The position numbers and the translations under genes were made by a program. The notes under the pieces were generated by a model. It was not told where the DNA came from and made no database searches. It saw only the letters and a list, made by a program, of their open reading frames with translations. Below, in pieces: positions 1-64,000 of a DNA stretch of 64,000 nt (its first letter is position 1; every line of letters starts with the position of its first letter). The stretch comes from Deltaproteobacteria bacterium Ga0077539. GTDB taxonomy: Bacteria; Myxococcota_A; Polyangia; Polyangiales; Ga0077539. Location: the NCBI GenBank assembly GCA_001465015.1, contig LNEO01000332.1, positions 1-64,000 of the forward strand, given 5' to 3'.

Positions 1-199
1 TGAGGGCGCGACCTCTGGCTGTGAGGCGAGCGAGCGTCCGCGTTGTTCCCTCACGAATACCAGGGCTGTCGCGCCCAAATCCGGTTCCCTGCTGAGGGGG
101 AGCGAGCGATCGTCGCCGCCAGATTTCGCGCGAAACCCGCGCGCGCGCTACCATCGCGGGATGCGACGACCGACGACACGGGAGGGCCGCCAGCGCTCG

Positions 200-2272
200 A
201 TGGCTTCGTCCCCGCGACTTTCGCTGACCGCGGTCACGCTCGTTCTCGCGAGCGCCCTCGCCGCGTGCGGCGCGAAGACCGGGCTTCGAGTGCGTCCCAG
301 CGACGCGTCGCAGGACGCGCCGGTCGACGACGCTCCGGCGCAAGACATCGCGGATGTTCGGGACGTCGTGGATGCTTCGGACGCCGACGCTCCGTCGCCG
401 CCAGACGTGGTTGTGGATGCCCCAGACGTGGTCGAGCCGCTCGAAGAGCGCTGCGTCGAGCGTCGCGTGGTGACGACGCTCGGACAGATGACCACGGTCA
501 TTCCTGGACTCGATCGCGTCGTCGAGCGCGGGTATCGCTGGGAGCTCGAGGCGATTCCCCCCGGATCGCGAACGACCATCACGATGGACGACGCGCCGAG
601 CGCCACGCTGACGCCGGATCGGCCGGGGCAGTACCGCGTCGTCGCGCACGTTCGACGGCAGTTCGGCGTCGGTGAGCTGCGATGCCCGATCCTCGTCACG
701 GCGAACCTGGCGGATCCGCGCTGTCCTGGGGAGGCGCTGGTCGAGCCGCAGATCGTGCAGTTTCCGTCGATGCGCTCGCAGCTCGGGCTCGATCCCGCGT
801 GGATCGCCGTGCGTCGCGCCACCGGCTCGGACGCGGCCTTCATCACCGCGGACGACGACCTCGCGGGTGTATCTGCGGTCGCCCTCGAGCGACCCGCGAC
901 TGACTCGCTCGAGAATCACTCGCTCGTCGTCGAAGCGCAGCTGCGCTCGCCGCTCGGCGCGATCGCGTCCCTCATCGGTCGCATGCTCCGCACCCCCGAC
1001 GGAACGCCCGTTCGTCGCTCGACGTTTCGCTTCAACGCGCCATCGCCCACCACGGCGGACCGCGTCCGCGACCAGATCGCCTCGATCGTGAGCAACTCGA
1101 TGGTGCCTCGCGTGCTCGGCCTGCGGCACGGGTCGGACACGGCGTTCTTCGTCGAGCTCACTGCTGCGCTGCGCGCGGACGTCGGCTCGGTGTACTTCTT
1201 GATCACGGTCGCGCCCGTGAGCGCGACGGAGAACACCGCTCGCGCAACGGCGTCTCGCGTCGAGGACTTCGTCAATGGTTCGGCGCTCACGACCGCGGGG
1301 CGGATCAACCAGATCGTCTGCGACCTCGACCGCGCGACGCGCACAGCGAAGGCTGACTTTCTCTGGTTCGTCGACACCTCGGGCTCGATGAACAACGACC
1401 AACAGCTGGTCGGGCAGAGCGCGCAGCAGTTCTTCAGGGACCTCGAGGTGGCCGGCGTCGACTTTCGAGTGGGTGTCTTTCAAGCAGGAAGCGCGACGCC
1501 CGTCCTCGCCGGACCTCCGCCGTTTGATTTCGTGCTCGGCACCAACCCGATGGGCGCGCTGCAGGTGGCGTACCGCGTGACGTCTCAGCCGTTCGCGATG
1601 ATGACGGCGGATATGCAGCGGCCGTTTCCCAACATGGGAGGCAGCGAAGAGCCGGCGGCGTGTTCTGTGCTCACAATTCAAGAGTTCGAGCGCCGCGCGG
1701 CGGCCGGCGAGACGAACCCCAACTTCGTGTTTCGCGACGACGCGGTCCGCGTCGTGTTCTGGGTCACCGACGAGCCCGGAACAAACGACGACGGCCGCTT
1801 CTTCGGCCGCGACCAGACCCGCTGGGGAAACACGATCACGCTTCGCACGCAGCGCATCGCGGACTTCTTTCGCTCGCGCGGCGTCTTGCCCTTCGGCCTC
1901 GTGCCGATCCGCGCGGGGTGGGGCTGCGATCGCGACGCCACCAACCTCTTGTCCTGCGTGATCACGGCCGCGGGCGGCGCCTACGTCCCGATCAACGAGA
2001 CCAACGTCGCCGAGCGCGACATGGCGTTTCGCGCGGCGATGTCGCGCGTGGTCGCGAGCACGGCCGGAGCGGGATCGGAGTTCTCTCTCTCGCAGCCGCC
2101 GATCTCTTCGTCCATCCGAGTCCGTCTGGTCGACCGGATCGTTCCGCGGTCGCGGGCAGACGGATTCGACTACGATGGGGTGGCGAATTCATTGGTGTTT
2201 CGGGGTTCGATGTTTCGCCCTCGCACGGGCGACGAAGTGCGCAGCGCGTACTTCACATGGCGCGCGCCCTGA
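200..2272 (+). CDS. Lipoprotein with von Willebrand factor A-like domain
   Basis: ORF 161..2272; start moved to MASSPRLSLTAVTLVLASALAAC (lipobox-like LAAC). MIDAS-like 'FVDTSGSMNNDQQ' and 'VVFWVTDEPG'. Confidence 0.8.
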   Translation: MASSPRLSLTAVTLVLASALAACGAKTGLRVRPSDASQDAPVDDAPAQDIADVRDVVDASDADAPSPPDVVVDAPDVVEPLEERCVERRVVTTLGQMTTVIPGLDRVVERGYRWELEAIPPGSRTTITMDDAPSATLTPDRPGQYRVVAHVRRQFGVGELRCPILVTANLADPRCPGEALVEPQIVQFPSMRSQLGLDPAWIAVRRATGSDAAFITADDDLAGVSAVALERPATDSLENHSLVVEAQLRSPLGAIASLIGRMLRTPDGTPVRRSTFRFNAPSPTTADRVRDQIASIVSNSMVPRVLGLRHGSDTAFFVELTAALRADVGSVYFLITVAPVSATENTARATASRVEDFVNGSALTTAGRINQIVCDLDRATRTAKADFLWFVDTSGSMNNDQQLVGQSAQQFFRDLEVAGVDFRVGVFQAGSATPVLAGPPPFDFVLGTNPMGALQVAYRVTSQPFAMMTADMQRPFPNMGGSEEPAACSVLTIQEFERRAAAGETNPNFVFRDDAVRVVFWVTDEPGTNDDGRFFGRDQTRWGNTITLRTQRIADFFRSRGVLPFGLVPIRAGWGCDRDATNLLSCVITAAGGAYVPINETNVAERDMAFRAAMSRVVASTAGAGSEFSLSQPPISSSIRVRLVDRIVPRSRADGFDYDGVANSLVFRGSMFRPRTGDEVRSAYFTWRAP

Positions 2273-2337
2273 CCCGATCGCTGAATCCGCCAGCGCGCAG
2301 TCATACGCGTCACGCGGGAGAGCGTATCGTTGCGCAC

Positions 2338-3075
2338 ATGAAGAGAAGAGGGAGTCCCTGGATCGCGGCGGTGTTCGCGATCGGAGTTCTGTCGTCGAGC
2401 GCAGTCGCGTCGGCGCAACAAGACGGCGTGTACATTCAGGCGCAGTGCTCTGCGCTCGGAGGGTGCACCTTCACCAACACCGGCAGCGCGACCGGCAGCG
2501 CCTGCGCGACGCTGGTGCTCACCGCTGCCGACGGAATGCAGCTTCGATCGGGCCCGGTGTGCTCGGGAAACCTGGAGCCCAACGGGACGCGACCCGCGAT
2601 TCCAGTGACGTTCATCGGCCCCGACGCGCTGACGTTTTGTACGCAGCACGGCCGTTGTTCACCCACGGTCGAGATGTCCAACGTGAAGGTGAAGAGCAAT
2701 CCTCTCGCGGGTTTGCTGTCGCTCCTCGTGCTCGCGTCGAGCGTCTGGGTGTACTTCGACGCAAAGAAGCGCGGCGTGCAAAAGGGACAGAACCCAGGCT
2801 TCTTCGACTTGAATCCTGGTGGTTGGGCGGTCGCGACGCTCTTTCTGTGGGTCATCGCGTTTCCTGCGTATCTCGCGAAGCGAAGCAAGCTCGGCGTCGA
2901 CGCGAACCCGCAGGGGTTTGCGCCGGGCTACCCGCAGCAGGGCTACCCGCAGCAGGGATACCCACAACAGGGATACCCGCAGCAGCCGGGCTATCCGCAG
3001 CAGCCACAGCAGGGGTATCCGCAGCCTCCGACAGGCTTCGGCGGGATGCAGCCCCCGCCGGGTAGCGGCCAGTAG
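2338..3075 (+). CDS. Secreted/membrane protein with C-terminal GYPQQ-rich repeat tail
   Basis: In-frame part of ORF 1660..3075; signal peptide MKRRGSPWIAAVFAIGVLSSSAVASAQ, two hydrophobic segments, (GYPQQ)n tail. Confidence 0.7.
   Translation: MKRRGSPWIAAVFAIGVLSSSAVASAQQDGVYIQAQCSALGGCTFTNTGSATGSACATLVLTAADGMQLRSGPVCSGNLEPNGTRPAIPVTFIGPDALTFCTQHGRCSPTVEMSNVKVKSNPLAGLLSLLVLASSVWVYFDAKKRGVQKGQNPGFFDLNPGGWAVATLFLWVIAFPAYLAKRSKLGVDANPQGFAPGYPQQGYPQQGYPQQGYPQQPGYPQQPQQGYPQPPTGFGGMQPPPGSGQ
2928..3035 (+). repeat. Tandem about 15-bp repeats encoding GYPQQ
   Basis: ggctacccgcagcag / ggatacccacaacag / ggatacccgcagcag units read directly. Confidence 0.85.
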
Positions 3076-3103
3076 TTTCGAGCCCTCCCCTGAGCGCTCG
3101 TTC

Positions 3104-4213
3104 TCAGCCGACGCTCGCGTCGACGTCCGAGTCCGCCGCGCTTCCGCTGTCGACGCCGGTGTCCACGCCCGTATCCACGCCCGTATCCACGCCCGTATCC
3201 ACGCCGGTGTCCACACCGCTGTCCGTGGCGCTCGCGTCGCTGCCCGCATCACCGGCGCCCGCGTCGCCGTCGCGCGCGCACACCGCGATCGTGCTCGTAC
3301 CGCTCATGCGCACGTTGCACACCGTGCCTGCGGGGCACGTCATGCCCATCGTGCGGCAGTTGATCGGAAAGCAGCCGCCCGTCGAATACACGGGCATTCC
3401 GTCCGTTCCGTTCACGCGGTTGCAGACGTAGCCCGCACGACAATCGCTGTTCTGACGGCACTCCTTCCAACACGAGACGGAGTCACCCTCCGCTTCGCCA
3501 CGAAACGGAATGATCACGCTGCCCATGGGACACCCGCCGCGCGGCATGGGCATGTTTCTCGCGAACGCCGCGTCCGCAGGACGTCGCGAGACCGAGAAGC
3601 AATACCCGTCGAGGTATCCCGTCGGCGTCATCGGGTTGGGCGTGTCGGAGAACTCCTGACGGCAACGTCCGCCCGCGCAATCCGCAGCAGCCATGCACGG
3701 ATCGCCGTTGGCCGCGCCCATCATGCTCACCGAAGTCCGGCAGACACCCGAGTACGGATCGCACGTCCGTCCGCCGGCGCACGCAGGCTGTCCCATCGCC
3801 GGCACCTCTGCGCAGCCAGGGAAGCACCCGCGCTTGTCCTGCATGTTCGAGTCCCAGAAGAAGCACAGCCCCGAGTACGGCGCGCAGTCGTTTGCTCCCG
3901 GATTGCACTGCGGAATGCAGTTGTTTCGGTAGCACCACCCCGTTTCGCCGCACTCGGTGTCGCGTCGGCAGGCCCGCGAACAAAGCCCACCGGGGTACTC
4001 GAGGTTGCACGTCCGCCCCGACCCGCACTGCGCGTTGGTCGTGCATTGCGTGAACAACGGGCCGGGGGTCGGTACGTCCGCCGTTACTCCGCTATCGGTC
4101 ACGACGCCGGTGTCACTCGCATCCGGGGTCGAGGCAGGCGGCGGACAGCCTGTGAGCAGCAACGCTGCGACGGCGAATTGCACGAGAATTGCGGGACGAA
4201 ATCCGGGGATCAT
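3104..4213 (-). CDS. Cys-rich lipoprotein with C-terminal DTGV repeats
   Basis: Start at MIPGFRPAILVQFAVAALLLTGCPPP (lipobox LTGC); many Cys pairs; C-terminus (DTGV)n. Confidence 0.75.
   Translation of the reverse strand: MIPGFRPAILVQFAVAALLLTGCPPPASTPDASDTGVVTDSGVTADVPTPGPLFTQCTTNAQCGSGRTCNLEYPGGLCSRACRRDTECGETGWCYRNNCIPQCNPGANDCAPYSGLCFFWDSNMQDKRGCFPGCAEVPAMGQPACAGGRTCDPYSGVCRTSVSMMGAANGDPCMAAADCAGGRCRQEFSDTPNPMTPTGYLDGYCFSVSRRPADAAFARNMPMPRGGCPMGSVIIPFRGEAEGDSVSCWKECRQNSDCRAGYVCNRVNGTDGMPVYSTGGCFPINCRTMGMTCPAGTVCNVRMSGTSTIAVCARDGDAGAGDAGSDASATDSGVDTGVDTGVDTGVDTGVDTGVDSGSAADSDVDASVG
3151..3224 (-). repeat. 12-bp tandem repeat array encoding DTGV
   Basis: Repeated gtatccacgccc / gtgtccacgccg units. 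Confidence 0.85.
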
Positions 4214-4317
4214 CGGGTCCTCCTCCGTTGCAGCAGCAACGGCACGGTAGTGTCGCTCGAGCAGGAAGCTTCTACTCGACGGTGCGCACACGCAAGAACT
4301 TCGCCAGGGGTTCGGGC

Positions 4318-4953
4318 TCAGCGCCTGGTGCTGGGGTTCTTCACACCGTGCAAAAAGATCTGCAGCGTGCCTTCGAGCACGGTTCGCAGCGGCAGGTCCG
4401 GCGCGCCCGTCCAACCGACGGACGCCGCGAGCGAGTTCATCAAGAAGAAGTCGCTGAGCACGCCGGGCGGCAGCGCGAAGTCGAACTCACCGCGCTCGGC
4501 GGCGCGCACGAAGCGCTGCCCGAGCACGCTGCGAACGATGTCTGCGTCGCGATCGAGCCCGCCCGTGGCGCGCGAGCGAAGGCCGACGATGGCGGTGTCT
4601 GCCAGGAGCTTTGGCTCGCTCTGCCATGCGCCCGCCATCGAATCGAGAAACACCTCGAGCACTTGCTCGAGCGGCGCGTCTTCGGCGAGCGCGTTGATGG
4701 CCGCGACGTTGCTGCTCTCGACCTGGTAGAGCAGCTCGAGGAGCACGTCGTCCTTCGTGGGAAAGTGAAAGTAGAACGTCCCGCGCGAGACGCCCGCCAT
4801 CTTCGCGATGTCGTCGATCTTGGCGTCCGTGAATCCGTCGCGACGAAACACCGCGAGCGAGCACTCGTAGAGCCTGCGATGGGTCTCTTCTCGCTGGCGA
4901 TCTCGTACGCCAATCATGGGCGGCGCGTCACTGTGTCGTCGGTCGTCGGTCAT
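4318..4953 (-). CDS. TetR/AcrR family transcriptional regulator
   Basis: N-terminal HTH 'RRLYECSLAVFRRDGFTDAKIDDIAKMAGVSRGTFYFHFPTKDDVLLEL'. Confidence 0.9.
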   Translation of the reverse strand: MTDDRRHSDAPPMIGVRDRQREETHRRLYECSLAVFRRDGFTDAKIDDIAKMAGVSRGTFYFHFPTKDDVLLELLYQVESSNVAAINALAEDAPLEQVLEVFLDSMAGAWQSEPKLLADTAIVGLRSRATGGLDRDADIVRSVLGQRFVRAAERGEFDFALPPGVLSDFFLMNSLAASVGWTGAPDLPLRTVLEGTLQIFLHGVKNPSTRR

Positions 4954-5091
4954 AACGTTCGCCGATGCTCTACCGCGACGAGGTGCCTACGCGCCACCCC
5001 TACGGACGGACTCCCCGCTGACAGACGAAAGCGACTAGTCTCCTCGCGAGTCGCGGCGACGACCCGAACCCGACGCGACGAGGAAACGTCC

Positions 5092-6585
5092 ATGAAGTTC
5101 GACGAATACGTGAAGCACGACGCGCTCTCGCTGGCGGCCCTCGTTCGCGAGGGCGAGGTGTCCTCGAAGGAGGTCGTACAGTGCGCCATCGAGCGGATCG
5201 AGGCGGTCGACGCGAAGATCAACAGCGTGATTCACCGTCGGTTCTCGCGAGCGCTCGAAGAGGCCGAGAGCGCGGCTCTGCCCGAAGGGCCGTTTCGCGG
5301 CGTTCCGTTTCTCGTCAAAGACCTCGACGGGACGCTCGCGGGCGAGCCCTACAACGCTGGGACGCGCGCTCTCTCTGGGTACATCGCCTCGCACGACTCC
5401 GAGCTCTTCGCGCGCTTCAAGCGCGCTGGCGTGGTCATCGTCGGAAAGACCAACACCCCCGAGCTCGGCCTCGTCGCCTTCACCGAGCCGCAGCTCCACG
5501 GCCCGACGCGCAACCCGTGGAACCTCGGGCACACGCCCGGCGGCTCTTCCGGTGGCTCTTCGGCCGCCGTGGCAGCAGGCATCGCTCCGATGGCGCACGC
5601 GGGCGACGGCGGCGGATCGATTCGCATCCCCGCGAGCCACACGCACCTTTTCGGACTCAAGCCCTCGCGCGGCCGCATGCCGATGGGCCCTGATGAGGGC
5701 GAGTCGTGGCACGGCTTCGTCTCGCGCCTCGTCGTGTCGCGTTCGGTCCGGGATTCAGCGGCGATGTTCGACGCGACGCACGGCATGGACGAAGGCGCCC
5801 CCTACACGGCTCCGCCCGTCGAGCGACCGATGCTCGAAGAGCTCTCTCGTCAGCCGACGAAGCTGCGGATCGCGTTTTCGTCCAAGCCCCTGATGGCCTC
5901 GCGCACCGATCGCGACAACGCCGCGGCGCTCGAGGACGCGATGAAATTGTGTGCGTCCCTCGGGCACGAGGTCAAAGAGGCGCACCCGCCGCTCGACGTG
6001 CACGAGCTGCAGATCGCGTACCTCACCGTCGTCGCCGCGTGCACCGCGGGCGTGGTCGACCAGATCGCCGCCATGACCGGCCGCCACCCCAACCCCGCGC
6101 ACTACGAGCCAGTCACGTGGTTTCTGTCGCAGGTCGGACGGTACCTCTCGGGCGCCAAGGTCGAGGCCGCGCGCATGGTGATCGCCCGGACGACGCGCAG
6201 CATGGCGAAGTTCTTTCGCGACATCGACGTGTTCGCGACGCCCACGTGCGCCGTGCCCCCGGTGCGCATCGGAGAGCTCTTGCCCAAGCCCATCGAGGTC
6301 GCAGGGCTCACGGCGGTGCGCAACGCGCCGCCTGCGGTGATCGGTCCCGTGCTCGAGAAGCTCTTGTTCGGGCTCGCCGAGACCAACTTCGCCGCCACGC
6401 CCAACACCATGCTCTTCAACATGACCGGTCAGCCGGCGATGAGCGTCCCGCTGTACATCAACGGCAAGAACCTCCCGATCGGAACGCAGTTCGCCGCCCG
6501 CTACGGCGACGAAGCCACGCTCTTTCGCCTCGCAGCGCAGCTCGAAGCCGCCCGCCCCTGGAAGGACAAGCTGCCCGCGCTCTGA
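5092..6585 (+). CDS. Amidase (amidase signature family)
   Basis: GGSSGGSSAAVAAG...GDGGGSIRIPAS amidase signature; start ATG 5092, divergent from the TetR gene. Confidence 0.9.
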   Translation: MKFDEYVKHDALSLAALVREGEVSSKEVVQCAIERIEAVDAKINSVIHRRFSRALEEAESAALPEGPFRGVPFLVKDLDGTLAGEPYNAGTRALSGYIASHDSELFARFKRAGVVIVGKTNTPELGLVAFTEPQLHGPTRNPWNLGHTPGGSSGGSSAAVAAGIAPMAHAGDGGGSIRIPASHTHLFGLKPSRGRMPMGPDEGESWHGFVSRLVVSRSVRDSAAMFDATHGMDEGAPYTAPPVERPMLEELSRQPTKLRIAFSSKPLMASRTDRDNAAALEDAMKLCASLGHEVKEAHPPLDVHELQIAYLTVVAACTAGVVDQIAAMTGRHPNPAHYEPVTWFLSQVGRYLSGAKVEAARMVIARTTRSMAKFFRDIDVFATPTCAVPPVRIGELLPKPIEVAGLTAVRNAPPAVIGPVLEKLLFGLAETNFAATPNTMLFNMTGQPAMSVPLYINGKNLPIGTQFAARYGDEATLFRLAAQLEAARPWKDKLPAL

Positions 6586-6594
6586 GAGCTCTCG

Positions 6595-7773
6595 ATGGCC
6601 AAGAAGAAGACCACAAAATCAAGTGAGCCCGAAGAGTCCAGCGCGCGGTTGACCGAGCTCGTCGAGCGCCGCGCCGCCGAGCTCGCGGGCTCCGTCGCCG
6701 CGACGCGCGTGAAAGAGGGCTGGTCGTTTTCTCCCGCCATGGACCTGCTCTGGGCCGCCGGGTGGCCAGACCTCCACGTGCTCGACCCAGCGCCGCGCGC
6801 AGACGCCGTCGATCAAGCGCGCGCGCTCTATTCTGGCCAATGGGAGCAAGGAGCGATGCCCGTCGCGAAGGGCGCGTTGACCGCGCTCTTGCGCGTGCAG
6901 CGCGACGGCGGGTTCTCGGCGCAAGGCCAGCTCGACGATCGCACCGAAGCCCTCTTTTCGCAGGGCGAAGAGTGGCCGCCGGGCGAGCTCGCCGTGTTCG
7001 TTCGAGCGCGAACGCACCCGCAGCGCGCGTCGAGCAGCACCGGCGCCCTTCGGTTGTCGACGGTCGAGCCGCTGATCGGCGCGAGCGCGACGGCCGAGGC
7101 CGTGCTGTCCGCGCTCGAAGCGTGGAGCGACGACGACATCGCCGCGTGGTGCGTCGATGCGTGCCGGCTCGTTCGCGAGCTCGGCTTCGTTCTCTTGCGG
7201 CTGCGGCCCGATGACCACTCGACCGCGATGGAGCGGCTCGGCGCGCTCGCCCGGCGCGCTGTTGAACTGTGGCCACACGCTCCGCACGAGCTCGACTCGG
7301 TGCGCGAGTTGGGCTGGCTCGTCGCGACGCTCGAGCTGCTCGTGGGCGGAGACCGCGCCGCGTTGCAGCGCGGCGATCGGATCGAGGGTCGACTGCAGCA
7401 ATCCGCGCTCGATTTCGTGCAGAGCCCGCAGCTCGTCATCGACGCATGCCCTGGATTCTACCTGGGAAAGTGGGCGTATCTGCACGGTCGGACGCTCTGG
7501 CTCGGCGGCGACGTCGTCCTGCGTTGGTACCGCGACCAGTGGAAGAAGTTCACCGCCCACAACGCCCACACTCGAATCGTTCGAGTGCTCGGCGAGGTCC
7601 GCTCGCCGATCGTCACCGAGTGCATGCTCGCGATGGCTAGCGACTCCAAAGCGAAGAAGCTCGCGAGGGCGTGGTTTGCCTCGCACCGCGCGTACGCGCT
7701 CGAGACCTTGCCTGCGCTCGCCGACGGCGCGCACAGCTCGCTCGCCCGCGCGATCCTCGACGAGCTCGAGTGA
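6595..7773 (+). CDS. Hypothetical protein
   Basis: Intact 392-aa ORF 9 nt after the amidase stop; consistent codon usage; no recognised motif. Confidence 0.65.
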   Translation: MAKKKTTKSSEPEESSARLTELVERRAAELAGSVAATRVKEGWSFSPAMDLLWAAGWPDLHVLDPAPRADAVDQARALYSGQWEQGAMPVAKGALTALLRVQRDGGFSAQGQLDDRTEALFSQGEEWPPGELAVFVRARTHPQRASSSTGALRLSTVEPLIGASATAEAVLSALEAWSDDDIAAWCVDACRLVRELGFVLLRLRPDDHSTAMERLGALARRAVELWPHAPHELDSVRELGWLVATLELLVGGDRAALQRGDRIEGRLQQSALDFVQSPQLVIDACPGFYLGKWAYLHGRTLWLGGDVVLRWYRDQWKKFTAHNAHTRIVRVLGEVRSPIVTECMLAMASDSKAKKLARAWFASHRAYALETLPALADGAHSSLARAILDELE

Positions 7774-8316
7774 TCAACGCCTGGCGTACTCGGTGATCTT
7801 CTCGCGAAGTCGCGCGTCGAGGATCGCGCTCGCGGCCCCGAGCGCCTCGGCGATCTCGATCGCCTCGCGTCGGTACGCCTCGATCTTCTCGAGCGACCAA
7901 TACGCAGGGGGCTCGGCGAGGTTCACGATTCGGTCTGCCAGCTTGACCATCGACACCTCTCGAGGCTCGCCCTGGATGCGCCGCAAGCTGTCAACCATGC
8001 GCGCCTCTTTGGGCAGGCTCGCGTCCTTGCTGAGCGCCGCGACGCCGCGCGCGACCGCGCCGCCGAAGCGCGCTTCGATCTCTTCGATTCGCACCGCGGT
8101 GTCTTCGACCGTGTCGTGCAAGAGCGCACACTGCACAGCGAGGTCCGGCTGCTCGACGGGGCTCAGCCACAACGCCGCGCACAGCTCTGCTGCGACCTCG
8201 ACGGGGTGTGTCACGTACGGGCGCTCGCTCCCCGGAACCTTCTGCGCTCCGTGCGCCTCTGCCGCGAAAATGAGCGCCCGCCGGTACAACTCTGGCGACC
8301 ACGAGGGTGTTGTCAT
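7774..8316 (-). CDS. HD-domain (RelA/SpoT hydrolase-like) phosphohydrolase
   Basis: AAEAHGAQKVPGSERPYVTHPVEVAAEL...LLHDTVEDT (HD motif); start at MTTPSWSPELYRRAL. Confidence 0.8.
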   Translation of the reverse strand: MTTPSWSPELYRRALIFAAEAHGAQKVPGSERPYVTHPVEVAAELCAALWLSPVEQPDLAVQCALLHDTVEDTAVRIEEIEARFGGAVARGVAALSKDASLPKEARMVDSLRRIQGEPREVSMVKLADRIVNLAEPPAYWSLEKIEAYRREAIEIAEALGAASAILDARLREKITEYARR

Positions 8317-8471
8317 CGAAGGGTCGAGCGTAGCGCCGCTGCAAGGGATTGGCTCCACTCGCCGGCATAGACCTAGAGCCCCTCGAGGCGATCGCGTTTG
8401 GCGCTGATCGAAGCGCCGCGTTGGAGCTGCTCGTCGCAGGCTCGGCCCGCCGTTGGCGCCGCGTTAGACCT

Positions 8472-9365
8472 TCACACCGGGGCGCGGCCGGTGATCTTCG
8501 CCTTGGGAAACTGCAGCGCGATCTTCATCGCGGCGTCCATCTGCGCCGACGTGAGCCCGAACGCCTTCTGCGCGCGACCGAGCAGGCCGAGCTCTTGCCA
8601 GTCCTCGTCCTTGTCCGCGACGGAGATGATCATCATGTACGTCGTGGTCCAGAAGCGGTCTGTGGGATTGGTGATCGCCGCGGCGATCTCGGCGAGGACC
8701 TCTCCTGCGTCGCGGCTTCCGACGCGATCGAACGCAGCGACGGTCTCGTCGTGCAGCTCTGCCTCGCTGAGCGCGCGCATGTCGGCGATGTGCGCGATGA
8801 CCATCTCGATGCGCTCGGTCTCGGAGTCTTCGATCTTGCCGTCCGCCACGGTCATGAGCGCCATGGCCTCGAGAAACCGCGGAATCAACGCGCGGGTCTT
8901 GCTGGCCCGCTCTTCGATCGTGAGGACGGCGCTGCCGCGTCGCGCGGCTTCGAAGATGCCTTGCGCCTCTTCGTCGGGGATCCCGAGCGCGTTTTGCAGC
9001 GTCTCGAGAAAGGCGATCTCCTTCTCTGCGAGGTCGTCGTCGGCCACGCAGATGTCGCACGCGAGCGTGTACGCGAGGAGCTTCTCGGACCGAGACGGCA
9101 GTCCTTTGGCGATCGCCTCGACGCGCCCGCGCCCGCCTCCGGCCGCCTCGACGGCGTCCGCGGCCTGATCGATCAGCCGCTCGCGCGCGTCGGTCGAGAG
9201 CGACGCGAACGCCTCGTTTTTCTCGAGCTTTTCGTGCAGCGTCGCGAGCTCGGCGTCGGTGACGTGACCATCTGCCTCGACCGCGGCGACCATCGCTTCG
9301 ACGAGATACTTGCGCGGGTCATCTTCTGTGAGCCCGCTTCCGAACATGGTGCGCAAAAACCCCAT
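8472..9365 (-). CDS. TerB-like (tellurite resistance TerB family) domain protein
   Basis: Repeated 'VEAMVAAVEADGHVTDAEL' and 'EAMALMTVADGKIEDSE' acidic helical segments. Confidence 0.65.
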   Translation of the reverse strand: MGFLRTMFGSGLTEDDPRKYLVEAMVAAVEADGHVTDAELATLHEKLEKNEAFASLSTDARERLIDQAADAVEAAGGGRGRVEAIAKGLPSRSEKLLAYTLACDICVADDDLAEKEIAFLETLQNALGIPDEEAQGIFEAARRGSAVLTIEERASKTRALIPRFLEAMALMTVADGKIEDSETERIEMVIAHIADMRALSEAELHDETVAAFDRVGSRDAGEVLAEIAAAITNPTDRFWTTTYMMIISVADKDEDWQELGLLGRAQKAFGLTSAQMDAAMKIALQFPKAKITGRAPV

Positions 9366-9434
9366 GCGTTCCTCCGTGGGCCATGACTATACGCGCGACG
9401 AACGGGGCGTCGCCCTAGAAAAACACGGCGACGG

Positions 9435-10619
9435 CTACGCTTTTGCGAGCGCGGTCACGGCGCGCCGAAGCACGTCCATCGCCGCGTCGATCTCGTCGTC
9501 TTCGAGGTACGGCGCGGGCCCCAGGCGCAGCAGCGCTCCGCGAGAGTCTGCGTAGACGCCTTCGTCGCGGAGCTTTGCGACCAGCGCGGAGGCGTGGGGC
9601 GTCGAGAGCGAGACGAACCCCCCGCGCCGCTCGGGGGCTGCGGGCGTCGCGAGGGCGAGGCCGTCGATCGACCGCGCGCGATCGATGATCCGCTCGGTCT
9701 GGGCGAGGGAGGTCGCGCGCAGCGCGTCGACGGTGAGCCCTTGGTCGTCGAAGAAGCGCGCGACGGCCCTGGCTCGAAAGAAGCTCGCCGGGTCGAAGGT
9801 CGAGCCCGCGAATCGCGACGCCCCGTCGGACTCGTACGCGACTTCGCCGCGCGTGCGCCGATCGGAGAGCGACGAAAACCCTGCGAACCAGCCGGTGAGC
9901 ACGGGCCTCAACTGGCAGCCGGCCGGCACCTTGAGAAAGCACGCGCCCTCTCCCCACTGCGCGTACTTGTACCCGCCCCCCACGAAGAACGCCGCGTCAG
10001 GAACAGTGAAGGCGACCGCGTCGAACGCGTGATACCCGTCGATCAGGACGCTCGCCCCGACGCGCGCGGCGCGCTCGATGAGGACCTCGAGGGACGGGAC
10101 GATCGCGGAGGTCGCGAACATCACACACGAAATCAAAACGCCTGCGGTCTGTTCGTCGACGACCTCGGCCATGCGCTCGCAGAGCGTCTCTGCGGGCTCG
10201 CTCTCGACGAAGACGACGTCGAGCGCCGGGAGCTCGGCGGCGCGGCGCAGCTGCCTGAACGCGGCGTGAAACTCGCCGTCGGTCGTGACGATCCTCGGCC
10301 GCTTGGACAGATCCAGCGCCGAGAGCCAGCGCACGAGGAGCTCGTGGGTGTTCTGTCCGAACGCGTAGTCTCTGGCGGCTCCGCCGAGGCGCGCTGCGAG
10401 GTGCGCGCGGAGCTCGTCTTGCGCGGCGAAGACCGCCGCCCACTTGTCGTCGACGTCGCGCGCGGCGACGTCGTAGCTCTCGATCAGGCCGTCGCGGGCG
10501 ACCGAGGGCCAGGCCTGGTGCGAGTGTCCCGTGAGCAAGATCCTGCGGCCGGGGCGCGGGGCGAGAAAGTCCTGGTAGTGCGCGCGGAGCGAGCGTGCGT
10601 CGATGCGGTGCGCGGTCAT
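9435..10619 (-). CDS. Kynureninase-like / class V aminotransferase-fold PLP enzyme
   Basis: Start MTAHRIDARSLRAHYQDFL; PLP-site-like 'FFVGGGYKYAQWGEGACFLKVP'. Confidence 0.75.
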   Translation of the reverse strand: MTAHRIDARSLRAHYQDFLAPRPGRRILLTGHSHQAWPSVARDGLIESYDVAARDVDDKWAAVFAAQDELRAHLAARLGGAARDYAFGQNTHELLVRWLSALDLSKRPRIVTTDGEFHAAFRQLRRAAELPALDVVFVESEPAETLCERMAEVVDEQTAGVLISCVMFATSAIVPSLEVLIERAARVGASVLIDGYHAFDAVAFTVPDAAFFVGGGYKYAQWGEGACFLKVPAGCQLRPVLTGWFAGFSSLSDRRTRGEVAYESDGASRFAGSTFDPASFFRARAVARFFDDQGLTVDALRATSLAQTERIIDRARSIDGLALATPAAPERRGGFVSLSTPHASALVAKLRDEGVYADSRGALLRLGPAPYLEDDEIDAAMDVLRRAVTALAKA

Positions 10620-11341
10620 CGCGACGGTTGTACACCGTGTCTTCTGAGCGCGGCACGCGCGAGGATGCGGGGAATGGTGAAGAGCGCGTCGCGCCAGCGC
10701 ACTCCGCTTGGCGCGCCCTCGTAGACGGGGCGGACGGTCACATCGACTACGGTCAAGCCGCGCACGGCGAGGGCGCTCAAGAGGTCGTTGGGATAGCCGT
10801 AGCGGGGCCACAGCGCGTCGAGGTCGAGCGCCTCGAGGGCTGGGCGGCGAACGGCGGTGTAGCCGCACTGCGAGTCTCCGACGTGCCAGAGACCGGTGGC
10901 GCCGCGGGTGAGCGCCGAGAGCGCGACGTTGCCGACGAGGCGAACAGCGGGCATCACGCGGAGCACCGAGCGGTGGCGGAGCCTGTTGCCCTTGGCGTAG
11001 TGCGCGTCGCCGAGCGTCACGGGAGCGAGTAGCGCAGGGAGGTCTGCTGGGTCCATCTGCCCGTCGCCCGCCATCACGACGACGACGTCTGCGTCCCCTG
11101 CGAGCGCTCGCTTGTACCCGGTGACGATCGCGGCCCCGACGCCGCGGTTGAATTCATGGGTGCACACCTCGAGCCCGTCGCGTCCGGTCGCGCGCGCGAC
11201 GGCGCTCGTCGCGTCGCGGGATCCATCATCGACGATGATCACGCGATCGACCCAAGAAGGCAGCGTCGAGATCACTCGACCGATTCGCGATGCGACGTCG
11301 AGCGCTGGCACCACGGTGGCGATTCGGTGACCGTCGAACAC
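10616..11341 (-). CDS. Glycosyltransferase family 2
   Basis: ATVVPALDVASRIGRVISTLP...VIIVDDGSRDAT...GDGQMDP GT2 signature; GTG start inferred at 11341; stop overlaps next gene start. Confidence 0.8.
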   Translation of the reverse strand: MFDGHRIATVVPALDVASRIGRVISTLPSWVDRVIIVDDGSRDATSAVARATGRDGLEVCTHEFNRGVGAAIVTGYKRALAGDADVVVVMAGDGQMDPADLPALLAPVTLGDAHYAKGNRLRHRSVLRVMPAVRLVGNVALSALTRGATGLWHVGDSQCGYTAVRRPALEALDLDALWPRYGYPNDLLSALAVRGLTVVDVTVRPVYEGAPSGVRWRDALFTIPRILARAALRRHGVQPSR

Positions 11342-11512
11342 GCGTGGTTTGTAGCAAACGAAACGCCGCGGCTGCAGACCATGACGCGTCGTGAAGCGCG
11401 GCGAGCGCGGTCGGTGGACTCGGGGCGGGGCCAGTGATTTCTCGCTGGGGGGACGACCTCGATCCAGCGGTCGCTCGAGGGTCGCCGAGCGCCCCGTCGC
11501 TCGATCGTCGTA

Positions 11513-11606
11513 GGGTGCATCTACTCCCATACGACGACAGCCTCGGCGCGGCAGCGAGGGACGACAGCGGCGGCGCCCCGGCTGTCGTATGGGAGTAGAT
11601 GCACCC
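11513..11606. repeat. Long imperfect inverted repeat (hairpin)
   Basis: Arm 1 gggtgcatctactcccatacgacgacagcc (11513-11542); arm 2 (11580-11606) reverse complement gggtgcatctactcccatacgacagcc; identical except one 3-bp insertion. Confidence 0.9.
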
Positions 11607-12038
11607 ATCGTCGTACGGCTCTCGATTGTTTGGTGGCGGCGTGCGTTGCTCTGTCGTCGTTCAGGCCGACAGTGCGCCGGTTGTCGCCAGGGTTCATGGT
11701 GGCAGGGTGCAGACGATGAGGGCTGGGCTTCGCAGGTGCGTCGGAGTCTTATGGGTCACCAGATGTGTGCTCGAGTCGATTCGTCGATTGGCGTTGGCGC
11801 ATGTTTCGGAGTTCTGCTACGATGTTTGGGGTTTGTATCCGCGTCTCGAACCGACATCGGTCCGCGTGCAACTGTTCCTTGTGTTGAAGAAGCTCGGGGA
11901 ACACAGAGATGGAACCTCCACGATCGGTTTTGTAGACATACTAGCGCTCAGGGTGCGCCAACACCGTTCGTTGCGGGTCGAGTGCGCGACGATGCGAGCG
12001 CGCTCGGGCTCGGCGCGAGGGGTCCGAGGGGGTGACGC

Positions 12039-12686
12039 ATGACTTCGACTTCGGTCGCGATCTTTGACCGGGACGGTGTGCTGACAAGCTTCGAGTTGTC
12101 ATCACTTCGTGGCTTTCTCGCGGAGGTTGGCTTGTCGCTCGAGGGGCTGATGAGCGCATGGGAACCCTGGTATCGCGCGCGCACGCTGCCCAAGAACATC
12201 ACGGAAGAGCGGGCCTTCATCGCCGCGTTCTTTACGGACTTTTGCAAGACGAACAGCTTGCCGAGCGCTGCGAGAGATACGCTGGTGTCCTTTGACTACG
12301 CCTCGCTGGTGAGGCCGTTTGCCGACGCGCGTCCAGCGCTGGCCCGGGCTCGATCACAGGGGCTTCGAACCGCGGTGTTGTCGAACTTTCCTCTCGTTCG
12401 GCTGGGGGATTCGCTCGCGGCCGCAGGGCTCGCGGACCTCGTGGACGCGGCTTTCGCCGCTCCTGTGATTGGGTACTCGAAACCCGATCCCCGCGCGTAC
12501 TTACATGTCGCCGAGGCGTTCGGCGTCGCGCCCGAGCGCTGCGCGATGATCGACGACGAGCTCGACTGTGTCCGCGGCGCCCAGGCTGTCGGGATGCGCG
12601 CGTGGCTGCTCGATCGCCGCGGAGTCGCGCCGTCCTCGCTCTCGAGCCTCGACGAATACTGCGCTGCGCTGGAGGGAGTGTCGTGA
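12039..12686 (+). CDS. HAD-superfamily hydrolase
   Basis: Motif I FDRDGVLT, motif II VLSNFP, Lys in YSKPDPRAY, motif IV MIDDELDCVRGA. Confidence 0.9.
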   Translation: MTSTSVAIFDRDGVLTSFELSSLRGFLAEVGLSLEGLMSAWEPWYRARTLPKNITEERAFIAAFFTDFCKTNSLPSAARDTLVSFDYASLVRPFADARPALARARSQGLRTAVLSNFPLVRLGDSLAAAGLADLVDAAFAAPVIGYSKPDPRAYLHVAEAFGVAPERCAMIDDELDCVRGAQAVGMRAWLLDRRGVAPSSLSSLDEYCAALEGVS

Positions 12687-12785
12687 ACAAGGCCTCCCTC
12701 GCATTGGTTCGCGCTGGCCTCGTAGTGGGCTAGACACGTTGCTTTCTGCAAAGCCGCCCTCGGTGAGGGCACAAGGAGTTTGGCC

Positions 12786-13904
12786 ATGCAGTGCGATGAC
12801 TTGAACCCCATGGACGGCATCGAACGACCGGAGAAGTTCGGTGGGGTATTCTCCAGTACGTGGTCCAAGTACGGACCGATGATGAATGAAGCCAGGGCTA
12901 CGCTCCAAGCGTTTCCTGTGCCGAAGCCGATCCGCGCGTACTTCGAGTACGCGGTGCTCGATCGTCCTCAGCCCGGGTACATGCTGCTGCCGCTCAAGTT
13001 TCTGGCGATCGCCGAGCAACATGGAGGGATCACCCAGCGGCACAGAGACTATCTACCTTGGTACGTCCTCGCGATGGAGGTGGTGGCGCTGCTCGATGAC
13101 ACCGTCGACCACACCCCGTATCGCTCTCATCGAATGACGTACACTCGGCGGTTCGGTGAGTGCTCTGCCGCCGCGATGGCGGGCTATTTGATGAACATCA
13201 CCCTCGAGCAAACGGCGCGGACCGCGCCCGAGGTGCTGCCGATGGTGGTCCGCTTCTTCGAAACGCTCTGCTCGCTCGAGGTCTGGGAGCTCCATTCGCG
13301 CTATCCCAACATCGACGACGATGTGCTCGAACGCTGGCTCGACAACCGCTACGAGATGGCCACCGACGTGTACGTCCACTCGTTCAACAGCGCGCTTCGC
13401 CTCCACGGGCTCGAAGAGCTGCAGCGCGACGCGTGCAAGCACTTTGCGGCGCTGTCTCAGGGCGTCGATGACCTCGTCGGAATCGTCGAGGCTCGTGAGA
13501 ACATCGGCGAGAACGACGACCTGAAGATGGGAATCGTCACCTTTCCGCTCGTGGCTGCGCTGCGCGCGGAGCCTCAGGTCGCCGTCGCGCTCGAACGCGT
13601 GTGGGAGCCGTGTCGCCGACTTCGGACCGAGGCCATGGAGCGCTATCTCGATGACCTCGAGCGCTGCTTCGATGACACGCGCGCCGAACAGAAGCAGCTG
13701 CTCGATTGGCTCTCGCAGCACGCGGTGCGCGCGACGGTCGACGAGGTGCTACGACACGCCGCGCTCCTCGACGGGCTTACCCCGCCATATCTACGCGACT
13801 CTGTAGGTCTGGTCGCCTGGTCCTACATCGACCGCCTCCGCGACGTCGATCCCCGCGCCTCGATGCAGGCGCGCCTCCGAGAGGCGTCGCTTGTCTCAGG
13901 GTGA
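12786..13904 (+). CDS. Divergent isoprenyl diphosphate synthase-fold / terpene synthase-like protein
   Basis: 'EVVALLDDTVDH' (DDxxD first Asp-rich motif), 'RFGECSAAAMAGYLM' aligning with FG..xA..AG..L, 'GVDDLVGIVEARENIGENDDLKMGIVTFPLVAAL' in second Asp-rich region. RBS-like aagga upstream. Confidence 0.65.
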   Translation: MQCDDLNPMDGIERPEKFGGVFSSTWSKYGPMMNEARATLQAFPVPKPIRAYFEYAVLDRPQPGYMLLPLKFLAIAEQHGGITQRHRDYLPWYVLAMEVVALLDDTVDHTPYRSHRMTYTRRFGECSAAAMAGYLMNITLEQTARTAPEVLPMVVRFFETLCSLEVWELHSRYPNIDDDVLERWLDNRYEMATDVYVHSFNSALRLHGLEELQRDACKHFAALSQGVDDLVGIVEARENIGENDDLKMGIVTFPLVAALRAEPQVAVALERVWEPCRRLRTEAMERYLDDLERCFDDTRAEQKQLLDWLSQHAVRATVDEVLRHAALLDGLTPPYLRDSVGLVAWSYIDRLRDVDPRASMQARLREASLVSG

Positions 13905-14161
13905 TCGCGGCGATTCGACCATGCGGCGACGTCCGCGGCGGGCGCAGAGTCGGATTTCTGGCGACGGGAGCCTGTCCGATGTCTCGGCGGCGCATCTGCG
14001 ATGCTTCATGGTGGCGCCGTTGCATCGAGCGCGCGGGTGCGCTGGCGTGCGACACTGTGGGTCGACCGCGTGGACTCATCGGACTTGTCGCGAACCGGAA
14101 AAAGTGGCACGCTACTGAGCGCTTTCGTACTGCGCTCCCCTCGAATCGCAATGATCGCCCC

Positions 14162-14545
14162 ATGAACAACACCGACAACCGAGGTTCGACCGAGACTCGA
14201 TACCTCGACGGCAAAATCGTCGAGACCATCTATTATGGGAAGATTGTTCCCGAACACCTCGAGGAGGTGCGCGTCGCCCTCGAGCGCGAGTTCACGAGAA
14301 TCGGCGGGGGAGACTGGTTGCTCGACACCTCGAGGGCGGACGGCCTGAAAGCGGCGCCGTCCGCGGCGAGCGCGGCGTTTTTCGAGGCTTTTCGTCGCGC
14401 GGGCGGTCGCCGCATCGCGGCGGTCGTTGGCTCCTCGCCGCTGCGCATGCTCGGTTCGGCGGTCGCGTTCGCCAGTGGACTGGACATCAAGTTGTTCGCC
14501 ACTCGCGACGAGGCGCTCAAGCACCTGCGTTCTCCAGTACGGTGA
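14162..14545 (+). CDS. STAS/SpoIIAA-like domain protein
   Basis: MNNTDNRGSTETRYLDGKIVETIYYGKIVPEHLEEVRVAL...LDTSRADGLK; C-terminal part of ORF 13706..14545. Confidence 0.55.
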   Translation: MNNTDNRGSTETRYLDGKIVETIYYGKIVPEHLEEVRVALEREFTRIGGGDWLLDTSRADGLKAAPSAASAAFFEAFRRAGGRRIAAVVGSSPLRMLGSAVAFASGLDIKLFATRDEALKHLRSPVR

Positions 14546-14730
14546 TCTGCCGGACTCTGCGTGGATGTAGCGTGTAAGCTCTTCGTCGGCGGCATCTGCG
14601 CTTATCCGACATCGTCGGTAGCGATCGTCGTGCGGCAGCGAGCCGCGCGGTCGACGGCTGTCGTCATCTCGCTCGTGCGCCGGTGTGAGCCTGTGTAACG
14701 ACACGGGGTGGAGGCTGCGGTGCTGCGGGC

Positions 14731-14771
14731 GAGTAAGGTTACATATGTGATTGATTTTGTTGGATTTTATC
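14731..14771 (+). promoter_or_regulatory. AT-rich island, possible promoter region
   Basis: gagtaaggttacatatgtgattgattttgttggattttat, markedly AT-rich relative to surroundings, upstream of the nucleoside hydrolase gene. Confidence 0.3.
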
Positions 14772-14857
14772 GTTGCGCGCAGCCTCGTTTGTGCTCAGCT
14801 TACTGAGTGATGATGGGCCGTATTTTCTCTGTGTTCAGTTCTCGAGAGGAGGGTCAC

Positions 14858-15964
14858 ATGGCAAGTCGTCGGATGGGGCTGGGGTGTTCGGTAGCGCTCG
14901 TCGCGCTCGCGACCAGCTGTGCCAATAGCGATCAAGTTCCCAATGAGATCGCTGCCGAGGTAAGCGAAATCAGGGTCGGTTGCGAGCCTCGTACGCCGAT
15001 CATTTTCGACTCCGACATGGACTTCGATGACACCGCGGCTCTCGCCTACCTCGCGCGTCGGCACAAGGCCGGACAGATCGAGCTTCGGGCGGTGACTGTC
15101 ACCAACAACGGCGCGGGATTTCCCGGACAGGCGATCCGCCACGCTCGCTGTTTGCTGGCGGAGTTCGGCCTCTCGCACATCCCCGTCGCCGACGGATCGC
15201 CGACGGCGGTCAACTCGTTTTCGCCGGTGCTCCGGTTCGCGATCAGCCAGATCCTCGGCGACACGTTCGCGAGCTGCACCGCGTCGACGGCGTCGAGCTC
15301 GGTGTCCGCCGCGCAGACCATCGCCAACACGATCTCGTCCTCGTCGCGACCGGTCACGATCCTCGCCACCGGCCCGCTCACCAACGTCGCGAGCGCCTTC
15401 GCGATCATGTCGTCCAGCGGTCGGCCTTTTCCGCTCGCGAAGGTTCGTCGCACCGTCGTCATGGGCGGCGCGGTCCGCGTCGCGGGCAACGCGGACGTCG
15501 GACCCACCTCTGACGGAACACAAGAAATCAACATCTGGGCGGATCCCCCCGCGGCGCAGGCCGTCGTCAGTCGGCTCACGCCCGCGCGCCTCACGCTCAT
15601 CCCCCTCGACGCCACCAACCACGCGCCGGTCACCGCCGCGTACCTGGCGCGAATCAACGGCGATCAGAGCACGATCGAAGCGCAGTACGTCTCGCGCTTG
15701 ATGAACCACCCGTTCATTCAGTTTGGCGTCGCGACGGGCGCGCCGCTGTACTGGTGGGATCCGGTCGCCGCGATCGCCGCGAGCTCGATCTCCAGCGAGG
15801 GGGTCGTCAACTACGAGTGGCTTCGCATCGGCGTCACCCAGACCGGCGTCCAGCAAGGACGCACCGTCGAGCTCTCGAGCGGGCGATCATTCGCGCGCGT
15901 GGGAACCTCAGCGAACACCGCGCTCTTCGAGAACGAGTTTCTCGACGGCCTCAACGGTCGCTGA
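14858..15964 (+). CDS. Lipoprotein nucleoside hydrolase (inosine/uridine-preferring family)
   Basis: Lipobox-like 'LVALATSC'; IIFDSDMDFDDTAALAYL Asp cluster; ILATGPLTNVA. Confidence 0.85.
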   Translation: MASRRMGLGCSVALVALATSCANSDQVPNEIAAEVSEIRVGCEPRTPIIFDSDMDFDDTAALAYLARRHKAGQIELRAVTVTNNGAGFPGQAIRHARCLLAEFGLSHIPVADGSPTAVNSFSPVLRFAISQILGDTFASCTASTASSSVSAAQTIANTISSSSRPVTILATGPLTNVASAFAIMSSSGRPFPLAKVRRTVVMGGAVRVAGNADVGPTSDGTQEINIWADPPAAQAVVSRLTPARLTLIPLDATNHAPVTAAYLARINGDQSTIEAQYVSRLMNHPFIQFGVATGAPLYWWDPVAAIAASSISSEGVVNYEWLRIGVTQTGVQQGRTVELSSGRSFARVGTSANTALFENEFLDGLNGR

Positions 15965-15967
15965 TCG

Positions 15968-17902
15968 CTACGCCCGAGCGAGGGCCCGCACGAGCGCGAC
16001 AGCGCCGAACAAGTTCGATCGGACGCACGGCGCACGGGCGGCGGTCACTCCGTCGAATCCCACTTCGCTCAGCGCCGCCAGGACGCGGCCGCGCTCGGCT
16101 CCGTCCAGCTCGTCCGCGAGCGCCGTGGGGCCATCCGCCGTGACGAGCGCGTATGCCAGCAACGGCGCGAAGTCGTTTTGCGGGTCGTCGATGTCCACGA
16201 TGGTCTGCAGGTCGCTCGATCCCAAAGCTGCCCAACGGTAGAGCGTCTCGCGTCGCGTTGGGTCGACCTCGACGCGCTCGACCTCGCGTCCCAGTCGTTG
16301 GTCGATCCAACGATCCGAGCGCGGCGTCGGAGACAGGTACGAAGCGCCCGCTCCTCGCCCCGTCGGCGCAGGAGGGATGCTGCTTCGCCGACTGAGCGGC
16401 TGTCGATCGTCGTCGACCTCGCGAAAGCTCAACGTCGACAACAAGCGCTCGCACTCGAACGAGTCGCGAGGTCGGGCCTCGGCGTCCTTCGAGAGCAGGG
16501 CCTCGATGAGCGCGTCGTACTCTGTTCCCAGCGCGGGGCGCACCGCCGAGACCTTGGGCGGCGCGTTGTGCAGGTGCTGATCGACGAAATCAGGCCCGGC
16601 GAAGGGCGTCTGCCCCGTGAGCAACTGAAAGAGCAGACAGCCAAACGAGTACAGGTCGGTCGCGGCCGACACCGCGCCTCCCGTGATCTGCTCGGGCGAC
16701 ATGTACGGCAGCGATCCGACGAGTCCTCCGGTCACCGTGGCGCCGAGGTCGCTCAAGTGCGCGGCGCCGAGGTCGCCGAGTCGCGCTTGTCCCGCAGGGT
16801 CGAACAGGACGTTGGACGGCTTGATGTCACGGTGGACGACGCCGTGTCGGTGCAGCACCGAGAGCGCTCGCAGCACGCGCTGCGAGATGGCGCGCGCCTC
16901 GGCGAGCGAGAGCGTGGCGATGCGTTCGGTGAGCGTTCCGCCGGGCATCCAGTCGTAGACGATGGTCGGGCCCTCGGGGTCGAGCGCGCGCATGCCGACG
17001 ATCGTCGGGTCATCCAGCGAGCGCGCGAGCTCTGCCTCTCGCATGAACCTCGCGAACGCCGCGCCCTTGTCGTCTCCAACGGCGAGGACCTTGAGCGCGA
17101 CGGTCTCGCCCGTGAGCTCGTCGACCGCTTCGAGCACGCGGCCCGAGGCGCCAGAGCCCACCTGCTTCACGACCCGATAGCGCCCGGCGTAGCGCTCTTC
17201 GCTCTGCCCGCGCGGGAGCGTCGATCCGTATGCCTCGACGTCGAGCGAGGCGTCGGGCTTCAGCAGCCGGAGCCGGCGGATCACGACGCGGGCGGCGCCC
17301 TCGAGGCCGATGCGTCGCAGCGATTCGATCAGCTTTTCGAGCGCGCCGGGGCCTGGCTGATGCCGCGCGGCGAGCTGCAGGGCGCGCACCGCTCCCTCGT
17401 CGTCGCCTCGTCCAGCGCGCAGCACGGCGAGCCGCTCGGCCGCTTCGTTGTCCTCGGGAAACTGCGCCAGGTGTTGCTCGTACGCGACGATCGTGCGCCC
17501 GACGTCCTTGGCTCGATCGAAGCAGCGCGCCGCGTAGAGGTACTCGCCGCGCTCGTACCAGCCTTGCCCTGCTTCTGCGGGAAACAGCGGCTCGAGGATC
17601 CTCGCGGCCACGTCGTGGCGCTGCGTGATCCTCGCGTGGGCCGCGGCGGCCTCGGCGATGTCGCCGCGCTTTCCGACCTCGTCGCACAGGGCGGCGATCA
17701 CCCGTTCGTCGCCGGACGAGAGCGCGGCGTCGATGGCCGAGCGCCACTCTCCCGCGTTGAGGGCGACGACCGCGGCCTCTGCGTGCCTTCCGAGCAGCGC
17801 GAGCAGCTCGGCTGCGCGACGGTGCAGTCCCTTTTCACTCGCGCGGCGCGCGGCGCCTTCGATGTCACCGGCGCGGACGAGCGCGTCGACTTCGGGGTCC
17901 AT
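15968..17902 (-). CDS. Serine/threonine protein kinase with N-terminal helical-repeat region
   Basis: Start MDPEVDALVRAGDIEGAARRASEKG; GSGASGRVLEAVDELTGETVALKVL; HRDIKPSNVLF; YMSPEQ. Confidence 0.9.
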   Translation of the reverse strand: MDPEVDALVRAGDIEGAARRASEKGLHRRAAELLALLGRHAEAAVVALNAGEWRSAIDAALSSGDERVIAALCDEVGKRGDIAEAAAAHARITQRHDVAARILEPLFPAEAGQGWYERGEYLYAARCFDRAKDVGRTIVAYEQHLAQFPEDNEAAERLAVLRAGRGDDEGAVRALQLAARHQPGPGALEKLIESLRRIGLEGAARVVIRRLRLLKPDASLDVEAYGSTLPRGQSEERYAGRYRVVKQVGSGASGRVLEAVDELTGETVALKVLAVGDDKGAAFARFMREAELARSLDDPTIVGMRALDPEGPTIVYDWMPGGTLTERIATLSLAEARAISQRVLRALSVLHRHGVVHRDIKPSNVLFDPAGQARLGDLGAAHLSDLGATVTGGLVGSLPYMSPEQITGGAVSAATDLYSFGCLLFQLLTGQTPFAGPDFVDQHLHNAPPKVSAVRPALGTEYDALIEALLSKDAEARPRDSFECERLLSTLSFREVDDDRQPLSRRSSIPPAPTGRGAGASYLSPTPRSDRWIDQRLGREVERVEVDPTRRETLYRWAALGSSDLQTIVDIDDPQNDFAPLLAYALVTADGPTALADELDGAERGRVLAALSEVGFDGVTAARAPCVRSNLFGAVALVRALARA

Positions 17903-18019
17903 GAGCGCGGCGATTGTGCACGATTGCGCGGTCCGTGGGTGGGCGCTCGACCGGTTGGATCGAACGATCGGCGTCAGAACTTTGCGTACCTTCGGCCGGA
18001 CGACCGATAGTGACCGGGC

Positions 18020-19903
18020 GTGGCTGCGGCAGAAGCGATCTACGAGCTCGACCGCTACGAGGTCCTGTCGACCCTCGGAAAAGGAGGGTTCGGCTCGGTC
18101 TTTCTGGCGCGTCATCGAATGACGGGCCGCGAGGTCGCGTTGAAGGTCTGCGATCCGTGCGGCGATCCAGAGCTGGTCGCGCGCGCGCTCAACGAGGCGC
18201 GGGTGATGGCCACGACGCGCCATCCGTCGCTCGTCGAGGTGTTCGACTGCGGCTCCCTTCCGGACGGCAGGATCTTCGTCGCGATGGAGCGCGTCGAGGG
18301 GCGGTCACTCGAGGCGCTGCTCGACTCCGAGGGCGGGCGGATCGCGCCCGAGCGCGCGGTGCACATCGCGGTTCAGGTGCTCTCGGCGCTGGACGCAGTG
18401 CACGCCCGCGCTGTGATTCACCGCGATATCAAGCCGGGAAACGTGCTCGTTCGTCGCGAGGCAGACGGGCGCGAGCGCGCGTATGTGATCGACTTCGGGA
18501 TCTCGAAGGTCCAGAGCTCCGAGGGCGCTTTGCGCTCGCAGACCCCACAGGCGTCGACGGTCGCGGGCATGGTGCTCGGAACGCCCGGCTTCATGGCCCC
18601 CGAGCAGCTCGACGCGCGCTCGGTCGACGTGCGCGCAGACGTGTACGGCGTGGGCGCGCTCTTGTTCTGCGCGATCTCCGGTCGACCGCCGTACGAGGCG
18701 CGCACGCTGGGCGAGTGGCTCTATCTGTGTACGAACGCGCCTGCGCCGGCGCTGGCGTCGGTAGCTCCATGGGTGAGTCCCGCCCTCGCCGCGGTGATCG
18801 ATCGCTCGCTCGCGCGGGATCGGGACGCTCGGCCGCCGTCTGCGCGGGCGATGGCCGAGGCGCTGCTCGCGGGCTTGCATGGCAGCTCGATCGCGACCGA
18901 CCGCACTGTGGTTCAGTCCGCAAACCACGCGCCGAGCGGGCAGCACAGCCCGCAGGCAGCGTGGGCGCCCCATCCGTCGGCCGCCCCTGCGGCCGCGGCG
19001 CCGCGCGTGACGACGCAGAAGCTACCGCCGGCCGCTGCTGTTTCGATGGGCGGGTACTCCTCGAGCCCGTCGATCGGCTATGCGCCGACGTCGTACGTTC
19101 CGAGCGCCCGTGGCGCGGCCGTCGCGCCGAGCGTTCGCGTCGATCGAGGGGGAGGGGCCAAGAGCCCGTTGGCGGTCGTGGGCCTCGTGGCGCTCACGGC
19201 GATGGTGACCGCCGGGGCGGTGCTCGGCGTCGTTCGACCGTGGGAGAGAGACCCGCGCGCGGACGATGGTCAAGATGTTGAATTCGTGGGTCCATCACCG
19301 TCCGGCTCGCTGCCGCAAACCACCGTCGCTCCCACGGTCACCCCCACCGTCGCTCCGACAGTCCCGCAGGAGGCGCAGAACGCGCAGCGAGCGCCGAGCG
19401 CACCGAGCGCACCGAGCGTTGCAGAGCGGCCACGCGCCGCGGGAGCTGCGCCCGCATCGACCGCCGATCGCGGGGCCGGAGCCCTCGCTCAACGCACGAA
19501 CGAACGAAGCGAGGCGACCGACGAGGACCCTCCGTCATCCGACGACAGGCCCCGACGACAGCGCTCGGACAGCGAGGACGTTGCGCTCTTGCGATCGTCG
19601 TCGGGGAGGCTTCGATTCGTCTCGGGTCGGCCCGTGGGCGCGGTCGACATGAGCTCGGTGATGGATCTGTTTCGTCGCGCGATGACCAGGATCGAAGGCT
19701 GTCACGGAGGGACGGGACCCGCGCGTGTGTCGCTCGTGCTCTTGTTTCGATCCAACGCGCCTCCGATGTTGTCGCCCGCGAGCGAGGGCGGGGCGTTGGC
19801 TCGCTGCGCGGGCAACGCGATCGACATCGCCCATGGCGCGGGCGGCTCGTCGCACGGCGGCATCCTGACGGACGCCGTGTTCGAATGGCGGGGACGGTCC
19901 TGA
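18020..19903 (+). CDS. Serine/threonine protein kinase with transmembrane segment
   Basis: GTG start; GKGGFGSVFLARHRMTGREVALKV; HRDIKPGNVLV; VIDFG; later hydrophobic segment AVVGLVALTAMVTAGAVLGVV. Confidence 0.92.
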   Translation: MAAAEAIYELDRYEVLSTLGKGGFGSVFLARHRMTGREVALKVCDPCGDPELVARALNEARVMATTRHPSLVEVFDCGSLPDGRIFVAMERVEGRSLEALLDSEGGRIAPERAVHIAVQVLSALDAVHARAVIHRDIKPGNVLVRREADGRERAYVIDFGISKVQSSEGALRSQTPQASTVAGMVLGTPGFMAPEQLDARSVDVRADVYGVGALLFCAISGRPPYEARTLGEWLYLCTNAPAPALASVAPWVSPALAAVIDRSLARDRDARPPSARAMAEALLAGLHGSSIATDRTVVQSANHAPSGQHSPQAAWAPHPSAAPAAAAPRVTTQKLPPAAAVSMGGYSSSPSIGYAPTSYVPSARGAAVAPSVRVDRGGGAKSPLAVVGLVALTAMVTAGAVLGVVRPWERDPRADDGQDVEFVGPSPSGSLPQTTVAPTVTPTVAPTVPQEAQNAQRAPSAPSAPSVAERPRAAGAAPASTADRGAGALAQRTNERSEATDEDPPSSDDRPRRQRSDSEDVALLRSSSGRLRFVSGRPVGAVDMSSVMDLFRRAMTRIEGCHGGTGPARVSLVLLFRSNAPPMLSPASEGGALARCAGNAIDIAHGAGGSSHGGILTDAVFEWRGRS

Positions 19904-20041
19904 TTTCGTCCTCCCTCACGCCTCGCAGAGCCTCGGCGTTCGGCAAATCAGGACCGTCCCGAGTGGCGGGGACGGTCCTGATTTCGTCCTCCCTCACGCC
20001 TCGCAGAGCCTCGGCGTTCGGCAAATCAAGACCGTCCCGAG
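19886..20041. repeat. Tandem duplication of a 78-bp palindromic (REP/MITE-like) element
   Basis: tggcggggacggtcctgatttcgtcctccctcacgcctcgcagagcctcggcgttcggcaaatcaggaccgtcccgag occurs at 19886 and 19964 with one mismatch (19951 g vs 20029 a); each unit is bounded by gggacggtcctgattt / aaatcaggaccgtccc. Confidence 0.95.
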
Positions 20042-20201
20042 TGGCGTGCCGTGGCGTGGTGATCTGGCACAGGTGACACAGATTCGCGGTGGGGCGTGCC
20101 TTCGAGAACATCGCTGAACTCCCAGTGCTTCCGCGCGCTGGCACTGGGGGTGTGCCGCGACGCGACTGCTCGGCACACTGAGTGCAACCGTATGGTGTTC
20201 G

Positions 20202-21473
20202 ATGAACTCGAATCCTGTGTATGCCGCGCTTCGTCGCGCGTTGTGGTTGGCGCTCGCGGTCGGTCCGGTCGCGTGTGGTGCGGTCGTATCTCCGAGCGAT
20301 GGAGGCAGACCGGACGGCGACGGCGGCACGATGTGCTTCGATCCGAGCACGGGCCGCAACTTGCGGCTCGGCGAGTCCAACGGCGAGCGTTGCCCGTGTT
20401 TCTGCTCGGACACGGGGCTCGTGTGCGCGAGCTGTCCTCCTTCCGGGTGCTCGACGCCGGACGGGCGCATGATCGCGGTCGGTCAGACGGTGACCGCACC
20501 GGACGGCTGCAACTCGTGTGTGTGCCAGCCGGATGGCAGCCTGGCGTGCACCGAGATCGCGTGCCCCGATGGCGGTCCGCCGGACGCGGATGTTCCCGAC
20601 GCGACGAGCTGCAGGCCGATGATTCGGGTCACCGTTCGCACCTGCGAGACGCAGGTCACCTACCCGTGCGGAATCCCTGGCGGCCCCGTTCGTTCGGGCG
20701 ATCCTCGGTGCGCGATGCTCTGCACCGGCGCGGGAAATCCTGGCATTACCCCGGGCTACTGCACGGGCGGGCCGGGGCCCAACACCGTCACGTGCGGCGT
20801 GTGCGGCGTGGGGCGCTTCACCGACGGGCTCGACGCGACGTCGTGCGAGCGCGACGACGTCGACACGTTCGCCGGGTGGCTCGCACGAGGAGCGCACGTC
20901 GAGGGGATCGCCGCGATGGCGTTCGATCGGCTCGCCGATGAGCTCGCGGGCTTCGGCGCTCCTGCGTCGTTGGTCGATGGCGCGAGGATGAGCGCGACGC
21001 ACGAGCGCGAGCACTGCTCGGCGATGACCGAGCTCGCGCGGCGATGGGGCAAAGAGCCTTCGCGCGCGCGCTCCGTCGCTGCGTTGCCATCGCGCACGCT
21101 CGAAGAGATCGTCGTCGAGAACGCGGGCGAGGGCTGCGTCCGCGAGACGCTCGGCGCGGTCGTGATGGCCTTTCAAGCGCAGCACGCGGCGGACCCCGCG
21201 GTGCGCGAGGCGCTCGCCAAAATCGCTCGCGAAGAGCAAGCGCACTCTGCGTGGTCCTGGGCTCTCGACGCGTGGGCGCGCTCGGCTGTTGGTCCGCAGA
21301 CGTTGGCGGCGATGGACGCGGCGCGCGACGAGGTGCTCTGCGAGCTTCGTCACACGATGGCGACCTTCGAGCCCAACGTCGAGCTCTCGCGCGAGGCCGG
21401 AATGCCCTCTGCGCGCGCGGTGTCCGCGATGATCGCCGAGCTCGAGGGATCGCTCTGGCGGCGAGCGAACTGA
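20202..21473 (+). CDS. Lipoprotein with Cys-rich N-terminal modules and C-terminal ferritin-like domain
   Basis: Signal 'LALAVGPVACG'; 'DGCNSCVCQPDGSLACTEIAC'; helical C-terminus with HEREH and EEQAH motifs. Confidence 0.75.
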   Translation: MNSNPVYAALRRALWLALAVGPVACGAVVSPSDGGRPDGDGGTMCFDPSTGRNLRLGESNGERCPCFCSDTGLVCASCPPSGCSTPDGRMIAVGQTVTAPDGCNSCVCQPDGSLACTEIACPDGGPPDADVPDATSCRPMIRVTVRTCETQVTYPCGIPGGPVRSGDPRCAMLCTGAGNPGITPGYCTGGPGPNTVTCGVCGVGRFTDGLDATSCERDDVDTFAGWLARGAHVEGIAAMAFDRLADELAGFGAPASLVDGARMSATHEREHCSAMTELARRWGKEPSRARSVAALPSRTLEEIVVENAGEGCVRETLGAVVMAFQAQHAADPAVREALAKIAREEQAHSAWSWALDAWARSAVGPQTLAAMDAARDEVLCELRHTMATFEPNVELSREAGMPSARAVSAMIAELEGSLWRRAN

Positions 21474-21554
21474 CCGCTGACCGCCTCGTCGCGATCGCGG
21501 CGATCATGCGCAGAGGTCCAAAATCGCGCCATCGGTGGTACCAATGGGACACGA

Positions 21555-22913
21555 ATGGCTCGTGTCCTGCTTGTCGACGACGAAGAGAACCTCCGCCTTG
21601 CGTTGAGGACCTACCTACGAAAGCAGGGCTTCGAAGTCGTCGCCGCGGGGGACGTCGACTCGGCGCTCGCCGAGTGCGCGAAGGAGGCGTTCGACTTCGT
21701 CGTGACCGACGTGCGCATGCCGGGCCGTTCTGGGCTCGAGCTGCTCGCGGAGCTTCGCGCCAAACACTCGGCGACGACGGTTGTCGTCATGAGCGCTTAT
21801 GGGTCCGTCGATCAAGCGCTCGAGGCCATTCGCGCTGGCGCGTACGACTACGTGGCCAAGCCGTTCAAGCCCGAGGAGCTCGGGTTCGTCCTGCGCAAGG
21901 CCGAAGAGCGCGAGGCGCTGCGCCGAGAGAACCGCGAGCTGCGCGCGGCGCTGCTCGACAACCACCAGTTCGAAGAGCTGCTCGGGCGAAGCGATCCGAT
22001 GAAGATCGTCTTCAACACCGTCGCGAAGGTGGCCCCGTTCAAGACCACGGTCTTGATTACGGGTGAGAGCGGCACGGGCAAGGAGCTCGTCGCTCGCGCG
22101 ATCCATCGCCGCTCTCCGAGGGCGACCAAGGGCTTCGTCACGATCAACTGCGGCGCGATCCCCGAAGCGCTGCTCGAGAGCGAGCTGTTCGGGCACAAGC
22201 GCGGCGCCTTCACGGACGCCAATCAGGACAAAAAAGGGCTCTTCGAAGAGGCCGACGGCGCCACGCTGCTGCTCGACGAGGTCGGCGAGCTGCCGGTGTC
22301 TCTGCAGGTGAAGCTCTTGCGAGTGTTGCAAGAGGGGACCTTTCGTCGCCTCGGCGAGACGCAGGACCGAAAGTGCGACGTGCGCGTGGTCGCGGCGACG
22401 CTTCGCGACCTCAACGCCGACGTGAAGACCGGGCGCTTTCGAGAGGACCTGTTCTATCGGCTCAACGTTCTGACGGTGAACGTTCCGCCGCTGCGAGAGC
22501 GGCGCGAGGACATTCCGCTGCTCGTCGATCAGTTCATCCAGCGGTACAACAGCCGCCTCGGAACGCGCGTGACGGGGCTCGATCCGCAGGCGAGCAAGCT
22601 CGTGTACGACTACAACTGGCCCGGCAACGTGCGCGAGCTCGAGAACACGATCGAGCGCGCGATGGTGCTGGCGGACGCGCCGGTCCTGCGTCCCACGGAC
22701 CTTCCCGAGCGGCTGCGCGAGCCGCAGGACCCGGTCGCCGCGGAGCTCGCGAGGGGAGACCTCAGCGTCAAGCGAACGACGCGCGTCATCGAAGAGATCT
22801 TGATTCGACGCGCGCTCGAGAAGACCAAGGGCAACCGAACGCGCGCCGCCGAGCTGCTCGAGATCTCGCACCGCGCGCTGCTCTACAAGATCAAGGAGTA
22901 CGGGATCTCGTGA
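21555..22913 (+). CDS. Sigma-54-dependent response regulator (NtrC family)
   Basis: REC domain LLVDDEENL...VTDVRMPG; Walker A GESGTGKE; GAFTDA; C-terminal Fis-like HTH. Confidence 0.95.
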   Translation: MARVLLVDDEENLRLALRTYLRKQGFEVVAAGDVDSALAECAKEAFDFVVTDVRMPGRSGLELLAELRAKHSATTVVVMSAYGSVDQALEAIRAGAYDYVAKPFKPEELGFVLRKAEEREALRRENRELRAALLDNHQFEELLGRSDPMKIVFNTVAKVAPFKTTVLITGESGTGKELVARAIHRRSPRATKGFVTINCGAIPEALLESELFGHKRGAFTDANQDKKGLFEEADGATLLLDEVGELPVSLQVKLLRVLQEGTFRRLGETQDRKCDVRVVAATLRDLNADVKTGRFREDLFYRLNVLTVNVPPLRERREDIPLLVDQFIQRYNSRLGTRVTGLDPQASKLVYDYNWPGNVRELENTIERAMVLADAPVLRPTDLPERLREPQDPVAAELARGDLSVKRTTRVIEEILIRRALEKTKGNRTRAAELLEISHRALLYKIKEYGIS

Positions 22914-23512
22914 CGCGGGTGCTTCTCGCCTCGTTGTGCCTGATCGCGAGCGAGCTCATGGGGCTTCGCGACTGCTCTCTGCCCGAAGGGCTCTCGTCGG
23001 GCGAAGAACAAGAGGCCCCATCGGGGCGAGGACGCCGCCGTCGTCGTGACCGCGAGTCGCAGTACGGCCCTGGCGTGCAGCCAGTACAGCCGATGCAACC
23101 GGCGCAGCCTTGGGTTCAACCGCAGCCGACGCAGCCCGTCGCGCTGCCGCAACCCGTGCCCTCCCAGGGGCCCGGCGTTGCGCCGGTGCAACCGACGGTC
23201 CCGAGCCAGCGTGCCGTGGGTGTTCGGAGGCTGCCCTTCTCGGATTCCGAGCGAGTGACCGAGGTCAATCGCACGCTGGACTTGATCGAGTCGGGCGGCC
23301 CGTTTCCCTTTCGGCAAGACGGCGTGGTCTTTCACAACCGCGAGGGGCGCCTGCCGAACGCGCCCTTCGGGACCTATCACGAGTACACCGTCGTGACGCC
23401 CGGGCTCACGCACCGCGGACCGCGGCGCATCGTCACCGGAGCGCCTCCCACGACCTGGTACACCGACGATCACTACCGATCGTTCGTCGTGATCGATCCG
23501 AGGAGATACTGA
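22910..23512 (+). CDS. Secreted guanyl-specific ribonuclease (N1/T1/Sa family) with Pro/Gln-rich linker
   Basis: GTG start overlapping previous stop (gtga). C-terminus LDLIESGGPFPFRQDGVVFHNREGRLPNAPFGTYHEYTVVTPGLTHRGPRRIVTG...DHYRSFVVID resembles RNase Sa, with catalytic E/R/H positions retained. Confidence 0.85.
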   Translation: MTRVLLASLCLIASELMGLRDCSLPEGLSSGEEQEAPSGRGRRRRRDRESQYGPGVQPVQPMQPAQPWVQPQPTQPVALPQPVPSQGPGVAPVQPTVPSQRAVGVRRLPFSDSERVTEVNRTLDLIESGGPFPFRQDGVVFHNREGRLPNAPFGTYHEYTVVTPGLTHRGPRRIVTGAPPTTWYTDDHYRSFVVIDPRRY

Positions 23513-23515
23513 GCG

Positions 23516-24331
23516 ATGGGACCTGGCACGATCGATCTCGCGGTGGCGCACGGGACGCATCGGATCTTCGATCCGGTCGAGAAGCTGTTGGCGCGCGGGG
23601 CGCTGCCGGGGGCGTACGGCTTCGATCTCGGCGCGCACGCGCTGCGAATGGCCCGCGCCAAGGGCGTCGCGCCGATGGCGCTGCTCGCCTGCGCGATGCC
23701 GGGGAGCTGGATGGTCAACAACCGCGCGCCCTCGCCGGTGTTTCGCGCGTGGCTCTCGCCGCCGAGGGTCGAGGCCTGGGCGGCGCTCTACGAGCTGCTC
23801 TCGGGAGGTCCCGAGGCGTGGCTCTCGCGATCGAGCGACGATCGATCCGCGGTGACCGAGTGCGTCCGAGCGCTCTGCATCGAGGGCCACGGCGTCGCGG
23901 CGGTGAGCAAGGTGCTGGCGTATTGGATCGCAGAGAGCGTTCTGCTCATGGACGACGCGATGCTCTCTCTCGCGCTGGGGACGGTGCCCGAGCCGAGCAC
24001 GGCGGACGATCCCAAGGCGGGCGCCGAGCATTTCGTCCCGGCGATGGACTGGTTTTGCAAGAGCGTCCTCTCGCACGAGGACACATTGATTCAAGTGGTG
24101 CGGGAGTATCCGCTCGCTCCGTTCGACTGCTCGCAGGCGCTCGACCGGCTCTTGTGGGTCGAGTCCTGGGGCTGGAGGCTGCGCATCGGGCAGGGCCCGG
24201 GCGTGTATGCCCGCGTGCGCGACGGCGCCCGCAGCGGGATCTTGCGGGTCGACGGGTCAGCGCTCGCCGCGAACGTCGGGCTCGAAGCGCTCAGCGACGC
24301 GCAGCGTGAGCGTTGGACGAGCGACCGCTGA
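23516..24331 (+). CDS. Hypothetical protein, possible partner of the RNase gene
   Basis: Intact 271-aa ORF 3 nt after the RNase stop; no recognised family. Confidence 0.65.
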   Translation: MGPGTIDLAVAHGTHRIFDPVEKLLARGALPGAYGFDLGAHALRMARAKGVAPMALLACAMPGSWMVNNRAPSPVFRAWLSPPRVEAWAALYELLSGGPEAWLSRSSDDRSAVTECVRALCIEGHGVAAVSKVLAYWIAESVLLMDDAMLSLALGTVPEPSTADDPKAGAEHFVPAMDWFCKSVLSHEDTLIQVVREYPLAPFDCSQALDRLLWVESWGWRLRIGQGPGVYARVRDGARSGILRVDGSALAANVGLEALSDAQRERWTSDR

Positions 24332-24436
24332 TCGACGCGATGGGATCGGAGCCCAACCGTCGTCTTCGAGCCTCGCTGAGCGGCGTCGGCGAGCCGTAGC
24401 GACGCTCTCGAAGCACTGGCATAAAGGGATCGAGCG

Positions 24437-25861
<1,425 letters not shown>

Positions 25862-25927
25862 TCGATCATCGGGGTGTCAGGGCGGAGCGCCGGGCCTGTG
25901 TTCGATCGACCCGCCGCGAGGTGCGCT

Positions 25928-26479
25928 TTGTACGGACTGATCAACAACTCCCTGCGTGACATGACCATCGCGCGGTGGGGCGCCGATCGATGGGAGCTGG
26001 TCGCGGCCCGGGCGGGGGTGGCTGACATCATCTTTCAGAACATGAGTCCGTATGACGACTCGCTCACGTACTCGCTCGTCGGCGCGCTCTCGGAGGAGAC
26101 GACGATCGACGCGAGCACGTTGCTACGCGACTTCGGCGTGTACTGGATCCGCGTCGTGGCGCCGAAGCAGTACGGCGATCTCCTGGCGTTTACGGGACGA
26201 ACGCTGCCGGTGTTTCTCTCGAACCTCGATCGCATGCACGATCGCGTCGCTACGATCTTTCAGAACCTGGAGCAGCCTTCTTTCTCGGTGGAGATCCTCT
26301 CGGACACCGCGCTGAAGCTGCACTATCGATCGCGGCGGGTGGGGCTCGCGCCGTTCGTGATCGGGCTTCTCGAAGGGCTCGGAGAGCGGTTTTCGACGAA
26401 GGTCTCGGTGACGCAGATCGCGTCCCGCGGCGACGGGGCAGAGCACGACGTGTTCCTGGTCGAGCACGGAGCGGCGTAG
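25928..26479 (+). CDS. H-NOX (heme NO-binding, HNOB) sensor protein
   Basis: Probable TTG start (M)YGLINNSLRDM; proximal-His region LDRMHDRV; YxSxR heme-propionate motif as YRSRR; FGVYWIRVVAPKQYGDLL. Confidence 0.85.
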   Translation: MYGLINNSLRDMTIARWGADRWELVAARAGVADIIFQNMSPYDDSLTYSLVGALSEETTIDASTLLRDFGVYWIRVVAPKQYGDLLAFTGRTLPVFLSNLDRMHDRVATIFQNLEQPSFSVEILSDTALKLHYRSRRVGLAPFVIGLLEGLGERFSTKVSVTQIASRGDGAEHDVFLVEHGAA

Positions 26480-28584
26480 TGACCGCGTCGGCGAGCGGAG
26501 GGCGCGCGGTGCCTCTCTGGGAGGAGTCGTGGTTTGTCCTGCTGTTTCCATTCTTCGTGGCCTGCTCGCGCGCTGGCGAAGTCCTGGCCGTCGGGCGGTC
26601 GTTGCGCAAAGCGCTGGGGCGATCGATCGCTGGTGAGGCGTTCGAGTCGGTGTTCGAGTTGGTTCGCCCTGTCGGCGCGTCTTCTTTCTCGACGTTGTCG
26701 GATCCTGGTTCGCTCGTCGTGTTGCGAGTCGGGGGTCGATTGCCGCTGCGCGGGCAGGCGATCCCGCTCGAGTCTGCGGTGGTGTTCGTCGGCACTCCGT
26801 GGTTCTCGGATCTGCGGGAGGTGCTCGAGGCCGATCTCTCGCTCGATGACTTTGCCGCGGCGGATACCGCTGCCGATTACATCGTTGTGCTCGGCCAGCT
26901 GCGCGCGCAGCTCGCGGAGAGCAAGACGTTGGCCGAGAGGCTCTCGGAGCAGATTCGACGGGCAGAGCGCCTGCGAGACGAAGCCCGGATCGAGAGGGAG
27001 CGCGCCGAGGACGCGGTTCGAATGCGCGAGCGATTTCTCGCGATGATGAGCCACGAGCTTCGCACGCCGCTGACGACCATTCTCACGACGAATCAGCTCA
27101 TGCTGCTCGGCGAGCTGCCTGACTCGCAGAGAGAGTACGCGCTCGCGCAGCAGAAGGCGGGACGCTCGCTGCTCGCGCTGATCAACTCGGTGCTCGATCT
27201 CGCGAAGCTGCGCGAGGGAAAATTCGACCTGGTGCCCGAGCGCTTCGAGCCCCGCGTCGCGCTCGAAGACGTCCTCGGCCCCATGCGCGACGGAGCTCAC
27301 GCGAGGGGCCTCGTGCTCGAGTGGATCGCGTCGGCGGGCGTCGCAGACGCGGTGCGGAGCGATCCCGTTCGCTTCAAGCAAGTCCTCACGAACCTCGTCG
27401 GCAACGCGCTGAAATTTACGTCGCGCGGAGGGGTGCTCGTTCGACTCTCTTCGCGGCCAGCGGACGGTGACGGCCTGTGTCGGCTTGTGATTCGCGTTAC
27501 GGATACGGGCATCGGCATCGACGAGGCGACGCGCGCGAAGCTGTTTCAGCCGTTTTCTCAGGGCGCCAACGCACGGGACGTCCCCGTCGCTGGGACGGGC
27601 CTCGGCTTGAGCATCTGCCGCGAGATCGCGCAGTTGATGAGCGGCGCCGTTGGGGCGAGCAGCAACGCTGGGGGAGGGAGCACGTTTTGGTTCGAGGGCG
27701 TGTTCGAAGTGGACACGAGCCAGCGCAGCCTGCGTCGTACGGGGCAGTACCGGTCGCTTCTTCGCGCGACCGTTCCGAAGCCGCTCCCGCGGGAAGAGCG
27801 CCCGACGATCCTCGTCGTCGAAGACGAGCCGATCAATCGTCGGTTGCTCGGCGCGATCGTCGAGTCGCTCGGATACAACGTGGAGGTGTGCAGCGATGGC
27901 CACCAGGCCGTGGCAGCGATCAGTCGCGGAGGCCTCTCGGCGGTGCTGATGGACTGCAACATGCCCGTGATCGACGGCTTCGAAGCGACGCGTCGCGTGC
28001 GCTCGCTTCCCGGACCGATGGCGAACACCCCGATCATTGCGGTGACCGCGTACGCGCTCGAAGGCGACCGCGAGCGATGCATGGCTGCGGGAATGGACGA
28101 CTACCTGACCAAGCCCGTCAGCCGTGACAGCGTGCGCGCGGCGCTCGCCGGGTGGGCGCCGACCAGCCACGAGCCCGCAGCGGTGGGCGATCAAGCGAGC
28201 GGGCAACCATCGACGATGCAGTCTACGGCGTCCGTGGACCCGACGGTGTTGCAGTCGTTGCGTAGCTTCGAGCGACCCAACGAGCCGAGCCTCATCGCCG
28301 AGGTCCTCGGTCTCTTCGAGACCGACGTTCGTCGAAGGTCGACCGAGCTGCGAAGCGCGGTCAGCGCCAACGATCGAGCGGGACTGAAAACCGCCGCTCA
28401 CGCGCTGCGGGGGGCGTGCGGCAACGTCGGAGCGCGACGCCTCGAACGGCTCGCTCGGTGGCTCGATGGGATCGATCCGCTCGACGATTGGGTGCGGGTT
28501 CGAGACGTCGCCGACGCGTTCGAGATGGAGATCGATCAGACGCTCAAGCTGCTTCGTGCGGCGGCCGAGATGCCGCACGTGTAG
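26479..28584 (+). CDS. Hybrid histidine kinase with HNOBA-like N-terminus, HisKA/HATPase, REC and HPt domains
   Basis: SHELRTPLTT H-box; DTGIGIDEA; VLMDCNMPVIDG REC; AHALRGACGNVG HPt; 'TPWFSDLREVLEADLSLDDFAAADTAADYIVVLGQLRAQ' resembles HNOBA C-terminus. Confidence 0.88.
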   Translation: MTASASGGRAVPLWEESWFVLLFPFFVACSRAGEVLAVGRSLRKALGRSIAGEAFESVFELVRPVGASSFSTLSDPGSLVVLRVGGRLPLRGQAIPLESAVVFVGTPWFSDLREVLEADLSLDDFAAADTAADYIVVLGQLRAQLAESKTLAERLSEQIRRAERLRDEARIERERAEDAVRMRERFLAMMSHELRTPLTTILTTNQLMLLGELPDSQREYALAQQKAGRSLLALINSVLDLAKLREGKFDLVPERFEPRVALEDVLGPMRDGAHARGLVLEWIASAGVADAVRSDPVRFKQVLTNLVGNALKFTSRGGVLVRLSSRPADGDGLCRLVIRVTDTGIGIDEATRAKLFQPFSQGANARDVPVAGTGLGLSICREIAQLMSGAVGASSNAGGGSTFWFEGVFEVDTSQRSLRRTGQYRSLLRATVPKPLPREERPTILVVEDEPINRRLLGAIVESLGYNVEVCSDGHQAVAAISRGGLSAVLMDCNMPVIDGFEATRRVRSLPGPMANTPIIAVTAYALEGDRERCMAAGMDDYLTKPVSRDSVRAALAGWAPTSHEPAAVGDQASGQPSTMQSTASVDPTVLQSLRSFERPNEPSLIAEVLGLFETDVRRRSTELRSAVSANDRAGLKTAAHALRGACGNVGARRLERLARWLDGIDPLDDWVRVRDVADAFEMEIDQTLKLLRAAAEMPHV

Positions 28585-28675
28585 CGACGCCGAGACGACA
28601 GCGTTGGCCCATGCGCTGCATGGACGTTGGTGGCGTCGTCGCATTGCGCGGCGAGCCGCAGAGGAGCCAACGACG

Positions 28676-29926
28676 ATGGCGGTCGAAAGTCGCAAAGTGG
28701 TGCACGTTGTTCGAAAATGGAACACGCGCGAATGGGGCGGCACCGAGACCTATGTCGCCGCCACCACCGCGGAGCTCGAGCGGTTCGGTTGGCAGAGCGA
28801 GGTGCACGCGCCGGGCCTACGGAGCGGCGATCGGGACACAGGGCTTCGAGACAGCGTCGGACTCACGCGCTTCGACGCCTGGTGTCCCTACGTGGGCTCG
28901 CGCGTGCAGCGCGAGGCGCTGTGGGCCGTCGGGGGCAACCTCATCACAATCGATGAGGGATTTCGGCTGTTTCGCGATCGTCGCATCGCCCTCGTACACC
29001 TGCATACTGCGGGGCGCATCGGCGGTGCAGTGCGGGTCGCCATGCGGCGCTCGCGTCGGCCCTACGTGCTCTCGGTGCACGGTCCGATGCTCGGGGATCC
29101 CGAGCTCGTCGCGCGAGAGGCGTCGCGCCGCGCCGCGCGGACGATCGACCTCGGACGTCCGATCGGCGCGCTCGTGGGCGCGCGTCGCGTGATCGATGAC
29201 GCTGCGGCTGTCTGCTGCTTCAACGAGCGCGAGCACCGCGCCATGCAAGCGCGTGTCGGCGATCGCGCCGTGCGAATGGAGCACGGGGTCGATGTGCAGT
29301 GGTTCTCAGAAGGCGATCCGCGAGCCGTCGACGAGCGCTGGCCTGCCCTTCGGGGGCGGCGCGTCTGGCTCGTGCTGGGGCGACTGTCGCGGCAGAAGAA
29401 CCAACGGCTCGCGGTGGAAGCGCTCGCGGCGTCGCGATCGAAAGACGCTGTGCTCGTGTGTGCCGGCGCAGAGACGGACGAAGGCTACGGGCGCGAAGTC
29501 ATGGATCGAGCGCGCGCGCTAGGCGTCGCAGATCGCGTGATTCTCCTGGGAAATGTGCAGCGAACAGACGCGCGATCGCTGCTGGCGCGCGCGGAGACGG
29601 TGCTTGTTCCCTCGACGCACGAGGCGTTTGGGTTGGTGGTGCTAGAGGCCTGGGCCGCGCGAAAGCCTACGCTGCTCGCGGCAGGCGTCGGGATGGACGA
29701 GCTCGCCGATGCGCACGGCGACGGGCGATGCAAGGTCGCCGACCTCACCGCGGCCGCGTGGGCGACGGCCCTCGACGCGCTCGATCACGACGCGCGCGCT
29801 TCGCTCGGCGCACGGGGCCGCGACCTCGTCGAGCGCCGATACTCGTGGGAGCGCGTCGCCTCGACGTTGTCCTCGGTATACGAGCGCGCCTGCGACGCAG
29901 CTCGAGGCGCGAAGGGACGGAGCTGA
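28676..29926 (+). CDS. Glycosyltransferase family 4
   Basis: VVHVVRKWNTREWGGTETYV; VLGRLSRQKNQRLAVEAL; VPSTHEAFGLVVLEAWA. Confidence 0.9.
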   Translation: MAVESRKVVHVVRKWNTREWGGTETYVAATTAELERFGWQSEVHAPGLRSGDRDTGLRDSVGLTRFDAWCPYVGSRVQREALWAVGGNLITIDEGFRLFRDRRIALVHLHTAGRIGGAVRVAMRRSRRPYVLSVHGPMLGDPELVAREASRRAARTIDLGRPIGALVGARRVIDDAAAVCCFNEREHRAMQARVGDRAVRMEHGVDVQWFSEGDPRAVDERWPALRGRRVWLVLGRLSRQKNQRLAVEALAASRSKDAVLVCAGAETDEGYGREVMDRARALGVADRVILLGNVQRTDARSLLARAETVLVPSTHEAFGLVVLEAWAARKPTLLAAGVGMDELADAHGDGRCKVADLTAAAWATALDALDHDARASLGARGRDLVERRYSWERVASTLSSVYERACDAARGAKGRS

Positions 29927-30751
29927 ATGAACATCGACGTCGTCGTTCGCTGCCGCAACGAGATGCCGCACTGCCAACGCGCGCTCGACGCGCTGTCCAA
30001 GCAACGCGGGATCCGAGGGCGAGTGCTCTTCTACGACTGCGAGTCGACGGACGGCTCGCGCGAGGTCGCGCGGCGGTCAGGGGTCGAGCTGATCGACGTC
30101 GAGCCCTCGACGTACATGCCCGGCGTCGTGCTCAACCGCGGGATGGACGCGACGAGCGCGCCGTTGGTTGCGTTTATCAACGCGGATGTTGTCGCGCTCG
30201 ACGAGGACTCGCTCGTCCGACTCGCCGAACCGCTTCGCGATGCGCGCGTGGCGGCGAGCTTCGGGAGACAGCTTCCGCGGGCGGACGCCGACGCGTGCGC
30301 GAAGGCCGACACCGAGCGCGCGTTTGGAGCCACGCGTCCAGGGCGCGTCCGATCGGGGGTGTTCTTCTCGATGGCCGCGTCGATGGTCCGTCGTGACTGG
30401 TGGTCGAAGGGTCGGTTCGACGAGCGGATTCGCTACTCGGAAGACGTCGAGTGGACGCGGCGAATGACCCTCCTCGGCGCATCGATCGAGTACGTTCCTC
30501 GGGCGCGCTTCGAGCACTCGCACAACTACGACTGGCGCGCGCATTTTCGCCGGAGGCGCGGAGAGGGCGCGGCCGACAGCGTGATCTTCGATCTCGGCGC
30601 GGCGCGCGTGGCGCGCGAGGGGCTCGTTCCGCTCGCGAGCTCGCTGCTGCGCGACGCGCGCGCGGGACGGCTCTCGGTCGACCTCGCGGCGAAGCGCGCG
30701 ATGCAGGCCGCAGGCTATGTGTGGGGGCGCGCGAAGGGGTTCGCGCCATGA
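29927..30751 (+). CDS. Glycosyltransferase family 2
   Basis: IDVVVRCRNEMPHCQRALDAL...YDCESTDGSREVA. Confidence 0.85.
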   Translation: MNIDVVVRCRNEMPHCQRALDALSKQRGIRGRVLFYDCESTDGSREVARRSGVELIDVEPSTYMPGVVLNRGMDATSAPLVAFINADVVALDEDSLVRLAEPLRDARVAASFGRQLPRADADACAKADTERAFGATRPGRVRSGVFFSMAASMVRRDWWSKGRFDERIRYSEDVEWTRRMTLLGASIEYVPRARFEHSHNYDWRAHFRRRRGEGAADSVIFDLGAARVAREGLVPLASSLLRDARAGRLSVDLAAKRAMQAAGYVWGRAKGFAP

Positions 30752-31845
30752 CCTTCACCGGGCCATGGACAGAGGACCGCGCGGCCGCCGCCGAGGCTCG
30801 GGTGCAGAGCGATCTCGAATTTGTGTGCGACGTCGTGCGGTCCGCGTTGGGGCCTCGAATGGTGGCGCTCGTGCTCGTCGGCAGCTACGCGCGCGGCGAG
30901 GGAGGAGCCTCGATGTGCGGCGAGGTGCGCGCGTTCAACGACTACGATCTCGTTGTGCTCGTTCGCGCGGGCTCGCTCGCGTCGGTGCGGGGATCGCTCG
31001 AAGCGCTGTCATCGGTCTGCGAAGCGCGCTGCGGAGTGAGCGTCGACCTCTGGCCGGTCGCTCTCGAGACCCTCGCGCGCCTTCCTCGAACGCTGTTCTG
31101 GTTCGACGTCGCGCAGGGGGGGGCGAAGGTGCTCTTCGGGCCGAGCGATGTGCTCGCCGCAGTGGGGACGCGACACGGCGAGTGTCCGCCGATCGAAGAG
31201 GCAGCGAGGCTGCTCGCGAATCGTGCGGCGGGCATCGCGCTCAGCCGGCTCGGCGGGCGCTGGGGGGCGTCAGCGATTCGAGCGCGCCACGCGCACAAGG
31301 CGGTGCTCGCCGTGGGCGACGCGTTGCTTCTCGGCTCACGCAAGTACCGAATCGGGCTCGCCGAACGATCGGCGCTCGTGCGGACGTTGTGCTTCGGCAC
31401 CGAGGCGTACGGCGACCTGCCAGACATGTACGACGACGCCCTGGCGTTTCGTCGTGGCCCCGAGCGCTGGCTCGAGTCCCACGGTCCCGATGTTTCAGAG
31501 TGGAACGATCGCGTCGTCGCGCGTGTCTCCGAATGGCACCTGCGGTTCGAGCGTTGGCGGCTGGGGCCGATCGACTCTCCGCTCGAGTATGGCGCGCGAA
31601 CGTCTGGCATCTATCGCGACAGCGAAGAGCTCCGCGGTCCCCGCGCGGCGTTGAGCGCTGTTTTGTGGGGGCTGCGCGAGCGGCGAGCGAGCTCGGCTCA
31701 TCCGCGAGAATTGCTCGCACGTGCAGCGGTCGCCATTGCGTACACCGACCGTCCTTCGCTCGATCGAGCCTGCTTGCGGACGCTCGGCGTGGGTCTTCGC
31801 GACGCGCTACCGGCGTTGGAGCGCCTCGTGCAACGCGGGGGGTGA
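30748..31845 (+). CDS. MNT-fold nucleotidyltransferase-domain protein
   Basis: LVGSYARGEGG...NDYDLVVLV...VSVDLW, the GSx(n)DxD...D pattern of Pol-beta-fold NTases. Confidence 0.75.
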   Translation: MTFTGPWTEDRAAAAEARVQSDLEFVCDVVRSALGPRMVALVLVGSYARGEGGASMCGEVRAFNDYDLVVLVRAGSLASVRGSLEALSSVCEARCGVSVDLWPVALETLARLPRTLFWFDVAQGGAKVLFGPSDVLAAVGTRHGECPPIEEAARLLANRAAGIALSRLGGRWGASAIRARHAHKAVLAVGDALLLGSRKYRIGLAERSALVRTLCFGTEAYGDLPDMYDDALAFRRGPERWLESHGPDVSEWNDRVVARVSEWHLRFERWRLGPIDSPLEYGARTSGIYRDSEELRGPRAALSAVLWGLRERRASSAHPRELLARAAVAIAYTDRPSLDRACLRTLGVGLRDALPALERLVQRGG

Positions 31846-32975
31846 TGGACAGACTCCTCATCGTCTTCGTCGATGCGCTCGGTCCCCAGCAATGGGCGAG
31901 CTCACGTGCGCTTCGCGCTGTGGCTGAGAATTCTCGGGCGCTCAGCGGCGTGCCAGGGTTTTCGTCGGGCGCGATCGCGACGCTCCTGACCGGGCAGCCC
32001 TGCGCGAGGCACGGGCGATTGTGTTTGTTCAGCGCGCGATCCCAGGGGGCGCCGCGCTCTCCGCTCGACGCGCTCGCGTGGCTGCGTTGGGTCCCTCCGG
32101 TGATCGGCGAGCGCGGCGTCGTTCGTCGTCGGCTCGCGCGTTGGCTCGCCGAGCGCGAGGGGCTGACGGGCTACGTCGCGCTGCATCGTGTTCGCCCTGA
32201 GGACTTTCGTTGGCTCGACATCCCCGAGCGCGACGATGTCTTCGAGAGCGATTCCATCGGAGGCTGGCCGACCTTTCTTGGCGATGCGCGCGCTCGCAGC
32301 CTGAGCGTGTTCGCGGCGCGCTGGGCGCTCGCGGAAGATACGCGATGGGAGCAGGCGTTTTCCGTACTGGCGTCGAAGAGGCCGCGGTTGTCGATGCTGT
32401 ACGCGTCCGAGCTCGACGCCGTGCTGCACCAGGAGGGGCCTTCGAGCAGAGCCGCAGAAGCAGTGCTCGACCGACTCGCCGAGCGCGTGGCCCGCGCGAG
32501 AGACATCCTCGCGAGCGATGGCGCACAGGTGCGCACGGTGCTCGTCGGAGATCACGGCATGGGCGCGGTCCGTCGCGTGATCGACCCGAGTTTGATCAGT
32601 GAAAGGGGAGATCTCCGAGCGTTTGTCGACAGCACGATCGTCCGGCTCTGGGGCAGTGAGCGCGCGCTCGCGGCCGCCAGGCTCGCCGCTGATCGCGCGC
32701 GCTGGCCCGCGCGGTGGCTCTCGCGCGAGAAGCTCGGCGCGTGGGGCGTCGGCGTCGAGGGCTCTCCGTGGGGAGATGCGTGGCTACAGATCAACGAAGG
32801 AGCGATCTTTGCTCCGAGCCACGTCGGAGGTCGGGTCGCGGGAATGCACGGGTATGGTCCCGACGCCGCGAGCTCGGCGGCGTGCTTCGCGAGTGACGCC
32901 GCGATCGACGAGAGCGTCGTCGCGCTCTCGAGCGTGGCGGGGTGGGTGCGCGGACAGACGGAGCGTTGGTCGTGA
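31845..32975 (+). CDS. Alkaline phosphatase superfamily (type I phosphodiesterase/nucleotide pyrophosphatase-like) protein
   Basis: MDRLLIVFVDALG...GAIATLLTGQP...LVGDHGMG...MHGYGP. Confidence 0.75.
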   Translation: MDRLLIVFVDALGPQQWASSRALRAVAENSRALSGVPGFSSGAIATLLTGQPCARHGRLCLFSARSQGAPRSPLDALAWLRWVPPVIGERGVVRRRLARWLAEREGLTGYVALHRVRPEDFRWLDIPERDDVFESDSIGGWPTFLGDARARSLSVFAARWALAEDTRWEQAFSVLASKRPRLSMLYASELDAVLHQEGPSSRAAEAVLDRLAERVARARDILASDGAQVRTVLVGDHGMGAVRRVIDPSLISERGDLRAFVDSTIVRLWGSERALAAARLAADRARWPARWLSREKLGAWGVGVEGSPWGDAWLQINEGAIFAPSHVGGRVAGMHGYGPDAASSAACFASDAAIDESVVALSSVAGWVRGQTERWS

Positions 32976-34435
32976 GCATCGCGCGGCACATCGCGCTCTC
33001 GCTGGCTCGTCACGGGTTGGCGATCGTGTCGGGCATCGTGACCGTGGCGCTGCTCGGCCGCTGCCTCGGTCGAGCATCGTTGGGCGTGTGGGCGTTGATC
33101 GGATCGTCATCGGCGCTCGTCGCGCTGAGCGACCTCGGCCTCGCGTCGCTGGTGCTGCGATCGTCGACGCGCGGCGAAAAGCGTGAGGCGATCTCCGCGC
33201 TCCTGCTCGCACAGCGAACGGTGCTGTTCGTTTCGCCGATCCTCTCTGTCGCCTCGTCGCTGCTCTACACGGCGGACCTCCGCAAAGGGGCAGACGCTGT
33301 CGCGTTGCGAGAGGTGTGGCTCGCTTGTGTTGCGACCGTCGCGAGCGCTGCGATCGGCGCGTATTTTGCCGGGCACCGGAGCTGGTTGACGGGCGTCGGT
33401 GACACCTCGGCGCTGGCGCGCGCGCGGGCGATGGCCTCGGCGGCGCAGGTTGGTACGACGGCGGCGGCGCTCGCGGCGGGAGGGGGGATCGTCGCTCCGG
33501 CGCTGGGAGCGCTCGTGGCGGCAGTGGTCGAAGCGATGGTGTGTTCGCAGGCGCTACGCGAGGAGCTCGAGTCGCTGCGAAGCGAAGCATACCCGCCGAC
33601 GTTTGCCCGATGGCGTGCGTCGATTCGCGATGCCAGCGCGTCTCTCGCGGTCAACGCTGCGGTGGTGGTGGCGGTGCGTATCGACGTCGTGCTCCTGGCT
33701 CGGGTGGCGCCGCTCGCTGCGGTCGGCGCATATCAGCTGAGCCTGCGGGTGACCGATCAGTTGTTTACGTTGGCCAAACAGGTCAGCGCCGCGTTGCTGC
33801 ACCGATTGGCGAGCGCCGAAGGCTGCGCCGAGTCGCTGTCTCGCGGAACCGTGTTGATCGCGGCCCCGCTGGCGAGCGTGCTCGTCGCGCTGTCTGTGGC
33901 CGGAAGGCCCATCGTCCGTGCGTGGGCTGGCGCGATCGTCGACGAGCCGCTGTTCTCGACGGCGTTTGCGCTCACTGCGGCGGCTTCGACGATCGCAGCA
34001 TCGTGCGAGCTCGGAAGCGCAGCGCTCATGGTGGGCGCGCGGTCCGTGTGGTCTTCGGGTTGGTCCCACATCGCAGGATCGACGGTCAACGCGATGGTGA
34101 GCTTCGGTGGGGCTGCTCGTTTCGGCGTGTGGGCGATCGCCGGCGGAACGATCGCCGGCAACCTGACCACCGCCGTTCTCACGCAGCTTCAGCTCGAGAA
34201 AGCAGGGCGCGTGCGTCGAGGCGGGCTCGATCGCGCGTACGTCACCACCGCGCTCGCCGCGCTCGTGTCATGGGTCGTGACGTCCGCGTTGCACCGCTCT
34301 GCAGCATCGCTCGTCGAAGCGTGCGCGGTCGTGACGGTCGGGGCAGGCTCGGGGCTCCTCGTAGTGTGGGGCGGGACCGTGGTCGAGCAGCGGGAGGTCG
34401 AGCGATGCGCATCGCACTCGTATCCCCGCGGCTAG
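32972..34435 (+). CDS. Wzx-type flippase / polysaccharide biosynthesis protein
   Basis: Polytopic hydrophobic protein in the exopolysaccharide cluster; VTVALLGRCLGRASLGVWALIGS. Confidence 0.8.
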   Translation: MSIARHIALSLARHGLAIVSGIVTVALLGRCLGRASLGVWALIGSSSALVALSDLGLASLVLRSSTRGEKREAISALLLAQRTVLFVSPILSVASSLLYTADLRKGADAVALREVWLACVATVASAAIGAYFAGHRSWLTGVGDTSALARARAMASAAQVGTTAAALAAGGGIVAPALGALVAAVVEAMVCSQALREELESLRSEAYPPTFARWRASIRDASASLAVNAAVVVAVRIDVVLLARVAPLAAVGAYQLSLRVTDQLFTLAKQVSAALLHRLASAEGCAESLSRGTVLIAAPLASVLVALSVAGRPIVRAWAGAIVDEPLFSTAFALTAAASTIAASCELGSAALMVGARSVWSSGWSHIAGSTVNAMVSFGGAARFGVWAIAGGTIAGNLTTAVLTQLQLEKAGRVRRGGLDRAYVTTALAALVSWVVTSALHRSAASLVEACAVVTVGAGSGLLVVWGGTVVEQREVERCASHSYPRG

Positions 34436-35538
34436 GGTTTTTTGGGGGGCTCGAGCGGTTCGTGTTCGATCGTGCGAGAGCCCTGCGGGCGCGCGGACAC
34501 GAGCTCGTTCTCGTCCATGGCGGCGAACGCGGGCGCGACGAAGCAGCGTACGCGAGGGTCTTCGACACCGTGATCGAAGCGACGCGCGCCGCGGGGACAG
34601 CGCTGGACTGCGCGTTGGTCCAACGCGCGCGGAGCGTGCACGAGCTGTCGTGGCTCGGCGCTACGCCGGCTTTGGTTTGGGCGCACGATCACGATGCGAC
34701 CTGCGTTCGGTCGCACCGGTACGTTCCGATCGGGCGGGAGCCGTGCCACCGCGCGCCGGGAGTCGGGTGCGTTCTCGAGGGATGCGTCATCGTGCGCGAT
34801 CGTCGCCCCGAGGCGCGCGTCGGGCTGCGCATCGTGGATCCGTTTTCGCTTCGACGCGACACGCGAGCCATCGCCGAGCGGTACATGATGGCTGCTTGCA
34901 GCGCGTACGTTCGGGACTCGCTGCTCGAGGCCGGCGTCTCTCGGGACAGAGTGATCGTGTCGCACCCGGTTCCGCCGATGAGCGCCCGTGACGCGGTCGA
35001 ACGCGAGCGCGAGCCGGTGCTGCTGGTGATCGGTTCGCTGTTGCGCGGCAAAGGCGTGGACATCGCGGTCGACGCCCTTCGTTGGCTCCCGTCCAACGTC
35101 CGGTTGCGCATCCTCGGTGATGGTCCTGAGCGAGCGGCGCTCGAAGCGCAGGCAAGCAAGGTCGCGCCCGGTCGCGTCGAGTTTCGAGGCGTTGTGCACC
35201 CCGACGAGGTCGCGCGCGAAATCGATCTGAGCTGGGCGGTGCTCGTCCCGTCACGTTGGCCAGAGCCGTTTGGAATGACGGGTATCGAGGCCATGCGCCG
35301 CGCTCGTCCCGTCGTCGGCGCGAGGCACGGAGGCATCGTCGAGTGGCTCGCTGAAGCGCGTGGCGCGCTGGGCTTCGAGCCCGGCCAGCCGCGGTCGCTC
35401 GCCGCCGCCGCGCAGCGCGCCCTCGCGGAGCCGCAGCTCGGTCGGCGAGCGAAGGATTGGTCCGACGCGCGATGGAGCTTCGACCGATCGATCGATGAAC
35501 TCGAAGCGACCGTTCGCCAGGTCATCGACAACGCGTAG
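34405..35538 (+). CDS. Glycosyltransferase family 4
   Basis: MRIALVSPRLGFFGGLERFVFDRARAL; LLVIGSLLRGKGVDIAVDAL; VPSRWPEPFGMTGIEAM. Confidence 0.9.
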   Translation: MRIALVSPRLGFFGGLERFVFDRARALRARGHELVLVHGGERGRDEAAYARVFDTVIEATRAAGTALDCALVQRARSVHELSWLGATPALVWAHDHDATCVRSHRYVPIGREPCHRAPGVGCVLEGCVIVRDRRPEARVGLRIVDPFSLRRDTRAIAERYMMAACSAYVRDSLLEAGVSRDRVIVSHPVPPMSARDAVEREREPVLLVIGSLLRGKGVDIAVDALRWLPSNVRLRILGDGPERAALEAQASKVAPGRVEFRGVVHPDEVAREIDLSWAVLVPSRWPEPFGMTGIEAMRRARPVVGARHGGIVEWLAEARGALGFEPGQPRSLAAAAQRALAEPQLGRRAKDWSDARWSFDRSIDELEATVRQVIDNA

Positions 35539-35649
35539 GAAGGTTCGCGATGATCGACCGAGGGCCCCCTTCGGTTGACGACAGGCGCAGGCCGATTCTT
35601 CTCTCTGTCGCGTCACGGCGGTCGACGCTCCTTCAGCGGAGCATCGAGC

Positions 35650-36897
35650 TCACATCGGCTGGAGCTTCGTGGTTCGGGGGCGCTGCGCGAGGGCCGCGCG
35701 GACGACGTCGGCGACCAGCGCCAGGTCGACGGCGGCGCTCTTGGCGAGCGCGTACCACGCGTGGGCGCGTTGGCGGTCTTCCTCCGTGGCCTCACCCGAA
35801 ACCAGCGCAGACTCGATCGAGATCACGCCGACCGGCGCATCGTCGGCCATCCGCGCGAGCGCTGATCGTCCGTGCCCTCTCGCTTCTGACGCTCGAACGC
35901 CGACCCAGCAGCGCTCGCCTCGCGCGAGCCCGATCAGCGAATTGCGCAGCGAACGCAGCGGAGCGATCAGCAGCGACACGGGAGCGATCACCGCGAGAAG
36001 ACAGAGCGCGACGATCGAAGAGAGCAGCGATCGTGGGCGGTCGTCGCGGGCGGCGACGATGAGCGGGTCATCGATCATCGCCTTCGCGTTGCTGGCCCAA
36101 TCGACGATCGTGGATCCTTGCGCCGTGCATCGCTCGAGCAGGACGCCTTCGCCCACGATCGTTGCCGCTTCGACGACGGAGTGCGCCACGATCGCCGCAG
36201 GCTCGACGATGGCGCGCGCGCCGACGACAGCGCACGGTCCAACCTGGGCGTTGTCGTTGATGATGGCGTCTGCGCCGATGAACACCGGTCCGCGCAGCAG
36301 CGCTCGGTCGCTGACGACCGCGCCGCGGGCGACCCAGATTCCAGGGCTTCTTTCGTGGGCGTGAACGATGATGGACGAGAGTCGGTGATCGAGCGCCATC
36401 GATCCGAGCGCGCAGGCGTCGCCACGATCTCGTAGCACCACGCCCCAGCCGTCGATCTCGACGCCGGCTGACACGGCAGGGTGCTCGTCGTCGAGCAGCA
36501 GAATGTCCGCGCCGAGGCAGCCTTCGAGTCCTGCGACGGGCCGTAGCATGGCTTTGTGTCCGGGGCCGCTCGCGAGGAGCCTGTCGAGGGAGCAGTCGCC
36601 CAGCACCGAAGTGCTGATGGCGATGTACGGGCTCGCGCCGAACCCCGCGCGCGCGGCGACGCCCGCCGGGCCGAGCGGCTCTGCGCTGAGCACTCGTTCG
36701 ACGCCAGCGCCGACCGAGTGTTGGTCGAGCGCCGTGAACAGCGCCTGCCAAGCGCCGTGCGACGGGTCGACTTCGACCGCGATGCGAGCGCAGCCGAGCT
36801 GTCTCAGCCACTCGAGTTGGCGCACGAGCATCGGCGCGCCAGCGACATCCCAGGAGCTCGGTGAGCGACCTCGTTTGCAATAGACAACGGCATCCAT
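35650..36897 (-). CDS. Nucleotidyltransferase/left-handed beta-helix fusion (sugar-nucleotide pyrophosphorylase-like)
   Basis: N-terminus MDAVVYCKRG..APMLVRQLEWLRQLG; middle hexapeptide repeats GPVFIGADAIINDNAQVGPCAVVGARAIV; C-terminal hydrophobic segment. Confidence 0.65.
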   Translation of the reverse strand: MDAVVYCKRGRSPSSWDVAGAPMLVRQLEWLRQLGCARIAVEVDPSHGAWQALFTALDQHSVGAGVERVLSAEPLGPAGVAARAGFGASPYIAISTSVLGDCSLDRLLASGPGHKAMLRPVAGLEGCLGADILLLDDEHPAVSAGVEIDGWGVVLRDRGDACALGSMALDHRLSSIIVHAHERSPGIWVARGAVVSDRALLRGPVFIGADAIINDNAQVGPCAVVGARAIVEPAAIVAHSVVEAATIVGEGVLLERCTAQGSTIVDWASNAKAMIDDPLIVAARDDRPRSLLSSIVALCLLAVIAPVSLLIAPLRSLRNSLIGLARGERCWVGVRASEARGHGRSALARMADDAPVGVISIESALVSGEATEEDRQRAHAWYALAKSAAVDLALVADVVRAALAQRPRTTKLQPM

Positions 36898-36946
36898 AGA
36901 ATTCCCCTTCGATTCGCGTGGTTGAAAGACTGTTTTGAAAACGTGT

Positions 36947-37669
36947 TCAGTAAGCCCCGCGGCCCGAGAGCACGGCCGGGACGGTGCGAAGCGCGATGGC
37001 GATCTCCTGTCTCACCGTGACGCGGTCGATGTATTCGATGTCGAGTTCGACCTGCTGTTCGAACGAGAGGTCGCTTCGGCCACCGACTTGCCAGAGGCAT
37101 GTCAGGCCCGGGGTCACCTGAAGGCGTCGGAGCTGGCGCGGGGTGTACCTGACGACTTCAGCCCAGATTGGCGGCCGAGGACCGACGAGGGTCATGTCGC
37201 CGACCAGGACGTTGTAGAGCTGCGGAAGCTCGTCGATCGAGAACTTGCGCAGGATGCGGCCGAGCGGCGTGATCCTCGGGTCTCGCTCGAGCTTGAAGCG
37301 AACGCCGCTGCTGCCCTCGGGCCTCGCCGCCGCCAGCGCAGCTTTGAGCGCTTCGGCGTCGCGCACCATCGTGCGCAGTTTGAAGAGCCGAAAGCGGCGG
37401 CCGTGCTTTCCGACGCGCTCTTGGGTGAACAGCGCGGCGCCTCCGTCTTGCGCTTTGATCAAGGCCGCGACGACGAGAAACAGCGGAGCGAGAAGGAGCA
37501 GCGCTGTCGCTGTGACAGCGATGTCGATCGAGCGCCTGACGATGGGACCGACGCCCATGAGTCTCGCGCGGGTGTTGGTCCGGAGCCTGCGCAGCGCGAC
37601 GCGCGGTCGCGCTTCTGTGAGCGCGGGGGGGATCTTGTCGTTGGATGAACGAATCGATGAGAGCGGCAT
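36947..37669 (-). CDS. Priming sugar transferase (bacterial sugar transferase / ExoY-WcaJ family)
   Basis: RRSIDIAVTATALLLLAPLFLVVAALIK; FKLRTM; KFSIDELPQLYNVLVGDMTLVGPRPP; PGLTCLWQVGGRS. Confidence 0.95.
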   Translation of the reverse strand: MPLSSIRSSNDKIPPALTEARPRVALRRLRTNTRARLMGVGPIVRRSIDIAVTATALLLLAPLFLVVAALIKAQDGGAALFTQERVGKHGRRFRLFKLRTMVRDAEALKAALAAARPEGSSGVRFKLERDPRITPLGRILRKFSIDELPQLYNVLVGDMTLVGPRPPIWAEVVRYTPRQLRRLQVTPGLTCLWQVGGRSDLSFEQQVELDIEYIDRVTVRQEIAIALRTVPAVLSGRGAY

Positions 37670-37683
37670 TGGGCAACCTCGCT

Positions 37684-39525
37684 TTAGAGAGCCGGCGCGC
37701 TGATCGAGTTCGTCGTGGAGCCAATGAGTTGGAGCGCGCCGACTCGATCGTGTCGATCAGCAAGCGCGGGGCCGACGGCGATGAGGGCGCATGCGACGGA
37801 GTCGGCCGCGATCGAGCTGCGCAGAGAAGCGAGCGCGAGCGCTCGGTGCGCGCCGCTCTCGACCAGGATTACGACGGCCGCAGCGTTGCGAGCGGCTCGT
37901 CGAAACGCGGGCAGCGTGACGGGCGAAGTCCATCCGAGCACGACGTGTCTCGAAGCGGAACCAGCGGGTGTTTCACTTCGGGTCAACTCGTCTTGGAGTT
38001 GTGCGGCGACGCGGTCGACCAACGCGCGCTCATGGGGGCCGGCGCCGACGATCAAGATTGTTCCTTGGGATTTCGCGAGCGCTTCTGCGAGCTCGTCGGT
38101 GAACGCCGCGAAGGACGCGACGTCGAGCGGCCAGTCTGTCGCTGCGATAGCCGGCGCGTTGAGCCAGAAGGCGGCCTCGGCCGGGCTGAACACACGGCCG
38201 CGGTCGACCGCGCCCGCCAGCGCCGCGATCAGCGCGCCGAGGGCGCCGAGCACGGGGCTGAGCAGGACGAGCGCGCGACGCAGCGACTTCGCGGGGCGAT
38301 CGGGAGCGATCGCGGGAGCGACGATGCGAAGTCCCGTCGACGGCGCGCGCGCGGCGTCTTCGGCGCGGGCTCGCTCGGTCAGCACGGCGGCCAGATGACG
38401 TTCGGCGACGCTGACCGACGCGAGCAAGAGCGACGATTCTCCGTCGAGGGACGCGAGCTCGTCGGCGCGCCGGGTTGTGTCGCCGAGCTGCAGACGCAGG
38501 ACTGCTTCTCTTCGACGCAGCGAGCTCGTGACGGCGTTGGCGTTGGCGGCTCCTGCTGTGTACGCGTCCCAGTGAGGGTTGCGTCCGATGATTCGCCCTG
38601 TTTGTACGGCGGAGTCCGCGCGCGCGCGCAACGCCGCTGCTTGGGCTTCGAGCGCGCGCAGCCCTGGGTGCGCGTCGGTGAGCGAGACCCGCGCGGCGGC
38701 CAGTTGACCTTCGGTGTCCGCGAGCCGTTGCGCGCCCAGGACCTGCTGGGTCTCGCTGAGCACGGAGATCGGCTGCTGAGCGCGCGCCGCGGACGTGAGC
38801 GCTCGCTCGCGGGCGGACTCTCCCTCCGCCTCAGCCCTCGCGAGGTCCGCGTCTGCGCGGAGCCTGGCCGAGTGCTCGATGGCAGCGAGCTGTTCTGCGG
38901 GCAGGTTGCTCACGCGATGGGTCTGGCGAAACAGGTCGTACCGGCGCCGCGCTTCGTCGAGCCCGCGCCGCGCCTCGGCCTCGTTGATGGACAGCGCTCG
39001 CGCTCGCTCGCGGAGCCGCTCGCCCTCGATTCGACCGCGAACAGTCAGGAAGACCTCTGTTGATGTCTGCGCCAGACTTCGCGCTTCTTCTGGGGTCGCG
39101 CCGATCGCGCGCACGACGATCAGGCGCGTTTCGGTCGAGGCCGTCACGTCGATGCGTCGTCCGATGCGTTCGAGGGTCTGATCGAGGCGCAGCTGTTGGC
39201 GCACCATCGAGAGGTGGACCGGGAGCTTCAGGGAGTCTGCGATGGTCCGCAGGCTGCGTCCTTCGTCTTGCGCGGCTGCGTCAGCCCCGGTCGGCTCGGG
39301 CTCCCACAGCAGCGACAGCTCCGAGTGATACTCGCGCGCGACGAAGCGCGGAACGAGCAGCACGGCCACTGCCAGCGCGATGACGGCCGCGCCGAGGATA
39401 TCTCTCGCGCGCGCGGCGACCGTGGCCGCGATGCGGCGCAGGTCCAATGGAAAGCCAGGTCGACCGGGGCTCGCGGCCGGCGCGCGCGCGGTCGCGGTCG
39501 CGTCTGTCGTTGGTGCGTCGAACAT
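37684..39525 (-). CDS. Wzz/chain-length determinant-like protein with degenerate tyrosine-kinase-like C-terminus
   Basis: N-terminal TM VAARARDILGAAVIALAVAVLLVPRFVAREYHSE; long coiled coil; second TM; C-terminal ILIVGAGPHERALVDRVA lacks a canonical P-loop. Confidence 0.75.
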   Translation of the reverse strand: MFDAPTTDATATARAPAASPGRPGFPLDLRRIAATVAARARDILGAAVIALAVAVLLVPRFVAREYHSELSLLWEPEPTGADAAAQDEGRSLRTIADSLKLPVHLSMVRQQLRLDQTLERIGRRIDVTASTETRLIVVRAIGATPEEARSLAQTSTEVFLTVRGRIEGERLRERARALSINEAEARRGLDEARRRYDLFRQTHRVSNLPAEQLAAIEHSARLRADADLARAEAEGESARERALTSAARAQQPISVLSETQQVLGAQRLADTEGQLAAARVSLTDAHPGLRALEAQAAALRARADSAVQTGRIIGRNPHWDAYTAGAANANAVTSSLRRREAVLRLQLGDTTRRADELASLDGESSLLLASVSVAERHLAAVLTERARAEDAARAPSTGLRIVAPAIAPDRPAKSLRRALVLLSPVLGALGALIAALAGAVDRGRVFSPAEAAFWLNAPAIAATDWPLDVASFAAFTDELAEALAKSQGTILIVGAGPHERALVDRVAAQLQDELTRSETPAGSASRHVVLGWTSPVTLPAFRRAARNAAAVVILVESGAHRALALASLRSSIAADSVACALIAVGPALADRHDRVGALQLIGSTTNSISAPAL

Positions 39526-39543
39526 TGCAGCGATCGCCGCGGG

Positions 39544-39882
39544 TTAGCGCGACAGCTCGCGAAGCGCGGCGTCGGCGTTGGTGTAGATGTCGAAGATCTC
39601 GTGCAAGTGGCAGACGCGAGCGACGAGCTGAACCGCAGGAGAGAGCCCGGCGAGCGCGACGCGGCGGCCCGATTTGCGCTGAATGCCGACGAGGGTTGTG
39701 ACGGCGATCGAGTCGATCGACTCGACCGCCGACAGGTCGATGACGATCGCGTTGGACGTTGCGGCGAGGGCCTGGTCACATTGCTCGACCAGCGCGCGCA
39801 GCGCTCGTAGATCGAGGCGCGTGCCGCGGGGACGAACGTGGACGGGGAGCGACTTCTGAACCGCTGAATCTGCAGTCTTCAT
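39544..39882 (-). CDS. STAS-domain anti-sigma factor antagonist-like protein
   Basis: ALAATSNAIVIDLSAVESIDSIAVTTLVGIQRKSGRRVALAGLSPAVQLVARVCHLHEIFDIY; start MKTADS. Confidence 0.8.
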   Translation of the reverse strand: MKTADSAVQKSLPVHVRPRGTRLDLRALRALVEQCDQALAATSNAIVIDLSAVESIDSIAVTTLVGIQRKSGRRVALAGLSPAVQLVARVCHLHEIFDIYTNADAALRELSR

Positions 39883-39967
39883 AGGAACGATGCCTTGCAG
39901 CGCTCGTGCCTGCGCTCTGTCCTGTGCCCCATGCGCTGGCATGTCGCTCGCACCGCCGCGTTCATGA

Positions 39968-40966
39968 ATGAATCGACGCGTAGGATTGATTGTATGTGCT
40001 CTCGACTTGGCCAGCGTCGTCGCGTGCGCGCCGCGTTTGCCGACACTGCCTACACCAGGACACTCGGAGGTTGGCTTCGAGGAGGCGTCTCGTCGCGATC
40101 CGCCTGGCATGCGCGAAGAGGAATCCGAGGACTATGCGCTCGCTCCTGGCGACGTGCTGCGTGTCCGCGCGGTGGTCGGCGAGGGGTTTGCTGTGGACCG
40201 ACTGGTGCTCGACGGACGCGGGCGCGGCGCGCTCCCGCTCGTCGGTGAGGTGTCGATCGGTGGCGTATCGCTGGCTTCGGCAACGGAGCGGATCAACGAG
40301 GCGCTGCGCGCCTACCATCGATTCGCGACGGTGCACATCGAGCTGATCGACCCGCTCGGTCATCGCGCCTCGGTGCTGGGAACGGTGGTCTCGCCCGGGT
40401 TTCATCCGGTCGCTCCCAACACGCGCATCGCGGATCTGATGGCCCTCGCCGGCGGCCCTCGCGAGCAGACGACGGACGGTGAGTCGTTGGTGCTCGCGGA
40501 TTTGTCTGCAGCGACGGTGGTACGCGATCGACGTCCGTTGCCGATCAGCGTCGCGCTCGCGCTGCAAGGGCACCCGTTGCACAACGTTCGGGCCCGGGCA
40601 GGGGACCTCGTGTACGTGCCGTCGATGTCGGGGCGCCGCGTCACGGTGCTAGGGCAGGTGCGATCGCCGAAGACCGTTCCGTTTCGCCCCGGATTGACGT
40701 TGCTCGACGTGGTTGCGATGGCCGGAGGTTCGACGCGAGACGCGGACGGAGGCGATGTGCGCATCGTCCGCGGAGCGCTCTCTCGTGCCCGTGTCTATCG
40801 CGTCGACATGCAGCGACTGTTCAACGGCGGCGCGTACAATCCGGTGCTCCAAGCTGGGGATGTCGTCTACGTCAGCGAGCACTGGCTCGCGAGCGCGACG
40901 CAGGTGCTCGAGCGGCTCACTCCGTTGCTCGCGATGGCCGCGCTCACCGCAGGCATCGTGCGTTGA
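39968..40966 (+). CDS. Polysaccharide export protein (Wza-like, SLBB domains)
   Basis: YALAPGDVLRVRAVVGE; VSIGGVSLASATERINEAL; VTVLGQVRSPKTVPFRPGLTLLDVVAMAGGS. Confidence 0.9.
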   Translation: MNRRVGLIVCALDLASVVACAPRLPTLPTPGHSEVGFEEASRRDPPGMREEESEDYALAPGDVLRVRAVVGEGFAVDRLVLDGRGRGALPLVGEVSIGGVSLASATERINEALRAYHRFATVHIELIDPLGHRASVLGTVVSPGFHPVAPNTRIADLMALAGGPREQTTDGESLVLADLSAATVVRDRRPLPISVALALQGHPLHNVRARAGDLVYVPSMSGRRVTVLGQVRSPKTVPFRPGLTLLDVVAMAGGSTRDADGGDVRIVRGALSRARVYRVDMQRLFNGGAYNPVLQAGDVVYVSEHWLASATQVLERLTPLLAMAALTAGIVR

Positions 40967-41059
40967 GTCGGCGTAGCAGCCGTCTCGATTTGGGACCGTG
41001 AGGTTGTTTCGTATCGAGACACGCCTTCACCATTGGCGCGCCGCCCCATCTGGTGCCAG

Positions 41060-41836
41060 TCAGACCATCGCGCGGACCTGACGTCCAGCGAGCGCTCTCG
41101 CCAGGGCGCGAACCACCGGGTGCGGCGCGTCGTCGGTCCAGAACATCCAGTGGTGCAGCACGATGACGCACACCTCGGCGCGCGAGGACAGCCGATCGAT
41201 CGTCGCTCGTACGAGCGATGGGTCGAGCGACGGGCCGATCGGCCCACCTCGGTGTCGCAACACGCGACAGGACTCGAGCTCGAGCGTCTCGCGCTTGCCC
41301 AAGCGCTCGGCGTAGTGCGCGGGCCAGTGCTTGGGCGCGAGCTTGCTGCGGTCGAGCCAGCTCGTCGAGAGCACACGAAATCGACTGACCGCAGCCTCGA
41401 TGGATCCTTTCGACAATTCGTCCCACGGCGCGACGAACCCGTCTACGCGCGTGCCGAGCGCCGCTTCGAGGATCGAGCGGCCGCGGTCCATGCGCGCTCC
41501 CGCCTCGTCCCTGCTCAGCGCGCCAAACTCTGTGTTGCTTCGCACGCGCGCGTGAGTGAGCCCGTGGACGAGCGGGGCGATTTGCCCCGAGTGCTCACGA
41601 ATCCACTGCGAAATCTCGTGCCGATACTCGAGTCGTACGGTCTGCCGACTCGCTGGATGGTCGCAGAGAAAGCGCTCTCGCGCTCCGTCCGGCGCCAATG
41701 TGTCGAGGGCGACGTCGGGGATCACCGAGAGGTTGATCGTGAAGCCGGCGTCGAGCAGCGGTGCGTAGGCGCGCTCGAGCCGGGCGGGCGGGGTCGTTGC
41801 GTTTGCGTCGTCGTCGCGAAGAACAAACTGAGTCAT
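41060..41836 (-). CDS. DUF2334-like / polysaccharide-deacetylase-fold protein
   Basis: MTQFVLRDDDANATTP; LVHGLTHARV; FVAPWDELS; VIVLHHWMF. Confidence 0.65.
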   Translation of the reverse strand: MTQFVLRDDDANATTPPARLERAYAPLLDAGFTINLSVIPDVALDTLAPDGARERFLCDHPASRQTVRLEYRHEISQWIREHSGQIAPLVHGLTHARVRSNTEFGALSRDEAGARMDRGRSILEAALGTRVDGFVAPWDELSKGSIEAAVSRFRVLSTSWLDRSKLAPKHWPAHYAERLGKRETLELESCRVLRHRGGPIGPSLDPSLVRATIDRLSSRAEVCVIVLHHWMFWTDDAPHPVVRALARALAGRQVRAMV

Positions 41837-41896
41837 GTCTGCGGCGAATGCACGGCGGATGCCGCTCGGGCACAGCGCGTGCTGTGCACGGCTGCC

Positions 41897-43153
41897 ATGA
41901 AATGGGTCGCGTTCTTCGGAGCGGTGCTTGTCGGTGTTCCGGCGTTGCGCGAGGCGATGAAGCGCTGGCCGCAGCTGCGAGCATGGGCGATCACGGTCGC
42001 GTGCTTCGACCTGTTCAACCCGATGCACATCAACCTGATTTCGCAGGAGTCCTACCGCGGTGACTCGCGCGGAATCGAAGTGACCACCGTCGATCTGATT
42101 CTCCTCGCCGTCCGCTTCTCTGCTTCGCGCCCGAAGACCGCTCCAGCGACGCGTCACCTCTTCGTTCGCTCGCTGTTCTTCTCGACGGTGCTGCTGTCCT
42201 TTTGGGACACGCCCGACACGCTCAAGTCGGCCTTCAGCCTGTGGAAGCTCCTTCGGATGTTCTTCGTGTTCGACACCCTCGCGACGGTGTTCGTCGACCT
42301 CGTCCTCGTACGCGCTGCGATGACCGGGGTCGGCGTCGCGGTGCTCGCGCAGGGCGCGCTCGTCTTCTGGCAGAAATACGCTCTACACGCGATTCGAACG
42401 CAGGGATCGCTGCCCCACCCCAACTCGCTCGCGATGATCACCAACATGGTCGCGCCGGTGGCGTTTTCCCTTTGGCTCTCCGGCCGCGGACGCGCGTACA
42501 CGCCCCTCGTGGTCGCATGTACGGCGATGGCGACGATCACGTCGTTGTCTCGCGGCGGAATGGCGATGTTCGTCCTGGCCGCGACCGTTGGATGCGTCCT
42601 CGCGTTCGCGCGCAAAGCCGACGCCCGAAAGCTCAAGATCGTGCTCGGCCTCGGCGTCGCCGCGCTCGCCGTGCTCGCCAAATCGCTCGACACCATCATC
42701 GAACGCTTCACCACCGCTCCGAAAGAGAGCGAGCTCGCGAGGGTGCTCTTCAACAAAGCCGCGAAAATGATGGCCGATGAGCACCCTTTCGGCGTCGGGA
42801 TCAACATGTACTCGTACGTGCTCGACCACGGCGGCTACGCGGCGCGGCTCAACATCGAGCCCGGCGATCGCAACGGAATCGCCCATCACATCTATTGGCT
42901 CACCGCGGCGGAGCTCGGGTACGTCGGCGCGGTCGCGTACGTGCTCGTCGTCGCGTCTGTGCTGCTCAGCTCAGCCAGGCTCGCGTCGCGCGGCGGGCTG
43001 CACGGCGACCTCGGCGTCGGATTGACCCTCGGCCTGTCGACGATGGTCCTGCAGGGGACCGCAGAGTGGATCGCCCGACAGACGCCGATGTCCTACTTGT
43101 TCTGGGTGTACGCGGCGATGGCATCGGGTTTGCGAGCGTCGTCAGCGCGATGA
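41897..43153 (+). CDS. O-antigen ligase/polymerase-like (Wzy) membrane protein
   Basis: Polytopic; 'LSRGGMAMFVLA'; 'GVGINMY...HHIYWLTAAELGYVGAVAYV'. Confidence 0.8.
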   Translation: MKWVAFFGAVLVGVPALREAMKRWPQLRAWAITVACFDLFNPMHINLISQESYRGDSRGIEVTTVDLILLAVRFSASRPKTAPATRHLFVRSLFFSTVLLSFWDTPDTLKSAFSLWKLLRMFFVFDTLATVFVDLVLVRAAMTGVGVAVLAQGALVFWQKYALHAIRTQGSLPHPNSLAMITNMVAPVAFSLWLSGRGRAYTPLVVACTAMATITSLSRGGMAMFVLAATVGCVLAFARKADARKLKIVLGLGVAALAVLAKSLDTIIERFTTAPKESELARVLFNKAAKMMADEHPFGVGINMYSYVLDHGGYAARLNIEPGDRNGIAHHIYWLTAAELGYVGAVAYVLVVASVLLSSARLASRGGLHGDLGVGLTLGLSTMVLQGTAEWIARQTPMSYLFWVYAAMASGLRASSAR

Positions 43154-44337
43154 AATCCCTCGATTTACTGCTGATCAGCAACGTCTTCGAACCCGAGGTG
43201 CACGGCGGCTACGAGCTGCTCGCGAGCGACTGCGCCCTCGCCCTCGTCGCTCGCGGGCATCGGGTCACGGTGCTCACTTCGGGCGCTCGCGCGCCCAGAG
43301 ACAGCGAGCGCAACGTGCGTCGGCTGCTCGCGCTCTCGCGGCCTTTCGGATCACCGGCCGGGACCGATCGAGCGCGGCACCTCGCTGCATCGGCGCGCAA
43401 CGCCGCCGCGATGGGGGCGGTGCTCTCGCGTGGCAGGCCGTTCGACGGCGCGCTCGTGTTCTCGCTGCGTCGCATGGGCCTCGAGCCGCTGCGCGCGCTC
43501 GCGCGACACCATGTTCCAACGTGCGTCACGGTGAACGACGACTGGCCGCTCGCATACCTGCGAACGCCGCAGCCGGGCGTCGCTTCGAGCGCAGTACATC
43601 ATCTCTTCGACAGCGGTTGGCACGCGCGACACACGTGGGGCGATCTTCGCTGCGAGCGTGTGTTGTGGTTGTCCGAGACGCTCCGCGATCGGGTCACGGG
43701 GTCGGGCGCTCCGCTCGGCCGCGGGGTCGTTCAAGCGCAGGGCGTCGATCGGTCTCTGTTTCGTCCACGGGCATTTCGCCCGGTCGATCGCAAGGCTCCG
43801 AAGCTCTTGTTCGTGGGTCGACTGCATCCCGAGAAGGGACCCGAGCTCGTGCTCGAAGCCGTCGCCGCCCTCGCGCGTCGCGGCGTCGGCGCGACTGCGC
43901 GCTTCGTCGGCGCGCCGGTTACCGAGCACTACGGCGAGGCGTTGCGAGCGCATGCGAGAGCCCTCGGCGTTCACGATCGCGTCGAGTGGTACGGCGCTGT
44001 GACTCGAAGCGCGCTCCCCGCGCTCTATGCAGAAGCAGACATGAACGTGTTCGTCTGTCGCTCCGAGACCGAGGGTCTCGGGTTGACCTGGCTCGAGGCG
44101 ATGGCTGTCGGCGTTCCGGTGGTCGCGCAACCTTCCGGTGGAGCGCGGGCGTTCTTCGACGAGCACGGCGGCGTCGAGCGCGCAGATCACAGCTCGATCG
44201 CAGACGCAGTGCTCGCGCTTTTGTCGAGCCCCGATCGCCAACGCGCGTTGGTCGAGCGCGGGCTCGAGCTGGTCCGCGAGCACGCGTCGCTCGACCGCTA
44301 CGTCGACGCGCTGGTGTCTACCTTGGGTCTGCGATGA
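43150..44337 (+). CDS. Glycosyltransferase family 4
   Basis: LLLISNVFEPEVHGGYELLASD; KLLFVGRLHPEKGPELVLEAV; CRSETEGLGLTWLEAMAVGVPVV. Confidence 0.9.
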   Translation: MKSLDLLLISNVFEPEVHGGYELLASDCALALVARGHRVTVLTSGARAPRDSERNVRRLLALSRPFGSPAGTDRARHLAASARNAAAMGAVLSRGRPFDGALVFSLRRMGLEPLRALARHHVPTCVTVNDDWPLAYLRTPQPGVASSAVHHLFDSGWHARHTWGDLRCERVLWLSETLRDRVTGSGAPLGRGVVQAQGVDRSLFRPRAFRPVDRKAPKLLFVGRLHPEKGPELVLEAVAALARRGVGATARFVGAPVTEHYGEALRAHARALGVHDRVEWYGAVTRSALPALYAEADMNVFVCRSETEGLGLTWLEAMAVGVPVVAQPSGGARAFFDEHGGVERADHSSIADAVLALLSSPDRQRALVERGLELVREHASLDRYVDALVSTLGLR

Positions 44338-45042
44338 TCAGCGCTTGACCGCGCGCAGGCAGAGGATCACCGGGTAGTCGGGGTCGACTTCGTCGAGCAC
44401 GCCCTCGCCGAGGTCTTGCCGAGCGAGACCCATCAGAGCGCCGCACGCCGCGAGGACATTGCCCATCGGAGTCACCGAGATCTCAGAATCGGCCCCGAAG
44501 ACCTCGCGGAGCCATCGCTCGGTCTGCGAGACGGTGAACCTCCATCGATCGTGCGCGCGCGCGCCTGGATCGATCGCCGCCAGCGCGGGAACCGTCCCGA
44601 GAAACACACCGCCCGATCGAAGCATTCTGTGCGCGCCTGCGAGCGCAAGGAGCGGATCGCGTACGTACTGCAGCGTCTGGGCGCACAAGAAGCACTGGTA
44701 GCGCTCTCGCGGGAGCGCTTCGAGATCGCACAGGTCCGCGCGGATCACGGGACTCTTCGCCGCGTCGACGTCGATCGTGTGGATCTCTGAGCTTCGCGGC
44801 GCGTAGCGCGACCCATAGCGCGTGTCGCCGACCTCGAGCACCGAGTCGCGGATGTCTCCGGCGCGCGACGAAATGAAACGATCGATGTAGTGCCGATCGA
44901 TCGGCAGGCCCCGGTCGTAGCCCCACGTGCGACTGAGCGGTGATGTGCGATGGAGGGTTCCGAACCAGGCAGGCGTCGTGAGTCGGCGAGCGAGTCGCTG
45001 AGCGGATTCGATCCAGCGCGGCGTCGAAGAGGACTTTGGCAT
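44338..45042 (-). CDS. Class I SAM-dependent methyltransferase
   Basis: DSVLEVGDTRYGSRYAP...EIHTIDVD...FLCAQTLQYVRDPLLALAGAHRMLRSGGVFLGTVP. Confidence 0.75.
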   Translation of the reverse strand: MPKSSSTPRWIESAQRLARRLTTPAWFGTLHRTSPLSRTWGYDRGLPIDRHYIDRFISSRAGDIRDSVLEVGDTRYGSRYAPRSSEIHTIDVDAAKSPVIRADLCDLEALPRERYQCFLCAQTLQYVRDPLLALAGAHRMLRSGGVFLGTVPALAAIDPGARAHDRWRFTVSQTERWLREVFGADSEISVTPMGNVLAACGALMGLARQDLGEGVLDEVDPDYPVILCLRAVKR

Positions 45043-45251
45043 TCGTAGGCGCAGAGCAAGCAGCGGACCGGTCGCCGGGCGCGGGCGAGGGGGACTCCAG
45101 AGTCGATCGCCGTCGGTCGCCTCGCCTTCACCGTGCTGTTGTTTCGAAGCGGGACACCGAGTGTTCCGTTCTCGAGCAACCGGAGCGTCCGAGGCGAGCG
45201 AGTCGGCCGAGTCTGCGTGGCGCTCCGTTTGCAACCCAGTGTCGCCGTAGA

Positions 45252-45704
45252 ATGGAGCTCAGGCTGGAGCACAACCGCTCGTCGCTCGTCCTTCCGGCGA
45301 AGTACTCGGCGCTTTGGACCTACGTCGGGTGGATCGAGGACCGACTGCCCACGTGGGCGCGTCGCGACATGGTGCGAGTCGGCATCGCCGAAGCGCTCTC
45401 CAACGCGATGATTCACGGCGCGCTGGCGGTGGACTGCTCGCTGCGTGATGCGGGGCACGTCGTCGAGTGGCTCGCGGTGCTCGAGGAGGCCGAGCGCGCA
45501 GAGACGACCGCAGCGCTCTACGTGTCGCTGTCGACGCGCTCGAACTCCGCGCAGCTTCGGGTCGACGGAGGGGGACGAGGCTTCGACTGGCGCAACGCGG
45601 AGCCGCGCGTCGGCCGCGGCCTATCCATCATCCGCGCCGCGTTCGACCACGTGTGTTGGAACGATTCTGGCACCGTCCTCTTCGCGACGATCAACAAGCC
45701 ATGA
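45252..45704 (+). CDS. Anti-sigma factor-like HATPase (RsbW/SpoIIAB family)
   Basis: GIAEALSNAMIHGALAVD (N-box); RVDGGGRGFDWRNAEPRVGRGLSIIRAAFDHVCW. Confidence 0.8.
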   Translation: MELRLEHNRSSLVLPAKYSALWTYVGWIEDRLPTWARRDMVRVGIAEALSNAMIHGALAVDCSLRDAGHVVEWLAVLEEAERAETTAALYVSLSTRSNSAQLRVDGGGRGFDWRNAEPRVGRGLSIIRAAFDHVCWNDSGTVLFATINKP

Positions 45705-46933
45705 ACACCACTCAACACATGAATTCATCCGCGCCTCTGCGACGCGCGCTCGTTGTCGACGACCTCGCGAGCAACCGCGCGATCATCCGCGCCGTGCTCC
45801 TGCGGGAGTTCGGCGCGATCGCGATCGACGAGGCCGGTGATGCGTCGCGGGCGCTCGCGATGGTCTCGAGCGTCACGACCGAGTACGACTTTATCGTCCT
45901 CGATCTCAACGTGACCACGGCTGGCGATGGCATGGAGCTGCTTCGCGTCATTCGTTCGTCACCAGCGCGCCAGCTGACGCCGGTGCTGCTCGTGAGCTCC
46001 TCGAACGCCAACGACACTGTGATCGCGGATTCGCTTCGCGAAGGGGCGGACGACTACATCGCGCGCCCTGTGACGGTTCAGGTCCTTGCTGCGCGAATCG
46101 GGCGCCTGCGACGAGTGCGCGAGCGCTACGTCGCGCTGCGCCGCGAGCTCTCGGTGGTCGAACAGCACGCCGCCAGGCGCGACGTCGAGCTTCGCTCCGT
46201 TGCGTCCGCGCAGCGTCTCGCGCGCACGAAGCTCCCGTACTCCCATGGTGATCTGTGCTGTTCTGCCTCGGTCATCCCCGCGGGCGCCGTCTCCGGTGAC
46301 GCGTGCGACGTGATCACCGATCGCGACGGCCGAAGCGCGATCATCGCCATCGACGTCGCCGGTCACGGCGGGGGAACAGCCATCATCGCCAGCGCCGTGA
46401 TGGGCGCGCTTCGCTACGGACTCTCGACGGGACTCGAGTTCTCGGAGGTGTTCTGTCGGACCGAACAAGCGATCTTCAGCGGCTGCGAGGGGTACGTGCG
46501 CGAGGACAGCGGGCCGATCGCAGTGTCGTTGTGCATCGCGCGTATCGACGGCGCCAGCAAGACCCTCGAGTTTGCCAACGCGGGGATGCCAGACGCGATG
46601 CTCTTCGAAGACAGCCAGCTTCGCGCGCGGCTTCGCTCGACGTCGCCGCCGCTCGGACTGCTGGCCGGTCGACACCCGATCATCGAGCACTACGGCTTTA
46701 CGAAAGGTTCGGCGCTCGCGGTGGCGAGCGACGGGATCGCCGGCCACCTCGGCGACGGTCTCGACGAGTTTGTTTTGCGCTTCGGCGCGAATATCGTCTG
46801 CTCGGCGCTCGCCCGGGCCAGGCCTCGAGAGCTCGACGCGCTCGTCCAAGAGTTTGCGTCCGCGCGCGGCACGCGCACCGACGATGACTCGACGCTCGTG
46901 CTGGCGGCGATGCTCGACAAGGGAGAGGCGTGA
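45701..46933 (+). CDS. Response regulator with PP2C (SpoIIE/RsbU-type) phosphatase domain
   Basis: REC: RRALVVDDLASNRAIIRAVL...IVLDLN; PP2C: GAVSGDACDVI...AIDVAGHGGGTAIIASAVMGALR; GTRTDDDSTLVLA. Confidence 0.9.
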   Translation: MNTTQHMNSSAPLRRALVVDDLASNRAIIRAVLLREFGAIAIDEAGDASRALAMVSSVTTEYDFIVLDLNVTTAGDGMELLRVIRSSPARQLTPVLLVSSSNANDTVIADSLREGADDYIARPVTVQVLAARIGRLRRVRERYVALRRELSVVEQHAARRDVELRSVASAQRLARTKLPYSHGDLCCSASVIPAGAVSGDACDVITDRDGRSAIIAIDVAGHGGGTAIIASAVMGALRYGLSTGLEFSEVFCRTEQAIFSGCEGYVREDSGPIAVSLCIARIDGASKTLEFANAGMPDAMLFEDSQLRARLRSTSPPLGLLAGRHPIIEHYGFTKGSALAVASDGIAGHLGDGLDEFVLRFGANIVCSALARARPRELDALVQEFASARGTRTDDDSTLVLAAMLDKGEA

Positions 46934-48117
46934 TGCGCGTCGCGATGGCGCTCGGCGGAACGGACTTCGGTCGTTCGGGGCTCGGGCGGTGGACGCGCGC
47001 GATGCTTCCGCACCTGCGTCGCTCGCTCGAGTCGCGCGGCGGCTCGCTGGTTGTGCTCGGCACCCGACGAGAGACGGACGCCTACCGCGTCGAGCTAACC
47101 GGGGTCGCGCAGCGCTGCGCTCCCGCGATCTTCGATCGACCTGCGCTCAGCGCAGCGTACGCGCTCGGGCTCGCGTCGGTCGAGGCTCGGCGTGCTGGCG
47201 CGAGCGCGCTGATCTTTCCTGCGGCCAATCGTCGCTGCGCGTGGTTGACCGCGCTCCCTTCGGTCGCGGTCGTTCACGACTTGAAGACCGCCGATGATCC
47301 CGAGCGCCATGGACGGCTTCGTCGGTGGTTCGTGCGCGAGGTCATCGGGCGAGCGCTTACCCGCGCGCGGTCGATCGCCGCGGTCAGCGCGACGACCGCT
47401 CACGAGGTTCGCGCGCTCCTCGGTGAGCGGGCGCCGGAGTTGACTGTGGTACGCAACGGCGTCGATGTGAGCCGCTTCTTTCCCGGGGAGAACGACGATC
47501 CTCGCATCCAGCGCGCTCGTCGCGAGCTCGACCTCTCGGGGCCCTACCTCCTTTACCCCTCGCGCTTCGAGGCTCCAGCGAAGAATCACCAGCGATTGAT
47601 CGCGGCGTTTGCGCGGTCCAACGCGCGGGCGTCGCACAGGCTCGTGCTCGTGGGACCGGACTGGGGCGCCGAAGCGGCGGCGCGCTCGCTCGCCGCGCGA
47701 CTCGGCGTTCTCGATCGCGTCTGCTTCGGCGGCGCGGTCAGCGACGACACGCTGAGCGGGCTCTACGCCGGCGCGTCGCTCGTCACTGTTGTCGGAACCG
47801 CTGAGGGCTTCGGCCTGCCCGTGCTCGAAGCGCTCGCGTCGGGCGTCCCAGTGCTCGGCGCGCGCGCGGGCGCGCTACCCGAAGTGATCGGAGCCCACGG
47901 CGTGCTCGTGGATCCCTACTCGATCAGCGCGATGTGCGGGGCGATCGACGCGTGCGTCGCGGACTCTTCTCTCGCGGATCGCGCTCGGGTCGATGGCCCT
48001 GTGTACGCCTCGCAGCACTCGTGGCCGCGCGCTGCAGAGGCGCTCGTCGAGTTGTGTATCTCGGCGACGCGCGCAGGCCACGCGCTGCCATCACAGCATC
48101 AGGAGGCGCTCTCGTGA
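46933..48117 (+). CDS. Glycosyltransferase family 4
   Basis: VAVVHDLKTADDPERHGRLRRWF; LLYPSRFEAPAKNHQRLIAAFA; GTAEGFGLPVLEALASGVPVLG. Confidence 0.9.
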   Translation: MRVAMALGGTDFGRSGLGRWTRAMLPHLRRSLESRGGSLVVLGTRRETDAYRVELTGVAQRCAPAIFDRPALSAAYALGLASVEARRAGASALIFPAANRRCAWLTALPSVAVVHDLKTADDPERHGRLRRWFVREVIGRALTRARSIAAVSATTAHEVRALLGERAPELTVVRNGVDVSRFFPGENDDPRIQRARRELDLSGPYLLYPSRFEAPAKNHQRLIAAFARSNARASHRLVLVGPDWGAEAAARSLAARLGVLDRVCFGGAVSDDTLSGLYAGASLVTVVGTAEGFGLPVLEALASGVPVLGARAGALPEVIGAHGVLVDPYSISAMCGAIDACVADSSLADRARVDGPVYASQHSWPRAAEALVELCISATRAGHALPSQHQEALS

Positions 48118-49139
48118 CCGTTCAGAGGCTCGACTCCGAAGCGAGGGTCACCGTGTGGGATGTCGTGACGCGGCGCGCTCCGCTCGTCGGCGCGCGGCAC
48201 TGCCCGAACATACGCCAGGGACTCTTCGCTCCAAACGACCCGCGCGAGGCGCTGGGACTCGCGTACGAGGATCCCGCGCGGGTCGAGGGTGAGTACTTTT
48301 CTCGAAGGTCGCTGGCGAGCGACGTCGCGTTGGCAGTGCGCACGATGGTGGCTCGTTCGATCGCGCCCCGACGCGCGCTGCTGACTCGAGCTCGGGTGCG
48401 GGTGCTCGACACCGTCGTCGACAACATGACGATTCGCTCGGCGTTGGAGCGCATCGTCGAGCGCCCCCCGGCGGATCGCGCGAGGGTCGTGCACTTTGTT
48501 CATCCACACGCGCTCAACCTCGCGACGTCGGACCCGGTGTTGCGCAAATTGCTCGCCGACGCGGAGGTCGTGTTGCCCGACGGCGTGGGCCTGCGAGTGG
48601 CTTCGGGACTGCTCGGAACGCCGCTCGTTCACAACGTAAACGGGACGGATCTGCTGCCGCTCTTGTGCGAAGAGCTCGCTCGCACCGGCGTACGGTTGTC
48701 GCTCATCGGCGGCGCGCCGGGCGTCGCCGAGGCGTGTCGTCGAAAGCTGAGCGAGCGCTTTGCTGGGCTGGTCTGGGGCGAGGTCGCGCACGGGTTTCTG
48801 ACAGACCCCGAGCGAGAACAGCTCATTTCGCGCGTCCGACAGCGCAGAGGCGTCGTGCTCGTTGGAATGGGAACACCGATTCAAGAGCGCTGGACCTGGC
48901 AGCACCTCGCGCCCATCGCGGGGATCACGGCGGTCACCGTGGGTGGTTTGTTCGACTTCTACTCTGGCAATGTGCCCCGCGCGCCGCTGGCGCTTCGCGA
49001 GGTAGGGCTCGAATGGCTGTGGCGACTTCGCTGTGAGCCGCGCCGACTCGCCGCCCGCTATCTCCTGGGAAATCCGCTGTTTCTTGGCCGAGTGCTCGCG
49101 CAGCGCGCGGGGGCTGTGCTATCTGCTCGAGCAGGTTGA
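48114..49139 (+). CDS. WecG/TagA/CpsF family glycosyltransferase with N-terminal extension
   Basis: VRVLDTVVDNMTIRSALERI; VHFVHPHALNLATSDPVLRKLLADAEVVLPDGVGL; NGTDLLPLLCE; VGMGTPIQERW; VGGLFDFYSG. Confidence 0.9.
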   Translation: MTVQRLDSEARVTVWDVVTRRAPLVGARHCPNIRQGLFAPNDPREALGLAYEDPARVEGEYFSRRSLASDVALAVRTMVARSIAPRRALLTRARVRVLDTVVDNMTIRSALERIVERPPADRARVVHFVHPHALNLATSDPVLRKLLADAEVVLPDGVGLRVASGLLGTPLVHNVNGTDLLPLLCEELARTGVRLSLIGGAPGVAEACRRKLSERFAGLVWGEVAHGFLTDPEREQLISRVRQRRGVVLVGMGTPIQERWTWQHLAPIAGITAVTVGGLFDFYSGNVPRAPLALREVGLEWLWRLRCEPRRLAARYLLGNPLFLGRVLAQRAGAVLSARAG

Positions 49140-49726
49140 TGGCCCGACGCGCGAGTGTGAAGCGCACGACGAGCGAGACGTCCATCGAGGTCACGATCGA
49201 CCTCGACGGACCCGCGCGCTCCGACGTGAAGACGCCGATTCCCTTTCTGTCGCACATGGTGGACCAGCTCGGTCGTCACGGGGGCTTCGACCTCGTCGTG
49301 CGCGCGACGGGCGACGTCGAGATCGACGGTCACCACACGACCGAGGACCTCGCGATCGTGCTCGGCCGCGCGGTCGCCGACGCGCTCGGAGACAAGCGCG
49401 GGATCCGGCGCTACGGCGAGGCGACGCTGCCGATGGACGAGGCGCTCTGTCAGGTCGCGCTGGATTTGTCCGGGCGGACGTTCTTCGTCGATCGACTGGC
49501 GCTGCCGAAGGCGAAGGTGGGCGAGTTCGACACCGAGCTCGCGTCGGTGTTCTTCGAGGGCTTCGCGCGCGGGGCGCAGTGCAACCTGCACGTGCGAAAG
49601 CTCGAGGGAGAGATCCTTCACCACGTCATTGAAGGCGCGTTCAAGGCGCTGGCCAAGGCGCTTCGCGAGGCGGTTCGAGTCGAGGGGACAGAGGTTCCGA
49701 GCACCAAGGGGACGCTCACCGAATGA
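49139..49726 (+). CDS. hisB: Imidazoleglycerol-phosphate dehydratase
   Basis: PFLSHMVDQLGRHGGFDL; DGHHTTEDLAIVLG; EILHHVIEGAFKALAKALREA. Confidence 0.95.
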   Translation: MARRASVKRTTSETSIEVTIDLDGPARSDVKTPIPFLSHMVDQLGRHGGFDLVVRATGDVEIDGHHTTEDLAIVLGRAVADALGDKRGIRRYGEATLPMDEALCQVALDLSGRTFFVDRLALPKAKVGEFDTELASVFFEGFARGAQCNLHVRKLEGEILHHVIEGAFKALAKALREAVRVEGTEVPSTKGTLTE

Positions 49727-50364
49727 TCGCGCTCGTCGACGCAGGGTGCGGAAATCTCCGGTCCGTTCAGCGCGCACTCGAATACGTGGGCGCCAAAGAC
49801 GTGACCATCACGAGCGACGCCGACGCCATCGCGCGCGCGAGTCGGGTGGTGTTTCCGGGGCAGGGGGCCTTTGGCGATTGCGTGCGGGCGCTGGACGCAA
49901 ACGGCTCGGCGCTGCGCGAGGCGGTCGTGTCGGTGCTCGCGAAGGGCGCGCCTTTCTTGGGGATCTGCATCGGGATGCAGGTGCTCTTCGACGAGAGCGC
50001 AGAGGCCCTCGGCGCGCGAGGGCTGGGTCACTTTGCGGGCCGCGTCGAGCGCATTGCAGACGGGCTGCTCGAGGCCAACGGCGCCCGCGTCAAGGTCCCC
50101 CACATGGGGTGGAACGTCGCGCGACCCACCAAGAGCGCCCCGTCGCTCGGCGACGAAGGCTCAGCGGGCGCGTGGTTCTACTTCGTGCACTCGTATCACT
50201 GCGTGCCGTCGGATCAGTCCGTCGTCGCCGCGCGCACGACGCACGGCGTGGACTTCGTGTCCGCGGTCTCGAAGGACAACGTGCTGGCCGTGCAGTTTCA
50301 CCCTGAGAAATCGCAGCGCGCGGGGCTCGACCTGCTCGCGCGATGGCTGAAGGATCGCGCGTGA
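49723..50364 (+). CDS. hisH: Imidazole glycerol phosphate synthase subunit HisH
   Basis: IALVDAGCGNLRSVQRALEYVGA; FLGICIGMQVLFDESAEA; FVHSYHCVP; VQFHPEKSQRAGLDLL. Confidence 0.95.
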   Translation: MIALVDAGCGNLRSVQRALEYVGAKDVTITSDADAIARASRVVFPGQGAFGDCVRALDANGSALREAVVSVLAKGAPFLGICIGMQVLFDESAEALGARGLGHFAGRVERIADGLLEANGARVKVPHMGWNVARPTKSAPSLGDEGSAGAWFYFVHSYHCVPSDQSVVAARTTHGVDFVSAVSKDNVLAVQFHPEKSQRAGLDLLARWLKDRA

Positions 50365-51080
50365 AGCTCTATCCTGCGATGGACTTGTTGGGCGGCCGCG
50401 TCGTGCGGCTGCACCAGGGCGACTACGACAAGGTGACGGTGTACGCCGAGGATCCGCTCGCGCTCGTCGAGCGCTACGTGCGCGCGGGCGCCGAGCGAGT
50501 GCACGTCGTCGACCTCGACGGGGCGCGGGACGGAGCCGCGACGCAAGCGCCGCTCGTCGAGAGGATCCTGCGCGAGACAGGGGCGCGCGTGCAGGTCGGA
50601 GGCGGGATTCGCTCGATGGCGCAGGCGCGGGCGTACATCGACGCGGGCGCCGATCGCGTGGTGCTCGGGACCGCGGCGGTGCGGGACAAGGCGTTTCTTC
50701 GCGAGGCGTGCGCGAGCATGGCCGTGGTCGTCGCGGTCGACGCGCGAGACGGCATGGTGACCACGCACGGGTGGACAGAGAAGACTGAAATTTCAGCGGT
50801 GGATCTCGCGCGAGAGGCTGCGGCGCTCGGCGCGGCCGCGGTGCTCTACACCGATGTGGCCCGCGACGGGACGGGCGTCGGCCCCAACGTCGCGGCGACC
50901 GCTGCGTTGGCGCGCAGCGTGGCGCCGCTCGAGGTCATCGCGAGCGGAGGCGTGGGATCGCTCGCGCACCTCGAGGCGCTCGCGCGAGAGGGCGTCATCG
51001 GCGCGTGCGTCGCCGGTCGATCGCTGCTCGAGGGGGCCTTTCGCTGCGAGGAGGCGTTCGAGCTGCTGTCGCGGGCGTGA
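50361..51080 (+). CDS. hisA: Phosphoribosylformimino-5-aminoimidazole carboxamide ribotide isomerase
   Basis: KLYPAMDLLGGRVVRLHQGDYDKVTVY; VQVGGGIRS; YTDVARDGTGVGPN; VIASGGVGS. Confidence 0.95.
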   Translation: MKLYPAMDLLGGRVVRLHQGDYDKVTVYAEDPLALVERYVRAGAERVHVVDLDGARDGAATQAPLVERILRETGARVQVGGGIRSMAQARAYIDAGADRVVLGTAAVRDKAFLREACASMAVVVAVDARDGMVTTHGWTEKTEISAVDLAREAAALGAAAVLYTDVARDGTGVGPNVAATAALARSVAPLEVIASGGVGSLAHLEALAREGVIGACVAGRSLLEGAFRCEEAFELLSRA

Positions 51081-51147
51081 GCGGTGCTGGCGCGAAGGGC
51101 GGGTTGAAAACGTGGGTGCGACGCGCGACGGGTAGCGAGCAAACTGC

Positions 51148-51579
51148 TCAGCGGCTCATCGGGCACACGCAGCGCGGCGTGGCGTCGACGGTCTCGGCGA
51201 TGCAGAGAAGACCGCGGGCGCACGTTCCGTCGTTGCCGCAGGTGCATCGCACCGTTCGGTCGGGGGCGAGCTCGCATCGATCGCCGTTGGCGCAGACGCC
51301 GGGGCTCGAGCACAACGCGAAGAGCCGACCGTTGGGGGGAGCGAAGCGCACGTACGCGTCGAGGCAGTCATCGCCTCCTCGGGGGACGAGGCACGCGGGC
51401 GCTGGAACTCCCCTCGTCGCCTCGCACACCATCGCGGCGTCGGGGCTCGCATCGGCGCCCTGCGCGGCGTCCGAGGGCCGCCCGTTGAGCGCAGGATAGG
51501 TCGATGAGCCGCACCCGGCGCTGAAGATGCAGCCGAACAACAGCAGCGAGAAGCCGATCGATCGATGGTGGGCGGTCAT
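51148..51579 (-). CDS. Cys-rich lipoprotein
   Basis: Lipobox-like LLLFGCIFSAGC; multiple Cys in C-terminal half. Confidence 0.65.
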   Translation of the reverse strand: MTAHHRSIGFSLLLFGCIFSAGCGSSTYPALNGRPSDAAQGADASPDAAMVCEATRGVPAPACLVPRGGDDCLDAYVRFAPPNGRLFALCSSPGVCANGDRCELAPDRTVRCTCGNDGTCARGLLCIAETVDATPRCVCPMSR

Positions 51580-51623
51580 CGATGAATGCTAGCGCAGCCG
51601 CCGCCCTACACCGACACGATCGA

Positions 51624-52799
51624 TCACGGCACCGCAACCGCCGATCGCGTGTCGTCTCGCTCTCGCAGCCCCACGAAGGCGATGGCCGCCGCGAGCAGCG
51701 CGCACGCCGCGGCCACGTCGAAGACGAGCGCCAGTCCTCCGCGACGGATGAGCGGCGAGGCCACGGCCAGCGCGATCGCCGCGGCGACGCCGAACGAGAC
51801 GGTCGTGAAGAGCCCCTGCGCGCTCGCTCGTACGCCAGGAGGCGACTCGCGCTCGACGATCTCGATCGAGGCCAGGTAGTACGCGCCAAACGTAAACGCG
51901 TGCAAAAGCTGCAGCGACACGATCGCGACCGGGCTCGTCGCCCGCGCGAGACACACCCACCGCGCCGCGCTCGCGGCGAAGGCCAGCGCGAGCGCGCGGT
52001 TTCCTCCGAGCCACCGAAGCAACGGGCCGCCCGAGAGCATGAAGAGCACCTCGGCGACGCCGCCCACGGCGATGGCGAGCCCTGCGATCGTGCCGTTGGT
52101 GTGGGATTTTGCCCACGGACCATAGAGCATGTCGTACGTCGCGAGGCCGAGCGCGTGAAGCGACGAGCAGAGCAGCAACAGCACGTACCGGCGCTGAGAG
52201 AGCAGCGTTCGGAGGTCCGCGAGGTAGCTCCCGCGCTTGGGCGTCTCGACGGTGGGGAGGCGCTGCACCGAGAGCGCGCCGAGGATGGTCGTCGCGAGGG
52301 TGAGCGCGAGCACGGCTCGACCTGCGTTGCGCTCGAGCAGCGCGCCCGCTCCGAAAGCGCCCGCGCAATAGCCGACCGTTCCCCAGAGGCGGAGCTTTCC
52401 GTACGTGGTGTTCGCGCGAGCGGACGCGTCGATGGCGAGCACGTCGCAGAGCGAGACGCTCGGTCCGCGCAGGATCACGAAGAGGGCGTACGCAAAGAGC
52501 CACGAGAGCCCCGGCGAGCTGAAGAGCATCCAGAGAAAGAACAGCGCCGTCGGAACGCTCGAAACGAGCAGCGCGTCGCGCGCGTTGCTCTTGGTGTCGA
52601 CCCACGCCGTCCACACCGGCGTCGAGACGACTCGAACCAGCCGCGTCGCCGCGAAGAAGATCGGCAGCGAGGCCGCAGAGAGCCCCGCTTGCCGCAAGAA
52701 ATCCCCGACGAACGGCCCGTAGAGCCCAAACGACCCGAACAAGGTCAGGTACAGGACCGAGACCCAAAGAGCGTCGCGCGCGGGAGTGCGTTCTGCCAA
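51624..52799 (-). CDS. Major facilitator superfamily transporter (nucleoside/HcaT-like)
   Basis: TTG start inferred; 'SVLYLTLFGSFGLYGPFVGDFLRQAGLSAASLPIFFAATRLVRVVSTPVWTAWVD' and about 12 hydrophobic segments. Confidence 0.8.
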   Translation of the reverse strand: MAERTPARDALWVSVLYLTLFGSFGLYGPFVGDFLRQAGLSAASLPIFFAATRLVRVVSTPVWTAWVDTKSNARDALLVSSVPTALFFLWMLFSSPGLSWLFAYALFVILRGPSVSLCDVLAIDASARANTTYGKLRLWGTVGYCAGAFGAGALLERNAGRAVLALTLATTILGALSVQRLPTVETPKRGSYLADLRTLLSQRRYVLLLLCSSLHALGLATYDMLYGPWAKSHTNGTIAGLAIAVGGVAEVLFMLSGGPLLRWLGGNRALALAFAASAARWVCLARATSPVAIVSLQLLHAFTFGAYYLASIEIVERESPPGVRASAQGLFTTVSFGVAAAIALAVASPLIRRGGLALVFDVAAACALLAAAIAFVGLRERDDTRSAVAVP

Positions 52800-52838
52800 C
52801 GAAGCCTCGCGGCGTGTAGCACAATCGCCGTCGCACCG

Positions 52839-53825
52839 ATGCTCCTCGCAAATCGTCCCCGAAGGCTCAGGCGTCACCCGTGGATTCGCGACCTCGTTCG
52901 TGAGCGCTCGCTCTCGGCTAGCGATCTGCTCTGGCCGGTCTTCGTCATCGAGGGCGAGGGCAAGCGAGAGCCGGTCCCGAGCATGCCCGGCGTCGAGCGG
53001 CTCACCGTGGACCTCGCCGTCGAAGCGGCGGTCGAAGCCGCTGCGCTCGGCGTGCGGGCGATGGCGCTGTTTCCGGTGACGGATCCGTCGCGCAAAGACC
53101 CCACGGGCACGCTCGCGCTCGACCCCGACAACCTCGCGTGTCGCGCGGCGCGCGCCATCAAGGCCAGGGAGCCGTCGATCGGGCTCATCGCGGACGTGGC
53201 GCTCGACCCGTACACCAGCCACGGGCACGACGGCGTGCTGATCGACGGTGACGTTCACAACGACGAGACGGTCGAGATCCTCCGCGAGATGTCGGTCGTG
53301 CTCGCGCGCGCGGGCTTCGACGTCGTGGCCCCGTCGGACATGATGGACGGGAGGATCGGCGCGGTCCGCGACGCGCTCGAGCGAGCGGGCCTGATCGACA
53401 CGATGATCTTGTCGTACGCGGCCAAGTACGCGAGCGCGTTCTATGGGCCGTTTCGCGAGGCGGTCGGCTCTGCGAGCGCGCTCGGGTCTGCGGACAAGCG
53501 GACCTATCAGATGGACCCCGCCAACGGCGACGAGGCGCTTCGCGAAGTCGCGCTCGACCTCGAGCAGGGCGCGGACATGGTGATGGTGAAGCCGGGAATG
53601 CCCTACCTGGACATCGTGCGCAGGGTGAAAGAGCGCTTCGGTGTTCCGACGGTGGCCTACCAGGTCAGCGGCGAGTACGCGATGCTCCGCGCGGCCAGCG
53701 AGCGCGGCTGGCTCTCGTGGGAGAAGTGCATGCTCGAGAGCCTGCTCGCGTTCAAGCGCGCCGGGGCCGACGCCGTGCTCACGTACGCGGCCGTCGAGGT
53801 CGCGCGGTGGCTACGAAAGGGATGA
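52839..53825 (+). CDS. hemB: Delta-aminolevulinic acid dehydratase (porphobilinogen synthase)
   Basis: RPRRLRRHPWIRDLVRE; DVALDPYTSHGHDG; VAPSDMMDGRIGAVR; SYAAKYASAFYGPFREA; MVKPGMPYLDIV; YQVSGEYAML. Confidence 0.97.
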   Translation: MLLANRPRRLRRHPWIRDLVRERSLSASDLLWPVFVIEGEGKREPVPSMPGVERLTVDLAVEAAVEAAALGVRAMALFPVTDPSRKDPTGTLALDPDNLACRAARAIKAREPSIGLIADVALDPYTSHGHDGVLIDGDVHNDETVEILREMSVVLARAGFDVVAPSDMMDGRIGAVRDALERAGLIDTMILSYAAKYASAFYGPFREAVGSASALGSADKRTYQMDPANGDEALREVALDLEQGADMVMVKPGMPYLDIVRRVKERFGVPTVAYQVSGEYAMLRAASERGWLSWEKCMLESLLAFKRAGADAVLTYAAVEVARWLRKG

Positions 53826-53858
53826 GCGATGCGCGCGGCCGAACCGGCGCACACCCAT

Positions 53859-54095
53859 TCAATTCTTGCTCATCGACGAGTGGCAGCCGCACGCCGTTGC
53901 GCAGCCACCGCCGCCAGCCGAGGTCGTCGCTCGCGGCGCGCCGGTGTTGAGCATCGGCGCGCTGAGCACTCTCCGTACCGGAGCGCCCGTCACCGGGTGC
54001 TTCTCGATCACCGGATCGCTCATCTTCTGGGTCACTTCGAAGCGCTCGCCAGGAGCGCCGTCTTCGCGGATCGTCTCGTATACGTAGGTGGGCAT
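53859..54095 (-). CDS. FmdB-like protein lacking the canonical zinc-ribbon cysteines
   Basis: MPTYVYETIREDGAPGERFEVTQKMSDPVIEKHPVTGAPVRRVLSAP; Cys-containing C-terminal tail CATACGC. Confidence 0.65.
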   Translation of the reverse strand: MPTYVYETIREDGAPGERFEVTQKMSDPVIEKHPVTGAPVRRVLSAPMLNTGAPRATTSAGGGGCATACGCHSSMSKN

Positions 54096-54162
54096 GACAA
54101 GGGGCGACGATAGCACTCGACGCGGCTCCGAGCGCACGGCCTGGAGCGCAGCCTTCGACGCA

Positions 54163-55050
54163 ATGCCGGACCGCCTCGCGCGGGCGTGCCCCGGCTTCGT
54201 CCCGAGCGAAGCCTCATTTCGTACGGCGAAATGCATTGTGACCTTTGGTCACTTATTTGGGAGCCCCGCGGTCGCCAAGGCGCTCGGGCCCCGCGAAGGC
54301 CCGTGGCGGTGGTACTTCGAGCGCGAGCTAGCGCTGTTTCGAACGTTCGCTCGCTCGCCCGCGCCGGTGCGCGTCGCTGCGCTGCTCGCCGAGAGCGAGG
54401 TCGATGGCGTTCTCGTGTTCGAAAGGCTCGACGGCCGACCCTTGTGCGAGACGCGCATGGCGCGGGCGCCCTTGGGTGACGGGCTGCTCGAGGCGCTGCT
54501 TCAGTCGCTCGATCAATGGGCGACCATCGCGGTGAGCGACCCGCGTTGGCCGAGCGTCGCGCCCACGGACGCCGAGCGCCGCGCGTTGCGCGCGCAGCTG
54601 CTCGAGGATCCGAGCGCGCCCCTCGGATGGATCCAAGAGGGGCTCTCCGAGAGCGCCAGAAAGAAGCTGCTCTCGCAGCGCGTGGTCGACGACGCGCGCT
54701 TCGCGCTCGCGTCGCACCCTCGCACGAGGTCCAGCCACGGAGATCTCTTGTTGCGCAACGTCCTCGGGCTCGCCGACGCGCGCGTCGCTTGGATCGACCT
54801 CGAGTGCGCCGGACCGCACGCCGAGGGATGGGACCTCGGGCTGCTCTGGGTCAACGCGCACGACGAGGATCGTCCTGCGATCGACGCTCGCGCTCGCGCG
54901 CTCGGGGACGGCGGCTATCGAGCGTGGGCAGCGTGCGCGCTCTTCGCGTGCGCTCGCGAGAAGCTCTACCGAGCGCGCTCGAGGCAGGACGATCACCGCG
55001 GGCTCAGGCTCGAGAGCGACATCGACTTTCTTCGTAGAATCACTGTATGA
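54163..55050 (+). CDS. Aminoglycoside phosphotransferase/choline kinase-like protein
   Basis: SSHGDLLLRNVLGLADARVAWIDLECAGPHAEGWDLGLLW (APH catalytic loop). Alternative start at 54094. Confidence 0.65.
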   Translation: MPDRLARACPGFVPSEASFRTAKCIVTFGHLFGSPAVAKALGPREGPWRWYFERELALFRTFARSPAPVRVAALLAESEVDGVLVFERLDGRPLCETRMARAPLGDGLLEALLQSLDQWATIAVSDPRWPSVAPTDAERRALRAQLLEDPSAPLGWIQEGLSESARKKLLSQRVVDDARFALASHPRTRSSHGDLLLRNVLGLADARVAWIDLECAGPHAEGWDLGLLWVNAHDEDRPAIDARARALGDGGYRAWAACALFACAREKLYRARSRQDDHRGLRLESDIDFLRRITV

Positions 55051-55057
55051 CCTGCGG

Positions 55058-55657
55058 TCACATACCCATCGGAGCGGTCCACACGTAGCCGTTGCTGCGA
55101 TGCGCCGTTCGGTAGAGGGCGACCGCGCCGCAGACGGGGCTTGTCGCGATGTAGCCCATGGGGCCTTCGATGATGGTGCCCTCGCAGCGAGGGTCTGCCG
55201 TGTAGAAGCGCTCGCCCGTCGTGGAGTGCAGCGAGCGATGGACGGCCGTTCGACAGCCGCCGACGTCGTCGCAGACCGTGTTGCAGTTGTCGTCGGCGAG
55301 GTTGCAGGACTCCGTCGGGCGATCGCCGCACGAGCCGCAGTTGGCGGGGTCTCTCGCGAGGTCGACCTCGCACCCGTTCGCCGCGTTGCCGTCGCAGTCG
55401 CCGCGGTCGGTCATGCAGGTCGAGACGCCTGTGTCCGCGGCGCTGTCGGTGGGCGGAGCGACGACGTCGAGCATCGGACCGATCGCGTCGACGGACGCGG
55501 CGTCCATCGTCGTCGAGTCTCCTGCGCTGTCGCGGCTTACGTCGGTGCGCCCCGCGTCGCGCGGACCGTCGCTGTCGACGACGGCGCACGCAGAGAGCGC
55601 GGCTCCGAGCGACAGCAGGCTCCACAACGACCGCGGCCGACGCTCGAGGATCACCAT
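55058..55657 (-). CDS. Cys-rich lipoprotein
   Basis: LLSLGAALSAC lipobox; 'NGCEVDLARDPANCGSCG'; 'HRSLHSTTGERFYTADP'. Confidence 0.7.
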   Translation of the reverse strand: MVILERRPRSLWSLLSLGAALSACAVVDSDGPRDAGRTDVSRDSAGDSTTMDAASVDAIGPMLDVVAPPTDSAADTGVSTCMTDRGDCDGNAANGCEVDLARDPANCGSCGDRPTESCNLADDNCNTVCDDVGGCRTAVHRSLHSTTGERFYTADPRCEGTIIEGPMGYIATSPVCGAVALYRTAHRSNGYVWTAPMGM

Positions 55658-55909
55658 GGGTAGCTATTGCGTACGGGATCCCGCGGCCGCGACAGTCGAC
55701 GGAGCATTCCTTCTCGGCAGGCGACGGGTCGACGGGCTTGCAACGGCACCCATCTGCGCCTTGCGTCGGAGAAGTCCGCCTCGAGCGCGCTGTCGAACTC
55801 GTCCTACGGGCCGAGTCGCCTTCGAAGTGTTCGATCGGGGACCCGTTTGGAATCGTCGGTTTTTGTGCCTTACCGCCGGCGGCAATTCGACGACAATGCC
55901 GCCCAACAT

Positions 55910-56983
55910 ATGTTTCGAGTCTCCGTTCGTTCGCAGCTCGAGCGCGCCACCGTCATGGGGTTGATGCGCGCTCCCTTGGGAGTGCGAGAAGCGCTCTCGG
56001 TCCCCTCTCGCACGACGGCCGGCGTCGCGCTCGACGATCAAGTGCGTCTCGTGCTCGGCCTGCAGAAGCGCGCGAAGCTCCCGCGTTGGCAGGACCTTCC
56101 GCTCGACGCAGCTCGCCGCGGATTCACTCGAACGGCGCGCGCGCTCGCGCCCAGCTCGCCAGAGATCGACACGCGCGACCTGGCGCTCGACACGCCCGGG
56201 GCGACGCTTCGCGCGCGCTTGTATCGACCGTTTGCGAGCGACGGCCCGAGCCCGGTGCTCGTGTACTTTCACGGCGGCGGGTTCGTGCTCGGCGACATCG
56301 AGTCGCACGACCCGGTGTGCTCGATGTTCGCGCTGACCGCGGGCTGCAACGTGCTGTCGGTCGAGTATCGACTCTCACCCGAGCACAAGTTTCCCACGCC
56401 GGTCGAAGACGCCGTGGGCGCGTTTCGCGCGATCGTCGCCCGCGCCGAAGGCTTCGGCATCGACAAGGCTCGCATGGCGGTCGGCGGCGACTCGGCGGGC
56501 GGATACCTCGCGGCGCAGGTCGCGATCCGCACCAAGCTCGCTGGCGACGCGGTCCGGCCGATGTATCAGGTCCTGATCTACCCCGCGGCAGACTTGACGA
56601 TGACCGCGGCTTCGTTGCGAGAAAACGGCGATGGGCTCTTGCTCGAGTACCCGACGATGGAGTGGTTTCTCGCGCAGTTTCTCGACGCGAGCGCCGATCG
56701 ACGGTCGGGCGACGTCTCGCCGCTGCACCGCTCGCTCGAAGAGCTGCGCGGCGTCGCTCCGGCGCACGTTCAGACCGCGGGCTTCGACCCGCTTCGCGAC
56801 GAAGGCGTCGCGCTGGCCGATCGACTGAAGGAGGCCGGCGTCGCCGTCGAGCACAAGCAGTACGCCTCGCTGGTGCACGGCTACCTCAACATCGCCGGCG
56901 TCGTCTTGGCCGGCGTCGCGCCGTACTACGACGCGGGAGCTGCGTTGAAGCGCGCGTTTCGCGGACCAAAGAAGAAAGGGTGA
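55910..56983 (+). CDS. Alpha/beta hydrolase (hormone-sensitive lipase family esterase)
   Basis: HGGGFVLGDIESHD; VEYRLSPEHKFP; GGDSAGGYLAA; C-terminal His in LVHGY. Alternative start at 55955. Confidence 0.88.
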   Translation: MFRVSVRSQLERATVMGLMRAPLGVREALSVPSRTTAGVALDDQVRLVLGLQKRAKLPRWQDLPLDAARRGFTRTARALAPSSPEIDTRDLALDTPGATLRARLYRPFASDGPSPVLVYFHGGGFVLGDIESHDPVCSMFALTAGCNVLSVEYRLSPEHKFPTPVEDAVGAFRAIVARAEGFGIDKARMAVGGDSAGGYLAAQVAIRTKLAGDAVRPMYQVLIYPAADLTMTAASLRENGDGLLLEYPTMEWFLAQFLDASADRRSGDVSPLHRSLEELRGVAPAHVQTAGFDPLRDEGVALADRLKEAGVAVEHKQYASLVHGYLNIAGVVLAGVAPYYDAGAALKRAFRGPKKKG

Positions 56984-56989
56984 AGATCG

Positions 56990-58066
56990 ATGCGCGAGAT
57001 CGAGTCGTTGGCTGAGTTCGACGCCGCGCTTCGGGACGGCGTCTCGATGGTGGTGCAGAGCGTCGACCTTCGCGATCGAACGCGAGCGCTGATCGAGCTC
57101 GAAGGACGGCACACGCTGCTCGGTTGTGTGCTCGAGCCCGAGGCGGTCGTCGCGTTGTTGTCGAAGGGCTCGATCGTGTTGCCCGCGATCGAAGGGCTGC
57201 CGTTCTTGCCGTTTCGACCGTCGCTGTATCAGGCCGAAGAGCTCTACGCGGGCCTCGACCGATCGTACAAAGAGACCGCGGATTGCAGGGCGTACGACTG
57301 GTATGTGGCCTCTTCGAAGTCACGGGAGCTGCTCGCGGGCATGGCGATGGCCATCCACGATCAGTCCATCACCGACGCGCTCGACGAGGCGCTGGTCGGT
57401 CGGCGCGTCGGCGCGGTGATGGGCGGTCACAAGCTCGCGCGAGGGACCGACGGATTTCGTGAGGCCTCGTTGCTCGGAAGGATGCTCGCTCGCGAAGGGC
57501 TCGTGGTGGCGACCGGCGGAGGACCGGGCGCGATGGAGGCGGCCAACCTGGGGGCGCACATGGCTCCGTACGACGACGCGGCGCTCGATCGGGCGCTGGC
57601 GATCGTGGCGGAGGTCCCCAGTTTTCAAGGCGACATCGGCGCTTGGGCTGCTGCTGGGATGCGCGTTCGCGAGCTGTTCTCGGGCGAGGGAGCGATCGCG
57701 TCGGTGGGGATTCCGACGTGGTTTTATGGGCACGAGCCGCCCAACGTGTTCGGCGCGCGCATCGCCAAGTACTTCTCCAACGCGATCCGCGAGGACGGGC
57801 TCTTGCAGCGGGCCAACGCGGGGATCGTGTTCTTGCGCGGCGCGGCAGGCACCGTGCAAGAGCTCTTTCAGGACGCGACGCAAAACTATTACGCGCCCGA
57901 AGGGGGCGCGGCGCTCGCCGTCCTGGTCGACAAGGAATACTGGACGCAGACGCTGCCTGCCTGGCCCTTGATCGAGGCGCTGGGAAGAAACCGCGAGATG
58001 GGGCGAAAGCTCTTTTTGGTCGATACGGTCGCCGAGGCGGCGGCGATCATCGCTCGCGGGGGATGA
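56990..58066 (+). CDS. LOG-like Rossmann-fold nucleotide-binding protein
   Basis: VMGGHKLARG; VVATGGGPGAMEAANLGAH; IVFLRGAAGTVQELFQDATQNYY. Confidence 0.75.
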   Translation: MREIESLAEFDAALRDGVSMVVQSVDLRDRTRALIELEGRHTLLGCVLEPEAVVALLSKGSIVLPAIEGLPFLPFRPSLYQAEELYAGLDRSYKETADCRAYDWYVASSKSRELLAGMAMAIHDQSITDALDEALVGRRVGAVMGGHKLARGTDGFREASLLGRMLAREGLVVATGGGPGAMEAANLGAHMAPYDDAALDRALAIVAEVPSFQGDIGAWAAAGMRVRELFSGEGAIASVGIPTWFYGHEPPNVFGARIAKYFSNAIREDGLLQRANAGIVFLRGAAGTVQELFQDATQNYYAPEGGAALAVLVDKEYWTQTLPAWPLIEALGRNREMGRKLFLVDTVAEAAAIIARGG

Positions 58067-58206
58067 CGCGCTTCAGCGATCGAGCGGGCGAGCCGCGAGC
58101 GCGCTGAGCGGCGCGGTCCGTCTTCGATGGCCGTCGCGGGCGCGGGTTAGGTACCCTTCCCGTGCTTGCGCCCGTATTGCACGGGCTGCACGAAGGAGCG
58201 CACACG

Positions 58207-59463
58207 ATGACGGACTCAGCTCGCAACGACCGCATCTCGGTCAACGGCGCACGGCTCTGGCAGTCGCTGATGGACCTCGCGAAGATCGGCGCCACGGCGA
58301 AGGGTGGCGTATGCAGGCTCGCGCTGACGGACCTGGACAAACAAGGTCGTGACCTCGTTGTCGGGTGGGCGCGCGAGGCGGGGCTCACCATCACGACCGA
58401 CAAGATCGGCAACGTGTTCATGCGGCGAAAGGGCCGCAACAACGCGCTGCCGCCGGTGGTGACGGGCAGCCACATCGACACCCAGCCGACCGGTGGAAAG
58501 TTCGACGGAAACTACGGCGTGCTCGCCGGCATCGAGGTCGTGCGCACTCTCAACGATCGCGGAATCGAGACCGAGGCGCCGATCGAGGTGGCCATCTGGA
58601 CCAACGAAGAGGGCTCGAGGTTCGTTCCGGTGATGATGGGCTCGGGGGTCTTCGCTGGAGCGTTTTCGCTCGAGACCGCGTACGCGGCGAAGGACGTCTC
58701 GGGCGCGACGGTGAAGTACGAGCTCGAGCGCATCGGATACGTGGGCGACGAAGAGCCCGGCAAGCATCCGATCGGCGCGTATTTCGAGGCGCACATCGAG
58801 CAAGGGCCGGTGCTCGAAGACGCGGGCATCACCATCGGCGTGGTCAAGGGCGTGCTGGGCCTGCGTTGGTACGACTGCGTGGTGACGGGCATGGAGGCGC
58901 ACGCGGGCCCGACACCAATGGCGCTGCGCAAGGACGCGCTGCAGGTCGCGACGAAGATCATGCAAGAGGTCGTCGCGATCGCGAATCGCTATCCCCCCTA
59001 CGGCCGTGGAACGGTTGGCTTCGTCCAGGTGCACCCCAACAGCCGCAACGTGATTCCGGGGACGGTGAAGTTCTCGATCGATCTTCGCAACGTCGACAGC
59101 GAGCGGCTCGACGCGATGGACCGCGAGATCCGCGGATTCATCGCGGACACGTCGAAGGCGACGGGCCTGCCGATTTCGATCGAGCAAGTGTCGTACTTTC
59201 CGCCGTGCCCGTTCGAGACAGGCTGCATCGAGGCTGTCGGCAAAGGCGCGAGCGAGTTTGGCTACTCGTCGATGGACGTCGTCTCGGGCGCAGGCCACGA
59301 CGCGGTGTACATGGCGCGGCTCGCTCCTGCGGGGATGATCTTCATCCCGTGCAAGGACGGCATCAGCCACAACGAGATCGAGGACACCAAGCCCGAGCAG
59401 GTCGAAGCCGGGTGCAACGTGCTGTTGCACGCGATGCTCGATCGCTGCAGCGCGACGACGTGA
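58207..59463 (+). CDS. M20-family Zn-dependent hydrolase (N-carbamoyl-L-amino acid hydrolase/allantoate amidohydrolase-like)
   Basis: VTGSHIDTQPTGGKFDGNYGVLAGIEVVR; WTNEEGSRFVPVMMGSGVFAG; EAHIEQGPVLE; SGAGHDAVYMARLAP. Confidence 0.9.
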   Translation: MTDSARNDRISVNGARLWQSLMDLAKIGATAKGGVCRLALTDLDKQGRDLVVGWAREAGLTITTDKIGNVFMRRKGRNNALPPVVTGSHIDTQPTGGKFDGNYGVLAGIEVVRTLNDRGIETEAPIEVAIWTNEEGSRFVPVMMGSGVFAGAFSLETAYAAKDVSGATVKYELERIGYVGDEEPGKHPIGAYFEAHIEQGPVLEDAGITIGVVKGVLGLRWYDCVVTGMEAHAGPTPMALRKDALQVATKIMQEVVAIANRYPPYGRGTVGFVQVHPNSRNVIPGTVKFSIDLRNVDSERLDAMDREIRGFIADTSKATGLPISIEQVSYFPPCPFETGCIEAVGKGASEFGYSSMDVVSGAGHDAVYMARLAPAGMIFIPCKDGISHNEIEDTKPEQVEAGCNVLLHAMLDRCSATT

Positions 59464-59510
59464 GCGACGGTTCGTCTTCGAGCTGACGCTTCACGGGTGG
59501 GTCGTGTCGG

Positions 59511-59876
59511 TCAGCTCGAGGAGCCGGTGCTCGGCGTCGAGCTCGGCGTCGAGGGTGGCGCGGCCGGTGCGCTGCTCGATGCTCCAGAGGTGCTCGAGGA
59601 CGAGTCGCTCGACGTGCTGGTCGTGCTGGTCGCGCTGGTCGCGCTGGTCGTGCTCGAGGACGAGTCGCTCGTCCCGCCGCTCTTTTTGTTGCTGTTGCCC
59701 GAGTAGAGGTCGCCGTACCAGCCGCCGCCCTTCAAGATGAAGTTGCCCTGTGTGATCTGCCGGCTCGCTTCGGGCTTGCCGCAGCTGAGGCACTCCTTGA
59801 TGGGGTCTTCGCTGATGCGTTGAACCCGCTCGAACTTCGCTCCGCAAGCTCCGCAAAGATAGTTGTACGTTGGCAT
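59511..59876 (-). CDS. FmdB family zinc-ribbon protein with Ser/Thr-rich tail
   Basis: MPTYNYLCGACGAKFERVQRISEDPIKECLSCGKPEASRQITQGNFILKGGGWYGDLY; low-complexity SSSTTSATSATSTTSTSS tail. Confidence 0.85.
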   Translation of the reverse strand: MPTYNYLCGACGAKFERVQRISEDPIKECLSCGKPEASRQITQGNFILKGGGWYGDLYSGNSNKKSGGTSDSSSSTTSATSATSTTSTSSDSSSSTSGASSSAPAAPPSTPSSTPSTGSSS

Positions 59877-60078
59877 CGGGGTGTAGGTCCTCGCGGCGAC
59901 CATCGAGTGATAGCGCGCGTCAGGGTGGGAATCGAGCGACGGATATAGCGCTACGCGCCGCCCGTCAACGCGACAGACGGGCGGGGAGTACGGCCGGGCG
60001 CGGGCGCGGGCCGGCGAAATGCCGTTCCGGCGCCCTCCGAGCCCCCCTTGGGTCGCGTGCGCTTCGGCGGTCCGCCGG

Positions 60079-60888
<810 letters not shown>

Positions 60889-60976
60889 TTACACACTTCT
60901 CTCTTTCGCGTGCTCGGTACCGTACCAACCGTACGAGCAGAAATTTCAGGTCGATTCGAGCGCAACGCGCCGTCTG

Positions 60977-61372
60977 TCAGTTCGAAGAGCCCCCACGCAA
61001 CGACGGGAGGTGCTGGCTGGTGGCCATGCCGATGTCATCGAGCACGGCTTGAAGCTCGTTGCCATCGAGGTTGGGCAGCGGCAACGCGGCCTGCAGGTAC
61101 ACGCCGTCGTCTTGCAGCGCGAACGCCGCGTGCAAGAGCCCCGAGCCGTTGAGGCGCAGCAGCTGCTCATAGAGCCTAGCCCGCTCGCTATCGGGAAACT
61201 TCCCGTGATCCAGCACGCGCAACGAGAACAGAACGACGGCGTCCTCGACCTTGATCGCGAGGTTGTGCAACCCCGAGTCGTCGTCGGTCACGATGAACAT
61301 CCCGCCGCCGAGGTCCTGAAATGGAACCTCGGAGTCCTTCAAAAACCGCTCGACATCCGCGACTGTGCGCAT
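60977..61372 (-). CDS. YbjN/type III secretion chaperone-like small protein
   Basis: MRTVADVERFLKDSEVPFQDLGGGMFIVTDDDSGLHNLAIKVEDAVVLFSLRVLD; fold assignment by general resemblance only. Confidence 0.55.
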   Translation of the reverse strand: MRTVADVERFLKDSEVPFQDLGGGMFIVTDDDSGLHNLAIKVEDAVVLFSLRVLDHGKFPDSERARLYEQLLRLNGSGLLHAAFALQDDGVYLQAALPLPNLDGNELQAVLDDIGMATSQHLPSLRGGSSN

Positions 61373-61578
61373 TCGCTCTCGCCTCCTGCTCGCCGCCAGC
61401 GATGCGCTCACAATCGAGCGCGTCTTCGCGCGGATCGCGCGCGTCGAACGCTGGGACAACTTTGTTGTGCGCCGAATGGTAGCATTCCGCAACGGCGTTG
61501 CGACGGTCCTGCGCTGCTGGGGCGAATTGCGTGAAATCCGCAGCAGATTCTCTGCCAGGGCGGCGCGGTTGACGCGGA

Positions 61579-61953
61579 TCACTCGCCGCTGCGGCCTTCG
61601 TCGACGGGACCCATCTTGACGCTCCCCTCGATGACGGCGCCCTTCTCGATCACGACCTCGGGCGCTGCGAGCGAGCCGTAGATGCGAGCCGCGGAGTACA
61701 CCTCGATGCTCTCGCGCGCTCGAATGGTTCCTCGGAGCACGCCCCCGCGGACGATGAGCACGCGGACGTCGATCGACGCGTCGATGTCGGCGCCGTCGCC
61801 GATCACCAGGACGCCGCTCGAGAAGACCTCGCCGCGCACGGTCCCGTCGAGCCGTGTTCGGCCGTCGAACGTGAGTTTTCCCTCGAAGTGAGTTCCGCGC
61901 CCGAGCAGGGTGTCGAGCTCGAGCACCGAGTCGTCGGCTTCGTCGGTCGCCAT
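61579..61953 (-). CDS. Bactofilin family polymer-forming protein
   Basis: TLLGRGTHFEGKLTFDGRTRLDGTVRGEVFSSGVLVIGDGADIDASIDVRVLIVRGGVLRGTIRARESIEVYSAARIYGSLAAPEVVIEKGAVIEGSVKM. Confidence 0.93.
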   Translation of the reverse strand: MATDEADDSVLELDTLLGRGTHFEGKLTFDGRTRLDGTVRGEVFSSGVLVIGDGADIDASIDVRVLIVRGGVLRGTIRARESIEVYSAARIYGSLAAPEVVIEKGAVIEGSVKMGPVDEGRSGE

Positions 61954-62024
61954 GAATGACGGTCGCGACCATATACCGCGATGCGGTCGTGAGCAGCACG
62001 CAAGTGAGGGGGGGGGGGCTTCGC

Positions 62025-63071
62025 TCACACCACGAGCATCGCGTCGCCGAACTCGTGACCCAGCAGTCCTGCGCGCTCGGCGTCGAGCGCTGCGCGCGAC
62101 AGGGTCTCGTCGTCGATCAGCGAGCGAAGCAGCGCTCCGTGGCTCGAAGATGGGTCGTGCACGCCCGTGAGGATCCCTGTGACGAGGCGAGCTCTCTCGT
62201 TGGGGCCGAGCCTGAGCGAGGTCTGTCCGAGGCCTGCTCGAATCGAAGGCCCGTCGCTCCGTCGCGCGGCGGACTCGAGCGCGCGCATCGCGCCGGTGCC
62301 GACGGCGATGATGGGGCGCCCTTCGGCGCTCGCGCGATCGACGATCGACGCGGTTCTCTCGGGGATTTCGTAGCGTTCGTCCAAGGGAAAGAGCGCGTCC
62401 AGCGCCTCGTCTCCCGTCGACGAGAGCCCGGTCCCGTGCGTGAGCGAGGCGATCTCGACGCCCTTTTCTCGGAGCGACGCGACGAGCGCCCACGAGAGCG
62501 CGTAGCCCGAAGACGGCGCTTCGACCGCCACGGGCCGCGTCGCGAACGGCGTCTGCACGCTCCACAAGGGCAGCGGCTCGCGCACGTACGAGTACTGCAC
62601 GGGGCGACCGTGGGCGTAGAGCGCTTCTGCCAGCGAGCGGCCAGGATCCGTCGCGGACAGCGAGACCCACAAGAGTCGTTGGTGGGCCTCGTGCACGCGA
62701 ACGACGGTGGCCTCGATGGGCCCGAGGTGGAGGCGAGCTCCAACGGCGAGCGGGCGGGGCAGCGGGCGCTCTTCGGTGGGCGTTCGAAAGTCTCCGGCGC
62801 CGAAGAGCACCGCGCGCACGATGTCCTCGCCGGGAGCGTCGAAGCGAGGGGCTTCGGCGAGCCGGAGCTCGACGGGATCGCCGTGCGGGTTGGTTCCGTG
62901 CAGCGAGGCCGGAATGGTGGCGGCGTCGTTGAGGACGAGCACCGCGCCGCGCTCGATCCAGCGAGCGAGCGCGGGGCTTCTCGACAGCTCGAGCGGGCGC
63001 GCGTCCCGGCTCAGACGCAAGACGCGGGTCTCTTCGGGGCGCTCGCGGCGCCGAGCGGCCGCGGCGATCAC
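62025..63071 (-). CDS. S-adenosylmethionine:tRNA ribosyltransferase-isomerase (QueA)-like protein
   Basis: GTG start; LVLNDAATIPASLHG; LGPIEATVVRVHEA; SYVREPLPLWSVQTPFATRPVAVEAPSSGYALSW; HGTGLSSTGDEALDALFPLDERYEIPE. Confidence 0.75.
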   Translation of the reverse strand: MIAAAARRRERPEETRVLRLSRDARPLELSRSPALARWIERGAVLVLNDAATIPASLHGTNPHGDPVELRLAEAPRFDAPGEDIVRAVLFGAGDFRTPTEERPLPRPLAVGARLHLGPIEATVVRVHEAHQRLLWVSLSATDPGRSLAEALYAHGRPVQYSYVREPLPLWSVQTPFATRPVAVEAPSSGYALSWALVASLREKGVEIASLTHGTGLSSTGDEALDALFPLDERYEIPERTASIVDRASAEGRPIIAVGTGAMRALESAARRSDGPSIRAGLGQTSLRLGPNERARLVTGILTGVHDPSSSHGALLRSLIDDETLSRAALDAERAGLLGHEFGDAMLVV

Positions 63072-63787
63072 GACGTCACCTCTGCGGCGATCAACCGAGC
63101 GCCGTTGGGCGCGAGCTCGTCGCGGGCGATCAGCGCCAGCACGCGCGTCGCGACGGACTCGGGCGACGCGAGGGCCGCGCGGTCGGCCTCGGGCATCGCG
63201 CGCGCGTGCAGCTCGGTGTCCATCTCGCCGGGGTCCACAGAGAACGACCGCACACGAGTGCCTTCGAGCTCGACGGCGAAGCTCCTGGCGAGCTGCTCCA
63301 TCGCGGCCTTGCTCGTGCCGTAGGCGCCCCACGTTGGATACGCCGTGGTTGCTGCGTCGGAGGTGATGTGCACGAGCGCGCCTCGGTCTCGAAGGAGCAT
63401 CGACGGCAAGACCGCTTTGCTCAGCCGAAACGGCCCCAGGACATGAACGCCGATCGCGTGCTCGAGGTCCTCGCAGTCGGTGTCGAGCATCGGTCGAAGC
63501 GTCGACGGCCCCAGCGTCGCTGCGTTGTGCACGAGGACGTCGATCGGTCCGACGAGCGCGACGGCGGCGCCCGTGCACTTGTAGACGGCGTCTTTGTCGG
63601 CGACGTCGGCGACGATCGCGTGCGCGATCAGGCCCTCGGCGCGCAGCGCTGCGGCGATCTCTCGGACGCGCTCGGAGCGCGACAAGAGCACGACCCGGGC
63701 GCCCCTTCGAGCCGCTTGCCGCGCGAGCGCCTCGCCCAGGCCTCGGCTCGCGCCGGTGATCAACATCGTGGTGTCTTCGAGCTTCAT
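63068..63787 (-). CDS. Short-chain dehydrogenase/reductase
   Basis: TGASRGLGEALA (TGxxxGxG); VHNAAT; YGTSKAAM (YxxxK). Confidence 0.95.
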   Translation of the reverse strand: MKLEDTTMLITGASRGLGEALARQAARRGARVVLLSRSERVREIAAALRAEGLIAHAIVADVADKDAVYKCTGAAVALVGPIDVLVHNAATLGPSTLRPMLDTDCEDLEHAIGVHVLGPFRLSKAVLPSMLLRDRGALVHITSDAATTAYPTWGAYGTSKAAMEQLARSFAVELEGTRVRSFSVDPGEMDTELHARAMPEADRAALASPESVATRVLALIARDELAPNGARLIAAEVTS

Positions 63788-63897
63788 GGTGTCCTCGCTT
63801 TCTTCTTGCGAGGACAGTGAATAGGACCACTTGGGCAGAATACCGGCGCGCGCGCCAAAAGATTGGCGTTGGGTTACTCTGTGCGCGAAGGTGCATG

Positions 63898-64000
63898 ATG
63901 AAGTCGGAGAAGGACGAGGACGACACGACCGCAGCGAGGCTGGCGGCCAACGTGCGCGCGCTGCGCGAGGCGCGAGGATTGACGCAAGCGCAAGCGGCGA
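63898..64000 (+). CDS. XRE-family HTH transcriptional regulator (5' part; truncated by window end)
   Basis: MKSEKDEDDTTAARLAANVRALREARGLTQAQAA, start of a Cro/C1-type HTH. Confidence 0.6.
   Translation, partial: MKSEKDEDDTTAARLAANVRALREARGLTQAQAA

Follow-up and report, generated by a model that had tools for sequence, protein, structure and literature searches.

What does a protein with the layout of an isoprenyl diphosphate synthase (IDS) do once its IPP site has been lost, and what is the role of the phosphatase and the nucleoside hydrolase encoded beside it? The question is raised by a locus in Deltaproteobacteria bacterium Ga0077539, for which we analyzed a window of 64,000 nt (GCA_001465015.1, contig LNEO01000332.1, positions 1–64,000, forward strand); the window denotes this whole stretch. 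An initial annotation had proposed a candidate IDS-derived terpene synthase paired with a HAD phosphatase. In the following, G000 is the genome of the window, G001 and G002 are its congeners, and G410, G480 and G489 are the other carriers of the IDS-like gene.

The locus and its gain or loss as a unit

The following features make up the locus and its edges:

10616–11341, minus strand: glycosyltransferase-like gene (start uncertain), outside the module and marking its left edge
11342–15979, no strand: module block with the HAD, IDS-like, SpoIIAA-like and nucleoside hydrolase genes, missing from G002
12039–12686, plus strand: HAD-IA hydrolase, putative phosphatase (PF00702, E 1e-20; motif residues present)
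12773–12778, plus strand: AAGGAG, the ribosome-binding site serving the IDS-like gene, read from the sequence
12786–13904, plus strand: IDS-fold protein, the central enzyme, with the Mg2+/allylic site kept and the IPP site lost
14162–14545, plus strand: SpoIIAA-like (STAS-type) small protein (22.1 bits, slightly under the cut-off of 25)
14858–15964, plus strand: nucleoside hydrolase with a lipoprotein-type N-terminus, closest solved relatives purine-specific (IAG)
15968–17899, minus strand: protein kinase gene (start uncertain), outside the module and marking its right edge

The HAD and IDS-like genes lie where the initial annotation had placed them, co-directional and 99 nt apart, and the IDS-like reading frame begins at the ATG at 12786 with AAGGAG in front of it. 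In G002, a congener, 28 bp separate the orthologues of the glycosyltransferase-like and protein kinase genes, and the 4.6-kb block that lies between these genes in the window (11342–15979) is absent; elsewhere in G002 no clear orthologue of the HAD, IDS-like or nucleoside hydrolase gene was found. The block was gained or lost as one unit, either by gain in G000/G001 or by loss in G002. The repeat search found no terminal repeats of the mobile-element kind, and a plasmid search gave no match. An imperfect inverted repeat of 47 nt (77%, 14-nt loop) at 11506–11613 lies between the glycosyltransferase-like gene and the module, close to where the block starts on the left.

An IDS fold with a rebuilt acceptor site

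The IDS-like protein matches the Pfam family polyprenyl_synt (PF00348) with 39.2 bits against a cut-off of 27 (E 6e-10). An AlphaFold2 model built on the five orthologues described below has a pLDDT of 84 and a pTM of 0.85, and the best 50 PDB chains listed for it are all prenyl synthases (TM to query about 0.47–0.66). The IDS layout claimed in the initial annotation is thereby confirmed, and the protein is a member of the IDS-fold family, assigned to no functional subfamily. Known adenylate isopentenyltransferases (IPT) have a P-loop fold; in its model the IDS-like protein has the IDS fold and not one of the P-loop NTPase type.

The five orthologues were compared in an alignment with 30 canonical IDSs of their phylum, almost all of which belong to their order, at positions that are invariant or nearly invariant among these 30. 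The GGKRxRP motif of the canonical enzymes is P(G/A/S)(Y/F)(M/L)LLP in all five orthologues, and the His of the IPP pocket, seven residues ahead of DDxxD (position 97), is M, L or S. In each orthologue the RR pair has become RS, with R113 kept and the second Arg replaced by S114, and the GK preceding the last Asp has become GE (Lys replaced by E242), while the Lys of GKxT (position 250) is variously I, M, A or T. Kept in all five are DDxxD (104, 105, 108), R113, Q225, D228, D229 and D245. The second Asp motif reads VDD(L/V/I)V(G/N), its last residue being N in four of the five and G in the window, and we counted it as conforming to the metal motif DDxx(D/N). The NSE/NSD triad of canonical class I terpene synthases was not found in the orthologue alignments. 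Thus the intact DDxxD, the lost IPP site and the missing NSE triad reported in the initial annotation all hold across the family; of the replacements it had read by eye, those at GK.RP, the Arg pair and the GK before T stand, and the one at KT falls in a region (window residues 188–193) where the alignment is ambiguous.

As judged from these residues, the acceptor side has been rebuilt in a conserved way and the ionizing side largely kept, which is not decay. The loss of the IPP pocket implies that IPP has ceased to be the acceptor, and nothing more: a cyclase would fit, and so, just as well, would a prenyltransferase that uses a different acceptor. All five orthologues have small or aliphatic residues immediately ahead of DDxxD, so that under the chain-length rule commonly applied to IDSs a prenyl chain longer than C5 would be possible.

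Distribution and gene tree

Of 184 genomes searched in the order, the IDS-like gene is present in five (G000, G001, G410, G480 and G489). A class-level search of 318 genomes returned the same five together with weak matches, of which three were checked and have canonical motifs, and in a phylum sample of 379 genomes all matches fell within the class-level set. The G001 locus is also present in a Myxococcales MAG record (JAEUKI010000072.1), and a scan of GTDB contigs with two narrow peptide patterns retrieved the G001 locus only.

The five orthologues form a clade apart from the 30 canonical IDSs (support 100/100), whose attachment point among the IDSs is uninformative owing to long branches. 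Within the clade, G410 and G480 stand opposite G489 and the pair of window and G001, the latter split having support of 94/78; G489 thus groups with window/G001 though it shares a taxonomic family with G410 and G480. One further polyprenyl_synt match in G480 is unrelated to the five orthologues: a 550-aa reading frame (L114 661–2313, minus strand) that appears to be an unusual fusion of an N-terminal polyprenyl_synt half with a C-terminal half resembling HExxH-type (AHELAHH) peptidases.

Partners of the IDS-like gene

The HAD protein has the motif I Asp pair, the Ser, the Lys and the acidic motif IV of HAD-IA phosphatases (D10, D12, S115, K148, D172), so that the complete set of motifs noted initially is real. 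Its orthologues occur in exactly the five IDS-like genomes of the 184 (E <= 5e-90; next best 1e-19), and the gene lies at the IDS-like gene in all five loci, upstream in G000 and G001 and downstream in G410, G480 and G489. The pairing has outlived the reordering of the genes, which is evidence of a shared function; given this varied order and clear orthologues in exactly five genomes, we reject the view that the HAD gene is a chance neighbor. The nearest models are a mixture of dehalogenases and phosphatases, and homology thus gives no substrate.

An N-ribohydrolase, which the initial annotation had not mentioned, is present at all five loci, a nucleoside hydrolase in one clade and a LOG in the other. 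The nucleoside hydrolase of the window (14858–15964) matches PF01156 (8e-39) and its closest solved relatives are inosine-adenosine-guanosine nucleoside hydrolases. It has DxDxxxDD and the Trp ahead of the last active-site Asp, as in group II, and aligns at the Trp-Asp pair that marks the purine-specific group II enzymes (PMC8910321). Its N-terminus, read by eye, is of the lipoprotein type and predicts export. Strong orthologues occur only in G000, G001 and G489 of the 184 genomes, each inside the IDS-like cluster. In the stretches read around the G410 and G480 loci no nucleoside hydrolase gene was found; there, a LOG-type phosphoribohydrolase gene overlaps the IDS-like gene, which in turn overlaps the HAD gene, forming a LOG-IDS-HAD operon. 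Both LOG proteins score above the cut-off of TIGR00730 and contain the PGGxGTxxE motif, and both are under the cut-off of the cytokinin-specific equivalog NF058542. G410 has a second LOG elsewhere. Directly upstream of the G480 operon and on the same strand lies a gene (L057 8556–9656, minus strand) with a LuxR-type HTH-like C-terminus, possibly a dedicated regulator.

The gene tree matches this gene content, with LOG in {G410, G480} and nucleoside hydrolase in {G489, window, G001}. Two unrelated enzymes that, by their families, would cut the same type of N-glycosidic bond adjoin the same prenyl enzyme, which suggests that its reaction partner is a nucleotide or nucleoside of the purine type. 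G001 by itself is little proof of the nucleoside hydrolase link, since the region there is syntenic with the window, but an accident of synteny is countered by G489, from another family and with altered gene order, and by the empty site in G002. As window/G001 and G410/G480 are related pairs, all from draft genomes, the N-ribohydrolase link rests on about two independent lineages.

SpoIIAA-like genes are found at the nucleoside hydrolase loci also outside the window: two in G001 (L002 491–919, minus strand, and 950–1438, plus strand) and one in G489 (L032 2596–2988, minus strand), where it sits between the HAD and IDS-like genes. They are possibly incidental.

A possible route to prenylated purines

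The explanation that we favor, albeit tentatively, is that the IDS-like protein may be a non-elongating IDS-fold prenyltransferase in a purine module, where a prenyl group would be transferred to a purine nucleotide and the product passed to the HAD protein and then to the N-ribohydrolase. It is supported by the IPP site lost in all five orthologues, the HAD pairing, the division of the N-ribohydrolases that matches the tree, and the empty site in G002. In the scheme we infer the substrate, the product, the order of the steps, the export and the prenyl chain length. The IDS-like enzyme would ionize an allylic diphosphate at the Mg2+/DDxxD site with no coupling to IPP, and the carbocation would be captured by a purine nucleotide, for which the neighboring genes suggest an acceptor of the AMP type as most likely. 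The HAD protein would dephosphorylate the prenyl-purine nucleotide to the riboside. In the clade of the window, the riboside would then leave the cytoplasm and the nucleoside hydrolase of the envelope would free the prenylated base, and in the sister clade (G410, G480) LOG would free the base straight from the nucleotide.

There are precedents for parts of this scheme. LOG and a HAD phosphatase act on AMP in angustmycin biosynthesis (PMC8599513), the IDS-family enzyme PaxC has a non-IPP acceptor (PMC3760044), and the follow-up enzymes of cytokinin nucleotides are LOG, nucleotidases and nucleosidases (PMC8234997). Several points count against it: no purine-binding motif was identified in the IDS-like protein, the HAD gene is retained in the LOG clade where it should be less needed, enzymes of the LOG and nucleoside hydrolase families serve other uses too, the N-ribohydrolase link comes from about two independent lineages, and the Lys residues at 242 and 250 are lost as well. 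A broader proposal, which we regard as a doubtful possibility, is that bacteria evolved a second, separate route to N-prenylated purines, either resembling cytokinins or bearing longer terpenyl groups; in it, prenylation of a purine nucleotide by an IDS-fold enzyme, in place of a P-loop IPT, would be followed by the HAD protein and by alternative N-ribohydrolases, an envelope nucleoside hydrolase or LOG. A literature search for myxobacteria and cytokinins found no paper on that combination.

Alternative explanations

The chief and a serious rival is the terpene synthase of the initial annotation, which would ionize GPP, FPP or GGPP and then cyclize or hydrolyze it; the HAD protein would dephosphorylate a prenyl or terpenyl phosphate, and the N-ribohydrolases would be bystanders or serve another step. 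The protein is an IDS homologue that has lost its IPP contacts and kept DDxxD, which is the pattern of the fungal IDS-like terpene synthases; there, the substitution R81P at the equivalent Arg turned off the IDS activity and turned on that of a terpene synthase, and in one of the fungal enzymes the second Asp motif is of the ordinary kind (PMC7484799). Fusions of HAD domains with terpene cyclases are also known (PMC12365925, PMC9128629); the cyclases in them are of another type. On the other hand, terpene synthases are absent both from the best 50 PDB chains listed for the model and from the best sequence matches, and this explanation leaves the N-ribohydrolases of two unrelated types at every locus unaccounted for. 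The computable observations named initially as speaking against a terpene synthase, namely an unrelated fold, intact IPP residues and a HAD pairing not shared by relatives, did not materialize, the HAD gene being conserved at all five loci in spite of changed gene order. Of the initial reading, the fold and the lost IPP site therefore stand and the identity as a terpene synthase is not established; given the whole module, the label is possible, with perhaps a modest chance of being right, but not the best supported.

Alternatively, an IDS-fold prenyltransferase could use another acceptor, such as indole, an amine, a sugar phosphate or free adenine, the N-ribohydrolases supplying its substrate rather than finishing its product. 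PaxC, which uses indole-3-glycerol phosphate (PMC3760044), and the angustmycin pathway, where LOG supplies adenine from AMP (PMC8599513), lend this some weight. We nevertheless consider it unlikely, as a nucleoside hydrolase predicted to be exported would hardly feed a cytoplasmic enzyme, and no gene for an alternative acceptor was recognized adjoining the module.

Very unlikely, in our judgment, is a non-catalytic or regulatory relative of IDSs, for instance the partner subunit of another prenyl synthase. It would agree with the loss of the Lys residues at 242 and 250, which help to bind the allylic diphosphate and whose absence leaves any activity of the protein putative. Retention of all the metal-binding Asp residues, R113 and Q225 among orthologues of about 34–53% identity nevertheless argues for catalysis. 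Finally, we reject an ordinary but divergent chain-elongating prenyl diphosphate synthase as hardly conceivable despite the Pfam match over the curated cut-off and the IDS fold, because the Lys and Arg of GKxxR, the His and the second Arg of RR that bind IPP are replaced in all five orthologues, and the host genome, like its congeners, already has two canonical IDSs.

If purine prenylation is the true function, it would join chain elongation, cyclization and indole prenylation among the reactions known for the IDS fold; these Myxococcota would possess a set of genes, dedicated and exchangeable, for signals made of prenylated purines, and the product may resemble some plant hormones, which are prenylated purines. 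Under the terpene synthase reading too, the family would be an IDS-like one from bacteria whose partner phosphatase is defined.

Comparison with known systems

With the trans-polyprenyl diphosphate synthases (PF00348; solanesyl, octaprenyl and heptaprenyl types), the five proteins share the fold, DDxxD, the second Asp pair and the positions of Q225 and D245, and differ in the replaced IPP pocket, in forming their own clade and in having HAD and N-ribohydrolase neighbors. The fungal IDS-like terpene synthases (PMC7484799) are alike in the IDS fold, the lost IPP-contact Arg and the kept DDxxD. They are, however, close relatives of GGPP synthases, whereas the family described here is a distant bacterial clade that has lost the full IPP site and for which no cyclase activity is known.

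The angustmycin cluster (PMC8599513) resembles the loci in combining a LOG (AgmA) and a HAD phosphatase (AgmB) in one purine natural-product pathway; it is without a prenyl enzyme, and at the loci studied here we noticed no counterparts of the epimerase and phosphoribosyltransferase genes that it contains. Cytokinin modules of IPT and LOG, such as fas of Rhodococcus fascians, have LOG beside a prenyl enzyme as in G410 and G480, and phosphatase and nucleosidase steps are named in the review of these pathways (PMC8234997). The prenyl enzyme here is of the IDS fold and not of the P-loop type, and neither a P450 nor a cytokinin dehydrogenase was noticed among the module neighbors read. The fungal PaxC, compared by its description (PMC3760044), differs in its acceptor, indole-3-glycerol phosphate, and is like the present family in being an IDS-family enzyme with DDxxD and an altered second motif, PaxC itself using an acceptor other than IPP.
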